Below are positions 1 through 64,000 of a stretch of 64,000 nucleotides of DNA, piece after piece; within the stretch, counting starts at the first letter, position 1, and every line of letters begins with the position of its first letter. Made by a program: the position numbers and the translations under genes. The stretch comes from Deroplatys truncata (Eukaryota; Arthropoda; Insecta; Mantodea; Mantidae). The notes under the pieces were generated by a model that made no database searches, was not told where the DNA came from, and saw only the letters and a program-made list of their open reading frames with translations. The stretch spans positions 96,923,795 through 96,987,794 of the forward strand of contig CM060977.1 of NCBI GenBank assembly GCA_030765065.1, given 5' to 3'.

Positions 1-117
1 AGCTATTTTTGTAAGGGCTTATTTAGATTAAATGAAGTAGATAGTAAAATATGCTTTTATGAGAATAGTCTAATAAAGATAGAGGACAGAGAAGGTTATT
101 TGACTGTATCACACCAT
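1..117 (+). repeat. R850 repeat, 3' end fragment
   Basis: This is the last ~115 bp of an R850 copy, entering from outside the window. It matches the family end: an AATGAAGTAGATAG stretch, then a degraded GTAGAGAAAG terminal motif and a CACACCA version of the usual CACATCAG end. Confidence 0.75.
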
Positions 118-355
118 ATTTTAGAAAATGGTGTGTATTTCTATGTGTGTGCATATCTGTGAACAGGATAACTCAAACATGAAAAATTGTTAAACACGTA
201 ACTTTGTATTTTATTTGTGGCACTTTCAAGGATACGACACCAAGATTTTGAAGAAAATTCTCCAATCCTAATGCAGCCTTTATATGGAACATTTTTCGAA
301 CTTTTTTCCCAAGAATATTTACTTCTAACAATTTTGATTAAAATATCACATGTCT

Positions 356-833
356 AACCGATCGCGATGGCGCAGGCGGCAATGTCTGTGGCTCGTGTTC
401 ACAAGATCCCGGGTTCTATTTCCGGTGAATGCGCACTCTGAGCGTGGGCTTTTCGTGGTTTTCTGGTTGTAAAGGCGAATGCCAGATTACTGTATTCTAC
501 CACGATTTATTATTTTCCCCATTTCCTATCATTTTATCTCCCTTTCACATTTCAGGTCCAACAGCGATGGCGATGCCCGGCAGATAGCGTGGATTTCTTC
601 CCGTGAAGGCCAAACCCCGCCCATTAGGTACGCTGCGTCGCCCTCTTGGGGTTCCTCGCCACCGGTGCGCGGGTGTTCAAGCTGGAAACATTAGGGACTT
701 CTGCGTGCCTCTGTGGGCCTGTTTGCCTTCTGCGGCTCCTTCGCCTCATCCCTGTCTCCTGGGGGATGTAGCCACAAAAGATCAAGATGGTGGCATGTGC
801 AAGGTATCTCCTCCCGATTAACACATTCTGCAT
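356..833 (+). repeat. tRNA-headed SINE, type C
   Basis: A degraded tRNA-like head (GTGTTCACAAGATCCCGGGTTC) is followed by the conserved core of the type C family, with TTTTCGTGGTTTTC and GGCGAATGCCAG, and a GC-richer body. The same core occurs at about 4.3-4.8, 18.4-18.9, 29.1-29.6, 48.1-48.5 and 56.7-57.0 kb. Flanks TCACATGTCT and CCTAATATGTCT look like a target duplication. Open frames here (for example 479-694) have no recognisable protein and are by-products of the SINE. Confidence 0.7.
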
Positions 834-866
834 CCTAATATGTCTACGATAGTTTCCTTTCTATTA

Positions 867-1462
867 CTGGGTCTTCGGTATAAAACCTGACCGCTCGCAA
901 GGTATGTGCATCAGAGCCAATGCCGGCTATTTCCCCCACTTCCCACACCTCGAACTCACGACAAGGTTTCTGTCCTTCAGTTGTCATAGTCATGAGGGCC
1001 AGTAGTCCACTTAAATTTGTGACGATAGGGAGACAGTTATGTTTAAAACAACTGGTATATGCATGTGAAAGGTATTTTAAACACAAATCGTTTCGTCGCG
1101 TTCGTGAAGAATTCATCCTGAGGTTTTCCGAACAATTGCCTCCTTCCAGTTAATTAATGGTTCGATAAAAACAAAAAAACTCATGCAAAGACGTACATTG
1201 TTAACAGAAGAAACATTAGCCAAAATTGGCGAAAATCTTCAACGTTCGCCCGAAAATGACTATTGCGTTAGCACAACATGTTAAGGTGCCAGTGACTACT
1301 CTGTAAACAGTATTTGCTATGACATTTTATTATAGACTATATATAGGTTTACAGGAATACAGATTTAAAAGCGCACAGTGCTGGTTCGGCCGACTGTGGC
1401 TCATCGTACTACCCAAACGTAAAATCCGGTGCAAGCGGTCAGGTTTTATACCTAAGACCCTG
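867..1462 (+). mobile_element. Tc1/mariner-type deletion derivative
   Basis: The element has inverted ends of about 30 bp: GGTCTTCGGTATAAAACC on the left, and GGTCTTAGGTATAAAACC on the right read on the minus strand. TA dinucleotides sit just outside both ends (865-866 and 1463-1464), as Tc1/mariner elements leave. At 1041-1145 the plus strand encodes VYACERYFKHKSFRRVREEF, which resembles the N-terminal helix-turn-helix of some insect Tc1/mariner-like transposases. A second piece (LTEETLAKIGENLQRSP) follows at about 1200-1255 after stops and lost sequence. No catalytic domain is present, so it is non-autonomous. It sits inside an R850 copy. Confidence 0.7.
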
Positions 1463-1861
1463 TAGAACGAATATCTTGAATTTTATGGGAAGAGTCTGTG
1501 AAGTCCTCTTTATTTTGAATGAATTTTGTATAGTTGGTAAAGCTTAAGATGTAACCAAAATCTCACTGTCCACCCCAAAAATATAGATCTCGTTAAACAA
1601 CATAATTTATGCAAAATGAGATTGTTGTGGCATTAACCGTTTCCGGAATATTCCTTGTTATTGGTTCGAATTTTAAAATACTTTATATTCAACAGTAAAT
1701 CCCTATTCTTTTTTTTTCTTTCTTTCTTTTTAGTGTGCATACAAAGAAAATAGAATTTTAAAGCCATTACATATAGACCGATAGGTGTTTGACTATCATT
1801 TTAGCTTAATGTGTTATTCTTATACTTACAACGAAATATGTATATAAGGAAGGAAATTTTA

Positions 1862-2333
1862 TTAGCTGTGGCCCGTATTTGGGAGGTCGTGGGTTTGATC
1901 CCCGCTCGGGGTTTGCCCGTAGGCGAATTCTGGTAAGGATCATTAAGTCCTCAGAATTTTCTGTCCCTCCATTTCATCTCCATTCTCATTTCACTTCACC
2001 TTTCATCCGTTTGGTTTCTTTCTGGGTTACAAGTGTCGGCTGGAGGTCCTGGCGTGTGCATGGCAGGGAAAAAGGCTGCTCTGTGGAAACCTTCGTCACC
2101 CGGATTGGGGACGGTCTCTGGATCCGGTGTCCCCCAAGGGATGTATAAGTCCCACAGGAGGGAGAGGACTCGGCTGCTATAGTGCCCATCCAGGGAGTTT
2201 AAATCTGGAAATGGTAGGGACCCTGACCTCTGCCTGTCCCTCTTCCTGATCCGGCCTCCCTCTGTACCCTCTCACCTCGTTCCTCTTTCCCTCCCGTGGG
2301 TTCCCCGCCCGGGACTCACTTAGAATCCTAATC
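1862..2333 (+). repeat. tRNA-headed SINE, type D
   Basis: The tRNA-like head is shortened but keeps a B-box-like GTCGTGGGTTTGATCCC. The body shares CTGTCCCTCCATTTCA, a GTCGGCTGGAGGTCCTGG stretch and a GGATCCGGTGTCCCCCAAGG block with copies at 24.26-24.81 kb and 57.59-58.07 kb. GGAAGG-type direct repeats flank it. It interrupts R850. Confidence 0.7.
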
Positions 2334-2625
2334 GGAAGGTTCATTTGTGTTAATAAGATTCAGAGAGGAGGATATATTTTTGTAAGAAAAACTTGTAGAA
2401 AAGCGAATAGAAAAGGCCATGTGAATGCAACACATCAGAATTTTTATCTACTACTTCAGGCTAATGAGCGTTTGGAGAAATTATTTAATTACAAATTTCG
2501 TTTTAGGCACAAAGACGATACAGAAGATGTGATACATAAAGGTTTTAAAAGCGTCGCTATATTGGCCCTAAAAATCTACACTAGTGAGAAACACTGAACA
2601 GCGACAGCATTTAAAAAAAATCACA

Positions 2626-2712
2626 TAGTAGTGAAATCTCGGTATCGAATTTTTGAGTGGAATGCAATACCTTCTCTAACTACTATGTACTTAATAGATA
2701 AAGTAAAAGCAC
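2626..2712 (-). repeat. R850 repeat, terminal fragment
   Basis: GTGAAATCTCGGTATCGAAT, a GAGTGGAATGCAATACC stretch and a terminal GATAAAGTAAAAG identify one R850 end. About 85 bp remain. Confidence 0.8.
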
Positions 2713-2917
2713 TGTCGTCGAAAAAGTATTTTTTTAGCTTAAGTGAACGTTTACAACTCTTTTAAGAAAACGGAATTGGAATACTATATTAAACAATAGA
2801 ACTAAAATGGTATCAATGGAGACGCGAGTATATTTATGAAACGTGCGAGTTTTATAGCTTTAATAATAGCATCTTAATTACTACCATTGTAGTCAAGCTG
2901 CATACGACTGTTTACAC

Positions 2918-3073
2918 CAAGGGTGGCGAAAACGACTTCCTTCCGCGAGTCACCAAATATGCAACCCGCACTGCATCACTCAACAGCATGTGAAAATCAA
3001 ACGGACGGTTGCAGAGAGGGAACGTGCGCCTTCGAGTCAAAATAACTCGCGAGTCACGTTTTCGCCACCTCTG
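2918..3073. mobile_element. hAT-like MITE
   Basis: This 156-bp element starts CAAGGGTGGCGAAAACG and ends CGTTTTCGCCACCTCTG, so the ends are inverted repeats with the CAnnGGTGGC pattern common in hAT elements. A perfect 8-bp direct repeat GTTTACAC flanks it (2910-2917 and 3074-3081), the target-duplication length typical of hAT. There is no coding capacity. GACTCGCGAGT-type motifs recur inside both arms. Confidence 0.85.
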
Positions 3074-3081
3074 GTTTACAC

Positions 3082-3691
3082 TATAATTTTAAAACTTTGA
3101 GTTTTCACAAAAAAAATCCTACCTTCTGAATTGTGTACACTTAAATGCTTATCAGATGCCAGCACTGATGACAGGATCTTGATCGTGTTTGCGAGTAATG
3201 CAACAGATGGCAGTACTGTTGAATCCACGCCTTATTTATTGATTTGTTCAGGTAACGTGAAAGCAACAGATATTGAAGTAAAGGAAATGAAGTGAATTTA
3301 AAAATTGAAATGCACTGAATGTATTTTATTTTAACTACACACATGTAATTGTTTATGTGGGGAATGGATCACAGTGGACTGCTGTATTGAAGGTGCTAAA
3401 AGGTATGAGCGATGCGGGAGCCATGCGCGTAATTTATTTATTTTCATATTCTTCCTATTGTGCCCTGCTTAAGGCAGTATATGTCGTGTATATTTATACA
3501 CTATATTGCTAGATAATAATGCATAATTACAGCGACAAATTTGCTCAAAAAAATCACACAAGATGTTATAAACGTCTTCTTACTGTGTATTTTTAGCTTA
3601 CAATATATGTGTTAAATTCGTACCTAACATTTAAAAATATTCTTTAGTCTACCATTTACTTACCTATATCACGCATAACAGTCTCATAAAC
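3082..3691. other. no recognisable feature
   Basis: This is AT-rich sequence. The only longer open frame (3141-3344, minus) has no family resemblance and biased AT composition. Confidence 0.5.
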
Positions 3692-3978
3692 TTTTTTTTG
3701 TAATTTATGGACGCTCTTTTCCTGCTGTGGTCCTTAGCGTCGCATTCTATATTGGGCTTGAAAGACCGGATATTTTACTCAGAGGCCTCTTTATCAGGCT
3801 TGAGGTTCTTTTACGTGCCGCAAACCTACGACACAGGACCACCGGCTTTTACTTCCCTTCCGAAGGAAGCCATGCTAAAGAATTTTACGCCCGAAAAATC
3901 CATCGCCCTCCGCCGGGTTTGAACCCGCGACCTCGGGAACGAGATGCTAGCATGGTAACCACTACACCACGGAGGAGC
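3692..3978 (-). repeat. tRNA-derived SINE, type A
   Basis: On the minus strand a tRNA-like head has an A-box-like TGGTGTAGTGGTTACCA and a B-box GGTTCAAACCC. A body with CTTCGGAAGGGAAGTAAA and a short A-rich tail follow. Direct repeats AAGTTTGTG and AAGTTTATG flank it. A second copy of the same family is at 25.16-25.45 kb. The 3727-4053 open frame is a read-through of this SINE, not a gene. Confidence 0.85.
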
Positions 3979-4245
3979 ACAAACTTCTTGTTAGTTGTGT
4001 TAGGTATGTTTATAGCTTACAATATATGTCGTAAATTCATAGCTAACATTTAAAATATTCTTTAACTTTCCATTTTCATTGAACAAGCATACCATTTTCA
4101 TAAACATGAAATAAGTCATTCATAGTAAATACATTATTATATTAGAAACGATATCGAAAATATTCGTGTATAAGCTATCTTCGGTAAATATAGCTGTATC
4201 AAATGTGTATCTAAATCTATTTCCACAAATTCGGAAATAGGCTTA

Positions 4246-4792
4246 GATAATTATTTAATAGCAGAGCAGAGCACCGCATGAAGGAATTCCGGCCCTTTGT
4301 GCTTCCACCATGACCCTGGGAGAGAGGAATTACAGGAGAGACTGGAAGGGTGGCAAGATCCATGCGTAAGATGGACGGGGTTCCTAACGTTTCCGGTTCT
4401 AAGCCATCTGATGCCGCCCAAGCGCCCGCCCACAAGCCCTCATCACCCCGAGGATCCCCGAAGGAGCACCGCCTGAGAGCACCCGAAGGAAGGTCTTAAC
4501 TGATCTGTCCTGCCCTACGCTGGGTAGAAATCTCTAAAGAGCCACTGCCCAGCCGCAATGTGTTGAACCCCGTCGGCAGGTTCTACAACCATTAAACAGA
4601 TGACAGTGAAGGAGATTATGAGTACTGGAAATAAGGGATAGGAAATACGTGGTAGGAGAGGAACCACTCCAGAATTCGTCTACTGATCCCGGGGAAGTCA
4701 CGAAAAATCCATGGGTGAGAGTTAGGCGGTCGTCGCGGATGGAACCCGAGCCTTCGAAATGCGAGCATCACGCGTTACAAAGCTCGGTATTT
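4246..4792 (-). repeat. tRNA-headed SINE, type C
   Basis: Reading on the minus strand, a CCGAGCTTTGTAACGCG head is followed by GAAGGCTCGGGTTCCATCC (B-box-like), the ATGGATTTTTCGTGACTTCC core and a long GC-rich body containing GGAAACGTTAGGAACCCCG. The same body block occurs in the 18.4 kb copy. The minus-strand frames inside (4217-4435, 4251-4433) are incidental. Confidence 0.75.
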
Positions 4793-4794
4793 AT

Positions 4795-5144
4795 GAAAGT
4801 ACAAGCTCACATACTTTATGATTAGGCAGGGAAGGAGCCCTAATACGTGACAGAAAAATAATCCATCGCGTGCCACGTAAACAAACTGCAGGAGGCATTG
4901 GAGGTGTCGTGCATGAAAGCAAAAGGTCACTATTTCAGCTCTTATCGCAATTTCCAGGTAAACGCAGGTCTCCGACAGTAACATTGTCCTTGGCTTTATT
5001 TAAATACGTGGTAGGATTAACATCTTCGCAAAAACCAAGTTCATTGACTCTTCATTTTCTTTATGGCTTAGATAATTCGAGGCTTTCAGCTTCTTAAAGC
5101 TTTTGCGACCATTGTTTTTACGTCTCCTAATATTCATTTTACAT
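4795..5144. other. no recognisable feature
   Basis: Moderate-complexity sequence between a SINE and an R850 copy. Open frames on both strands (4775-4984 minus, 4870-5097 plus) have no recognisable domain. Confidence 0.4.
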
Positions 5145-5957
5145 TACCTACTACATAGATAAAACAAGTAGAGCAATTATTATATTCCACCCAAAATTTT
5201 GATGTAATAATTCATCCACCGGAAATACATGCTTTGATGGCCCTTAAATCCAAAAAGAATTTTTATAAAAACGTCCATGTGTGTGAATATAAACAACAAA
5301 CTACAAAACCGATGAATACCAAACTTGCTATTTTAGTTCAGTATCTTCCAAAGATGCGAGATGAACGTTTTTTAAGAAAATCCTGAACGCCAAACTACAT
5401 TTTACATGGAGCATTTTTGATTAAAATTCGATATTTTAAGGTATTTACATGACAAAATATATATCCTAAATACCCTGTGAAGTCCTTTTTATTCAGAAGA
5501 AACTTTTTAAAAGCGTTTATAGCCGGTAAACTTTAAACGATAGACGAATACGAGTACACAAAAAAATGTAGATCTCCTTAAAATACACAAAATACACAAT
5601 TTATTCAAATAACTCTTGTGCACTAAGCCATTTCCAAGATATCCGTTATTAATGGTTCGAATTGACAAATTTGCGGCATTCCTTTAAAGTCCTGTCGACA
5701 TCCTGTTGTTTCTCGCGATGTTATGCAAACACTATGGAATTTTAAGGCGCACAAATGACGCCCAACTTTTAACATCTGACTATTGCTATTCTCTTTGTAT
5801 CTATAACGAAATGTGATATGAAGGTATTTGTGCAAAGATTTGTCTGGATTAAAATGAGATAGAAAAACAAACTTTTATAAGTAATTATTTGCATTCCCAT
5901 TAATAAACGATGGAAGGGAGAGAACGTCAGGTGAATGTAACACATTCTATTCCTAAA
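5145..5957 (+). repeat. R850 repeat, near full length
   Basis: All family landmarks appear in order: a degraded TIR, CCACCCAAAATTTTGATG, ATGAATACCAAACTTGC, AAAGATGCGAGATGAACG, GATAGACGAATACG, GTTTCTCGCGATGTTATG, ATAACGAAATGTG and a terminal GAATGTAACACATTC. Confidence 0.85.
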
Positions 5958-7226
5958 ATTTTATTACAGAACAGGAATGATGGCTTTAAAGTCCATTGGC
6001 GGCTATTAACAATACGTCATTTAAAACTTTATGTTTAGGTTGACTTGTAAGATTCCATTGTCGTAAATAAATGGTGATCATATACATAATACATACCTGA
6101 TACGCCGAATAATACTAAAATGTTACATGCTGGGGTAAAGGCCAAAAGGATCCCAGCAAATTATTGAATTTTGATCACCCCAACACGCATATGGGGGAAG
6201 CGTAGCTACAAACGCCGAGATGACCAGGACCTTGTTAGCTACATTTCGATGAAGGTGTGGGGTTTTAAACAAATTTCACATCACTCACATTACCTGTGGT
6301 TTATTAATAAAACAATTAATAGTCCTATGTTACACACAAGTTAATAAAGGATTGAGGGAAGATGGCTTACACTCGCGACCTACTTTTTACGCACTTACTC
6401 AACATGTGAAGCTCAAACACACAAAGAAATAACGCTAACATCTATCCCCTTCATCAACCGTGGCTAAGCACGCTAGCTAGAGCTGGCAAGTGTCATACCG
6501 GACGGAAATTCCAATAAGCCGAAAGAAATAACAAATCACTCCAATAATACCGTCGACATTGCGACGTAATGTGTCTGGCATGACAATATCCACTCATGCG
6601 CCACAATAAGTATTAATTAATTGTAAATGGGAAGCATTGTATACACCTTAGTAAGCAATTAGTATTTCATTTGTTATAGTAGTTGAGTATATTGCCGAGA
6701 AAACTATTAAACAAGCCAAAAATTCAGCTGTTCCCAGATTAACCAAATTTTGTACAGATTAACCAAAATTCAACTAAATAGGATAATTATCTTTAAGAAA
6801 AAAATGTAAAAATAGGTAATATGCTGTAATTTAATACCATGTACCCTATAATAATGGCTGAAAATTTTGTTCTTTTTTTGTAAAGCTTTCCTTTCAAAGT
6901 ATTACATTTCACGTGTCCAAGCGTTTAAAAGAAAAGATTTAATTTTAGGGTAACGGTTCCATAAATATCGGCAATAGAAATGCCACAAAATAGTGATTTA
7001 GGAAATGAGAACAGAGGTTTTATACAATAATTAAAATGAAATGTGAACATTTTGGAAGCCTGTGACTCACCTACTCTTTTTAAGACACTTTTTTTGTGTA
7101 TGGAAATGAGTCGCTAAGTTGTAAACAAAGTGCTCCATTTTGTTACTGTTGCGCATGCGCGGAAGAAAGTGCCAACCCACGAGTATTATCGAAAAACTCA
7201 CTCCAAAAGCGAAAAATTGTGAGATA
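5958..7226. other. unexplained AT-rich stretch
   Basis: No coding frame, tRNA-like head, TIR or known repeat was recognised in about 1.27 kb. It is not R850-like. It may hold decayed repeats that only a search of the whole genome would show. Confidence 0.4.
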
Positions 7227-7662
7227 CTAATTAACCTTAGTTTATATTTAAAAAACTAAACTTAACGTAACATTCCGTGAATCAGAAACCTAAGCTTATA
7301 TGGATAGTGTATAATAAGCATCGCTACGGAACGCACGCTCGTTTCTCTCGCGTGCTTTGGTGTAACCTCTGGTTGCTAATTAACCTAAGTTTATATAAAA
7401 ATTAACTTAACCTAACCTCCAGTGAAATAAAAATCCAAGCTTATCTAAATTGTGAATAAAGCATCGTTACGGAACACACGTTCGTTTCGCTCGCGCGCTT
7501 TGGTGTAACCATTGGTTCTAATTAACCCAAGTTTATACATAAAGAAGCTAAACCTTTCCTAACGTCCGGTGAAATAGAAACCTAAGCTTATATGAATAGT
7601 GAATCATAAGCGTCATTAAGGAATGCACGCTCGCTTCGCTGGTGTCGTTTGATGTAACCATC
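7227..7662. repeat. tandem repeat, three units of about 145 bp
   Basis: Units start at 7227, 7376 and 7518, each with CTAATTAACCnnAGTTTATA. Each unit then carries AAACCTAAGCTTAT-type sequence, a GCATCG(C/T)(T/A)ACGGAACnCACG block, and a GCTTTGGTGTAACC-type end. The units differ by point changes and small indels, so the array is not very recent. Confidence 0.85.
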
Positions 7663-7754
7663 ACTATGTTTTCCCCTCAGATATTGGCGGCTCTCTCCCG
7701 TATGAACAACACAGATACAAAGTGCCTATTACCGGCTAAGCGCGAAGTAAGTTT

Positions 7755-8685
7755 TGAGAAGAATGTATTTTATTAGCTCCACGCTTGGGCGCCAATTTCA
7801 GAAAGGTTATTTTAGGAGTTGTATCGTATTTCAACTGTTGGGGAGCCGAAATTGTAGTAGTTGCAACCGCACGTATAGTAAACAGTTTTCGGTAGCTTTC
7901 GCCCCAAGTTTAAAAAAATATTAACTTTGTAATTTTACTGTTTCTTTAAATATTATATATTTATGTTTGCCACGGCTGCGTCAGTATTATTGTTAGAGAC
8001 ACCTTTCTCTTAGCAGGGTTGTGATGTGACTAAGAATGTAGACTTACACAGATTATAATTTACTTCACTCCTTTTATTAATGCTTCATACGATTTAAATG
8101 ATACTTCTGAAATAGAGAGCTGTGAGATTCTTTTTATTAATTAATTACACTTTTTTTAAGACATAAACTTATTTTTCGTCTCACACGAATACATAGTATA
8201 TTTCTTGAGGACACTTTATGCGTCTGGTTAGTAACTCTGTCTGCAGGCAACTGATTTCTAGATTTGTACATTTTGCTATATTTCAGTTTCTGATTGGCTA
8301 ATCCCACTCCAATAGAATACCTTCATTTAACTAAAGCTTTTTCTGGTTGTTGATTGGCTATTTTATAAACTGTCACTAAAATTTCATTATTGTTACTCCA
8401 AGAAACACACGTACTACTGTTAAACTTTCTTACTCATTATTGACTCAAGGTTACCTCATTGTTAGCAACTTTTAACTTATTATTCTCACAGCTCCTACAT
8501 TACTAAATTACGTAATATATTCACATAACATTACTACACGTGGATACAATAATATAAGCATATGCGATGACTGTTACATACATTTTACAAATTATTACAT
8601 ACACATATTGCTTTTAGGCGGGCTGTTATTGAATTTACATATTATATAATTAGACTGAAATCATTTAAGTTAAAATACTACCTCA
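7755..8685 (-). mobile_element. solo LTR, Gypsy-like, family 1
   Basis: Read on the minus strand it starts TGAGG and ends CA, with a 4-bp flanking repeat GTTT (7751-7754, 8686-8689). A CCAAT-like box, AATAAA signals and a CTCTCTAT stretch lie within. Near its 3' end is TTGGCGCCCAAGCGTGG, which resembles a lysine-tRNA primer binding site although it lies inside the LTR. No internal coding region is present; it looks like an old recombination remnant. Three sister copies are in the window. Confidence 0.75.
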
Positions 8686-8809
8686 GTTTTGCGATTAGAT
8701 GGGGAACAATGACCAATTTTAATTTTATTTGAAATATTTCATTACTTATGAAGGATTCTGTATACCTACCTATTCTTTATTCAGTTATGTTCACACTTAC
8801 ACACATACT

Positions 8810-8935
8810 AAGACTGTTTTTCAAAAATGTTTTTGTATTCAGTGCACATAAACCATGTATTTCCGGTAAAATCTCTGTATCGAATTTTTGGGTGGCGTGT
8901 AGTACTTACTCTACCTGATAGAGAAAGCAGAAATA
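8810..8935 (-). repeat. R850 repeat, terminal fragment
   Basis: TTTCCGGTAAAATCTCTGTA, TCGAATTTTTGGGTGG and a terminal GATAGAGAAAGC mark one R850 end. Confidence 0.8.
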
Positions 8936-9447
8936 TATCGGTTTCAAGGAAAATGAGATGAAATCCTTGCAGAGAAATATGCGTTTTGTACTGGTGTCTC
9001 TTAACGTTTGATTTGCACTGCACGGAGTTGTTCACCTAAAGAACGTGATTTTTTCTAGTTTCTTTCATCAACATCTGTGGGAGGTAGTCAGTGAAAGTCT
9101 GGCATTTCTTGAAAAGAACTGATAGCCAGAGGCAGCCTTTGATCTTTTCATTATAGGTATATCTCTAGCGTTTCGCCTTTTCTCTCTACAAATCTCTTAA
9201 ACCCAACAGAAATCACGTGTGGGCATTTCATTCACCCATGGGGTTTGTTCAACATCTTACCGTATATTTAAGAGATGCCGTGAGCAAGCAACATGAGACT
9301 TCTTTTATCGAAACATGCAGAGATGCATAAAAAGAAATGATCTGAACTGGAAGGAAGAAGAATACGCCTGAAGCATTTCTTAAACTTGAGCATATTTGAA
9401 AGCTATAAACGTGTACTGCGCTGTGTAGAGAATATGTAAAAAAACAA
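8936..9447. other. no recognisable feature
   Basis: About 510 bp with a minus-strand frame of 78 codons (9249-9485) that lacks recognisable similarity. Confidence 0.4.
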
Positions 9448-9733
9448 AAGGTTACATTCACATGACTTTTCCCACCCTCTATCACTTATTAGTAAGTATA
9501 CTAATTATTCTTACGGAAATTTATTTTCATCTCTACTTCATTTTAATCGAGATAAACCATTGCTAAATTGGCTACACTACACATTTCGTTATAGATACAA
9601 TGAGAACAGAGATGTGAATAGATACACACAAACAAACATGGACCATTTTATAAATTGTTTTTTATTCAAGGTGTCACAAAGCATGTATTTCCGCTGTAAT
9701 CTCGGTATCGGTAGAGAAAGTAAAAATATCTTA
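9448..9733 (-). repeat. R850 repeat, internally deleted copy with both ends
   Basis: The left ~190 bp (GGTTACATTCACATGAC onward) is joined to the right ~90 bp, which ends GTAGAGAAAGTAAAAA. The middle ~550 bp of the family is missing while both termini remain. Confidence 0.8.
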
Positions 9734-9824
9734 TGCGAACTACTAACATAATTTTCTCATTCTCATGAAAAACTAACACACATCTGTTATGAATTAGAGA
9801 GTGATGTCAAAGACATAGTGTATC

Positions 9825-10480
9825 TGTGAACAACATGAGTAAAAAAATCTCGGATCAATACCAAACTTCATATATAGGTATAAAGATAGATATAAAGATT
9901 TTCAGGAAAACTTCTAGCACAAACTACACTTTACATTAAACATTTTTCGAAATTTGCTATTATATAAAAATTCCTCTTACAATTTGGTTAAAATGGCCTA
10001 TATGAGAACTATTTACATGACAAATAAAATGTATATAGCAATAGCGCATGAAGTCTTCATTCAAAAACAAATTTGTATAATATTGTATAACTGGTAAACG
10101 TTAACGGATAGACGAAAATTAAAAATGTAGATCTCTTTAAAACACAATTTATTTCAAGTAAGTTGTTTGTGGCATAGGCCATTCTGAGATAGCCCGTCAT
10201 TAAAAGTTTGAATTGTTGATTACTTGGTTATTCTCTTAAAGTTCTGTCAACATTCAGTTGTTTCTGGCGATTACACTGAAAAAGTATAGCATCCAGTTCT
10301 TAAACATTCTCTGTTCTTTTTGTGTTCATAACGAAATGTGTAATGTAGGTATTTCTGCAAAGGTTTATTTGATTAAAATGAAGTAGATAGAAAAATAAGT
10401 TTTAGTAAGAATAGTTATATAAGAATTAATAAACCATAGACGGTAGAGAAAGTCATGTAAATGTATCACATTGGACTTTT
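9825..10480 (+). repeat. R850 repeat, 5'-truncated
   Basis: Family landmarks run from the TCAATACCAAACTTCATAT region through GATAGACGAAAA, GTTTCTGGCGATTAC and ATAACGAAATGTGTAATG to GTAGAGAAAGTCATGTAAAT at the end. Confidence 0.85.
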
Positions 10481-10501
10481 CAGTATACTATTGTTTTAGA
10501 T

Positions 10502-11925
10502 ATAAGGCGAAACTTTTGGTTGTATTAAATACAATGCCGTTTGTGAAAACTGCAACACTAAGAGAGAATTTACCGAATAACTCCAAACTTGATGGAAGTG
10601 TAAAACAGTGTGCAAGAAATAAGTTATTAGGTATGCAGAGAGATGGAGTACTCGTAGGCTAAGCGGAGCCCTCTCGTGTCGGTCCGAAAAGGTCAGTGTT
10701 GCGTCCAGTGTAGCCAGTGCAGAGCTGTCAAACAAGTTTGAAGCAATAAAGCGAGCGACAGTACGCCTCGTCGACGTCAAAGGGAGCCATATCGGCATGT
10801 GATTGAGTTCGAACGGGACAGAATGATCGGTATCCAGGAAGCGGGTTTGTCATACCGTGGCATTTCAGCTCGTACAGGGCATGCTGCTACGACAGTGATG
10901 CGTGTGTAGAAGCAGTGGATAGATGAAGGTCGTACGCAGCGAAGAGCAGGTACTGGACCACGGAACATGACCACACTGCGGGATGACGTAATCTTGTCTG
11001 CATGGCCATAACGGACCGTACAGCTTCATCCACAGTGTTGGCTCGACGCTGGAGCACTGAAACAGGTGCGAACTTGTGTGCATCAACGGTTCGTCGCCGT
11101 CTTCTGCAGGTTGGACTGGTCGCATGCATGCTATTACGTCGGCTTCCATTTTAGAGAAACCACAAGCTCCTCGGACTGCAATGGACACGTGAACACCGTC
11201 ACGGGTGCTGAGTGACAAAATGTACATTTTTCGGAGGGGTCCCGCTTCAAAGCGTCCTTCAGTGATGGCCGCATACGTGTCCGGCGGTACCTGGAGGGCT
11301 GTATTGTTGAGCGGCATAGCGGACAAACACCGGGTGCGATGGTTTGGGGCGCCATTGGTTAAACAACTGATCTCGCCTCCTTCGACTTGAAGGCACTTTG
11401 AACAGAAACCAGTATCTAATGGTGGTTATAGAGCCTGAGGTATTCCCCCTGCTTCAGGCATCTCCACAGGCCACATTTCAACAAAACAATGCCCAGACAC
11501 ATATTACAAGGAATGTACAAGCCTTCTTCGAAGAGTGACGGGTACCACTGCTTCCCTGGCCTACTTGTTCGCCTGACATATCACCCATCGAACATGTCTG
11601 GGTTATGGTTGGTCGGCACCTGGTGCGTCATGGTCCTCCAGTAACTAGTGTCACATACTTGTGGGCTCGAATACAAACTGTGTGGAGAGCAATCCCTCAG
11701 GAACTTATTGAGAACCTTTTTGATTCGATGGCACGGCGTATAGCAGCTCTAATTGCAGCGCAAGGAGGCCACACCAAATACTGAATATTAGGGCTCAAAG
11801 GTCATGTTTATCTTTGTTACTTGTCATGTACCTAACCTGTGGTATTGAATTCATGCGTTTCCTTCTTGATGTTGCAATTTTCACAAATAGCTGTGTATCT
11901 AATCCGAGGTTTATTTTGGCGACTG
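10502..11925 (+). mobile_element. Tc1-like DNA transposon, decayed
   Basis: Inverted ends of at least 60 bp enclose a transposase remnant. Left: GGCGAAACTTTTGGTTG with GTTTGTGAAAACTGCAAC. Right, on the minus strand: CGCCAAAATAAACC with ATTTGTGAAAATTGCAAC. The outermost right bases read CAGTCGCC on the minus strand, as in Tc1 ends. The TA target repeat is unclear. It lies just past the end of an R850 copy. Confidence 0.85.
10763..11784 (+). pseudogene. Tc1-family transposase pseudogene
   Basis: The enzyme would cut and join transposon ends in the nucleus through a DD34E triad. The N-terminal helix-turn-helix region reads RHVIEFERDRMIGIQEAGL then SYRGISARTGHAATTVMRV, followed by an RRAGTGPRN-type linker. 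C-terminal family signatures follow: QTPGAMVWGAIG near 11330, SPDISPIEHVW near 11580-11610, and an end GGHTKY with a stop at 11782. The family's start codon position reads ACG (10763). There is an in-frame TAG after MRV near 10907, further stops, several frameshifts, and loss of sequence around the first catalytic Asp (FSDES is replaced by FSEGS). It cannot encode an active enzyme. Antisense frames here (10865-11326 and others) are shadows. Confidence 0.9.
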
Positions 11926-12529
11926 AGGCAACCAAAAAAACAAACCCAATCAAACTGGACAGCCCATGGGATCTACGGAAGGAGTGTCACAGAGTTATCG
12001 TTTGAACCCATCCCCCTCGGTCAATCAGAAGAGGTATATGGATAAAAATGGGTAAACATAGGCCGCTAAAGATGGTTTGAATAAATACTTACGTTTAAAA
12101 ACCATATTTAGTAAATAATTCCTGTAACTTAAATTATTATTTAGTCCACTCCAGCCAAGAAATATTTTAGAATGAATTATTAATACAACATTCATTGATA
12201 GTTTGCTGATAAATGAATCTTCCTTAGTACACACTGTATGTTAGTACTTCACAAATTCGGAACACACTACTGTGTTCTACCAAAGGCATAACTATCAACT
12301 ATTTCTTTTAACGAAGCGTGTGCTTCTTCAGTTTTCAATATTGTTGCATTCATATAAAACAGAACGATTACAATTAATTAATTGCAAAACTGTTGCAGGT
12401 GAATACCGATAACATGAACCGCATTTTTATTACCAAGCATTGTTGTTAACGGCGTTTTAAACCGATAAGTCATTGTCACACAAAAGGGGCGTTTTGGCGT
12501 CCCGGTTTACCTAAAAAAGCACGATATAC
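11926..12529. other. no recognisable feature
   Basis: About 600 bp of AT-rich DNA. The minus-strand frame 12025-12234 shows no recognisable domain. Confidence 0.4.
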
Positions 12530-12808
12530 AGACTAACAAAAATATCAGTTATGTTAAATTCACATCACTTTCTCTATCCGATGTAGTCTATTAGCGAGTA
12601 TGCAAATTATTCTTACGAAAGCTTTATTCTTCTATCTGCTTCATTATTGAGATAAACCTTTGCAAAAATAACTGAATTACGTATTTCGTTATAGATGCAA
12701 ATAGAACAGCAATAGTCAAATGTTTAAAAATTCAACGCTATGCGCTAGCCTTAAAGTTCCAATCTCTTTCCATGATATCGCAAGAAACAATTGAAAAGTA
12801 CTAGCTGT
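12530..12808 (-). repeat. R850 repeat, first third
   Basis: It begins ATGTTAAATTCACATCAC with TTTCTCTATC, then the TTTCGTTATAGATGCAAA and CCATGATATCGCAAGAAAC landmarks, and stops where the next copy begins. Confidence 0.85.
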
Positions 12809-12809
12809 T

Positions 12810-13635
12810 GAAAAAAGTCTGATGTGTTACACTCAGATTACTTTCTCTACTCTTGTAGAAGCCATTTTTACAAACGCTATTCTGCATATGCTTCATGTTA
12901 ATCGAGATGTTAATCTTATTGCTAATTTTCTTGTAGATGCAAGGGGAATATGGTAGACTTTAAGCGATAGTCAAATGTATTATGAGCTGGTTGCTATGTG
13001 GTTATCTTTGTATTAGCAGGACAAAAAATGAATAACGAATTCCCATTTGGGAAAAAGTATAAGTATTGGAAAATTTAAGGGAATAACAAGCAATATCTCG
13101 AAAATGGTTCACTCAACAAAAAAATGCATATGACATAAATTGTGTATTTTAACGCGATTTACATTTTTGTGTAGTAAAATTTTGTCTATCTCTTATGGTT
13201 TACGAATTATGCAAAAGTCTTTCACAAGGAAGAATACTTTTGGAGACATTCCCAGAAAATTCAAGATATAAATTTTATTTGCCATGAAAGTATCTTAAAT
13301 ATATGAGACTTTAATCAAAATCGTTAGAGCCATTTTTGAGAAAATTAAAATTTTCGAAAAATGTTCCATGTAAAGGTTAATCTGGGGTGGGGTGATTTTC
13401 TTGAAAATCTTCGTGTCGCATCTCTGGAAGATACTGAACCTAAATACCAAGTTTGGTGTTTATCCGACTGTTCGTTTTTGAGTTATGCTGTTGACAGACA
13501 CACACGGACATGTTTTCAAAACTGTTTTTTTGGATTCAGGGGGCCTCAAAACATTTCCGGTGAAATCTCGGTATCAGTGTTTGGGTGGAAGACAATACTT
13601 CCCCTACTTACTATACGTAGTAGAGGAAGTAAAAA
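12810..13635 (-). repeat. R850 repeat, full length, subfamily 2
   Basis: This is a complete copy of about 825 bp, from TCTGATGTGTTACACTCAG to GTAGAGGAAGTAAAAA. Subfamily 2 differs in its left half: GATGTTAATCTTATTGC, GAGCTGGTTGCTATGTGG and GACATAAATTGTGT. It is strikingly similar to the copy at 38.97-39.78 kb, so this subfamily looks younger than the rest. The 13361-13666 plus-strand frame is a chance opening in the repeat; it recurs in the sister copy because the repeats are similar. Confidence 0.9.
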
Positions 13636-13639
13636 TGAC

Positions 13640-14236
13640 AAGGTATTAAACAATTCGAACCATTGATCAACGCATATCTCGGATAAGCCTTATGCCACAG
13701 AAAACGTTTTTGGCAATAAATTGTGTGTTTTAAAGAGCTCTACATTTATTGTGTAGCATGTTTTCATCTATCGTTCAACGTTTACCAGTTCTACAACATT
13801 ATATAAAATTCCTTAAGAGTGAATAGGAATTTAGACGCTATTCCCACAAAATTCAAGATATACGTTTTGTTTGTCATGCGAATATCTTTAGTATATGGTA
13901 TTTTAATCAAAACTTTTTTAGCCTTTTCTCAGAAAGTCAAACATTTCAAAAAGATCTTCCATGTTAAAGGTAATAAAAGTTAGGAGAATTTTCATGCAAA
14001 GCCTTGGTTTCGCATGTTTGGAAGATACTGAACTTAAATACCAAGTTTGGCATTTATCCAACTTTTTGATTTTGTGTTGTGCACACACATAGACGCACGT
14101 ATCGACCTTTTTCTAAAAAAGCTTTATTGGACTCTGAGGCCTCAAAACATACATTCCAATGAAATCGTCATATCAAATTTTTGGGTGGAATATCATGCCT
14201 TGTCTATCTACTCGTATATACATGATAGGGATGTCC
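13640..14236 (-). repeat. R850 repeat, right two thirds
   Basis: It runs from CAATTCGAACCATTGATC through TCTCGGATAAGCCTTATG and AAATACCAAGTTTGG to TTTTTGGGTGGAATATCATG. It is the third head-to-tail unit of this cluster. Confidence 0.85.
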
Positions 14237-14419
14237 CGGCTAAAACAGGACGTCTAGCCACCTTATGCTAACATATATTCGCAATTCACTCCTGCATTTT
14301 CTGCCACATATCTATAGTAGTTAAGAGGAGGTATTTTATTCTACCCGATATGTCCATATCTAGGTTTCACCTAAAATACATGTTTCGAGGCCTTCTGAAT
14401 AAACAACATTATTTTCGTT

Positions 14420-15100
14420 ACACGTACATAGTAGGTAGAGAAAGTATTGCACTTCATCCAAAAATTCGATAATGAGATTTCACCGGAAATGCATGTTTTG
14501 GGACCCCCGAATCCAAAAGAAAATCATTTTTAGGAAAAGGTACATGTGTGAGTATGTCAACAGTATAACTCAAAAACGATAAGTCTGATAAACAATAAAT
14601 TAGGTGTTTAGGTTCAGTATCTTCTAAAGATGCGATAGAGGGATTTCTAAGAAAATCCCCTCACCCAAAACTACATTTTACAAGGAACATTTTTCAAAAT
14701 GTTTCTAAAAATGACTCGTGGTTTGGGTTAAAATATCATAGTAAATATATTTACATGGCAAATAAAATGTATATCTTGAATTTTCTGAAAGTAGCCCGTG
14801 AAGTCTGCATTCGTAATGAATTTTGTATAATCTTGTGTAATGGTAAGCGTAAGGGGTAGAGAAAACATACTACACAATAGATATGTTTAAAACACACAGT
14901 ATATTTCATTTTTTGTGACATAAGTCCTTCCTGAAATACCCGTTATTAATGGTTGGAATTGTTCATTACTTGGTCATTCTTTTCAAGTCTTGTCAACATC
15001 CAAGTGTTTCTCGCGATGTAATGGAAAGAGTATGGAATTTTAAGGTTAGCATATTGTGTCCAGTTTTTAAACAGCTGACTATATCTGTTCCCTTTGTACG
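14420..15100 (+). repeat. R850 repeat, right-truncated
   Basis: The left end GTAGGTAGAGAAAGTATTGC, an AAAATTCGATAATGAGATTTC block, ATGCGATAGAGGGATTTC and GTTTCTCGCGATGTAATGG are all in order. It points toward the copy at 13.64-14.24 kb. Confidence 0.85.
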
Positions 15101-15235
15101 AGACAGAATCGGCCTGGGATGTCTTTGAAACTCTGATTGCTTTGTATGTTCACTAGGGGAAAAACAAAACAAAAAAGCAGTTGCAATATAGTTGTTGAGA
15201 AAAGTATACAATATTTAAAAATTCAAATCAATAAC

Positions 15236-15965
15236 AAGACAGATAAGTTATCTTTATTGCTTTAAAATTATTGAAGTTATTTCACATGTATTTAGTACAT
15301 ATTTAAGATACAGTAGGGTGACAAAATAAACAGAGAAAGAAAACAAAACAAAAAGGAACAATAAAAAGGGAAATAGAGATAAATTACCTTTATCTAGCTG
15401 AACAAATTTGACCTAGCTTCGCGCACTTTAGCCAAAAAATTGGCCAAGTTCTGCCTGTTCCTCTGGTCAGCCAGTAGATCCCAACATGCCAATCTCTTTC
15501 TTGGGGGACTTAAGAATTTTTCTTTAAGTTTAATCGTTCGCTGGTTCTTCCACTTTGAACATTGCACCAAAATATGTACCCAGTCTTCATCCAAATCACA
15601 GAATGGGCAGATTCTCCTCCTTGAATCGTCATTCATTTTCTGTGCCCTCCAGCCCCCCAGTCTAAACCATGCCAGTCCTGATCTTTCCTTTCTTCCTAAA
15701 TTAAGTATATATGCCTCTTTATCCCAGTTCAATTTTATTTCATTTGATAGACTTAGAGAAGGTTTAAATTTACAATCCGATTCTATTTCCTGTTGGTTGA
15801 TGTCTCTTAGTCTTCTTTTAACACCTTTCCATATGTTTTTGTCATTTGTTTCACCTCTTAGCCATACTGGTCCCATTCCTATTCTCCTCAAACCCCTTTC
15901 CAAATCAGCTGCCCAAAACTTAGGAGACAGGCTTTCTCGCTGATATTTATAACATTCGGATCATA
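15236..15965 (-). mobile_element. 5'-truncated LINE, 3' end
   Basis: The end of a LINE ORF is followed on the minus strand by about 160 bp of 3' UTR with a GCAATAAAG polyadenylation signal near 15262. There is no upstream reverse transcriptase, so this is the usual truncation of incomplete reverse transcription. A second copy of the same LINE lies at 55.88-56.70 kb. Confidence 0.75.
15394..15957 (-). pseudogene. LINE ORF2 C-terminal region with zinc finger
   Basis: The frame is open for about 185 codons and ends at a stop at 15394. It contains LERGLRRIGMGPVWLRG, then SGLAWFRLGGWRAQK, then a CPFC-x8-H-x4-C finger (CPFCDLDEDWVHILVQC). C-terminal Cys/His fingers of this spacing are common after the reverse transcriptase of insect LINEs, where they are thought to bind nucleic acid. 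The sister copy shows RICPICEEEESWVHVL at the same place. The open frame of this fragment suggests a fairly recent insertion. The clade is not decided. The plus-strand frame 15440-15943 is antisense shadow. Confidence 0.8.
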
Positions 15966-15977
15966 GTTTGGAGTTAT

Positions 15978-16020
15978 CCCCATGCATCAGTCTTAGCGAC
16001 TGATGCATGGGGCATCAGTC
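15978..16020. repeat. perfect 15-bp hairpin plus direct repeat
   Basis: CCCCATGCATCAGTC, then the 5-base spacer TTAGC, then its exact reverse complement. CATCAGTC is repeated once more straight after. It lies just outside the 5' junction of the LINE fragment. Confidence 0.95.
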
Positions 16021-16700
16021 ACTACTCTTAATCAATAATAAAGAATATGTTGGAAATGGTTAATGCAACAAAAAATGTATTTCACATAAATTCTGTGTTT
16101 TAACAACATATTCATTATTTATTCGTGTAGTAAGCCTTTGCTTATCTCTCACTACAAAATCGTTAGAGATTTTTTGGGAAAACAATATAACGAACCCTTT
16201 TACATATTAAGTAAGTTTGGGGTACTAAACGTTTATTGAAAACCTTTCTGTGGTATCCTTGAAAGAGGCTGATCTTAAATACCAATTTTGATATTTAACA
16301 GCTTTTCGTGCTAGAGTTATGTTGTTCTCTCTCTCTATCACGCACGCGCGCACACACACAATTTATTTTCTAAAATGCTCTATTTTTATTTAAGGGGCTC
16401 TGAAACGTGTATTGCTCAAGAGGTACCGAGTTTGAATGTTAGTTTGATACCACGGATAAGGTTTTCTTCGACTTTTCCCTTATTCTGAAAAATATGGATA
16501 TAGTGTAACTCTAAGCTCTGTGGTTCATTTGAGCATAATTTCACCCAGTTAATTGATCGTTCTATACGACTTGCACGGTTAATTGATGTTTTACTTGAAA
16601 AGGAAAAATGTGTATATTTCCGGTGAAATCGCGGTATCAAATTTTTGGGTGGAATGCAATACTTCCTCTGTTTACCAGTAAAAAGTGAACAAAGTAAAAC
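16021..16700 (-). repeat. R850 repeat, interrupted
   Basis: R850 landmarks lie at 16021-16412 and resume at 16608-16700 (TTTCCGGTGAAATCGCGG to GTTTACCAG). About 195 bp of unrelated DNA lies between, flanked by CGTGTATT and TGTGTATATT, which look like a target duplication. Confidence 0.8.
16413..16607. mobile_element. unknown ~195-bp insertion in R850
   Basis: It is recognised only because it splits an R850 copy, with similar bases on both sides. No TIR, tRNA head or poly-A tail was seen. Confidence 0.45.
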
Positions 16701-16785
16701 TTATTTGACACAAGGTGTCTGTTTCAAAGGACTCCTCATCTTTCCCTTAGTAACATTTTACCTTATGATTTTCAGATAATCATTA

Positions 16786-16945
16786 TTGAGCGAGATAGCT
16801 ACGCGGTAGCTCGTGAGGGTTGCACTCGGAAGGTCCTCTGTGACTGAGGTTTGTCCCAGGTTTTCCTCTGTCCTCATAACCAGCAAATGACGGGAATGTA
16901 CCCCAAGTTTAGGCTTGGAGAATTTCCTTCCCAAATTTCCTTTCC
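16786..16945 (+). repeat. tRNA-headed SINE, 5' part, type C-like
   Basis: GAGCGAGATAGCTACGCGG and GTAGCTCGTGAGGGTTGC form the tRNA-like head. CCAGGTTTTCCTCTGTCC and GCAAATGACGGGAATG correspond to the shared SINE core. The 3' body is missing. Confidence 0.6.
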
Positions 16946-17027
16946 CAATTATAATTCTATTGCACACATTTGCAGTGTTCGCTTTACCATATGTAGCAAG
17001 AAAGAGCGTTGAACACTATTAAAGATT

Positions 17028-17873
17028 CTTATGTTACATTCATATGACTTTCTCTACGCTCTATCGCTTATTAGTGTGTATACAGACCTTCTTAGGAAAG
17101 TTTATTTTCCTATATATTCCTATACTTCGTTTACCTAAAATATATTATTTTTCCTACAACCGATTCATAACCTTATTTCTCCATAAATCCATATCCTTTC
17201 CAATTCATCTGTTGGTCTTATAGACGCCATGCTTCTTCGGACCCCATTGTTCTCTTGGTTTTCCCCGCCTGCTTCCCTTGTAGCAAAATTCTTACTAATC
17301 TACTCCTATCTACTTAATTTTATTCTAAATAAATATTTGCAGAAATAGCTACATTAGATACATAGTTATAGATACAAAGAGAACAGCGACTGTCAAATCT
17401 TTAAAAACTGGACGCTATATGCTGGCCTTAAAATTCCATACTGTTTTCATGACATGGGAGAAACAGCTGAAATCAACAGAACTTAAAAGAATGACAGAAA
17501 TGGAACCATTAATAAGGGATATCTTCGAAAAGGCTTTTGGCATAAAAACATTGTGTGTTTTAAAGTGATTTACATGTTTTCATTAGGTATAGCCATTTTG
17601 AGAAAATCCAAACTTTCGAGGATTTTCATGTAAAGTGTAGTTTTGGGTTTGGAGATTTTCTAAAAAATTGTTCATGTCATAGTTTTTTAGTTATGCTATT
17701 TATGACACACACACACATATGTACACACGAGGAACCTTTTCTAAGTTTTAGTGTTTTGTTTTATTCAGGGAGTCTGAAAACGTATATTTCTGATGAAAAC
17801 TCAGTATGGAACTTTTGGGTGGAATGCAATACTTCCTCTACTTACTGTAGATAAACACTAGAGAAAGTAACAT
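17028..17873 (-). repeat. R850 repeat, full length with small insert
   Basis: Both ends are present (ATGTTACATTCATATGAC and CTAGAGAAAGTAAC). About 190 bp at roughly 17140-17320 is foreign, flanked by TATACTTCGTTTA and ATCTACTTAATTTTA, a likely target duplication. Confidence 0.8.
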
Positions 17874-17924
17874 GTTAATCAAAATTAATTATATATCGGT
17901 CACTCTGAAGAGGGCGATTCAGTA

Positions 17925-18258
17925 TAAGAATTTAATATTTTTAAAATACGGCACTTATAATCAAAATTTTAATGTGGTTTTGTACAAATTAAAAACAACG
18001 AAACATGTAAAGGATAACCAGTGATGAGGAATTTTATCGGAAATTTTCGCATTGAATCCTTGGATACTGAACAACATACCAAGTTTGGTATTTATCTGAC
18101 TTTTCGCTTGTGAGTTATGGTGTATATGCGTGCGTGCTGACCTGTTTGTGTTTGTTTAATGGACCTCAGTACGAGTATTTATGGTAAAACAATGCAATCA
18201 AATTCCCCTACCACTTCCCCTACCTACTATACGTAGCGACTAGAGGAAGAAAAATTCA
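17925..18258 (-). repeat. R850 repeat, right half
   Basis: It runs from the AATCAAAATTTTAATG region through ACCAAGTTTGGTATTTATC to CTAGAGGAAGAAAAA. Confidence 0.75.
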
Positions 18259-18424
18259 AAGGGGTACACATTTCTCTCTTAAATATAACTATGTGCTGTC
18301 TGTATATCTCGTTTATTTACCATTGAAAATAATTCTTCCTTTTGAATGTATAAACATTAATTAAACAAAACTGAAAGGAGTTTTAGCGGAGGAAATATCG
18401 TCTAGGCCTGATGATATAGGTTGT

Positions 18425-18897
18425 AAAAGTTAATGGCACGAATGGGCTCTCCCGCAACCATGGTAGAGCAGCGCAAGCAGGCCGCAAAGGCCCTTTTTGC
18501 TTCTACGATGACCCCTGGTAGGAAGTGATGAGGGCAGAAGCCAAAGAGCGATTAGATCCGAATGACGACGGGCGCAAACATAAACGAGATTCCTAACGTT
18601 TCCATTGGAATGCATCCGACGCCGCCCCGTCCCACCCAGAAGCCACCATCCACAGCAGCCCAATTGGAAGCGAGCACGTCGCCTGGTCCTACAACCCTCA
18701 AACTAGTTACAATGAAGGAGATGATGGGTACAGAAAATGAGGGGCAGGAAGGTTGTGGTAGAAAACCACCACCCCGGCATTCACCTGCCGACCAGGGGAA
18801 ACCACAAAAAAATACATGGGTTAGAGTGTATGTCGTCGGGTATAGAACTTGGGACTTTCCGAATGTGAGTCACACACATTACTGCGGCGCCATTTAA
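18425..18897 (-). repeat. tRNA-headed SINE, type C
   Basis: Minus strand: GGCGCCGCAGTAATGTG head, TTTTTTTGTGGTTTCCCC core, GGCAGGTGAATGCCGGGG, and a long GC-rich body. The body shares GGAAACGTTAGGAA and an AGAAGCAAAAAGGGCC-type block with the copy at 4.25-4.79 kb. The plus frame 18562-18897 is incidental. Confidence 0.75.
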
Positions 18898-19217
18898 TTC
18901 CAGTGTAGGGCGTGCTATCTTTCAAGAAAGTAAGTGTACACTTTTCACGGGTCAGTATCATTTAGGCGTTCCGTGAGTCGGTCGTAGATGTATACTGACG
19001 TGGTCGCCATCTTAACCTGTCTCACTTCAAAGATTTCTATGGCTATATTAACCCAGTATGGGAAATGTGGAATAAATATCACTAAACAAGTTGCAATTCT
19101 CTTGCTGCTAAGCTATTAACTACATGGCAATGGCAGGAAAACGGAAAACACGTGCAACAATGATTTTAATAAAACCAACTCTCTGCTATATATAACCCAC
19201 GCAGTAACATATGTTTT
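18898..19217. other. no recognisable feature
   Basis: About 320 bp. TTGCAATTCTCTTGCTGCTA at its end has a degraded direct copy about 250 bp further on, near 19345. Confidence 0.4.
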
Positions 19218-19310
19218 CTAGCTCATTGGTAATACCCACGCTGTTTCAAGTGTGCCGAGGGTTCACGGTTCAAACACCAGCATCTGGTTATACTTTTTAT
19301 TCCAACTTTT
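19218..19310 (+). repeat. tRNA-like segment
   Basis: CTAGCTCATTGGTAATACC resembles an A-box and CGGTTCAAACACC a B-box, about 40 bp apart. No good cloverleaf can be drawn, so this is more likely a SINE head or tRNA pseudogene than a tRNA gene. Confidence 0.45.
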
Positions 19311-19884
19311 TCACCTCGTAAGACGCAGTAATAAACGAATTTACAGTTCTCTTGCAGCAAACTTATTACTACATGATTTCGAACAAAATGCGAGGAGGTT
19401 GAATGATAATTTTAATGGAGCCAACTTCTAAATGCTGTATACAATGCGGCTGATCACAATAATAAGCTAACACATAAAATAACAAGAAACTGATAAATTC
19501 TCATCTTGAGAAAATCAAACTTACATTTACTTTTACAAGTGTACATTTACTTTTTTGAATGATAGTACCCGAATCGCCGTCCACTATGCTGGAAGAGACA
19601 AACTAAATGACGGCATCAGTGGTGGCAAAATACTACACAATTTTCTCATTATATAATGTGTGACTACTTGCTTCTGTTTAAACGTGTTCTGGTTGGTATT
19701 GGTAATACTTTCGCCGCGTCCGAGGCAAGTATTTTTGGTGTACTAACATTCAGCTTTGGTTGTTTATTTTAATTCTGTGCTTTGTATAGCATTATAAAGT
19801 TCAAATTTATTAGTGATGCAGTATTGCGCAATTGTTTACAGTATAAATGTAATAATAAGGATAATAAATAGTATTAATTCCTCC

Positions 19885-20455
19885 ACTTCTTTTGATTTCA
19901 TTCCGTCGTTATTTTCTGCACACAACTATTTCTAAGTATACTACTTCCTCTTTTCCCAGGTGAACATCTTTCTCAAACTTCTTTGGCTGTTCTTTCCTCT
20001 GTCATTCTCCTGATGTGTTCATACCAGTTCAGTATCTTATATCTTGCATATTTCACCTCTGAATTCCTCATTTATTTATTTCTTGATAAGATTGTTCCTA
20101 ATTTCGAATGCCTCATTTACCTTCCCAAAGGTCCGTTTCTATGGACAATAATTTAATGCCTCCAATTTCGGCCTCAAATGTGACGTTACTTCGCACTATT
20201 TATTTGAATACTTGTAATTTAGTTTCCTTGGTTATATTTCCGTCAGATAAAATACTATTTAACATGGCTGATGCTACTTTACCTTTGGTAATTCTGTATA
20301 TCACTTTCCTGTCGAACTTTTTTATCAACTGTAACTCCCAAATACTCTAATTCTTCAAAAACCTTTATGAAATCTTTGTGATCATCCAATATTATATTGT
20401 CCTGTTTAATATCCGAAATAAAATTTTCGAAACTAAATATAATTTTAGACCCCAT
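19885..20455 (-). pseudogene. LINE reverse transcriptase C-terminal remnant
   Basis: On the minus strand a frame reads EELEYLGVTVDKKVRQESDI, the YLG motif that follows the reverse transcriptase catalytic core in many LINEs. Downstream, after many stops, comes LNWYEHIRRMTEERTAKE, the W-(Y)-GH-RRM-ER signature near the end of such ORFs, and a basic PGKRG stretch. Stops and frame changes are spread throughout. It is an old fragment different from the LINE at 15.4 kb. The plus frames 20108-20350 and 20397-20687 are shadows. Confidence 0.75.
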
Positions 20456-20477
20456 TTTTCAAAGTTTTGGTCTCTCT

Positions 20478-20625
20478 AGCATGTACATAGTAGGTAAAGA
20501 AGGTACTGCATTCCACTCAAAACTTCGATACCCAGATTACACCGGAATACATATTTCTTCCAATACGTATCTTCCAAGGATGCGACACCAAGATTTTCAA
20601 GCAACTCCCTCCCCCCGACGCAACC
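20478..20625 (+). repeat. R850 repeat, internally deleted fragment
   Basis: GTAGGTAAAGAAGGTACTGC and TTCGATACCCAGATT are joined closely to CGTATCTTCCAAGGATGC. Confidence 0.75.
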
Positions 20626-20679
20626 AAACCACCCTTTCCACGACTCATTCTTTGAAACAGAAAGAGATCTGCATTAAAG

Positions 20680-21420
20680 GTATCTAAATTCTTTGTGTAG
20701 TACGTTTTCGTCTATAGCTTAATGTTTACCAATTATACAAGTTATAAGAATTCCCCTCAAATGAAGAGGAATTTATAGGATATTTTTAGAAAACTAAAGA
20801 TACACATTTTATTTGTCATGTAAATAACTTAAATATATAGTATTTTAAGCAAATCGATACAGCTATTTTTAGAAAATAAGAGATTTAAAGAAATTCCATG
20901 TAAAGGGTAGTTTGGTGTGAGGAAATTTTCTTGAAAATCTTTGTGTCGCATACTTAGAAGATGCTGAGCTTAAATACAAAATTTGGTATTTATCGGACTT
21001 TTGGTTTTTGAGATATACTTCACTGGCACACACAGCTCTTGTTCTAAAAATGCTTTTTTAATTCAGGGGATCTCAAAATATGTATTTTCGGTGAAACCTC
21101 ATCAAAGGAAAGAAAACTTATCATTAATCTCCAAAATTAGCATTTTAATATAAACTATCCTTTGATATTATATATCTATTATTAACTATAAGTCTAAGTC
21201 TTAGATTTATTTTATTATTTTTAAAGCACCCAATATCTATGGGATTAATCCTTTTTATTCAAACATTATGTTTATGTTTAATTAGACGTTTTATATCATT
21301 AAGATATAACATTACATATTTGAGGATATTATATTACTTTTGTTTTAATAATTGCTCATTTTTTGATGGAATGCTTTACCTTCTCTATCTACTATGTACG
21401 TGGTAGATAAGGTAAAAATA
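20680..21420 (-). repeat. R850 repeat with AT-rich insert
   Basis: R850 runs from TTCTTTGTGTAGTACG to TTCGGTGAAACCTCAT, is split by 21102-21357, and resumes at TTTTTGATGGAATGC to GGTAGATAAGGTAAAAA. Confidence 0.8.
21102..21357. mobile_element. unknown ~255-bp AT-rich insertion
   Basis: It is delimited by CTCAT on both sides within R850. It contains an inverted pair, CAAAGGA and TCCTTTG. No coding capacity or known family. Confidence 0.4.
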
Positions 21421-21497
21421 AGCTTTTCATGTTACTTTTTTACTAATTTATATATTTAAATAACCGTAGAATATTTTTCTGCTAGTGTTATGATTAC

Positions 21498-22254
21498 TAA
21501 GCCCCGGATTTTTAGGTTATAAAAAGTTAAAATTAGGTTCTATGTATCAGTGTATTAGGATTTAGTAGGATCTTATACGTTGAATTTAGGAATTTATAGG
21601 ATCCTTGGCATATATATTCATGCAAATCACTGGGCACTTTGTTTAAAACACTAACTTTAAAGTGTAAAAAGTTAAATTAACTGTAACTTTAGTATGTATT
21701 TGAAAGTACCAAATTAAAATATGTCGTGTTAGAAACTCCCTATAACGGAAGACGCAATAATGCATACTACTCAACAGCGCTATTAAAATGTTTGCCTCTA
21801 GTTTTCACCTATTGTTGCGGCATGTAAACATCACACGTTTCAGAAATGCCGCGTGCCACTGACCACCTCTTTCGACTATAGCTAGACAATGATAACTGAA
21901 GGCGGCGAACGTTTTAATTACTTTATTATTGTGGTGGACGGTTTAATTAAAGTTTATTATTGTAAGGCATTGCGCAAGATTTCATAATCTAATTATTTAA
22001 TAGTCTCACTTCGTTTTAAAAACACTTTTACATTCATAAATTACTCTTATTTGCTTAAATAACCGAATTAGGCACTTTTAGGTTCTATCACGAACAATAG
22101 GTTTTATTAGGTCCCAACGTAAAATTAGGACAATTTAGGCTCTATAAAATTGAAGTATATTACTCGTTGGTATCTAAAACATTAAAATAAACCGAAGCTT
22201 GGAGTGTAGGACGACAGGAATAAAATAGGTCAGAACCTAAGAATCCGGGGCTTA
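21498..22254. mobile_element. non-autonomous TIR transposon, 757 bp
   Basis: Ends are inverted: TAAGCCCCGGATTTTTAGG on the left and TAAGCCCCGGATTCTTAGG on the right (minus strand). A perfect 8-bp direct repeat ATGATTAC flanks it (21490-21497 and 22255-22262). Multiple subterminal TTAGG-type motifs (TTAGGTTCTAT, TTAGGATTTAGTAGG, TTAGGTCCC) lie inside both ends, as transposase-binding subterminal repeats do in hAT elements. No transposase frame is visible. Target length and subterminal repeats suggest hAT, though the terminal TAAGCCCC is not the common hAT start. Confidence 0.85.
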
Positions 22255-22262
22255 ATGATTAC

Positions 22263-23954
22263 GTAATGGAGAATCATAGATGCTTTTCTCCTCGTCTTGT
22301 TCGTTGTCCAAAAGTGATTAATCTTTATTTATATTTAATGTCATTACTATGACATGGTCATCACTGCAATTTATTTCGCCATAAAAACCTTGGGATTCTT
22401 TGGGATCTGTTTTTATTACCACCCCTTCCATAAATAGAGTCTAGCATTTCAGAAAGCCCACCTGAGCACGGAAAATAAAACTGGCATTGTTCCCTGGGGG
22501 TTCTGGAGTTTTATTTCTCTGCTGATTTTATTACGTCACTTCTGCGCATTGCTTACAACCGACTACTCGTTTTTATGCTTTAACGTGGATTTATTATCAT
22601 TTCATTGCACAGCCGCTCTCTATAAGAGCACGCTTGATTTCGGAGTACCGTCTTGTAGATACATTTTGTTCAAATTATATAGTTCTAGCAGTTATTAGAA
22701 ATAATTAATGTTTAACTTAACCGGAGACAAAATGGATAAAAAATGCCAACACATTTACATTAAATTTTTTTTGTTCAGTTTTATTAATTGAATTTTTTAT
22801 TTAATTTGATGTATTCTTTATCATCACAGAGACTAGCGAATGGAAGATACAACTACTTCTCAATATTCGATACTGATTTTTTAGTACTGACACTCGATAG
22901 TCAGTTTATTAACAAACTGTAAACCGATAGCTTTTTCACTGAATTATATCCCTCTTGTAATTTTATGTGTATAAACGCATATAAACAATTTTGTACTGTA
23001 CGCTATGTAATTTCGAAATTGTTCCTTTTGATATCCTACAATTCGCAACAATTTCTTTATCTTGATAATGCCGCAAGTTATATATTTTCTAGTGTTAATA
23101 ATAATAATAATAATAATAATAAACTTTGCTTCCATTTTTGTAACTATATTTTGTGCTGAAAACGTTCTCTATAAGGATTTTCTACCGATAGAAAGAATTA
23201 ATACGAATTATTTATGCTGCAATCCTGAAAACATAAACAAGTATATATATTTTACATGAAACTGAAATAACTAAAAACAAATATTTCCATACAGTGTATT
23301 GTCTGATTAGTTACTGCTGTGTTCACAGATTTTGGTCACCGGAGTAGATAAATGTAAAGGCTGAGATTGAGTCAACAAGTCAGCCTATTGCAGAAACATG
23401 ATATAGTACGTCGCTTAAATCAGGTTTATTTACAACTCAGTTAACTCTGATGCTTAACGAGTACCTCTACTCCTTCCCCCAGTGTTTGTATGTTTTCATT
23501 TAGACACAAGAGTCAATGGAATGTTGCATTGATTCACCTATAAACGCAGTCAAGATCCATCAAGAACTATAGTCTAGGCACACTTTGGAGACACATGCAA
23601 GGCTATAACGCGAAGTCGCGACTCCTTTCATTCCTTATCTAGCAAAAAGTTAAACGCAACAACTTTAAACAATGCAAAACTTAAAAATTTAAACGTATCG
23701 AAAAAGCATCGAAGTTTTATCTCAAAAGTATTAGATATTCTTCGATACCATCAGCATTGAGAGTGTCGAGGTATCGACAGTATGGAGATTCCATTCCTGA
23801 TAGACACAATACTTATATTTCAAATAAATTTTAATTTGGGCTGCATTTTGTACGGTGAATTGTGCACCACTTCGTAGGAGTGGTAGAGTGAAATAGAGAG
23901 GTAAACTCTAGGCATCTTTTAGTGGCAGTTTTGCTTCATAAATTGATACCAGTG
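22263..23954. other. unexplained AT-rich stretch
   Basis: No gene or classified element was recognised in about 1.7 kb. It includes an (AAT)n microsatellite at 23094-23124 and repeated TATCGA-type motifs around 23695-23790. Confidence 0.4.
23094..23124. repeat. (AAT)n microsatellite
   Basis: About ten copies of a trinucleotide AAT repeat. The overlapping frames rich in Asn or Ile are artefacts of it. Confidence 0.95.
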
Positions 23955-24145
23955 TTAGTATGGCAGCTTCTGTTTGCTCAAGTTATGTGGTTTCTTTCTT
24001 TGAAAATATATGCGAGTTTTTCTCCATTTTTGCTTTGAACAGCTTTTCGGAGGAATGACACTTTCTGGTATAAATGACCAGTTTTCTCAGAAAGTATTAA
24101 TGATAGCTACATAAAGTTTTAGGATTATAAAAGCAATCTGATTAG
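23955..24145 (+). repeat. dispersed repeat S, copy 1
   Basis: GAACAGCTTTTCGGAGG, a TGACACTTTCTGG stretch, TATAAATGACCAG and TTTTCTCAGAAAGTA also occur, diverged, at about 27.53-27.70 kb (plus) and 46.67-46.83 kb (minus). Confidence 0.65.
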
Positions 24146-24254
24146 TTGTTAAAACATGGTTAGTTCTTCTAAGTAATTTCTTACAAATTTTGTTCAAATG
24201 ATGTATGATTAAGATACTAACCATATGTTCATTTTAAACAAACTTATCGTAAGA

Positions 24255-24812
24255 TAGGATTCGAAGCGGAGGGGGACTTAACACGTCGATCTATATAGAT
24301 CTGTTGTACCTATGCCCCGGAAGAGGTGCCTCCGGGAGGGAGGAATGAGGCGAGAGAAGGCAGAGGGGGGCCGGACCAGGAAGCACGACAGGCAGAGGGC
24401 AAGATCACTACCTTTATTTAAACTCCCCTGCTGGGCGCCGTTGCATCCGGGTCCCCCCCCCCCGCTGTGGGCTTACATATCCCCTGGGGGGCCGGAACCT
24501 GGATACCGTTCTAATTCCGAGGGATGAAGATTTACTCAGAGCATCCTTTTCCCCTGCCATGCATACGCCCAGACCTCCCGCCAACATCTGCAACTCTGAA
24601 AGAGACCACTGTAGCAGGGTGAAGTGAAATAAAAATTCAGGTGAAATGGAGGGACAGGAAATTTAGGGACACTTAATAATCCTTCCCAGCGTTCGCCTGG
24701 CGACCCTAGGAAGTCCCGAAAAAACCCATGGGTCAGGAAGTTTTGCCACGGGAATCGAACCCATAGCCTTCCGAATCGGGCATAAAGTTACCCCCTGAGC
24801 ATTCCCGCTTGG
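24255..24812 (-). repeat. tRNA-headed SINE, type D
   Basis: Minus strand: CCAAGCGGGAATGCTCAGG head, GGGTTCGATTCCC B-box, ATGGGTTTTTTCGGGAC core, CTGTCCCTCCATTTCACC and a long GC-rich 3' body. It contains an 11-base run of C. The plus frame 24312-24527 is incidental. Confidence 0.8.
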
Positions 24813-25160
24813 TTATTTATTACATAAAGTCCATCTGTGAATTTAGAGGGCATACATCTGCATTGTATAAAAAGATTCAGTCTGATGTGTTAATTGTTTA
24901 AGAAATTTAAATTAGACGGAATAGGATCTTTAATCTTTATGATATCCATGATCTGGCGACTACACCAGATGTCACAGACCAAATAAGGGTTGATTGGGGT
25001 TAGAGGGAAAGGGGTTGGAAGGGATTGAGGATCGCTAAATGTCACACTAGCTCAATGATGCAAGGGGTGTGACTAAGCACTAACATGCTGCAGGAGATCC
25101 GTGCGTCTCTCACACATGCTACTTCTAACTAGGGGTTCGTCCTCGAACCGAAGCGACTTC

Positions 25161-25447
25161 GTCGTCCTCCGTGGACTAGTGGTACCGTGCTAGCCTCTAG
25201 TTCCCAAGGTCGCGGGTTCAAACCCGGCGGAGGGCGATGGATTTTTTCGGGCGTAGAAATCCTTAGCATGGCTTCCTTCGGAAGGGAAGTAAACCGGTGG
25301 TCCCGTGTCGTAGATTTACGGCACGTAAAAGAATGTCAAGCCTCTGAGCAAAATTACTTATCTTTCACGCCCAATATAGAATGGGACGCTAAGAACCACA
25401 GTAGTTAAAGATCGTCCATAAATAAAACTCAATTTAATTTAATTTCT
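25161..25447 (+). repeat. tRNA-derived SINE, type A
   Basis: The tRNA-like head has A-box-like TGGACTAGTGGTACC and B-box GGTTCAAACCC. The same CTTCGGAAGGGAAGTAAA body as the 3.7 kb copy follows, with an AT-rich tail. Direct repeats GAAGCGACTTC (25150-25160) and GAAGCGAGTTC (25448-25458) flank it, marking LINE-type insertion. Confidence 0.9.
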
Positions 25448-25458
25448 GAAGCGAGTTC

Positions 25459-26584
25459 TGAGCAAGGAAGGAAACCCAGGATGGGAAGGTATTTAAGGTT
25501 TCCTATACTCTATAGTAGTTTCTAAGGGAAAGGGCACACGTATGGCCAAGGGTAGTTCTGAACAGCTACATGATAACCCCAAACTTCTACAAATACATAA
25601 TTTATTATAAAGTACGGCACGAGGCTGGAAGGGAGTTTACAAATCATTGAATTAAGAAGTGCCTTATATGCTGTGGACGGTGATGGTGCATGACGCTCTT
25701 TGATTGTCACATTTTAAAATGATACTTCAGACCATATGTTCGTTTAGGGAGCAGCGCGGCATGGGCTCCCGCCGGTCCAAAATCGACCATGAGGCACAGA
25801 ACCCGAGGTTTATATACCAAACCTGGCTAGACGCACCACTACGTCATTATTTAGTTGAACGTCCTCGCTGCAACTCAGCTATTTGCCGGGCAATGGCTCG
25901 GGGTTGAATGCCATCTGACACAGCCCCTTCCGTGTCTCACCGCTGGGATATCGTATGGTAGCTTTAAGTATTTGGTTTAACAATTTAGAATTATACAGGC
26001 CAAATCTATGCATTAATCACTATAATAATACTAATGCCAAACGCACCGTGACAATATACTACGCCCATTTACTCGTAGTTTAAATTTTTCTCATAAGAAA
26101 TAAGTATTTGTCGCAGTAAACGTTCATTAGTGACTGCTTCTGTGGGCTGTTATTACTATGCCAACCTTTATATCCAAAGGTGTCAGGCTCAGTTACCGAA
26201 TGGTATGGGTAATATTTTTCCTTATTTTGGATATTTAATCATATACCCTATAGTATGGAAATATAAAGCAAAAAGAGGAATAAAGAGAAACTAAAAGGTT
26301 TAAAGCGAAAGTAGTAAAACCGAAACATCTAAATCGAATGCACACAAGCTTTGTTTGCTAAAACCCATTTGCGTCGAAGATAAAACCGCCGATATGATCA
26401 TATACTCTATGTTTAAAGGGAGCATCTGAAAGGAATTAAAGCAAAAAAAATGATGTGATACTCTCACACTACTTTCCCTACTCACGGAATATTCGACGTT
26501 TTTATGTAGTATTATAAGTAGCAATTTACTTTTTAATATGATATGGTCATTGTAGCGAAATACATTAAAAATATATAATATTTT
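25459..26584. other. no recognisable feature, with a GC-rich patch
   Basis: Mostly AT-rich. A GC-richer patch at about 25755-25950 (around GGGCTCCCGCCGGTCC and GCCGGGCAATGGCTCGGGG) may be an unclassified repeat fragment. Short frames are unremarkable. Confidence 0.4.
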
Positions 26585-27395
26585 CTTCTATCATGTAGCT
26601 ACTACGTTCAGAAGGTATTGCATTCCACTCTAAAATAAATCGAGATTTCACCAAAAATAACGTTTATAAATCCTGAAAAAAAGCATTTTTAGAAAAAACG
26701 TCCATATGTGCATGCGCGCGCTCGCGTGTGTATGAAGAGCATAATTCAAAAAGGAAAATTGGATAACTACCAAACTTGATACTTAGGTTCAATATACTCC
26801 AAAGATACGACACAAAGATATTCAAGAAAATTCCTCCACCCCAGACTACCCTTTATATGGAACATTTTACATAATTCTTGATTTTCTAAAAATTGTAACG
26901 ATTTTAATTGAAATACTATATATGAAAGACATTTACATCATAAATAAAATGCATATATGGAAGTCCTGTTCATTTGGAAACAATTTTACATAATCTTGTG
27001 TAACCGGTAAACGTTAAGCAGTAGACGAAAACGTAAGGGCCAAACTTGTGGAAATCTTTGAAACACACAACTTATTTCAAATAACATTCTTGTTGTATTA
27101 GCCATTTCCCAAATATGCGTTATTAATTCTAAGGTCCTGTCAACATTCAGTTGTTTCTTGCGATTGCATGGAAACAGTATGGAATTTTAAGGCGTCCAGT
27201 TCTTAAACATTTATCTATCGCTATTACCTTTGTATCTATAACGAAATGTGTAGTGTAGCCATTTTTGCAAATGTTTATCTGAATTTAAGTGAAGTAGAGA
27301 AGAAAGTAAACTTGCATAAGAATAATTTGCGCACCCACTAATAAACAATAGAGGCTAGAGAAGGTCATGCGACTGTGACACATGAGATTTTCTTT
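26585..27395 (+). repeat. R850 repeat, near full length
   Basis: All landmarks run from TACGTTCAGAAGGTATTGC to AGAGAAGGTCATGCGACTG with CACATGAGATTTTC at the end. Confidence 0.85.
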
Positions 27396-27524
27396 AAAGC
27401 GTTACTGTAACTTCCATTTCGTAAAAAATAAATAAAAATAAATAAATAGCTCTTACAGTCTTTGGAGTAGAGAGGTAGGTTCATTTTAGCCATATTTTCG
27501 ACAATGGTTTATTCTACACAGTAG

Positions 27525-27700
27525 TATCACTGCTAAATATGGCAGCATGCATACGTATAAGCAATGCAGTTTTATATTATTAAATATAAATGCATTTTTC
27601 CCATCATAGCATTGAACAGCTTTTCTTTCTGAATGACATTTTCTGATATAAATGACCCGTTTTCTCAAGAGTAATTGAGGATAGCTCAATTAAAATTTGA
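27525..27700 (+). repeat. dispersed repeat S, copy 2
   Basis: TTGAACAGCTTTTCTTTCTG and GATATAAATGACCCG match copy 1 at 23.96-24.15 kb with moderate divergence. Confidence 0.65.
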
Positions 27701-27934
27701 AATGTTAAAGACGCCTTAGTTTTGTCACTCATTTATTTTGGTATTAATAAGTTACCAATATTTAATAAGTCTTTATACATTTTAATAAAATAAATGTGAA
27801 AACAAGAAATATTTGGAAAAATATTTCTTAATAATCAAACTTATTTTATAAAAGTAGGTCAGTGAACTAATAAGGCATTCATCTACATCCTGTAAAAATG
27901 TTGGTCTGATATGTTAGTTTCTCAAATAATGAAT

Positions 27935-28961
27935 TGAGAAGATGGTTTGTTACGTTATTTATTAGCACCACACTTTGGGCGTCAATTTGAATAAGTTATT
28001 TTGTTGTAGGAGTTTACACCACGCTTTGGGCGTCATTTTGAAGTAGTTTGTATTGAAGGAGTTGTATTATATTTCAACTGTTGGGGAGCCGAACTTGAAG
28101 TTTGTTTGCAACCGCACGTATGGTACCTGGTTTCCAGTAGCCTTCGCTCTAAGCGTACTTTCTGGTGGTCTTTGCCCCAAATTTAAAAAAAAAATTATCT
28201 TTGTAATTTGACTGTTTCTTTAAATATTATATATTTATGTTTACCTCGGCTGCGTCAGTATTATTGTTAGAGACATGGATGTCTTGGCAGGGTTGTGATC
28301 CGACAAGAATGTAGGCTTACACAGATTATAATTTTACTTCACTCCTTTTATTAATACTTGATGCGATTTAAACAACACTTCACTGATATAGAGAGCTGTG
28401 AGATTCTTTCTATTATTAAATACTTGCACTTTTTAACACGTAAACTATTTTCGTCTCACACGAATACGTACTAAATTTCTTGAGGACACGTTTTGCGTCT
28501 GATTAGTAACGCTGTCTGCAGGCAACTGAACTCTAAATTTGTAAAATTTTCGCCTTTTCAGTTTCTGGTTGGCTAATCCTACTCCAATAGAATACCTCCA
28601 TTTAACTAAAGCTTTTTCTGCTTATTGATTGGCTATTTTTATAAACTGTCACTAAATTTACATTATTGTTGCTCCAATAATGACTAGTAGCATTTAAACT
28701 TTCAAATTCATTATTGCCTCAAGGTTACCTCATTGTTAGTAACTTTTAACCTATTTCCCACAACTCCTACGTTATTAAATTATGTAATATATTCACATAA
28801 CGTTATTACACATGGATACAATAATATAAACATTTATAATGACTGTGATTACACATTTTATATATTTTTACATACACATAATGCTTTAAGGAGGGCTGTT
28901 ATTAAATTTATATACTCTATAATTTGTCTGAAATCATTTAAGTGTTAAAAACTCTGTCTCA
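27935..28961 (-). mobile_element. solo LTR, Gypsy-like, family 1
   Basis: Minus strand start TGAGACAG and end CTTCTCA match the sister at 7.76-8.69 kb across the whole length. The flanking 4-bp repeats are imperfect. Two tandem primer-binding-site-like blocks lie near the 3' end. No internal region; an old copy. Confidence 0.75.
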
Positions 28962-29065
28962 GTATTTAGGAGACCTAATATTGGCGGGATAGACCTTTAA
29001 GTTTCCATAAAGTTACTTACGATAACTTAAAGCTAAACAATGAGTATGTAGTTGCATATAAACAT

Positions 29066-29575
29066 TTTCCGAGCGGGATAGCTCCACCGTAACGCGTGAG
29101 CTCGCATTCGGGAAGTCCCGTGCTGGATTCCCATTTGACTCTCCTGACCTTGGGTTTTCCGTGGTTTTCTCAGATCGGTAGGCGAATGCTGCGGTGATTT
29201 CTCATCCCCACGATTTCTTTTCCATTATTTCCCTTATTCCGTTTCCTTCTCATCTTTCAGGAGCGCTTCTAGACTTCTTGGCGAATGCCGATGCCGGCAG
29301 ATGGCGAGGATGATTGCTCAAAAGGAACAGTACTCCCCATTAATGCTGGAGGACTGCTTGGTCAACAGGTCGTTCATCGCCCTCCTCAGCAGCTCTAGTA
29401 GTGAAAAAGGTCTATGTGCCCGGAAAAGGACTTTCGCGTGTCTCTGGCCTGTCTGCTAACTGTAGTAGCCTCCTGTGGTTCCCTCACTTCATCCCTTCCT
29501 ACTGCGGGGTGGTTGTCGCTATAGGTCTATCTAGGTCGTCGTGCGCTAAGTGTCCCCCTCCGTTGTATAATCTAT
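29066..29575 (+). repeat. tRNA-headed SINE, type C
   Basis: A nearly complete tRNA-like head (CCGAGCGGGATAGCTCC, CGCGTGAGCTCGCATTCGG) is followed by the TGGGTTTTCCGTGGTTTTC core, GTAGGCGAATGCTGCGG, and a long body. It is the best-preserved head of this type in the window. Its body is shared more with the 0.36 and 48.1 kb copies than with 4.3 and 18.4 kb, so type C has at least two 3' bodies. Confidence 0.8.
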
Positions 29576-30348
29576 AACTACATAGAGCATGTGGAAACAT
29601 AGTTCAAATACACAGTAACGAGCTCATTCGCTAAAAGAAAAACGAATGCAAAGTTTTCAAGCACACCTATCAGTTGTACAGTAACTTAAATTTCAAGAAG
29701 AACTACCTTATGAAAAGAATTATTCAAAACAAATTTTGTATTCTAATGAGCCCTACATATTTTTGTAACAGGACTTTCCTATCTGTTATGCTTTCCAGTT
29801 ATATTGTACATTTGTAATAGGTATGCAATGCATTATATTTTTAATTTCCAAAATTAAATGTAGTCATCGCATGTTTCTGCTACAAATTTATAAATTTCTT
29901 AAATTTGTCTAAACCACTATTTCGATAATTTGCAAACTAACAGAGTTCAAGTATGGGCCTAGCACATACCATTAACTGGTATGTGTTAGGCCCATTTTAC
30001 AGCACGTTTACGTATGTACAATTCCAAAAAGAAATTATTGTTTTACAGAAAATAATTAATACACTGGATTAAGTACAATTCTTTAAAATAAAACCACTAA
30101 CATTCTTGCAGATGAATAACAATTAGCAAATTAATGCCAAACTTTAACAGCGTTAACAAAGAAAATTACACTTACCATATTCCGAATATAGATTTTAAAT
30201 TCTGTCGTTCTTGCACCATGTTGGCGAATTTAATACTATTTCAAGGTACCAAAACACGTATGAACTTGCTCTAGTGAAATATAGTTTAACCACTCTACAC
30301 ATAGGAAGCTGAATTTAGAAAGTTACTTACGGAATACTATGTAAGTAA
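29576..30348. other. AT-rich, holds one hairpin
   Basis: No gene or known repeat was recognised apart from the inverted repeat at 29953-29995. Confidence 0.45.
29953..29995. repeat. 19-bp hairpin with 5-base spacer
   Basis: ATGGGCCTAGCACATACCA, spacer TTAAC, then its reverse complement with a single mismatch. Spacer length and sequence resemble those of the hairpin at 15978-16012 (TTAGC). Confidence 0.9.
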
Positions 30349-30657
30349 TTATGACAAAGCCGAAAAGGTGTGGAAGCGGTCGCTTCCAAGATACAGAGCG
30401 CGGATAAGTCTTTCCCAGTTGGTAGCCGAAAACCAACTCTTTCTGCTTCTCTTGGTCGTTGGCTCACCCTCGAGGCACACACGGAGGTAGGTCACGTGGG
30501 ATGACGTTGCCGCGACGTTGACATCGCGCAACCTGGTGAGAACTGAGAAAAAGTCCTCCAGCTGGTAACGATGCTTTTTATGCTGGCTGCTGTATCGGGT
30601 GTAGCAGAACTTATTCTTGATGAACTCCAAATCGTTCTTGTGTTAACTATGGGCCGT
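30349..30657 (-). CDS. possible coding remnant, unknown function
   Basis: A minus-strand frame is open from about 30657 to a stop at 30349 (first Met at 30630, 93 codons). It stands out as a GC-rich block in AT-rich DNA, with codons often ending in C or G (CTG, TTC, ACC, GCC). Those are signs of a real or recently lost coding region. Pieces such as SQHKKHRYQLEDFFSVLTRL and KSWFSATNWERLIRALYLG read like folded protein, but I recognise no family. No convincing splice acceptor precedes it and no repeat match is seen in the window. It could be a last exon, a retrocopy or part of an unclassified mobile element. Confidence 0.35.
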
Positions 30658-30954
30658 GCCTGCTAGTACATCGACTCAATGACTTGGAGAGAAAGAGCCA
30701 TAAATAGCTCAAATAAAAGTAAATTCATTCAGAATAAGCACAACTTATTCAACTGTTTATAGAAAGGAAATTATGGCTGTATAACCTATGTATATATCTA
30801 ATTCATTGCTAATTTAATGAAATTGATTTGGAAAATAAATAATACCTGTTTTTCTAAGTAAAGTGCAATTTGTTATTGGGTATCTTTTTGAAAACTTCCA
30901 TTGAAACACTGTAACTCAAATTGTAAGATTTTAAAAACTTTTAATTTTTACATT

Positions 30955-31075
30955 ATGCTTTTCACAGCATACATACACTTGGAACTTAAGGGATTCTCAA
31001 AACATGTACATTTGTTGAAATCTCTAACTCCAATTACTGTGTGGATTGCTATATTTCTTCTACCTACTTCAGGAA
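30955..31075 (-). repeat. R850 repeat, strongly decayed end
   Basis: CTCAAAACATGTACATTTG, AAATCTCTAACTCC and TCTACCTACTTCAGG track the R850 right end at low similarity. Confidence 0.5.
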
Positions 31076-31799
31076 AATGTTAAACATAGTTAATCCTATG
31101 TCTTCGCTGAATAGCCTCTGGCATAGTAATTGAATTGATTAATTTTGCAGTTTGTGACTTAATATTTGCCTACGTATGTTTATCGGCTACACGTGTTATT
31201 AGAACAAGTGCAAAAGTTAGACATATGAAGGAGGGGTGTACTGAAGACTCCAGTGAATCATATGCTTGCTCCTCCTACCTGCGCTGCCAAATGTGGTACA
31301 TGCATCTAATGCGCCTGAACATGGGCTGCATTAATTACGCTCATATAAATATTCTAAAACCACGATGCTAATGTTATAATTAGACAATTTTATTTGCTGA
31401 TCATGGCTGTACACAAACCATGTCTTTAACATACTTAGAAAACAATATATACGCCTTTTATATACTCGTAGACATGGTTACCATCACTCAGTATTCATTC
31501 CACATCGAAAAGCCTGGAAAACACAACCATTTCCTCCTCACGATTATTATCTGAAATACAATAACAGATAATACTATGAAAATACAAACCATTCAGCTTG
31601 AAAACGAATAAGTTAATCCTCAGTTCGTTTTCAGATGTTTGGTGTGTTGTTTCATTATCAAAGTGACCGGGCATGTGTTAAATTGTGATTCAAACGAGCT
31701 AAAATAGTTTTACTACTTATATAATTGAAACTATTATACTTCATCTTTTCCTCTGTGTTTGTGATACGAGTATGTGGACATATCCATCGAAGCTCGGAC
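31076..31799. other. no recognisable feature
   Basis: About 720 bp of AT-rich DNA. The 31135-31371 plus frame has no recognisable domain. Confidence 0.4.
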
Positions 31800-32434
31800 A
31801 AGCGATTTTAATCTTTTAAGAGCTGGTTGCTATGTGGTGCACTCCATTCTCTTTGCATGTCCAGGACATAAAACAAATGAATAACGAATTCCCATTAATT
31901 AAGAAAAAGTGTAAGTATTGGAAAATTCAAACAAATGCTATCCTGTAAATGGTTCACTCTACAAAAAAGTATAGGAATAAATTTTGTGTTTTAACCAGAT
32001 CTAATTGTTTTACATTTTGTCTATCTCTTACGGTTTATTAGTTATGCGAAAGTCATTCAGAATGAAGAGGACTTTTGAGACATTCCCAAAAAATTGAAGA
32101 ATTATGTTTTAGTCAATTGAATTATGTTTTAATCAAAATCGTTAGTCATTTTTGAGAAAATCAAAATTTTATAAAAATGTAAAGGATAGTCTGGGGTGGA
32201 GAGATTTTCGTTAAAATCTTGGAACATACTAAATTCAAATACCAAGTTTGGTATTTATCCCACTATTCTTTTTGAGACACATAGACAGACACATACACAC
32301 ACCAAACATGTTTCCAAAAATGCCTTTTTGGATTCAGGGCACCTCAAAACATGTATTTTCTGTGAAATTTCTGTATTGAATTTTTGGGTGGAATGCAATA
32401 CCTCCCCAGCTTACTATACATTATAGAGAAAGTA
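31800..32434 (-). repeat. R850 repeat, subfamily 2, left-truncated
   Basis: AGAGCTGGTTGCTATGTGG and ATGAATAACGAATTCCC mark subfamily 2. The right end reads TATAGAGAAAGTATAAAG. Confidence 0.85.
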
Positions 32435-33189
32435 TAAAGTTAACTAGGGCGACTGGATTGTGGGAGTTATGCATGCAGAACAGCTTCAGCAGGAAGATTT
32501 CAACAAAGAAATTGCCAAGGACGGTACTATGGCGTCGATTATCATTAACTTAAGGGATGAAAATGACAACTCGAAATAAGTACCTTCGAAGAAGACCAAG
32601 CCGACAACTCTGAACTACTTACTGTTCTATTGATGTAACGTGTCTCATGAGTTACCACCATCAAGATAATATTTTAATGTTTTAAGGATATTTAAAGTGT
32701 TCTGTGGTGCAGAGTTACTGCCATACACACCTATTAAACTTGGTAACAGCGCTCTGCGCCAGCGTTCATATGCATCCCTTTAACTTTTGAACTTACCGTA
32801 GTAAAATGTATGTACATCCCAAGACAAAAGAATGAACACACACTTGAACCGTATATTTGTCTAAGTTCAAATCGTTTTCGCGGCCGGTTCACAATGGTGT
32901 CTCAGGACGGGTGCGTTTAGTTACGTTCTAACGTCACCTTTCATATTGAGTGCCAGCCACTCAATACTCTCTGAAAGCCGAACGGTTATAACTGGTAATT
33001 AGTAATGATACTTATGGAGGTTCGTGTCCCGAGAGTAATTTTATTTTTCTCCGGAAAAATTGCAATGCTTTTAGGCATAATACAATACATTTTCCAATTG
33101 CCAAGGTTTGTTTGATTTTATGCTCACACATAAGACTGAAACTTTTCGTTTTCAAACTAAATAAGAAATAAGTATGTATTATAGTCCGG
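32435..33189. other. mostly featureless, short coding-like piece
   Basis: At 32447-32578 the plus strand reads AEQLQQEDFNKEIAKDG and SIIINLRDENDNSK before a stop, which looks peptide-like. It has no recognised family and is preceded by stops. The rest holds nothing I can name. Confidence 0.3.
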
Positions 33190-33420
33190 AATGAAAAATG
33201 GATGTAATACATTTACATGACTTTCTCTAATCTGTATCTTTTTAGCAGATATACAAATTATTCTTACTAAAGCTTATTTTTCTATCTATTACATTTAATA
33301 CAAATAAACCTTTACAGAAATAGCTACATTGCAGATTTCGTTACAGATGCAAAGGGAACAGCGATAGTCAAATGTTTAAGAACTGGACGCTATAGGCTGG
33401 TCTTAAAATTCTACTTCAGA
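33190..33420 (-). repeat. R850 repeat, left end fragment
   Basis: TAATACATTTACATGAC with TTTCTCTAATC, then TTTCGTTACAGATGCAAA and AAGAACTGGACGCTATAGG. Confidence 0.85.
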
Positions 33421-34562
33421 ACTCGTACTAATATCACACTTATTCTGAAAGCGAAACGAGAAACGTTTTATGCATGAATGTTCTAATTAATATCTTATGC
33501 ATGGAAAACATACGGCTTTACCATTTATTTAACAAATTAAAATTTAAACAATAAACAAAATTACCTCAGGTTGTTACAATTAAGAAGCCCATGCGTTTCA
33601 CCGCTCGGCTACCGTGTACACAACCAAGCTAGAATGCATCTTCCTACTTGTCGCATAGCTTTGAAGTGAACGCAGGGAGGTATTAAATCGTTTATTGTGA
33701 ATGCAACGTCAGCGAATGCTTCCGACATTTTCCGAATAGAACTCGTCTGGCTGTTGCTCATTTATTTTGTCTTAGGCTGTACTTTCAAAATGGAAAGTGT
33801 ATATTTTAATTTTGTGGTTAAATGTAATTAATTTTTAAACACATAATTTCTGAGTATAACTTCATATAAACTACAACTACTACGATTGGAATGCATCTAT
33901 ATCCAGAGTTTCCAATAGCTTCTACGGATTCACTAATGGTTGCTTTAATGCCGCTTTCATAATATCAGTAAAGGGGCTAGCTGATACTTAAGAGCTAGTG
34001 ATTGCGTAATACCCTCGAAATCCCTAGCTAGATACTAATAACAGCCTCCTCGTATTCAGCTGAACCTAGTTATAAAGGATTTTCGTGTCCTACTCTCGAA
34101 ACAAGGAAATCAATGATGAAAGGCAGACGGCCTTGGAAGGGAGAGAGAGAGAGAGAGAGATTTGTCCGTATAATACACTTAACGGACCGGATCTCCACTT
34201 AATAAAACTTGGATTTATGGAACCGTAATGTCCAGCAGAGCTGTTCCGCCTCTCTGCTTAATTTCAGCAGTCTGTGCTTTAATCAATAGCTCCTGCGCTA
34301 AGTCCCGTTCGCTTCGTGAAAGCGCAGATATGCGTAGCATTTCAGAGCCCTATTCAGATGCTCCATAATTAAGAATCCCTCAATTGCTGTCCCTTAATGT
34401 ATTTAAGGAATCTGAAAGCCATCTTGCACAGTCTGCTTACTAAGGCCAACTAAGAAATAGCAAACAGAAGAAGGTCAACAGAAGGGAGGTATTAGATCCA
34501 TAAACATTACTGACAGAAAAACATCGTGAACTTGTAGTGCTATATCTCATACCTTTACATGT
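33421..34562. other. no gene recognised; (GA)n tract
   Basis: About 1.1 kb without a known repeat. A (GA)n microsatellite lies at 34140-34161. Confidence 0.45.
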
Positions 34563-35889
34563 TGAGGCAGTATTTTATATCAAAACACTGTGAATGTTAG
34601 AGTGATTGTAGTGTAAATTAACATTATTGTATGACAATGATGTTTGTTAGCCCATAAGCATTGTTAGGAATTAAGTTTACACGGCCTCACTGAAACTGAC
34701 AATAGAAGTGGGTAGCAATGAATCGATGGGCTGAGTTGTTTATCACTAAGAAGAGACAAAAAATGACGTCAGGGTAGCGTGCCTTTCTTTACAAATGGAG
34801 AGAATATCTTCCCTAGAGCATATATGTTAGTAGTAGTGATTGGCTAACAAAACAGACGCTAATGTTGGCGCGATTTAGTAACCAATAGCAGATCTATTAT
34901 AATGTTTAGGCATTTTAGGGAGAAGGAGTATACATTCTCGAGCCATAAGCAAGTTTCATGCAGTCTTGAAAAATCATTCGCGAGGTACACGTGCGATGTC
35001 ATCAATTTGTAATGTTATATTTATTTATTGAGCCCCACGTTTGGGAGCCAATTTGCGACGGTATTATTTGTGTATGTTTGTGTATTTGTGTTTACTCCAC
35101 GTGGTGAAGCCATTTTGTGACGTGATTCTTTGTTAGGTTTGTTAGCTCCATCTGGTGTTAGCAATTTGCGGCAGTATTAAGTGTTCGTTTGAAAGAATGC
35201 TACTGTTATTTTATTTAATTTTTGTTCACTGTCCTCCGGCTAGCTATGATATTTTTGGTCGAGCACTTCTCTTTATACCGGTTGTGTAAACGGAAAGGAG
35301 CCTTTTATCCACAGATAACACTGATGAAAGAATTTGTTTTACACTTTTATTGTCGAACACATTCACTATCACATTTACACATTGATCTTGACACTCGCCA
35401 AACTGAAACTGTTATAATAACTTCATTACTGATAATTCTTAATTCGCGTACTTCAACTTTTTGTATAATTACTTTACAACTCTTGAGATTTTTCATAACT
35501 CTGCTACGCGTAACCTGCGAATTGATAGCCGACGTGTACCGTACAAATACTTCTGCTGGACTGAAGGCGACGTGTAACATACAAATGTTTTCGACGAACT
35601 GACGGACTGAAGGACTTTACCTCTAACCTAGCCCTTTTTATACTCCTACACCCCAATATACCTAAAGATTATAACTGAGCTGCTATTGGCTAATAAAACG
35701 CGCCAACATTAGCGTCTATTTTTATATCCAATGAAAATTACGAAAACATATACTCTAGGTAAAATGTTCCCGCAAATTCTTAAGAAAAACGCGCCAATAT
35801 TACGTAACTTCCTCGTCTCTAATAATGATAAACAGCTCACCCCCTCGCTGCATTATTGCACGCTATTATTGTCAGTTTCAGTAGAGAAA
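34563..35889. mobile_element. inverted pair of Gypsy-like LTR pieces, family 2
   Basis: The left piece (from 34563, TGAGGCAGTATTTTA) is the start of an LTR on the plus strand. The right piece (about 35030-35889) is an LTR of the same family on the minus strand, with tandem primer-binding-site-like blocks at about 35030-35200. The two arms share ACTGAAACTGACAATA and GACGCTAATGTTGGCGCG in opposite orientation. The block is broken, has no coding region and looks old. The same LTR family occurs at 37.43-38.30 kb. Confidence 0.7.
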
Positions 35890-35899
35890 GTGGTAAGAT

Positions 35900-36215
35900 T
35901 TTTCCCAACTAAATGATCAGATCTGGTGTATTTTTGGCTGTGTATGGCCGATCGTTATCACCCATTATTGTTTCCCCATAAACCTTACACATTTGACGAT
36001 GAATTTTTGGTAGCATAGCATTTTTCGCATTCAAAACGCGAATCACGGATCGTTCGATTCTTTGAACATTTCGAAACGCTCTAACAACAGGAAAACATGT
36101 AGTGATAATCGCTCACAGCTGCACCTGGCTTCCTAATGAATAGAGGAAGTGATCGCGCCTGCTGAAAATGCGACTGCAGCGCTATAGCGGCAATACTTTA
36201 AAAATAAGTCTCGTA
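35900..36215 (-). pseudogene. mariner deletion derivative, fragment
   Basis: On the minus strand, KIHRQMCKVYGETIM, the N-terminal helix-turn-helix of mariner transposase, runs directly into GDNDRPYTAKNT, which corresponds to the second catalytic Asp block (DNARPHTA). About half the protein between them is absent. The copy at 45.33-45.96 kb has the same junction. The region upstream of the ORF also matches that copy. It abuts the inverted LTR block. Confidence 0.75.
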
Positions 36216-37004
36216 GCTCGCCTTGCCCTGGTTAATGGTTTCTACAATATTGGGTATGTAGATGAAATTCTGATGTCATGTAGTATCATTTCAGACTTGG
36301 TTTCACCTACATTATTGGTTATGGGTGGGTGTTTCTCTATATTGCAACCAGTGACAAATGAGTATTGGATTGGATGTGAAGCAGAGGGGATTCGGCACCG
36401 ACCCAGCAAATCCAGATATTGTATCTAAGCACCTACGAGAGGACGATCCGGGAGGAAGGGATGAGGAGAAGGGAGACACCGAACGGCTAGAACCAGTAGT
36501 GACGGCACAGCAATGACTATCCCTACAGTTTCCAGGGATAACCCGGCTTACACCCCAGCAGACGGACAGGAGATCAATGACCCGAACCCACATGGGCGTT
36601 TTCCATGGCGAGGTGTAAGCCGAGTTTTATAATTGTATGAGAGCGGTAATTATGCTCATCCCACTATTTGTTTGCAATGATTTATCTGCGACCATTTAAG
36701 TGAAAACAGATACCCACCTTATCTGCGTCAATTATACGATCATACCTTTATAAATAACAGCATCCTCATTCAATAAAAGAGAGTTATACAGAGACGCTGC
36801 CTTAAAAGTAAAAACCAAAAATGATATCAAAAGGACCTACATCTAGGTTGAAGTATGTCACTCTCCTTATTTAAAATTTATTAAAATTGAGAAGTTTTGG
36901 ATTGGATAAGGAAATATGCTCCACTTAAAAATTCCAAACAGTATTTCAACGAAAATATACGCTTTGAGACTACCTGAATTAAAAAAATTGTGTATTTAGA
37001 AAAA
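36216..37004. other. unclassified, GC-rich patch
   Basis: A GC-richer patch at about 36375-36610 contains AAGCCGGGTT and AAGCCGAG on the minus strand, resembling neither SINE type clearly. The remainder is AT-rich with no feature seen. Confidence 0.35.
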
Positions 37005-38680
37005 AAAATCTTATGCAATACATACACATGAGCTTCTCTACACTGTAAGTTTTTAGTGTGTATACAAACTGTTCATACTAAAAGTTATTTTTCTGTATAC
37101 TGCATTTAATCCAAATAATCCTTTGCAGAAACAGCTGCATTACACATTTCCTTATAAATACAAAGAGAACAGCGTCAAATGTTTAAGAACTGAACGATAT
37201 ACGCTGCCCTAAAATCCATACGCTTCCAGGACACCGCGAGAAACAACTGAAAATTGATGGGGCTTAAAAAGAACAGTATTGAACAGTTCGGACCTTGATT
37301 AAGGGATATCTTAGAAACGGCTTATGCCACAAGAAACTTATTTAAGTAAACTGTGTGTTTTAAAGATATCTAAGTTTTTGTGAGGTACGCTTTACAAAAT
37401 TTCTTCCTAGTTAACAGGATTTCCTAGGCTATTTGTCGCGGTATCGTTCGTGTTATTTTATTTGCTGAGCGCCTGTTATTGTTTTACTATTTTGAATTTT
37501 GGGTTCTTTGTCCTCCGGCTAGCTATTATTACTCAGTCGAGCAAATCTCTTGAACAGGATGTGTAAACGGAAAGGAGTTGTTACTAAAAGATAACACTGA
37601 TAAAAGAATTTGTTTTTACACTTTTATTGCCGTCACACTTCATTAGTTTCATATATTTAATCTTGATACACACCTGACTAAAACGGTTATATTTTCGAAT
37701 GTAAATATGATCACTTATTTGCCGCGCATTATTAATTCGCGTATTTCTCATTTTATAACTAACTTTACGACGCGAGAGATTCTGTAGAATTGCGTAACGT
37801 GTACTTCATGAATGCTTCTGTTGAGCTGCGCGACGTTTAACTCGTGAATGATTCTGTTGAACTGAGCGACGTGTAACCCGTGAATGATTCTGTTGAACTG
37901 CGCGTTACTTGTCTCGGGCTTCAGAATTTATACTCCCTCACCCGATATGCCTAAACATTATAGTAACAGCTGCTATTGGTTAATAAAGCGCGCCAACATT
38001 AGCGTCTATTTTTATATCCAATCAAAATTATGAACACATATGCTCCAGGAAGATATTCCCTCCATTTCTAAAGAAAGGCACGCTACTCTGACGTCATTTG
38101 TTTGCCTCTTCTAATTGATAAACAACTCAACCCCTCGCTCCATTGTTATCCGCTCCTATTGTCAGTTTCAGTGAGGCCGTGTAAACTTATTTCCTAACAA
38201 TGCTTATAATTAACAAACATCTCAATTCATTGTCATACAATAATGTTAATTTACACTACAATCACTCTGGCATTCACAGTGTTGTGATTTAAAATACTGC
38301 CTCAATTCGCAGAAAATTCAAGACATGCATTTTACTTTTAAGCTAAATATCTTTAATATGTGTTATTTTAATCAAAATATTTGCACTAATTGTTTAAGAA
38401 CAATTATAAAATGTTGCACATAAAGAGTAGTTGGGGTGGAGGATTTTCTTGAAAATCTTTGTGTCGCATCCTTGGAAGATACTGAACTCAAATATCTCAT
38501 TTGGTATATATACGAATTTTCGTTTTTCAGTTATGCTCACACACAGACCTTTATTAAAAATCAATTGTCTTTTGGGTTCAGTTATTTCAAAGCATGTATT
38601 TCCGGTCAAACTTCAGTATTGAATTTTTGGATGGAATGCAGTGCCTTTTCTGTCTACTATGTACGTGGTAGGGAAAGTAA
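37005..38680 (-). repeat. R850 repeat, full length, host of an LTR
   Basis: R850 runs 37005-37433 and 38305-38680, with both ends present (ACATACACATGAGCTTCTC and GGTAGGGAAAGTAAAAAA). The break is in the TTCCCAGAAAATTC landmark and ATT is repeated on both sides. Confidence 0.9.
37434..38304 (-). mobile_element. solo LTR, Gypsy-like, family 2
   Basis: Minus strand starts TGAGGCAGTATTTTA and ends CGCGACA, about 870 bp, inside an R850 copy. A GACGCTAATGTTGGCGCG block and a CCAATAGCAG box are shared with the inverted pieces at 34.56-35.89 kb. No internal region; a recombination remnant younger than its R850 host. Confidence 0.75.
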
Positions 38681-38689
38681 AAAATGGTC

Positions 38690-38965
38690 CGTGTTGCGTG
38701 TGTGTGAAGTCAAGAAAAAAGTTGGTTTAATACCAAAGTTGGTACTTAGGCTCAGCATCTTCCAAGGATGCGATACGCACATTTTAGGGAGAATCGCCCC
38801 CATGGCTGTAACGATTTTAATTAATACACCATATGTTTAACACATATGTATGGCGAATAAAATACATATTTTGAATTTTCTGGAAATAGCATATGAAATC
38901 CTCTTCCTTCTGAATAAATTTTATATAATTCCTAAAGCGTAAGAGATAGACAATATCTTACTACA
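38690..38965 (+). repeat. R850 repeat, internal fragment
   Basis: ATACCAAAGTTGGTACTTAGG, CATCTTCCAAGGATGCG and ACTACACAAAAAAA, where the next copy begins on the other strand. Confidence 0.8.
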
Positions 38966-39782
38966 CAAAAAAATCTGATGTGTTACACTCACATGACTTT
39001 CTCTACTCTTGTACAAACTATTTTTACAAACGCTTATTCTCCATATGCTTCATGTTAATCGAGATGTTAATCTTATTGCTAATTTTCTTGTAGATGCAAG
39101 GGGAATTGGTAGGCTTTAACCGATAGTCAAATATTTTAAGAGGTGGTTGCCATGTGGAGTATTCCATTTTTTGCATTACCAGGACAAAGAAAATAAATAA
39201 CGAATTTGAGAAAAAGTATAAGTTTTGGAAAATTTAAGGGAATAACAAGCAATATCTCGAAAATGGTTCACCCAACGAAAAAAAGTGCATGACATAAATT
39301 GTGTATTTTAACACGATCTATATTTTTGTGTAGTAAAATTTTGTCTATCTCTTATGGTTTACCAGTTATGCAAAAGTCGTTCACAATGAAGAATACTTTT
39401 GGAGACATTCCAAGAAAATTCGAGATATACATTTGATTTGTCATAAAAATATCTTAAGCATATGATATTTTAATCAAAATCGTTAGAGCCATTTTTGAGA
39501 AAATAAAAATTTTCGAAAAATGTTCCATGTAAAGGGTAATATGGGGTGGGGATATTTTCTTGAAAACCTTCGTGTCGCATCTCTGGAAGATACTGAACCT
39601 AAATACCAAGTTTGGTGTTTATCCGACTGTTCGTTTCTGAGTTACGCTGTTCACAGACACACACACGGACATGTTTCCAAAAATGTTTTTTTTTTTTATT
39701 CAGGGGTGAAATCTCGGTATCGAATTTTTGGGTGGAATACAATGCTTCCCCTACTACTATACGTAGTAGAGAAAGTAATAAT
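38966..39782 (-). repeat. R850 repeat, full length, subfamily 2
   Basis: Complete from TCTGATGTGTTACACTCAC to GTAGAGAAAGTAATAATG, and very close to the copy at 12.81-13.64 kb. A short T-run lies at 39690-39697. Confidence 0.9.
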
Positions 39783-40074
39783 GTACAGCTTCTTAAAGCA
39801 TACAATTTACTCGTATATCAAATAAGACTTTGTATTGTGCTGAGTTTTAAAATAGTTAGATATTTATTTGTTTAGTAACCTGACTCCATTTGAGTTAACC
39901 AACTAACACAGAATAATAGATAAATAATGCAGTACCTTCGGTTTATACAACGTGCGAGCGTCGCGCGAATGCCTGCTCCGCACACAGGCTACTACACTGC
40001 GGGTTTTCCGTTCCGTAACTCCCGAGTTACTTGCTCACGAGTGTTAGTAACATATGATTGGTACTAACTTGCTA

Positions 40075-40260
40075 TAACTGTGGTTGAAAGTGGTGTCCAT
40101 CTGCGCGAAGACTTCTTGACATCATCAATGAACTTACCATTCACACGCATAAGCTCTTCTTGCATAATGTTAATAACTTCTGCTTTGATATTGTCCTTAG
40201 GTTCGTCTATGGTGTGGGAATTGCTCCTATAAACTTTATGTTTTAGTGTTTAGCGATGCC
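40075..40260 (-). pseudogene. possible Tc1/mariner-like transposase C-terminus
   Basis: Minus strand reads INIMQEELMRVNGKFIDDVK and, one frame over, LRADGHHFQPQL. The EEL-RV-x-F-x(n)-C-x-G-HF pattern is typical of the end of several Tc1/mariner-like transposases of insects. It is too short and broken to classify. It might pair with the N-terminal-only element at 867-1462, but no shared sequence proves this. Confidence 0.45.
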
Positions 40261-40527
40261 GTTGTTGTAAATTTATTAACCAAAAATCTCGGACCTCAAT
40301 AATCAGGAAATTGCTGCTGAAATTTTCTACATACCTCACTACACGAATCAGTTTTCACGTATATACCGTTTGTAAAACTACGCTGTTCAAGCGTGAATTT
40401 TTGGCAGGCATTCCTATGACCTAATAACATTCCTAAGGAAATCACACACAACACACGTATTGTCGAAACACTTCAGAACACGAAGGCAAAGTAAGACTGA
40501 GACAGGTCATAGCTGATAAATGTATCC
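40261..40527. other. no recognisable feature
   Basis: AT-rich sequence between the transposase remnant and a solo LTR. Confidence 0.4.
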
Positions 40528-41568
40528 TGAAGAAGTTATTTTGTTGGAGTTGTTTATTTATTTAGCACCACGTATGAAAGCCAATTTGAAGTAGAATTGT
40601 TCTTTACGTTATTTGCTGCTACGTATGAAAAGTCGATTTGAAGTAGGAGTTGTATTATATTTCAACTGTTGTGGAGCCGAACACTTGAAGTTTTTGCAAC
40701 CGCACGTATGGTACCCGGTTTCCGGTAGCCTTCACCTCAAATGTGCTTTCAGGTGGCCTTTTCCCCAAGTTTAAAAATAATAGCTTTGTATTTTGACTGT
40801 TTCTTTAGATATTATATATGTATGTTTGCCTCGGCTGCGTCAGTATTATTGTTAGAGACATGGAAGTCTTCGCAGGGCGTAATGCAACAAGAATGTAGGC
40901 TTACGCAGATTTTAAGTTTTAATTCACTCCTTCTTATTAATCCTTGATACTAATTAAATATCACTTCACTCATATAGAGAGCTGTGAGATTCGTTTTATT
41001 AATTAATTGCGCTTTTTACCACGTAAAACTATTTTTCGTCTCACATATATACATATTAAATCTCTCGAGGACGCATATTGCATCCGGGTTACTATCACTG
41101 TCTGCAGGCAATTGACTAGATTTCAACCGTCTAAACTTGTAAATTGCTGTATTTCAAGTCTCTGATTGGCTAATCCTAATCCAATAGAATACCTTCATTT
41201 AACTAAAGCTTTTTCTGGTTGTTGATTGGCTATTTTATAAACTGTCACTAAAATTACATTATTGTTACTCCAATAATCAGAAGCAGTATTATTAAACTCT
41301 CAAACTCATTATTGCCTCAGGGTTACCTCATTGTTACCTCATTGTGAGTAACGTTTAACTTATTATTCTCACAGCTCCTACAATATTAAATTACATAATA
41401 CATTCACATAACATTATTGAACATGTTTGCAATAATATAAGCATATGCGATGACTGTTACATACATTTTACAAATTATTACATACACATTGTTTCAAGGC
41501 AGGCTGTTATTTAATTTACATATTATATAATTTGACTAAATCATTTAAGTGTTAAAAATACTGCCTCA
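40528..41568 (-). mobile_element. solo LTR, Gypsy-like, family 1
   Basis: Minus strand starts TGAGGCAGTATTTT and ends CTTCTTCA. A perfect 4-bp repeat ATCC flanks it (40524-40527, 41569-41572). Two primer-binding-site-like blocks lie near the 3' end. Alignable end to end with the copies at 7.76, 27.94 and 61.48 kb. No internal region. Confidence 0.85.
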
Positions 41569-41749
41569 ATCCTTCGCACGTCCGGCGCCACTGCTGCATA
41601 GTGACATAATACCGAGGTCACTGCCATCTCGGCCGATACCATATAAGGCGGTTGTAGCCTTTGTATAAAACGAAGGCAGTGTATAATAAGTCATCATTAA
41701 AATTAATATATATGAATAAAAGCAATAGAAGTATTTTACATTTCTTAGT

Positions 41750-42425
41750 CATTAAGTCAAGAAATTATGTGCTGCTAATACCATACACATTATTTTTAAA
41801 AATTGATAACGATTCTTTTTTAGTATATTGTACGACAGCTTCCTCATTATTTTTACTAATTCTGTGTTTATCCTTCCAATTTACAAACTCTTTGGATATT
41901 GTACCACGTGATTCAGAAAGAAGACCTGCAACAGAAGTGTTCTTTATATTGTAATACTCTTTAAAGTATGGCACAGTAGGTTCATAACTAATTGTGTTTC
42001 TTTGTTAACTTCTTAAGGTTGATCCACCCCAGTTTCGAATCTGACGGTTGGGTCAATTACCTCTACTTCGCAATTCTTCCCGTTGATGGCTATGATGTCT
42101 ATCCGTCTTGGTTTTTTCATCTGACAAGAAGTAAAATTTTTCATATACTTCTAATTCCTTTTCATGAAGCGCTTCAGCTAGCAATGATCGAAAAGTGTTA
42201 TGAGTTTAATTCCTAACAATTTCCTCTGGGAATAGCTCACAAGCACGTGAGGAACGTTTTCATTCAGATAACAATATCTACAACGGTTGGTACTTGAGAG
42301 ACGTCCAGGAAGACAAGAAACACCATTACATCTTAATAATGCCGCACCATTTATAACTACTTAGGACCAATTGTTTGTAGTTGGAACGTGAAAATAATGC
42401 AATGCCCTCGAATTTATGAGAGTAG
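41750..42425 (-). pseudogene. R2-like LINE C-terminal remnant
   Basis: Minus strand, in order: a finger CRYCYLNENVPHVL (NRCRYC then PHVL), then EALHEKELEVYEKFYFL one frame over, RRIDIIAING, and EVIDPTVRFETGV. After a frame change come PYFKEYYNIKNTSVAGLL and SRGTISKEFVNWKDKH. The D-x(n)-IDPTVRFE block followed by GLL-GARGTI and an ILKNxxYG-type end is the pattern of type-2 (R2-like, restriction-enzyme-like endonuclease) LINE ends. At least two frame changes and stops are seen and no reverse transcriptase core remains. The 41765-41974 minus frame is a real part of it. Confidence 0.75.
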
Positions 42426-42537
42426 GAAAACCAAGCGGTATAAGTATACTCTCTCTCTCTTTATTTATTTTTTATTTTTTGTAAAATCTGTCTCTGCTGT
42501 CTCATTGGTTTGTGTTCATCCGTTTGTTCCAGTTCTA

Positions 42538-43201
42538 CGAGGATAGTCAGAAAGTCCCAGACGTTTTGGCCTATCGTAGCGATGAGTAGGGCTCGAGCCG
42601 CCATCTTGGTGTTAGAACGTTCTTACATTCAGTATGCATCTAGTTGTGGTAGAGTGAGGACTGTGTCTTCCTTAATGTGCTCTCTGTGAGTTGTTAAAAT
42701 GTGGCGCTGCAATAGAAAATACCGCCACTTGTGAAGTGCGGTTGACTAAAAACAACAAACCAATTGAGATTTATCGTCAACTTTGTGATGTTTACGGGCA
42801 GGGATTAATGAGTGAAGGCAATGGTGCATTGATTTTAAAAATGGCCGTACCAATGTTTACGACGAGGATCGCAGTGGTAGGCTAAGCCTTATGACTAATG
42901 AACTGTCAATACAAATCAATGACAAAATTCGTGAAAATCGTCGTCTTACGATTACAGAACTTTCGGAAAATTTCCCCCAAATTTCACGGAGTTTGGTGCA
43001 TCAAATTGATGCTTTGATACTGACGCTGAACTGTATGCCGGTGTAAACCAGTGGTTGAATGATAAATGTCTCAATTTGAATGGCGATTATGTAGAAAAAT
43101 AGCTTAGGAGTGTACCTTTCAAATGTATATAATAAACGTTGATATTTGCATTTTGTTATTTGTTTATTTAAAAACGCCTGGGACTTTCTGAATTACCCTC
43201 G
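42538..43201 (+). mobile_element. mariner deletion derivative
   Basis: Inverted ends CGAGGATAGTCAGAAAGTCC and CGAGGGTAATTCAGAAAGTC (minus), with TA on both sides (42536-42537, 43202-43203). Inside, IEIYRQLCDVYGQGLMSEG, then FKNGRTNVYDEDRSGR one frame over and NDKIRENRRLTITELSENFP give the helix-turn-helix and linker of a mariner transposase. It then jumps to CLNLNGDYVEK, the protein's last residues. The whole catalytic domain is deleted, leaving a ~664-bp non-autonomous element. Confidence 0.9.
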
Positions 43202-43589
43202 TAATTCAGCATTACATTTGTTTTTTGTAATCAAAGTTTCCCACAGCGTTAATATGTTCATCCACCGACTTGTTGATGTTTAATTGGTGAAGAAAAGCTA
43301 CCCACGTAGCTCGCATTAACGAAAGACCTTTGAGTTAGTAATACGTGTAAATCATTAAGTTAGGGGTGTCACTAGGAGATTACATAATTTCTTTTACAGC
43401 ATTTGGAGTCAATTTGTTCAAATTTAAACAGAAAACTTTTGGTACTTTATTAATAGAGACCGTTTTGAAGCGTAAATAAAAGATGGAGATGTTTTGATTA
43501 AAAATTAGGATTTTTGGTTGCGGTTGCAGACACGTGTAGAAAGAAGCGAGAGTATATAGATTGATTTTTATTTTATGTAAAATCTCATC

Positions 43590-44056
43590 AGAGTTAAAAA
43601 AAATTATGATGTATTGCACTCACATGGCTTCCTCTACTCTTATACAGACTACTTTTACAAGCGTTTATTCTCCACCTACTTAATGTTAATCGAGGTAAAC
43701 ATTTGCAAATCGTATTGCTAATTTTCTTGTAGCTGCAAGGGGAATATGGTAGGCTTTAAGCGATAGTGAAATCTTTTAAGAGCTGGTTGCTACTTGGAGT
43801 ATTTCATTCTCTTTGCAGCAAAATTTTGTTTATCTCTTAGGGTTTACCAGCTATGCAAAATTCATTCAGAATGAAGAGCACTTTGGGAGACATTCCTAGA
43901 AAATTGAAGATATACATTTTATTTGCTATGAAAATATCGTAAGTATATGATATATTGATCAAAATCGTTAGAGCCGTTCTTAAGAAGATCAAAATTTTCG
44001 AAAAATCATCCTGTAAAGGGTATTCGGGGTGGAGGGATTTTCTTGAAAAGCCTATG
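43590..44056 (-). repeat. R850 repeat, subfamily 2, internally deleted
   Basis: ATGTATTGCACTCACATGG to GAGCTGGTTGCTACTTGG, then a jump to AAATTTTGTTTATCTC and the GTTTACCAGC landmark. It ends within TTTTCTTGAAAAGCC. Confidence 0.8.
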
Positions 44057-44254
44057 CCTAGCGTGTTCACTCCTTCGGTTGTTGCTAATGGCTTTCTGTA
44101 ATCAGCTGTTACTAATTACCTTCATCTTTCCGGACAAGCATTATACTCTCATTTAGTACATGAAAATTATTTATTGCAATTATTTCTGTGTCCTACTGTT
44201 TTTCTCTATTTAATTATTTCCAGCTGCCGGTCAATAATTACAGTATCAAGTTTT

Positions 44255-44935
44255 AGAAAATGTATCTGTCTGTCTGTGCATAACATAATTCGAGAACGAA
44301 AAGTCGGATAAATACCAAACTTGTTATTTAAATTCAGTATGTTACAAGTATGCGACACACATTTAATGAAAATACCTTCACCCTATATTACCCTTTAAAT
44401 GGAACCTTTTCGTTACTTCTGATTTAATAACTATTTTGTGTTCCGTGACAAATAAAATATATTCTTTAAGCTTTCTGGGAATAGCATATGAAGTCCGCTT
44501 AATTTGGAATGACTTTTGTATAACTTGTAAACTGTAAGAAGTAGAAGAAAAATAATATACACAACGAAACGCATATTTCGTTAAAGCACACAATTTACGT
44601 CAATTATGAACATTTCAGAGGTATTTTTAATTTTTGTTTGAATTGTTAATATTTTATACTTTTTCGTTACTATTGTTCTTATTTTCTCCTCTCGTGGTAA
44701 TGCAAAGTGAAATTAATTTTAACGCCTACACAAAGTGATCCGTTTTTAAAACATTTCAGTGTTGTGTTTACTGTATTCCCTTTGTGCCTACAAGGAAAGA
44801 CGTAATAAAACCATTTCTGCAAATGTTTATCTTGATTTACACTAAACAGATAGAACAATAAGCTTCTGTGAGCACTGTTTGTAGAAGTGTCCGTAGAGAA
44901 ATTTATTTGAATGTAACACATCAGATCTTTTTAAT
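44255..44935 (+). repeat. R850 repeat, left-truncated
   Basis: AAAAGTCGGATAAATACC, TGCGACACACATTTAATG, then the family's end GAATGTAACACATCAGATC. Confidence 0.85.
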
Positions 44936-45305
44936 CGAAATGCGTGAAAACAAACGTATTTATTTAATGTTTAGGTATAAACCCCATGAATACATGCAAT
45001 GGAAACACATGGTCACACAGATTTACTATTTGCTCAAGTTTTGCTTTTGGAACGAACATTACGTGTGTAAACCAGGATTGGGAAAAAAATAGTGGAAGGA
45101 TATAAACCAGAATTTTAATGCTGTGTATATTACCGTTGGCGTCTATTTGAACACTTGGGATTACTAAAAAGTTATTTCAATTTAAAAAATTAACATAATT
45201 AGATCCATTGACAATGTGTACCTGTTAAGTACTCTTGTGTAAAGCTTGAATTACAAGACATGTTTTTAAACTAAGCACCAATAACTTTTTAAAAAATAAC
45301 AAAAT
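44936..45305. other. no recognisable feature
   Basis: About 370 bp AT-rich. Confidence 0.4.
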
Positions 45306-45329
45306 ATTATTTTCCACATTATCATTCAT

Positions 45330-45960
45330 TATCTTACACCTTACAATACCTCTCTTCATGGCCACCGCCGTTATTCATGCACTTGTAACGGGAAACCAGG
45401 TTTTGTATACCTTCGTCAAAGAATGATGCCGCCTGTGATGAAAACCAAAACAGCACTTCTTGTTTCACAACACCATCGTCGTTGAAATGTTTTCCACTAA
45501 GGAATTTATTCAGATGAAGATACAGATGAAAATCCTTTGGTGCCAAATCCGGACTGTAGGGAGGTGGTTGAATTGTTCCCAATCAAATGATGGATCAGAC
45601 CTTGAGTTGGTTTGTCTGTGTGTGGCCGGACATTGTCATTCATTATTGTTTCTCCATAAATCTCACACATTTGATAATGAATTTTTGCTGGCGTAATATT
45701 TCCAGCATTCAAAACGAATCGCTGATCAGACTTCACAGCCGGCGGGTCGGTCTATTGTTTAGAATATTTGAAACGCTAATAACAGAAAAACAAAGTGAGG
45801 ATCGCTTACAGCTGTGTCTGGCTTTTTAATGAACGGAGGAGGTGATTGCGCATGTCCAAAATCGCGACTTCAGTGCTACAAAGGCAAAATATTACAACGG
45901 TACTTACTTTAAAAAACAGCCTCCACACCATGCTCAAGTATAACAATACTAAAACAATCA
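45330..45960 (-). pseudogene. mariner deletion derivative
   Basis: Minus strand: KIHYQMCEIYGETIM (helix-turn-helix) is followed at once by NDNVRPHTDKPTQ (second catalytic Asp block). One or more frame changes later come PPYSPDLAPKDFHLYLHL (the third catalytic Asp block), KFLSGKHFNDD and FFDEGIQNLVSRY, ending with a stop at about 45334. The first catalytic Asp region is missing. The fused HTH-to-DNxRP junction is identical in layout to the copy at 35.90-36.22 kb, so the deletion predates their spread. Confidence 0.85.
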
Positions 45961-46669
45961 AACAAACATAAAAGTAGAAAATTGGCAAGATATATTTGAG
46001 TCTACATTAAAGGGTTTTTGTTTGCAGTACCCAAACGCTATAGTGATGAAATAGTGACCATATTTATTCAGCGTGCTTCAGTTTCTTGAGGTCAACACAG
46101 TAACATTTGCTGGGCATTTCTTCTTATTTTCAAGTATTAGGCCCTATGCCGTTACGCTACCTCACGGTTAAACTTTCAATCCAAAATTTCCTTGGAAGAC
46201 TTAAAGATCTCTATATTTTTGATGATAATGAAGCATGGCTCTTGTGATTCTATTTGTACTCATGTGATGCAGATGCTTTATCCATTTGTTCTTGTAATGT
46301 TGCATGTGGTCAACTACAGGTTCTGTTTATGATTCTTTCATTACTTCCTAATTATTATTATAATCCTTTTAGAATGATTAATAACTCTATCCTATTAATA
46401 TTGAATCAACTAAATTCATGGCACATTATCTAAGAAACTGTTTAATATATCAGAATGTAGACGAACTCCTTCTAAACTCACTGAACTTCTTTCATTCAAT
46501 AAACTTGTTTATTAAGGAAAACAGCATTTTTTTCTCACGTATTTGATTTAAAATTATCAGCAGGGATAATTCATTAAAAAAATTAACCAATGTTATATAT
46601 TAATAACAAAATATATCTGCAGCATCGCTTACAGGTTGTTTTGCTGATCCTAAAATTTAATTAAGAAAT
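45961..46669. other. no recognisable feature
   Basis: About 700 bp of AT-rich sequence. Confidence 0.4.
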
Positions 46670-46830
46670 TTTCAGTAATTATGAGGACAAGAGTCATTTA
46701 TACCAGAAATGCCATTCAAAGAAAGGCCAAAATGGAGAAAACAAACTTGCATATATTTACAAGAAACTAACCACATGGCTTGGGAACACAGAAGCCGTCT
46801 TATTTAATAGAAGTACGAATTTTCTGAAAC
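46670..46830 (-). repeat. dispersed repeat S, copy 3
   Basis: On the minus strand GGCATTTCTGGTATAAATGAC and AAATATATGCAAGTTTG match the S copies at 23.96 and 27.53 kb. Confidence 0.6.
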
Positions 46831-46894
46831 AAAGATTCTCTAAAAGATAGATTCAAGTTTATTTCTTTACCTTAAAATGAATAAATTCAGATTT

Positions 46895-47748
46895 TTTTGC
46901 TTTCTCTACCAGTACATAGTAGATAGAGAAGGTATTACATTCCACCCAAAAATATTATACTGAGATTTCATGGAAAATACATATTTTGGGGCTCCATGAA
47001 TAAAAATGCATTTTAGTAAAAAATCTGTGTGTATATGTCCGTGAACATCATAAACTAAAAACGAAAAGTCGGATAAACACCAAACTTGGTATTTTGATTT
47101 AGTATCTTCCTGCAACACGAAGATTTTCAAGAAAATCCACAACCCCCAACTTCTCCTTACATGCAACAATTTTCTCAATTTCTTATTTTCTAAAAATGGC
47201 TCTAACGATTTTGATTAAAATACCAGATATTAAATATATTTACATGGCAAATAAGGTTATGTCTTGAATTTTCTGGGATTATCCATGAAGTACGCACTCT
47301 TCATTCGGAAGGAATTTTCTCGAATCTTGTATAAGTTGTAAACGTTAAGCGATAGACGAAAACATACTATACAAAGAATGTAGATCTCTAACACAAACAA
47401 TTTATTTGAAATAACTTTTTTGTGGCATCAGTCATTTTCGAGATACCCATTATTAATGGTTAGAATTGTTCAATGCTTAGCCATTCTTTTAAATTCCTGT
47501 CAACATTCAGTTGTTTCTCACGATTGCATGGAAACATAATGGCCAACTTATGGCGTCCAGTTCTTAAACATTTCAACATTGCTATTTTCCTTTGTATTTG
47601 TAACGAAATGTGTAATATAGCTATTACTGCAAAAGTTTATTTGGATTAAAATGAAGTAGATGGAAAAATAAGCTTTACTAAGAATAGTCTGTATACCCAT
47701 TAATAAATGATAGAGGGTAGAGATAGTCATGTGAAAGTAACACAACAG
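46895..47748 (+). repeat. R850 repeat, full length
   Basis: A clean copy of about 850 bp, from GCTTTCTCTACCAG to GTAGAGATAGTCATGTGAAAG with AACACAACAG, useful as a type copy. No frame runs through it. Confidence 0.9.
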
Positions 47749-48142
47749 TTGTTTTTATGAAGTGGTGTAGAAGTCATAGTACAAAATTATAGGACAGTGT
47801 CGTTTTAAAAATATATTTAAAATACAAAAATGGTACCTAAAGTGTTAAAAAGCACAAATTAAAGGTCTAAATAATAAGAGTACATAAAACTAAATGTATC
47901 ATTTTTTTGGCAATTCTTATCATTTAATCTCAAATGATCAAATACTGCCTTATACTAAGTATCTGTAAAATCTATCACACAAATGCTTTCCTTACATTAT
48001 CCAAATGTCATTGCCTTCATTATTCTGAGCGCCTCGTTTTTTTCGGCCCTCATTAATCCAAATTTTCAGTTTATCCGGATTGAATTTTCTTATAGGTTAT
48101 ATATACTGTAGGTGGACACCTTGTACAATGCGATTTACTTAG
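47749..48142. other. no recognisable feature
   Basis: About 390 bp AT-rich. Confidence 0.4.
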
Positions 48143-48522
48143 ATCTATAGTGACTGTCACCCCCAGAAGGAAGGGGTGAAATGGATGAACCATAGGAGGC
48201 TACAGGCCTCAACAGCTCGAGGCTTGAAGTCCCGTCCCATTGCCTAGAGAGGGTGATGCGCGACCCGTCGATCAAGCAGCTGTTCACGGGGAGTACTATT
48301 TACTTTGAACAAACATTTGTCTGACACGCCTAGAATCACACTTAATAGATGAGAATGAAACGGAATGAAAGAAAGGAAATCGTAGTAAATGAGAAACCAC
48401 ACTAGTATTCGCCTACCGACCAGGGTAGGTTACAAAAAAAGAAACCCAAAGTCAGAGTGAAATGTCGACGGGAATTGAACCCGAATGCGAGCTTCGCACG
48501 TTACCGCGATTTGATTTTTGCT
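48143..48522 (-). repeat. tRNA-headed SINE, type C
   Basis: Minus strand: GCGGTAACGTGCGAAGCTCG head, GGGTTCAATTCCC B-box, a TTTGTAACCTACCCTGGTCGG core, GTAGGCGAATACTAGTG, and a body matching the copies at 0.36 and 29.07 kb. Confidence 0.75.
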
Positions 48523-48717
48523 TACTTTTTAATCACGAAATAGGTGTGTCCCTTGATAAATACATGCGTATACGGTTATAATGTTGGCACAGCAGGTAGC
48601 GTAGCGATCTCCATCGGTCACTCTCTTCAAGCTAACAATAAGTACTATGGTGAGTCTCACAGAACATTTAAACAAGTGCAAGATTGTTTCATTAGATTTT
48701 GTAACAATCCTGATAGT

Positions 48718-49305
48718 TGGAAAGGTAGAATCAGATGACTGAAAAATTCAATGTCATAGCCGGGATTTGAACCACGGATCTCCCGGTCTCCGTCCGGTTG
48801 CTCTAACCACAGAGCTACCATGGCAACATGCCGACACGACATTAAATTCTCCAGCTGATTCGCATTTTTCCCGGTAAACCACAAGGAGATCTCAAATTGT
48901 ATTGAGATGTCATACCCCAATGGCGACTTACAAACATTGTAAGTAATTAAGTCCTGGGCTTTATAGTTGAAACCACTATTAGGTAAATTAATGGAATTAA
49001 TTGTTCTTTCACACAAGCCGTGTGTTGGACAAGGTTGGAAAGGTAGAATCAGATGACTGAAAAATTCAATGCCATAGCCGGGATTTGAACCACGGATCTC
49101 CCGGTCTCCGTCCGGTTGCTCTAACCACTGAGCTACCATGGCAACAAACCGACACGACATTAAATTCTCCAGCTGATTCGCATGTCGTGTCGGACCGGGA
49201 GATCCGTGGTTCAAATCCCGGCTATGGCATTGAATTTTTCAGTTATCTGATTCTACCTTTCCAACCTTGTCCAACACACGGCTTGTGTGAAAGAACAATT
49301 AATTC
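48718..49305 (-). mobile_element. compound tRNA-like retroelement, 588 bp
   Basis: Two ~150-bp direct copies (48718-48865 and 49035-49183, minus strand) each hold a tRNA-like block with a good acceptor pairing (GCCATGG with CTATGGC) and a B-box GGTTCAAATCC, and a tail GATTCTACCTTTCCA. A third, partial copy lies inverted at 49194-49306 and lacks the A-box half; it pairs with 48993-49105 over 113 bp with about one mismatch. The whole is flanked by a perfect 13-bp repeat CAATCCTGATAGT (48705-48717 and 49306-49318), so it appears to have inserted as one unit by LINE-type retrotransposition. No poly-A tail. The 185-codon frame through it (48657-49214) is an artefact of the repeated blocks. Confidence 0.8.
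48755..48829 (-). repeat. tRNA-like block (not a functional tRNA)
   Basis: GGTAGCTCTGTGGTTAGAGC supplies a D-arm and A-box, and GTGGTTCAAATCCCGG a T-arm-like B-box. The 7-bp acceptor stem is intact but the T-stem is poorly paired. A second copy lies at 49075-49148. They probably serve as an internal RNA polymerase III promoter. Confidence 0.7.
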
Positions 49306-49349
49306 CAATCCTGATAGTGATTGTAGTATCCTCATTTGGACAGCTTTCA

Positions 49350-49818
49350 GTTTTTACTTTCTCTACTACGTATAGTAAGTAGGGGAAGTATTGTATTCCA
49401 CCCAAAAATTCGATACCGAGATTTCACCGGAAATACATGTTCTAAAGCCCAATGAACCCAAAACAGCGTTTTTAAAAAAAAAGTCTGTGTTTATGAGTCC
49501 ATGTGTGTGTGTGTGTGTATGTGTGTGTGTGTGTACCTTAGCTCAAAACTAAATACGGCATGAATACCAACTAGGTGCTTAAATCCAGCATCTTCCAAAG
49601 ATGCGAAATGAAGATGTCCAAGAAAATCCCCCTTCATAAAGTATCCTTTACTTAGAACGCTTTTACGGAATTCATTATTTTCTAAAAAATGGTTATGACG
49701 ATCTTGATTAAAATACAGCATGCAAAAATACTTACATACAATTAAAATGTATATCTTAAATTCTGTATAATTTTGTATAAGTGATAAACATCAAGCGATA
49801 GACGATAACGTACTACAC
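49350..49818 (+). repeat. R850 repeat, left half
   Basis: TTTTTACTTTCTCTACTACG and AAAATTCGATACCGAG at the left end, on to ACGTACTACACAAAAA where the opposite-strand copy begins. A (GT)n tract lies at 49503-49533 at the family's usual GTGTGTCTGTG position. Confidence 0.9.
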
Positions 49819-50667
49819 AAAAACACAATTTGCTACATTCACACGACTTTCTCTGATCTCTATCGTTTTTAATGGATATATAAACTAGTCTTAGTAAAGC
49901 TTATTTTGTATCTATTTCATTACATATTTCCTTACAGATACAAAGGAAACAGCGTCAGTCTAATGTTTAAGAACTGGAAATTCCATACTGTTTCCATGAC
50001 ATCGCAAGACACAACTAAAGCTTCACGGGAGTTTAAAAGAATGACTAAGCATTGAGCAATTCCAACCATTAATAACCGATATATCGAAAGTAGCTCATAC
50101 CACAAAAAAGTTATTTGAAATAAATTGTGTGTTTTAAAGAGATCTACATTTTTTGTGTGCTACGTTTTCGTCTCTCGCTTAACGTTTACCAGTTACACAA
50201 GATTATACAAAATTCCTTTCTTATGAAGAGAACTTCAAGCACTATTCCCAGAGAATTCAAGGTATACATTTTATTAGTCAGGCAAATATCTTTGATATAT
50301 AATATTTCAATAAAAATCGGTAGAGATTTTACAAAATAATAAAAAGTTCGAAAAATGTTCCACATAAAGGATATTTTGGGGTAGGGGTGTTTCTTGAAAA
50401 TCTTCGTGTCGCATCTAGGAGGTACTGAAATAAATATGAAGTTTGGTGTTTATTCAAGTTTTCATTTTTGAGTTATTGTATTCACAGGCACACAAAAATA
50501 CCCACAGACACATAGATGCCCACCAAATAGACCTTTTACTAAAAATGCTTTTTTTGGTTTTAGGGGCCTTGAAACATGTATTTCCGGCAAAATCTCAGTA
50601 TCAAAGTTTTGGGTGAATTGCAATAGATACTTTCTCAACCCACCAGGTACGTGATATAGAAGGTAAA
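49819..50667 (-). repeat. R850 repeat, full length
   Basis: TGCTACATTCACACGAC with TTTCTCTGATC at one end and GATATAGAAGGTAAAAG at the other. With the copy on its left it makes a large inverted repeat. Confidence 0.9.
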
Positions 50668-51045
50668 AGTGTAGTTCTCTTTAAAATGTAAAATTTATAT
50701 CAAATAACTATGTTTATGGCAAAAGTGATTTCCGAGATATCCATTATTAATTTCTCTAGTTCAATACTTTGTCATTCTTTAAAGTCCGGTCGATTTTCAT
50801 TGTTTCTCGCGATGTCATGGAAAGGGTATGGAATTTTATGGTCAGCACATAGCGTTAAGGTCTTAAGCATTTGATTATCGCTGTTCCCTTTTGTAACTCT
50901 TAACGAAATGTGTAACACAGCTGTTTCCCAAAGATTTATCTCGATTAAAATTAATTATATGTGAAAATAAAGCTTTTTATGAATAATTTGTGTACCCACT
51001 AATAAGTGAAAGAGGGTAGAGAAAGTCATATGAATGTATCTTTTT
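50668..51045 (+). repeat. R850 repeat, right half
   Basis: TTTCTCGCGATGTCATGG, TTAACGAAATGTGTAACAC, and the end GTAGAGAAAGTCATATGAATG. Confidence 0.85.
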
Positions 51046-51540
51046 TTCTTGGATTATCTTTATTTCCGTTAATCCGGATTACCTCCGGTCCCACCTTGTC
51101 TGGATAAACAAATTTCTTGTGCAATAATGCACACACATATGAGTTAATTATGCTTGTAGAAGCTACCAAGTCTGGATACAATGTATGAGGTGTCAAGAAT
51201 ACGGTTTTGCAGAAATTACTGCCACAAGTTACCTCATGTATTAAGTGCGACGAGCAACATGCATCAGACCAAAGCACAAAACTACAAAGGCTACCTACCA
51301 TACAGCAAGCTACAACGGTTGTCCTGTTTAAACAACAACGAGGCGGCTTCCGACACCAAACACGCAACGTGAAACACACTAATAGCATTATATCTTCTCT
51401 TGGTACATATATACGAAAAACAGATTCCAATTACCTTCACAAGCTGCCCAAAATAAACCGCACATTCAGGATTCCTATGTCGAAGTTCCCCAATCTGCCA
51501 CAGAGAATGAACCAAAAATATAACCTCCTTAACCGCTTAT
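51046..51540 (+). pseudogene. Jockey-like LINE ORF1 remnant
   Basis: In three frames linked by indels the plus strand reads IQCMRCQEYGF, then CRNYCHKLP, then CIKCDEQHASDQ, then NGCPV and FKQQRGGFRHQTRN. This is the order of the Cys-His nucleic-acid-binding knuckles of Jockey-clade ORF1 (QCxRCQxxGHxxxYC, CVKCxxxHxxxxC), followed by GCPxYK. ORF1 would package LINE RNA. Start and end of the element are not visible and no ORF2 follows. The minus frame 51026-51430 is shadow. Confidence 0.7.
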
Positions 51541-51659
51541 ATTCAGCAGTGATGTCGCTCTGTGAAGTTCTCGCAGTATTCCTGAATATTTCCAAATTAC
51601 TATATATTTCCACTGAAGAAACTCAAAGGATCGATATCGTTACCGGTGTTGTTTACTAG

Positions 51660-52278
51660 AAATTACATAAACATTTTATTAGTTAATAGAAACAAAATTA
51701 TTACCGCAATATGCCGATTCGACACGTAGTAGTTTGTATTTACCCCTAAAGTGGCGTCACTGTTTTATTACTGTTTATATTATTTGACGCTTGTTGCGCC
51801 AGTGTCCGTTTTTAGCCTTAGCTAGTCTTGTTCTCTTCGAGCCAGTGAGTTGAGTTGTTCTAGATAATGTTTGGAACTTCCTGTTATTGCGTAGTCGCCG
51901 CGATTTCTTAACGTCAAAAGGCTCACTGACGGTTGCCCTTTAATTGGGCACAAATATTAATTCTCCGTATTATATCTGTATTGTAAAATTTCAAGTGTAA
52001 ATATGAGTTTTCTCTGACTTTAAGTAGTAAGGTAAACGTTTAGAATATGTCCAGTTTGATTGCTACAATTTAAACGTTGCTTATATGGTTATAATTGTCT
52101 GAGTGTGTTTCATTGGTTGGCCACTCGATCTAAATTGTTAATGTATTGTGTTTAATCTTTGTTGCACCTCGTGAATTTGGCTGGTTACTCGATGCCGAGA
52201 GGTATGCCTGGTAGGGAGTATGAGTTGTAGCCTGCCTGACGTTATACCGAACCTGTTACCAGTATTTTGATCAAGTAT

Positions 52279-52325
<47 letters not shown>

Positions 52326-52621
52326 TTCTGGTTTGTAAGTAGTTTGTGTTAAATATGTATTAATCTCCAGTCCTATATGGGATTGTCTGTTAAAATAATT
52401 TATTCTTATGTACAAAACCCAATATTTAAAGTATAATAAAAGGCAGCCTTCTCGGCTTTCGTGTTTTTATGCACATTTTCTGAGGAACAGTCCACTACCT
52501 TATATTGGTTTTGCCTAGGTTCTAGATCCGAACGTTTTCCCCGATTAGGCTTCTTCATGATACATTTGAGCAAAGCACTTACTTTTCTTTCCAATGGTTA
52601 TAGTACTAAATCTAAAACTGT
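51660..52621. other. unclassified; holds (AT)n microsatellite
   Basis: Almost 1 kb with no known repeat. A 42-bp (AT)n tract lies at 52282-52323. A minus frame (52406-52594, with KCIMKKPNRGKRSDLEP) is modestly peptide-like but unrecognised. Confidence 0.4.
52282..52323. repeat. (AT)n microsatellite
   Basis: About 21 perfect dinucleotide units. Confidence 0.98.
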
Positions 52622-53545
52622 GATCTGTTGTATTCATATGACTTACTCACCCTTCTACAAACTATTCTTATGAAAGCTTATTCTCCTAATTACTTTTCCT
52701 TGTTACAAATAAACCTTCCTTACTCACTTGCTCATTTCTTTGTAGATATAAGAAAGAAGTAATAAGCTAAAGCAAGAAGAATGTTTTCAAGGCCAGTCGC
52801 TATGTGATGGCTTCAAAATGCTGCTGTCTTTGCATGAATAGGAAAAAGAAGAAAAAAATAAAAGAATACCATTTGTAGTTGTACAAAGTATGGAGTATCT
52901 GAAAATTAAAAAAATAACAAAGAATGTTTCTTGGAAATTGTTAACGCATAAAAAATGTTATGCTTCGAGTAGATTTATATTTTTTGTGCATTAATGTCTC
53001 TTAGTGTCTGTTCAGCAAAATGTTAACTAGTAGTTAGGGGAGACCTTCCAAGCAGGAAGGGGTTTAACTACTGGAAGAAGGTAGTGTTTGCTTGGTCTGA
53101 GGCAAGTGAGGGGTTAAGACGCGCGGTAGTGAAAGGCGATAGCTGTTTTCCTCTGTACGCGTCACGCATTATACGAGTTCAGCATATTGTGTAACCCACA
53201 CCAGAGCTGAGTTATATGCCACCCAACCACACTAGCTAAAACGTCGCTGAATAGAGAGTACGGTTTACCAATTGTAAGGTCATTCAGAATAAACAGGACT
53301 TAACAGGATATTCACAGAAAATTCCAATATACACTTTGTCATGTTAATAGCTTAAATGCATGGTGTTTTAATCGAAATTATTATTAATAAAACAACAAAT
53401 AAGGAAACGTAAAGTGTATTTTGGGCTTGGGAACCTTTTGCAGAAACTTTCATGTCTCATCTTTGGAAGATACTGAAATTACATATCCAAGATTGGCATT
53501 TATCACACTTTTCTTTTTGAGCTATGTGTTCAGGCACACACACGG
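52622..53545 (-). repeat. R850 repeat, subfamily 2, with insert
   Basis: TTGTATTCATATGAC start, GGCCAGTCGCTATGTG, then a non-R850 block at about 53030-53265, then GTTTACCAATTGTAAGG to the right end region. The block (AGGGGAGACCTTCC, GAGGGGTTAAGACGCGCGG) is GC-richer and unclassified. Confidence 0.75.
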
Positions 53546-55412
53546 AGATTTTTACTTTCTCCACCACGTATATGATGCAGAAGGTATTCCACTCTACCCA
53601 AAAATTCTATACAAAAATGTCACAGGATATACATGTTTTGAGGCTCCTTAACACCCAAAACATTTTAGAAAAAAGTTCGTGCATGTGTCTGTAAACACTA
53701 TAATATAAAAACGAAATGTCGGTTGAACATCCATTTTGGTATTTCAGTTCAGTATCTTCCAAAGATGCGGCAGAAAGATTTTCAAGAAAATTCCAGTAAT
53801 TCAAACTAGCCTTTAGATGAAAGATTTTTCGAAATTTCTTATTTTCTGAAACATTCCCTTAATGATTTTGATTCAAATACAATATATGAAATATATTTGT
53901 ATGTTAAATAAAATGTTTTCCTTGAATTTTCTGGGAATAGCGTTTGAAGTCTTCATTCGGAAGGAATTTGTATAATCTTGTGTAACTGGTAAACGTTAAG
54001 CAATGGACGTAAGCGTACCATGAGACAGAATGTGCCCGAATTAGTTTTATGATGTGCTAATTTATTTAGTGTTTCATTTGATATATAAATGATATATGTG
54101 TGCAATGTGAACACCATGTAAATAGTCATTTTGTATAATTTAATATTTGTCTTGTACATAATGTTCCTGTTTAACTAAGTTTAGAATGTCTTGAACTCTG
54201 CAGTTAGGGTAGAAATATGCTGTTTGCATGTGCAACGAAAACGGGATCTTTTGTGTTAGAATCGAAGGGTAAGATTTTATTACTTTATTTGTCTCGACTA
54301 CGGAAGTATGGAGTGAAGGAAAATAACACAGAACGGCAGTTTACCAAGAGAACCCCGGGAAAAAGGTCACATGATATATACAAACTAGCCAATAGGAATC
54401 TATATAAATTAAATAATATTTAGCCACGCCGAGAGAACCGCGAAAATTCCTCCAATGAGAAATCAGATCCAAAAATTTTAGGTAGGATATCGTGGTATTT
54501 AAATAGTCGAGATTTACCACAAAAATTGCGAGTTGACTTGTAGATACACACGAGGAAGCCACCCTTCTCCGTCAAACAAGTTGGCGCGCAAATGGTGCTA
54601 TATATAAAGTGATAAGTAAACAGGAACATTATGTAGTGTTAGAGTGAAGTGACAATAAATGGCGATAAACCCAACATTATGATGAGTAGTGAATTCACCT
54701 CTGAGCTTCTTTGTACCACAACCGAGATCGACGAGCTTATTAGCAATCCTGATAGGCAAAGTCCATGCAGACATCTCCGCTGAGAACCAACTAGCCAGGG
54801 CAACAGCGAGAATTACCGTACAATCAAATCAACCAGCCAGGACAAGATGAAGCCACGTCGGATGGAGAACATAAAGTAGGTACAGTGAATTCTAACATTA
54901 CTTCTCCTGTATCTTCCACTACACCGCGTTCGAATCCAACCCGAGCGGGCATCGAAACCGGGACGGCTACCAACGGCACAGTCTTCGAAGCATAGAGAGG
55001 CGAATACTGACACAACCACACAAAAAATATAGATCTCTTTAAAATACACAATTTATTCCAAATAACAACTTTGTGGTATAAGCCATTTCTGAGATATCCG
55101 TTATTAATGGCTTGAATTCTTCATTTTTGGTCATTCCTTAAGGTGCTTTCAACATTCAATTGTTTCTAGCAAATGCATGGAAACAGTACAGAATTTTAAG
55201 ACCAGCGTATAGCGTCCATTTCTTAAACATTTGACTATTGCTCTTCTTTTTCTATTTATAATTAAATATGTAATGCAGCTATTTCTGCAAAAGTCTATTG
55301 GATTAAAATAGAGTACTTAAAAAAAACTAAGTTTTAGTAGGAATAGTTTGTGTACTCACTAATAAGCGATAGAAATTAGAAAGTCAAGTCATGTAAATGT
55401 ATCACATCAGAA
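53546..55412 (+). repeat. R850 repeat, full length, host of an LTR
   Basis: R850 runs 53546-54020 and 55015-55412, resuming exactly in the ACGTACTACACAAAAAATG landmark. Right end CATCAGAAATCTTTTTTT. Confidence 0.9.
54021..55014 (+). mobile_element. solo LTR, Gypsy-like, family 3
   Basis: Starts TGAGACAGAATGTG and ends CTGACACA, about 994 bp, with 4-bp repeat ACCA on both sides (54017-54020, 55015-55018). A TATA-like TATATATAAAG lies at about 54598 and AATAAA at 54655, giving plus orientation. The sequence after it is coding-like in places, but no enzyme is present. It is younger than its R850 host. Confidence 0.7.
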
Positions 55413-55880
55413 ATCTTTTTTTATTCCGAGAACCTAAACGCATGCATTTAAGATGAAATTTTGGTATTTATTTACATGACGGTATATATACATACATACA
55501 TACATACATACATACATACATACATACATACATACATAGAGCCCTATAAATCGCACGGGTCCGCAGACCGCATGTGCTGTTATAATACATAGAATAATAA
55601 GCAAGATTAATAACAGTAAAAACGACAACAAATGGAAGGAAACCAGAAAATATACCACAATAAGAAAACATCATTTCACGAAAAAAAGGATAACATATTC
55701 AATTATAGCATCTAAACTACAAACAATCCCCCAAACAGCGGTAAATAGTATTCCGATGCATTGTTATACCTTATTGTAGTAATCAATGAACAGATAAAGG
55801 AATAAATATACCAGCACACTAACAATAAATTTAAAAAGTGACATGAAAAAATTAGCACCAACAGCAAGGTTTATCTCCTC
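55413..55880. other. microsatellite and AT-rich flank
   Basis: A (TACA)n tract lies at 55484-55539; the rest shows no feature. The minus frames rich in CMYV here are artefacts of the tetranucleotide repeat. Confidence 0.8.
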
Positions 55881-56700
55881 CTACACCCCTAATTTTTGAC
55901 TATCAGCTTTCTTCTCATATCTCAGCTGCCTTGCCTTAAGTAGAAATTTATCTATCCCATCTATGTCTTCCCTACCTGCCAGTAGCGTCCAACATGCCCT
56001 TAACTCTCCATTCGAGGTAGTAATCGATCCCGGTGAACATTTCCCCCCTCCATTTCTCGGTATCAATATAGCTTGACAAGACATGTACCCATGACTCTTC
56101 CTCCTCGCAAATGGGGCAAATTCTGCTACCACTTTCATCAGTAATTTTTATCATCGCCATGCTCCCAATCTAAGCCACGCGAGCCCCTGTAGAATGAGTT
56201 TGGTGCCCGTTTTGATGTGTTGCTCCACACCTCACTCAGATTTTAATTCAGACTATACTTCTAAGGAAACTTTCTCCGTGCATTGCACAATTGTTTGTTG
56301 CACGTCATATTACAGAGGCGGTACATTATCTTTTTTCGCGCCTATTTCCCTGAGCTGCCTTCCAAATATTGCCCATCCCTATGGTTGCCAATCCTCTCTT
56401 GAATTGTGATGCTCATGTCGGACTTCCTTCCATTCTCAACTGTTCACGGTAGCAGGCGGCCCTAATTAGAGATTGGTCTCAAAAACGGTTTTCATCCAGT
56501 ACTTCACTGCTGTATTTTGCACTCTATCGTCTCACTGTGCGCCCCAAATTCCCTCATTCCGCAGTTGGCCGTAACCTTCCTAGTTCCAGAATTCCTTTTA
56601 AAATTCCGGTCTTCACTTGGCCCATATTTCTGCTCCATATTTCTGCTTCATGTGGACCTAAATGTCACTCCGTATACGGTGTCCGGTAAATTTACGGATA
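55881..56700 (-). pseudogene. LINE ORF2 C-terminal remnant, sister of 15.4 kb
   Basis: Minus strand, in order: ENRF and SLIRAACYREQLRME-type sequence, FKRGLATIGMGNIWK (matches LERGLRRIGMGPVW of the 15.4 kb copy), ARVA-IGSMAMIKITDESGS, the finger RICPICEEEESWVHVL, then WRGEMFTGIDYYLEW and, one frame over, DIDGIDKFLLKARQLRYEKK before a stop at 55881. Several stops and frame changes are present, so this copy is older than the one at 15.4 kb. It extends further 5'. Confidence 0.75.
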
Positions 56701-56722
56701 TAACTTTAAGTGGAGTGCAGTA

Positions 56723-57035
56723 CTTATTGTAGTTAAGTAGTAGAGTTGTCCCGCAACGATGCCAATGAAGAAACCTCTACAAAACGCACATTCATCGCCC
56801 AAACGCAACCCTCCAAAAACCGTCGCCTGTTCCTATACCCTGAAACAGATGACAATGAAGTGTGCAGGAAATGAGGGGCAGGAAAGACGCGGTAGAACAG
56901 GAACCAATGTAGAATGTGCCTTTTGATCAGGGAAAACCACGAAAAACCCATAGGTCGGACCGGGCGGTCGCCGGGGATTAAATCGGGAATGCCCGTCGCA
57001 CATGTTACCGCGGCGCTACCTAGCTCGGTTTTGTT
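56723..57035 (-). repeat. tRNA-headed SINE, type C
   Basis: Minus strand: CCGAGCTAGGTAGCGCCGCG head, ATGGGTTTTTCGTGG and TTTTCCCTGATC core, then CTCATTTCCTGCAC and a short GC-rich body similar to those at 4.3 and 18.4 kb. Confidence 0.75.
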
Positions 57036-57588
57036 GAGAGGAAAAACATGACACTTAACACAACAATTTTAATTACAACCCCTAAACAACGTATTGTATT
57101 AGAAAATTTGTGCTCTCTAAGTGTAACTGCACATCTAAACGTATAGGTTCTGAGTAACCAGTATAACATTAGGTTCTTCGTATTTCTTAATTTGCTTATT
57201 TCTCCTTGCTACATTATTTATTACTATTTTAATTAGCTAATTTACTACTACCCATAGCCATAAAAGTGATATTACTAATGCATTATTTATCTAAAACATT
57301 AGTGTTAACAAGATTCGTTAGTTCTTTTGCTTAAATTTTTACGGAGGAGAAAATCAACCTAAGGAAATCGAACACCGCTGCTGATTTGAGTGTGCAAACA
57401 ATGCCATGCTGAGTCTTGCTTCTTCTGATGAGTGTCGAGTAAGTCAACAGTGCGAAACTGAAGAATTTAGAGTGAAGGAAGAAGGGTGACTGGAGTGGCT
57501 TTCGGAAAACACTGTTGATTAAACTCCTTATCAACGTGATAAGGGAGACAGATGTGGAAAAGGAACTTTAAGGAGTAACAGTTGAACT
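57036..57588. other. no recognisable feature
   Basis: About 550 bp. Frames such as 57331-57534 (minus) show no recognisable domain. Confidence 0.4.
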
Positions 57589-58068
57589 AGGTGCGGAGAG
57601 GGACATAGCACCTCGACCTACAGGAACTTTAGTGCCTATGCCCCTAACGGGATGTCCCCAGGAGGGAGGGGTGAGGTGAGAGGAGAGAGAGGGTGGCTGC
57701 ACTAGCAGGCACGACAGGGCAGAGGGCCTTTTGCGGTTTGAAACTTCCCGCCTCCCCTCCCACTATAGGCTTGCATATCCCACTGGGGGTGTCGGGACTC
57801 GGAAGACGAGGGCTTACATAGAGCATCCTTTTTCCCTGCCATGCAACGCCGAGATTCCCGCCGACACCAACCCTGAAACAGACCAATTTTATGAAAGGTG
57901 AAGTGAAATGAGAGTGAAGTTTGAAATGGAGGGACACAGCATTCGCCTATGACCCGGAGAAATCCCCCAGAATAACCAATGGTTCCGATAGGTTGGCCGT
58001 GGGAATCGAACCCAAGACTTCCCAAATGTGTGCCATGGACGTTACCACCTGAGCCATCCCGCTCGGTA
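57589..58068 (-). repeat. tRNA-headed SINE, type D
   Basis: Minus strand: CCGAGCGGGATGGCTCAGG, GGTAACGTCCATGGCACAC, GGGTTCGATTCCC, a TCTCCGGGTCATAGGCGAAT core, GTGTCCCTCCATTTCA and the long 3' body. This is the best head of type D and shows its kinship to type C heads. It abuts an R850 fragment. Confidence 0.8.
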
Positions 58069-58084
58069 AAAGAACTTCTAAGCT

Positions 58085-58395
58085 CCTGGATCCAAAGAAA
58101 ACATATTGGAAAAAGCTCTTTGTATTTGAGTGTCTTCCAAGATGAGTTTTATGAAAATTTTTCCAACCCAAACTAGCCTTTATATGGACAATTTTTAGTT
58201 ATTTTGGATTTTCTCTACATCATGAACGACAGATACAACTAGAACAATAAGAGATAGATAAAATCCTACTACAAAATAAAAAATAAATACATAAAGTGCA
58301 TATTTGAGTCAAATAATTTTCTTTTTCCTTTTTATATTTAGCATTTCCGAAATATTACCTGTAATGTGTTCGAATTTTGAAATACGTTGTAATCT
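58085..58395 (+). repeat. R850 repeat, decayed internal fragment
   Basis: TGTCTTCCAAGATGAG, AAATTTTTCCAACCCAAACT, GATAGATAAAATCCTACTAC and TGTTCGAATTTTGAAATAC follow family order. Confidence 0.65.
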
Positions 58396-59243
58396 TTACT
58401 TTCCCTACTACGAACTAGTTGTATTCTATCCAAGAATTGGATATCGAGATTTCACCAGAAATACTTGTTTTGAGGTCCTCTGAACCTCCAAAATGTACCT
58501 TGTGTGTGTGTGTGTGTGTGTCTGTGAAGAGTATTATTCAAAAACGAAACGTGGAATAAATACCAAACTTGGTGTTTAAGTTCAGTATCTTCCAGTAATG
58601 GGACACAAGAATTTCCAAGAAAATTTCCCACACAAAACAACACTTAATAGGGAATATATTTCCAAATGTTTGATTTTATAAAAAATGGCTTGAAAGGTTT
58701 TGATTAAATTGCCATATATTAAATATATTTACATGACAAATAAAAAGTATATATTGAATTTATTGGTAATAAATTGGAGAGGGTCTTCATTCGGAAGGAA
58801 TTTTGTATAACCTTGTATTAAGCGATAGACGAAAACGTACTGCACAAAAAATGTAAAGCTCTTTAAAAAAACCCAATTTATTTCAAATAACTTTTCTTGT
58901 GGCATTAGCCATTTCCGAGATGTCTGTTATTAATGGTTTGAATTGTTCAATAATTGGTCATTATTTTTAAAATTCTATTGATTTTCAGTTGTTTCTCACT
59001 AGCCATGAAAAAGGTATTGAATTTTAGGGTCAGCATATAGCTTCCAGTTCTTAAATATTTAAATATCGCAGTTCTATTTGTATTTATAACGAAATGGGTA
59101 ATACAGCTATTTCCGGAAAGGTTTATTTCGGTTAAAATGAATTAGATAGGAAAATAAACTTTCATAAGAAGAATTTGCATACCCGCCAATAAACGATAGA
59201 GGGTAGACAAAGTCGTGCGGATGTAACACACCGGTTTTTTTTA
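58396..59243 (+). repeat. R850 repeat, full length
   Basis: CTTTACTTTCCCTACTACG to GGGTAGACAAAGTCGTGCGG with AACACACCGGTTTTTT. A (GT)n tract replaces the GTGTGTCTGTG landmark. Confidence 0.9.
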
Positions 59244-59249
59244 AATTTT

Positions 59250-59430
59250 GAATGACCGCAATATAACTGATAAACTGTAAGAGGTAGAAGAAGTGCTATT
59301 ACACACAAAAAAGGAGAAAGAAAGAATTAAATGTGATGTTGCTAAAGCGCACAGTTTGTGTCAAGCTTCTTTTTGCGTTGAGCACTTCCGAGATATTCTT
59401 TGTTAGGAGCTCGAATTTTCAAATACTTAT
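59250..59430 (+). repeat. R850 repeat, internal fragment
   Basis: ATAAACTGTAAGAGG through TTCTTTGTTAGGAGC with GAATTTTCAAATAC; close to subfamily 2 sequence. Confidence 0.7.
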
Positions 59431-59796
59431 AGTTTTTAATTTTTCTACTAAGCAGCGGATTCGACATTCCATATAAATTATATATCAATGTTCTACCGGA
59501 AATACATGTTTTGAGGTCCCCGTTATAAAAAAATTAAAAAGGGTTCGTATGTGTGAATGGTATGGGTATGTTTGTGTGTGAACAGCATAACACAAAAATG
59601 AAAAGTCAGTTAAATACATGCGATGAGAATTTTGCAGAAAATTCTCCCACCCCAAATTACCCTTGATTTTCTCAAAGATTACTCTTAACGGTTTTGATTG
59701 AAATAAATATGTTGAATTTTCTGGCAATAGCCTCTGAGGTCACCTTCATTCTGAAAGACTTTCATATAATTAGTAAACTGTAAGAGATAAACAAAG

Positions 59797-60997
59797 TGTA
59801 GCGGGAAATGGTTGGTCGACTCTTGCAGCGTTCTGTGGTAGTGTTCTTCTTCCTCGGCTAGTGATGCATGCTCGTCGGTAGTTGAGTACTAATTGCTAAG
59901 TTTCTTTAATCTCAGGTTCTAGTGGGTGAGGCAAGTTAAAAATAAACTGCAAGTTTTCCCTTTATAACTGATGTTTATTTCATTGTTCAAATAAATGTGG
60001 GCGGCTAGCTTTTCTCCTAGTTTTTTACCTTTATCTTTGAATTTTTTGAGGCGGCGCCGTGGCCGAATGGTTAGACCGCTCGCCTCCCACCTAGGCGGTC
60101 CGGGTTCAATCCCAGGGACCTGCATGTGGGATTTGTGGTGGACGAAGCGGCGTCTGGGCGAGTTTTCTCTGGGTTCTCCGGTTTCCCCCGCCATTCATTC
60201 CACCAACTGCTCCATCATCACCTTTCCATTCAACCATTTCACCAACATTTCGTTTCATTTACTTCCTTCATCCCATACCAGGCATCGGCATACTCTGTCT
60301 GATCCATGAGTGTCTGCTCCTCGACGGGCCTCTGACTCCAGGCACCCGCTTGTAAGTCCTGGGGGGTGTAAGTCCTACATAAGAGGAGGGTAAACAGATA
60401 ATGAATGAATGAACATCTTTGAATGTTTTGCTTTTTTATTTGGGTTTTAAAGTTTTATTTTAAGGGCTTAAATAAGTAAAGTTTATTAAATTTATTATCA
60501 CTTGAATATTTATCAGGAGCCTATCTATCTTCACACGCGTCCCCACCCTTATATACACCCATGTGCATCTGTAGCACCTTGCGTTGACGTGACTTCTTGT
60601 TGCGCTGAATTAGTAATAAGTAAGAGTGCCCCCTCGGCAAAACCTGGTCTTATATAGAGCGGCTTACCCACGCTGTCCTCTACGTTTGAAAATGTAACGA
60701 TGCTTCCCGCTTCAGGTCGCGTTACACAAGAATGTATGAAAATATGAGGTTTCAGAACCTTGCGCTTCAGCGCCATCATGTAGCGTTGTACCACTCTGTG
60801 CCAGGCATGGTCGTTATAAGTTCCAGGAATTCCAATTCAAGTAGCTAGCGCGCCCGTTGCTTATAAATAGCTCTGTACAACGTTACATGTTGAAATTTTT
60901 AACATTCAGTGAATTAAATTATTGCTATACAATTCTTATGTGTATGGTTCCCCTTTCATATGTACAATGTATAATATGTATGATATATCCCCTTTCA
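59797..60997. mobile_element. solo LTR, family 4, carrying a SINE
   Basis: Starts TGTAGCGGGAAATGG and ends CCCCTTTCA, with 4-bp repeat AAAG on both sides (59793-59796, 60998-61001). The SINE at 60049-60414 lies inside; without it the LTR is about 835 bp. CTTATAAATAGC near 60860 is TATA-like on the plus strand. No internal region, so it is a remnant. Confidence 0.7.
60049..60414 (+). repeat. tRNA-derived SINE, type B
   Basis: A well-kept tRNA-like head, GCGGCGCCGTGGCCGAATGG (A-box region) with GGTTCAATCCC (B-box), is followed by GGGTTCTCCGGTTTCCCCC (core shared loosely with types C and D), a body, and a tail of ATGA units. A near-perfect 16-bp repeat flanks it (ATCTTTGAATTTTTTG at 60033-60048; ATCTTTGAATGTTTTG at 60415-60430). 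It looks recent. The frame 59995-60309 is incidental. Confidence 0.92.
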
Positions 60998-61190
60998 AAA
61001 GTCTTACTACACAAAAAATGTGGATCTTGTTAAAGCACAAAATCCCGTTGTACATACAAGGGAATATGCAATAAGACAATTTATGTAAGTGTTTATCTCG
61101 ATTAACTTGAAGGAAATAAAAGAACTTTTGTAAGAAGAGTTTGTATAAGAATGAGTAGAGAAAGCCATGAAAACGCAACACAAGAGTATT

Positions 61191-62795
61191 AGGTAAATGT
61201 CCTACTGTGTGTGTTTGTTTCTGAGCAGTATAACTCTGAAATGCAATGTTCCATAAATACCGAACTTGACATTTAAGTGTAGTATATTTCATAGTGCGAC
61301 ACTACGATTTCCAATTCGCGGCGCTACCACAAAATAACATTTTCATGGATAAATGTTGCATTCGATTTTCTAAAAAGAAAATGGCTCGAATGCTGCGATT
61401 AAAATACCATATATTTAAAATATTTATATGGTAAGTAATACCTTTATCTTGAATAGTTTCTAATAAGGAATATCCTTGAAGAAGGTTTATTTTAGGAGGA
61501 GTTGTATTGTAGTTCCGTTATTGGGGAGCCGAACTTTAAGTAGTTGCAGCCACGTGCGATACAAAGTTTCCGGTAGCCTTCGCCCCAACGTTTACTTTCC
61601 GGTGGCCTTCGCCCCAAGTTTAGGAATCAACTTTGTATTTTATATTTTTTTAAATATTATATATATTTATGTTTGCCTCAGCTGCGTCAGTATTAATTTG
61701 TAGAAACATGTATTTCTTAACAGGGTGTGTTGCGGCTAAAGAATGCAGGCTTACACAAATTATAATTTTTACTTCACTCCTTTTATTAATCTTTCACACA
61801 ATTAAATAACACTTCACTGATACAGAGCTCTGTGAGATTATTTATTATTTGCACTTTTAAACACAAAAACTTTATAATATTCTCTTCGTAATGAATTTTA
61901 TGTGTCTCATACTGAATACGTATTTAAATGCTCGGGAACGCGTCTCGCGTCCAGTTAGGAACGCTGTCTATTAGCAACTGACTTCTACCGCCTGAATTTG
62001 TAAATTTTTCTATTTCAAGCTCCCTTATTGGCTAATCCTACCCCAATAAAAAGTTTTATTTAACTTTTAGCCTTTCTAGTTAGTGATTGGCTATTTATAA
62101 ACTGTTTTAAAAATATTACATTATTGTTTCCAAGAATTACTAGTAGCATTATTAAACTTTCTAATTCATCATTGCCTCAAGATTACCCCATTATTACATC
62201 ATTGTTAGCAACTTTCGGCCTCTATTATCACAGCTCCTATATTGTTAAATTACCTAATACACTCACATGAGTTATTAAACATGTACACAATAATATAAAC
62301 ATAATACAATGCCTGTTACTTACATTTTACACATTATGTTTATACACATATTGCTTTAAGGGGGAATGTTATTGAATTTATATATTATATAATTAGGCTG
62401 AAATCATTTAAGTGTTAAAATACTGCCTCATCCTGTGTGTTCTCTTCAATCGAAAGAAACTTGTAACCAAGTGTACATCCTTTAAAACATGTCACTTATT
62501 TGAGTCATTTCTTGTTTTTTTATTGTTCTGACGCTATTCAGCCATTTCTCGCGATATAACTGAAAGATAATAGAAGTTTAAGGCCAGAGTATAGCAACCC
62601 GGTTTTAAATGTCTGACTGTCGATTCACATTGCTCTAACCTGCCTGTATCTACAACGAAACGTGTGATGAAAGCAATTTCTCTAAATGTATTTCTCGATT
62701 AATACACATATCACAAATTAAACATTCTTAAGAATAGTTTATCAAAGTTATATAGAAATGAGCGATAGAAGTAATAGGAGTCCAACATATAGGAT
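61191..62795 (+). repeat. R850 repeat, split by an LTR
   Basis: R850 at 61191-61476 and 62431-62795, the latter with CATTTCTCGCGATATAAC and ACAACGAAACGTGTGATG. Confidence 0.8.
61477..62430 (-). mobile_element. solo LTR, Gypsy-like, family 1
   Basis: Minus strand starts TGAGGCAGTATTTTA and ends CCTTCTTCA. A perfect 4-bp repeat TCCT flanks it (61473-61476, 62431-62434). It keeps one primer-binding-site-like block near its 3' end. Nested in R850; no internal region. Confidence 0.85.
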
Positions 62796-63640
62796 TTTTA
62801 CTTTCTCTACCACGTATACTAATTAGGGGAAGTATTGCATTCCATCCAAAAATTCGATATCAACATTTCACCGGAAATACATATTTTGAGGTGACTTGAA
62901 TTCAATAATGCATTTTTGAAAACGTATCTGTGTGTGTGTCCGTGTTTGTATGTGAACACCATAACTCAAAAACGAAAAATCGGATAAATACCAAACTTGG
63001 TATCTGGGTTGGATCCAGCACAAAGATTTTCAAGAGAATCTCCCCAGCCCAGACTATCCTTTACATGCAACATTTTTCGAAAATTTTAGCTCTAGCGATT
63101 TCAATTAAAATATAACATTTTAAGATATTTTAATAGCAAATGAAATGTATATCTCTAATTTTCTGCGAATGTTTCCGAATTTTCTCTTCATTTTGAATGA
63201 TTTTTGCACAACAGGTAGACGGTAAGTGATGAACAAAGTTTTACTGCACAAAAAAATGTAGATCCCGTTAAAAAACACAATTTATGTCACATCCTTTGGG
63301 GGGGGGTCGAGTGAACCATTTCCGAGAAATTCTTGTTATTTGTTTGAATTTCCCAATATTTATACTTTTTCTCAAATGGCAATTATTTCTTCCTTTTTTA
63401 GGTTCTGGACATACAAAGAGAATGGAATGCTCCACATAGCAACCAGCTCTTAAAAGATTTGACTATCGCTTAAAGGCTACCATAATCCCCTTGCATCTTC
63501 AAGAACATTAGCAATAAGATTAATATCTTGATGTCTCGATTAACATGAAGCAAATGGAGAGTAAGCGTTTGTAAAAATAGTTTCTACAAGAGTAGAGAAA
63601 GTCCTACGAGTTCAAAATATCGGATTTTTTTTTAACGTGG
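62796..63640 (+). repeat. R850 repeat, full length, subfamily 2-like right half
   Basis: GGATTTTTACTTTCTCTACC to GAGTAGAGAAAGTCCTACG, then TATCGGATTTTTTT. GATTTTT occurs at both edges. A nine-base G run lies at about 63299-63307. Confidence 0.9.
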
Positions 63641-63711
63641 TAAGGTCCTATTTGCTTTTAAACTCCCATTACATAACAATCCCCTTGACATAAATTGCTT
63701 TAGCCTTCTCT

Positions 63712-64000
63712 TTCCTCTTCATAACTAAAAATATGCTGTGTTACATTCATATAAGCTTCTCTACCCTCTGTCGTTTATTACTGGGTGTGCAAATTATTCT
63801 TACAAAGTTGATTTTTCTATCTACTTAATTTTAATCGAGATAAAAGATTACGGAAGTAAAGAATTACTCATTTGGTTATAGATACAAAGGGGACAACGAT
63901 AGTCAAACTTTCAATATCTGGATGCCATATGCTGGCCTTAAAATTCCATACTGTTTTCATGACATTGCAAGAAACACCTGAAAATCGAAAGGACTTTAAG
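63712..64000 (-). repeat. R850 repeat, runs off the window
   Basis: GTGTTACATTCATATAAGC with TTCTCTACC onward, ATTTGGTTATAGATAC and CATGACATTGCAAGAAAC; truncated by the window end. Confidence 0.85.

What the first reader, a model, noticed from the sequence alone, without database searches (positions are those of the whole stretch)
48705..49318. Compound tRNA-like element with inverted and direct units inserted as one piece
Two direct ~150-bp tRNA-like units and a third inverted, half-deleted unit form a 588-bp block, flanked by a perfect 13-bp duplication CAATCCTGATAGT. The 113-bp inverted arms are almost identical, so the block is young. Dimeric SINEs are known, but one with a spaced direct dimer plus a near-perfect palindromic third unit and no A-tail is unusual. 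Transcripts would fold into a long hairpin. Template switching during reverse transcription is one possible origin.
Basis: partly seen in the sequence, partly recalled or inferred. Interest (0 to 1): 0.7.

Follow-up and report, generated by a model that had tools for sequence, protein, structure and literature searches.

The report
Penelope-style two-ended tRNA-bearing jumping repeat
A 318-base repeat carrying a tRNA-like gene has spread through an insect genome in tandem and folded-back copies whose ends, cut sites and shared mutations suggest that a Penelope-type enzyme copies one small, probably circular RNA from both sides of a DNA break.

Summary
The block is real: one insertion of an abundant, young repeat family. 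The unit is 318 bp (tRNA-like plus 245 bp); a 46-base stretch of it has 11,307 sites at <=2 mismatches in the 4.29-Gb genome. I compared 38 independent insertions. They are head-to-tail multimers, most joined head-to-head to a second, inverted multimer; 30 of 38 have a 10-15 bp target duplication (6 of 1,406 mismatched pairings do). Outer ends lie at two unit positions, U100-107 and U148-153; of the 30, 24 have one end of each kind and none two of one kind. Both cut sites read WW[GT]^NTT. This matches Penelope-like elements (PLEs): in vitro, one cuts and extends both strands and starts at two internal RNA sites (PMC11167929); four PLE foldbacks here also show one end of each kind. Insertion-specific variants recur in units of both arms (154 of 235 pairs; shuffled mean 12.5 of 515), so each insertion copied one monomer repeatedly, most simply a circular RNA. 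No hammerhead was found, so it is retrozyme-like without the retrozyme hallmark. The helper PLE and the circle are inferred, not shown.

The parts
48705..48717 (.). left copy of the 13-bp target site duplication
48718..49183 (-). first cDNA arm: about 1.47 tandem 318-bp units, sense strand is minus; outer end (first copied base) at U~107
48752..48824 (-). tRNA-like of the outer unit (U1-73)
   Evidence: Rfam tRNA 43.1 bits
49070..49142 (-). tRNA-like of the inner unit (U1-73)
   Evidence: Rfam tRNA 53.5 bits; ARAGORN Ser(GGA)
48825..49142 (-). the one complete 318-bp unit used as U1-318
49182..49307 (+). second cDNA arm, inverted: U302-313 fused to U37-151; outer end at U~149-151 (last bases overlap the duplication)
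   Evidence: fusion read by eye
49306..49318 (.). right copy of the 13-bp target site duplication

Best explanation
A non-autonomous retroelement moved by a Penelope-like element (PLE). Shown by sequence: target DNA is duplicated by 10-15 bp and both cut sites read WW[GT]^NTT; outer ends lie at two unit positions (U100-107 and U148-153), and two-ended insertions with a target duplication use different ones; an arm can run round the 318-nt unit many times; both arms carry the same insertion-specific variants; arms meet head-to-head at variable inner positions. Inferred: a PLE protein (GIY-YIG endonuclease plus reverse transcriptase) supplied in trans cuts both strands; each 3' end primes cDNA at a different internal site of the same small RNA; that RNA is a 318-nt circle including the tRNA-like; the cDNAs are joined end to end and the overhangs filled. 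The tRNA-like probably serves transcription or RNA processing, which is speculative.
For: Of 30 loci (of 38) with a target duplication, 24 have one end of each kind by script, 0 two of one kind; T at +2 in 50/60 and +3 in 48/60 cut sites, no C at -1 in 60 (p). PLE protein in vitro: both strands cut and extended, two adjacent internal start sites bounding the tail, ATT preference (PMC11167929). Rotifer PLEs: direct plus inverted pLTRs, target duplication, 31-bp tail at one inverted pLTR (PMC3846280 passages). PLEs in this genome: GIY-YIG 149 matches from 150 scored of 13893 candidates; in 4 PLE loci where both ends were visible (L047/L052, L049/L079, L069, L078) one short and one long end, by eye; PLE-B tail about 44 nt against about 43 for U. 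Template: cross-arm pairs share the variant in 154 of 235, shuffled mean 12.5 of 515, maximum 25 in 200 shuffles; at sites covered by >=3 units 32 variants fixed, 69 singleton, 4 intermediate. Inner ends of the arms differ by more than 30 nt in 25 of 29 two-ended loci scored.
Against: No PLE sharing U's start-site sequence was found (most pattern hits were not read), so the PLE link is mechanistic, not homology. No RNA data. Loci were picked by similarity to the window element, which may favour its layout. Exceptions among the 30: L019, L034, L038 pair a long end with U93, U96, U71; L020, L022 are single-ended; L023 is one-of-each only by eye; L044's second arm is about 5 nt. Two incidental copies without a target duplication (L059, L081) look short-short, against two with one (L048, L009 second copy) that obey. 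Variants seen in >=2 loci: 34 fixed but 18 partial (mostly one unit). The AC-rich hairpin resemblance to the PLE start site is by eye; the minimum-energy fold of U's tail does not show it (z -1.87, 9 of 200 shuffles as stable).
Confidence: 0.75

Rival explanations
1. Same PLE machinery, but the template is a long linear transcript of a recently inserted, still homogeneous tandem array rather than a circle.
For: Arrays of up to about 9.5 units exist and are nearly uniform when young, so their read-through transcripts would look like repeated copies of one monomer. A linear multimer is what is proposed for the anole PLE (PMC11167929).
Against: Older arrays carry many unit-specific changes (69 singletons at sites with >=3 units), yet intermediate-frequency variants are few (4; L013, L036, and two in L023). 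TTTTT follows every tRNA-like, so a Pol III multimer is unlikely.
Confidence: 0.22
2. A tRNA-derived SINE mobilised by a LINE, with twin priming making the inverted arm.
For: tRNA-like with B box, target duplications of 10-15 bp, inversion as in twin priming (recalled).
Against: No A-rich or simple-repeat 3' end at the junctions printed; both outer ends lie at fixed internal positions, whereas twin-priming breakpoints vary (recalled); same cut motif on both strands; multi-lap arrays.
Confidence: 0.08
3. A DNA foldback or MITE-type element, or reinsertion of extrachromosomal DNA circles.
For: Inverted arms and tandem arrays.
Against: The two outer ends are different unit positions about 43 nt apart, so termini do not match as inverted repeats; inner ends vary; duplication length varies 10-15; single-ended copies exist.
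Confidence: 0.03

Closest known systems
Penelope-like elements (Penelope/Poseidon clade, e.g. PAc of Anolis, PMC11167929; Adineta Penelope, PMC3846280)
   Same: Tandem plus inverted partial copy, target duplication, two end positions 30-45 nt apart, both strands cut in AT-rich DNA with a TT motif, head-to-head arms.
   Different: No ORF for RT or endonuclease; 318-bp unit with a tRNA-like; no hammerhead found; start-site sequence unlike the two PLE families read here.
Metazoan non-LTR retrozymes (PMC7229834, PMC7761336)
   Same: Short tandem monomers (~300 bp), GC 44% (retrozymes <45%), non-coding, insertions of more than one unit, circular RNA template plausible.
   Different: No hammerhead core found; carries a tRNA-like; shows head-to-head arms and fixed start sites that point to a PLE, whereas PMC7761336 (section read) says no helper could be deduced for retrozymes.
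tRNA-derived SINEs
   Same: tRNA-like with B box, short, non-coding, high copy number.
   Different: No A-rich tail at the ends; long tandems and head-to-head arms; ends internal to the unit; TTTTT at U79-83, upstream of both start sites.

Membership tests
Element mobilised by a PLE (non-autonomous) | two alternative outer ends ~30-45 nt apart (tail), one at each end of inverted structures | tested here: met
   24 of 30 loci with target duplication one-of-each, 0 of 30 same-kind; two incidental copies without duplication look same-kind
Element mobilised by a PLE (non-autonomous) | both target strands cut at AT-rich (A)TT sites with target duplication | tested here: met
   WW[GT]^NTT at 60 cut sites of 30 loci; duplication control 6 of 1406
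Element mobilised by a PLE (non-autonomous) | shares RNA start-site/protein-binding sequence with a resident PLE | tested here: inconclusive
   not found by blastn against held PLE pieces or by patterns; few hits read, PLE census incomplete
Autonomous PLE | encodes RT and (usually) GIY-YIG endonuclease | tested here: not met
   318-bp unit; PLE-A and PLE-B protein pieces do not match the window at E 1e-3
PLE | hammerhead motif in pLTR | tested here: inconclusive
   none in the unit, but none either in the PLE pieces held, and the genome-wide RF00163 search rang nowhere, controls included
Metazoan retrozyme | type I hammerhead ribozyme in each monomer | tested here: not met
   no Rfam hit at E<=10 in 48600-49400; no exact CUGANGA core on either strand of the consensus unit
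Metazoan retrozyme | short tandem monomers of 150-450 bp, low GC | tested here: met
   318 bp, GC 44%
Metazoan retrozyme | expressed as circular RNA | not testable with these tools
   no RNA data; single-monomer templating is indirect support
tRNA-derived SINE | tRNA-like head with Pol III A and B boxes | tested here: met
   Rfam tRNA 53.5 bits; B box at U52 by script, A-box-like TAGCTCAGTGG at U8 by eye (regex missed it)
tRNA-derived SINE | A-rich, simple-repeat or LINE-derived 3' end | tested here: inconclusive
   no A-rich or simple-repeat end at junctions; a LINE-derived end was not searched for

The most novel reading that the evidence does not exclude
A ribozyme-less circular-RNA retroelement: a tRNA-bearing 318-nt RNA circle, perhaps closed by tRNA-processing enzymes, is bound by a PLE dimer; the two cut target ends start cDNA at two different sites of the same circle and run round it several times. 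This would point to PLEs as the machinery that moves retrozyme-like tandem repeats in animals, and explain why the tail sits at only one end.
Probability: 0.4. Interest if true: 0.82.

Novelty: new variant of a known kind. Interest (0 to 1): 0.66.

Why it matters
How PLEs complete an insertion is unresolved (PMC11167929, main text), and PMC7761336 (section 9) says animal retrozymes show no motif from which their helper could be deduced. This family offers thousands of short sites, many in sharply bounded two-ended insertions: it gives the cut site on both strands, both start points, the number of laps, and, through shared variants, evidence that both cDNAs copied the same RNA sequence. I saw no tRNA-bearing PLE-moved repeat in the listings; these cover open-licence PMC papers only, were cut to 12-25 titles each, and no preprints.

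Tried and rejected
Hammerhead: no Rfam hit in the block at E<=10 or at gathering score in the window, and no exact core in the unit. Weak evidence, because the PLE pieces held gave none either and the genome-wide RF00163 search rang nowhere, controls included.

Self-priming of one cDNA: inner ends differ by more than 30 nt in 25 of 29 two-ended loci; the window (24 nt), L034, L043 and L045 do not (coordinates typed, the window's read by eye; L015, L023 and L044 left out). The decisive point is the different outer ends.

Autonomous partner: (52 hits) led to a second, more diverged set of sites (236 at <=3 mismatches); the one locus read, L081, also has a degenerate tRNA-like by eye, so it looks like a relative, not the partner. 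One search gave 77 hits, none fetched. PLE-A ends score below shuffles against U (15 and 14 against means of about 18).

Species: the best COX1 locus, L082 (nuclear copy or misplaced mitochondrial DNA), has tRNA/gene order I-Q-M-nad2-W-C-Y-cox1-L-(cox2)-K-D; that this is the ancestral insect order is recalled; cox2 was inferred from position. Species not named.

Dropped rows: L025 (duplicate of L024). Eight of 38 loci lack a duplication of >=10 bp: L013, L016, L021, L024, L027, L037, L039, L041. In one search, L013, L016 and L041 still have one end of each kind, L021, L024, L027 and L039 look single-ended, and L037 has U47 and U107. Incidental older copies were left out of the 30.

Full report
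What is there. The finding's coordinates are right: an exact 13-bp flank repeat, direct copies 318 bp apart at 97%, inverted arms of 115 nt at 99%. Two tRNA-likes lie on the minus strand (53.5 and 43.1 bits). ARAGORN labels one Ser(GGA); it lacks the long variable arm of a serine tRNA (recalled), so it is best called tRNA-like.

It is a family. A search of the window's own 4.29-Gb genome gave 330 matches from 39 scored of 3,799 candidates. A 46-base stretch of the unit occurs 11,307 times with at most 2 mismatches. I took 38 regions from the printed part; one (L025) duplicates another, so 38 independent insertions were compared, window included. U1-318 is the reverse complement of window 48825-49142.

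Anatomy. Insertions are head-to-tail runs of U; the largest, L010, has arms of 2,360 and 3,010 bp with 17 tRNA-likes of 53.5 bits. Most are two runs meeting head-to-head. A 10-15 bp target duplication was found in 30 of 38 loci, against 6 of 1,406 mismatched left/right pairings. Among the 30 the outer ends fall at U100-107 and U148-153: 24 have one of each by script (in L044 the second arm is only about 5 nt); L023 reads the same by eye; L019, L034 and L038 pair the long end with U93, U96 and U71; L020 and L022 are single-ended; none has two ends of one kind. If the kinds were drawn at random, 24 of 24 would have a chance of 6e-8. The loci were chosen by similarity to the window element, which could favour its layout. 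Incidental copies: L048 and an older copy in L009 obey, with 14- and 13-bp duplications read by eye; L059 and an old copy in L081 look short-short and have no duplication that I could see. In a list not chosen for structure, the first 100 exact hits on contig C1, 67 clusters were seen; 47 were single-strand, and all 20 mixed-strand clusters face outward.

Target. Both strands show WW[GT]^NTT: T at +2 in 50 of 60 cut sites, T at +3 in 48 of 60, no C at -1 (p 1.6e-16, 1.4e-14 and 4.7e-6 against flank composition). Duplications of this kind imply that both 3' ends overhang and could prime (inference).

Template. Variants that mark an insertion are carried by its units on both arms: 288G>A in 17 of 17 units of L010; 230A>T in 21 of 21 covered units of five loci; the 110/111/149 set in L036, L040 and L046. 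Pairs of units from opposite arms share the variant in 154 of 235 informative pairs; shuffles average 12.5 of 515, at most 25. At sites covered by three or more units, 32 variants are fixed, 69 are singletons, 4 intermediate. Against: of variants seen in two or more loci, 34 cases are fixed and 18 partial, nearly all of these in a single unit, which recurrent mutation could explain. So one monomer sequence was copied many times by both cDNAs. A circle is the simplest template; a linear multimer from a young uniform array is the main rival.

Machine. A purified anole PLE protein cuts and extends both strands, starts at two adjacent internal RNA sites bounding the genomic tail, and prefers ATT (PMC11167929, abstract and main text). 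Rotifer PLEs show direct plus inverted pLTRs, a target duplication and a 31-bp tail at one inverted pLTR (PMC3846280, passages). This genome is rich in GIY-YIG sequence, and two PLE families read here have short and long ends; in the four loci where both ends were visible there was one of each, by eye. PLE-B's tail is about 44 nt, U's about 43. The sequences are not shared, and no PLE with U's start-site region was found, so the assignment rests on signatures of mechanism. A hairpin between the two start sites, seen by eye, is not the predicted minimum-energy fold.

Open points. How the RNA would be closed is unexplained: no hammerhead was recognised. TTTTT at U79-83 follows the tRNA-like, so a Pol III transcript should stop before the start sites; read-through or another promoter must make the template. 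L038, one arm of which starts at U71 beside the tRNA-like's 3' end with a 14-bp duplication, hints that tRNA 3' processing may sometimes supply an end; it is a single case.

Context. Papers seen only as passages: PMC7229834, PMC7761336 (section 9), PMC6431247, PMC12910113, PMC8490949. None of these passages describes a tRNA-bearing PLE-moved repeat.

Verdict. It works like a PLE insertion; it is not an autonomous PLE, not a retrozyme by the defining ribozyme, and not a standard SINE. I file it as a new variant of the PLE-moved kind.

Noticed in passing
window 49330-49480: Beside the insertion lies another abundant repeat (contains TATTCCACCCAAAAATTCGATACCGAGATTT); it matches 25 of the 74 fetched loci L009-L082 at E<=1e-4.
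   Followed up: partly
window 15394-15903 (-): 169-aa ORF that looks like the C-terminal part of a non-LTR retrotransposon; impression only, no search made.
   Followed up: no
window 48460-48515: Another tRNA-like stretch with a B-box-like GGTTCAATTCC on the minus strand, by eye; neither ARAGORN nor Rfam reports it.
   Followed up: no
L081 (G000:C7:89389600-89392600): Older, diverged relative of the family with start-site hairpin CTACACACGGCTNGTGTGAAAGAACA; 236 similar sites at <=3 mismatches genome-wide.
   Followed up: partly
L038 left end (1273): One arm begins at U71, next to the 3' end of the tRNA-like, with a 14-bp target duplication.
   Followed up: no
genome, COX1 search: 99 COX1 matches, many broken or in clusters on C16, suggesting many nuclear mitochondrial insertions.
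   Followed up: no
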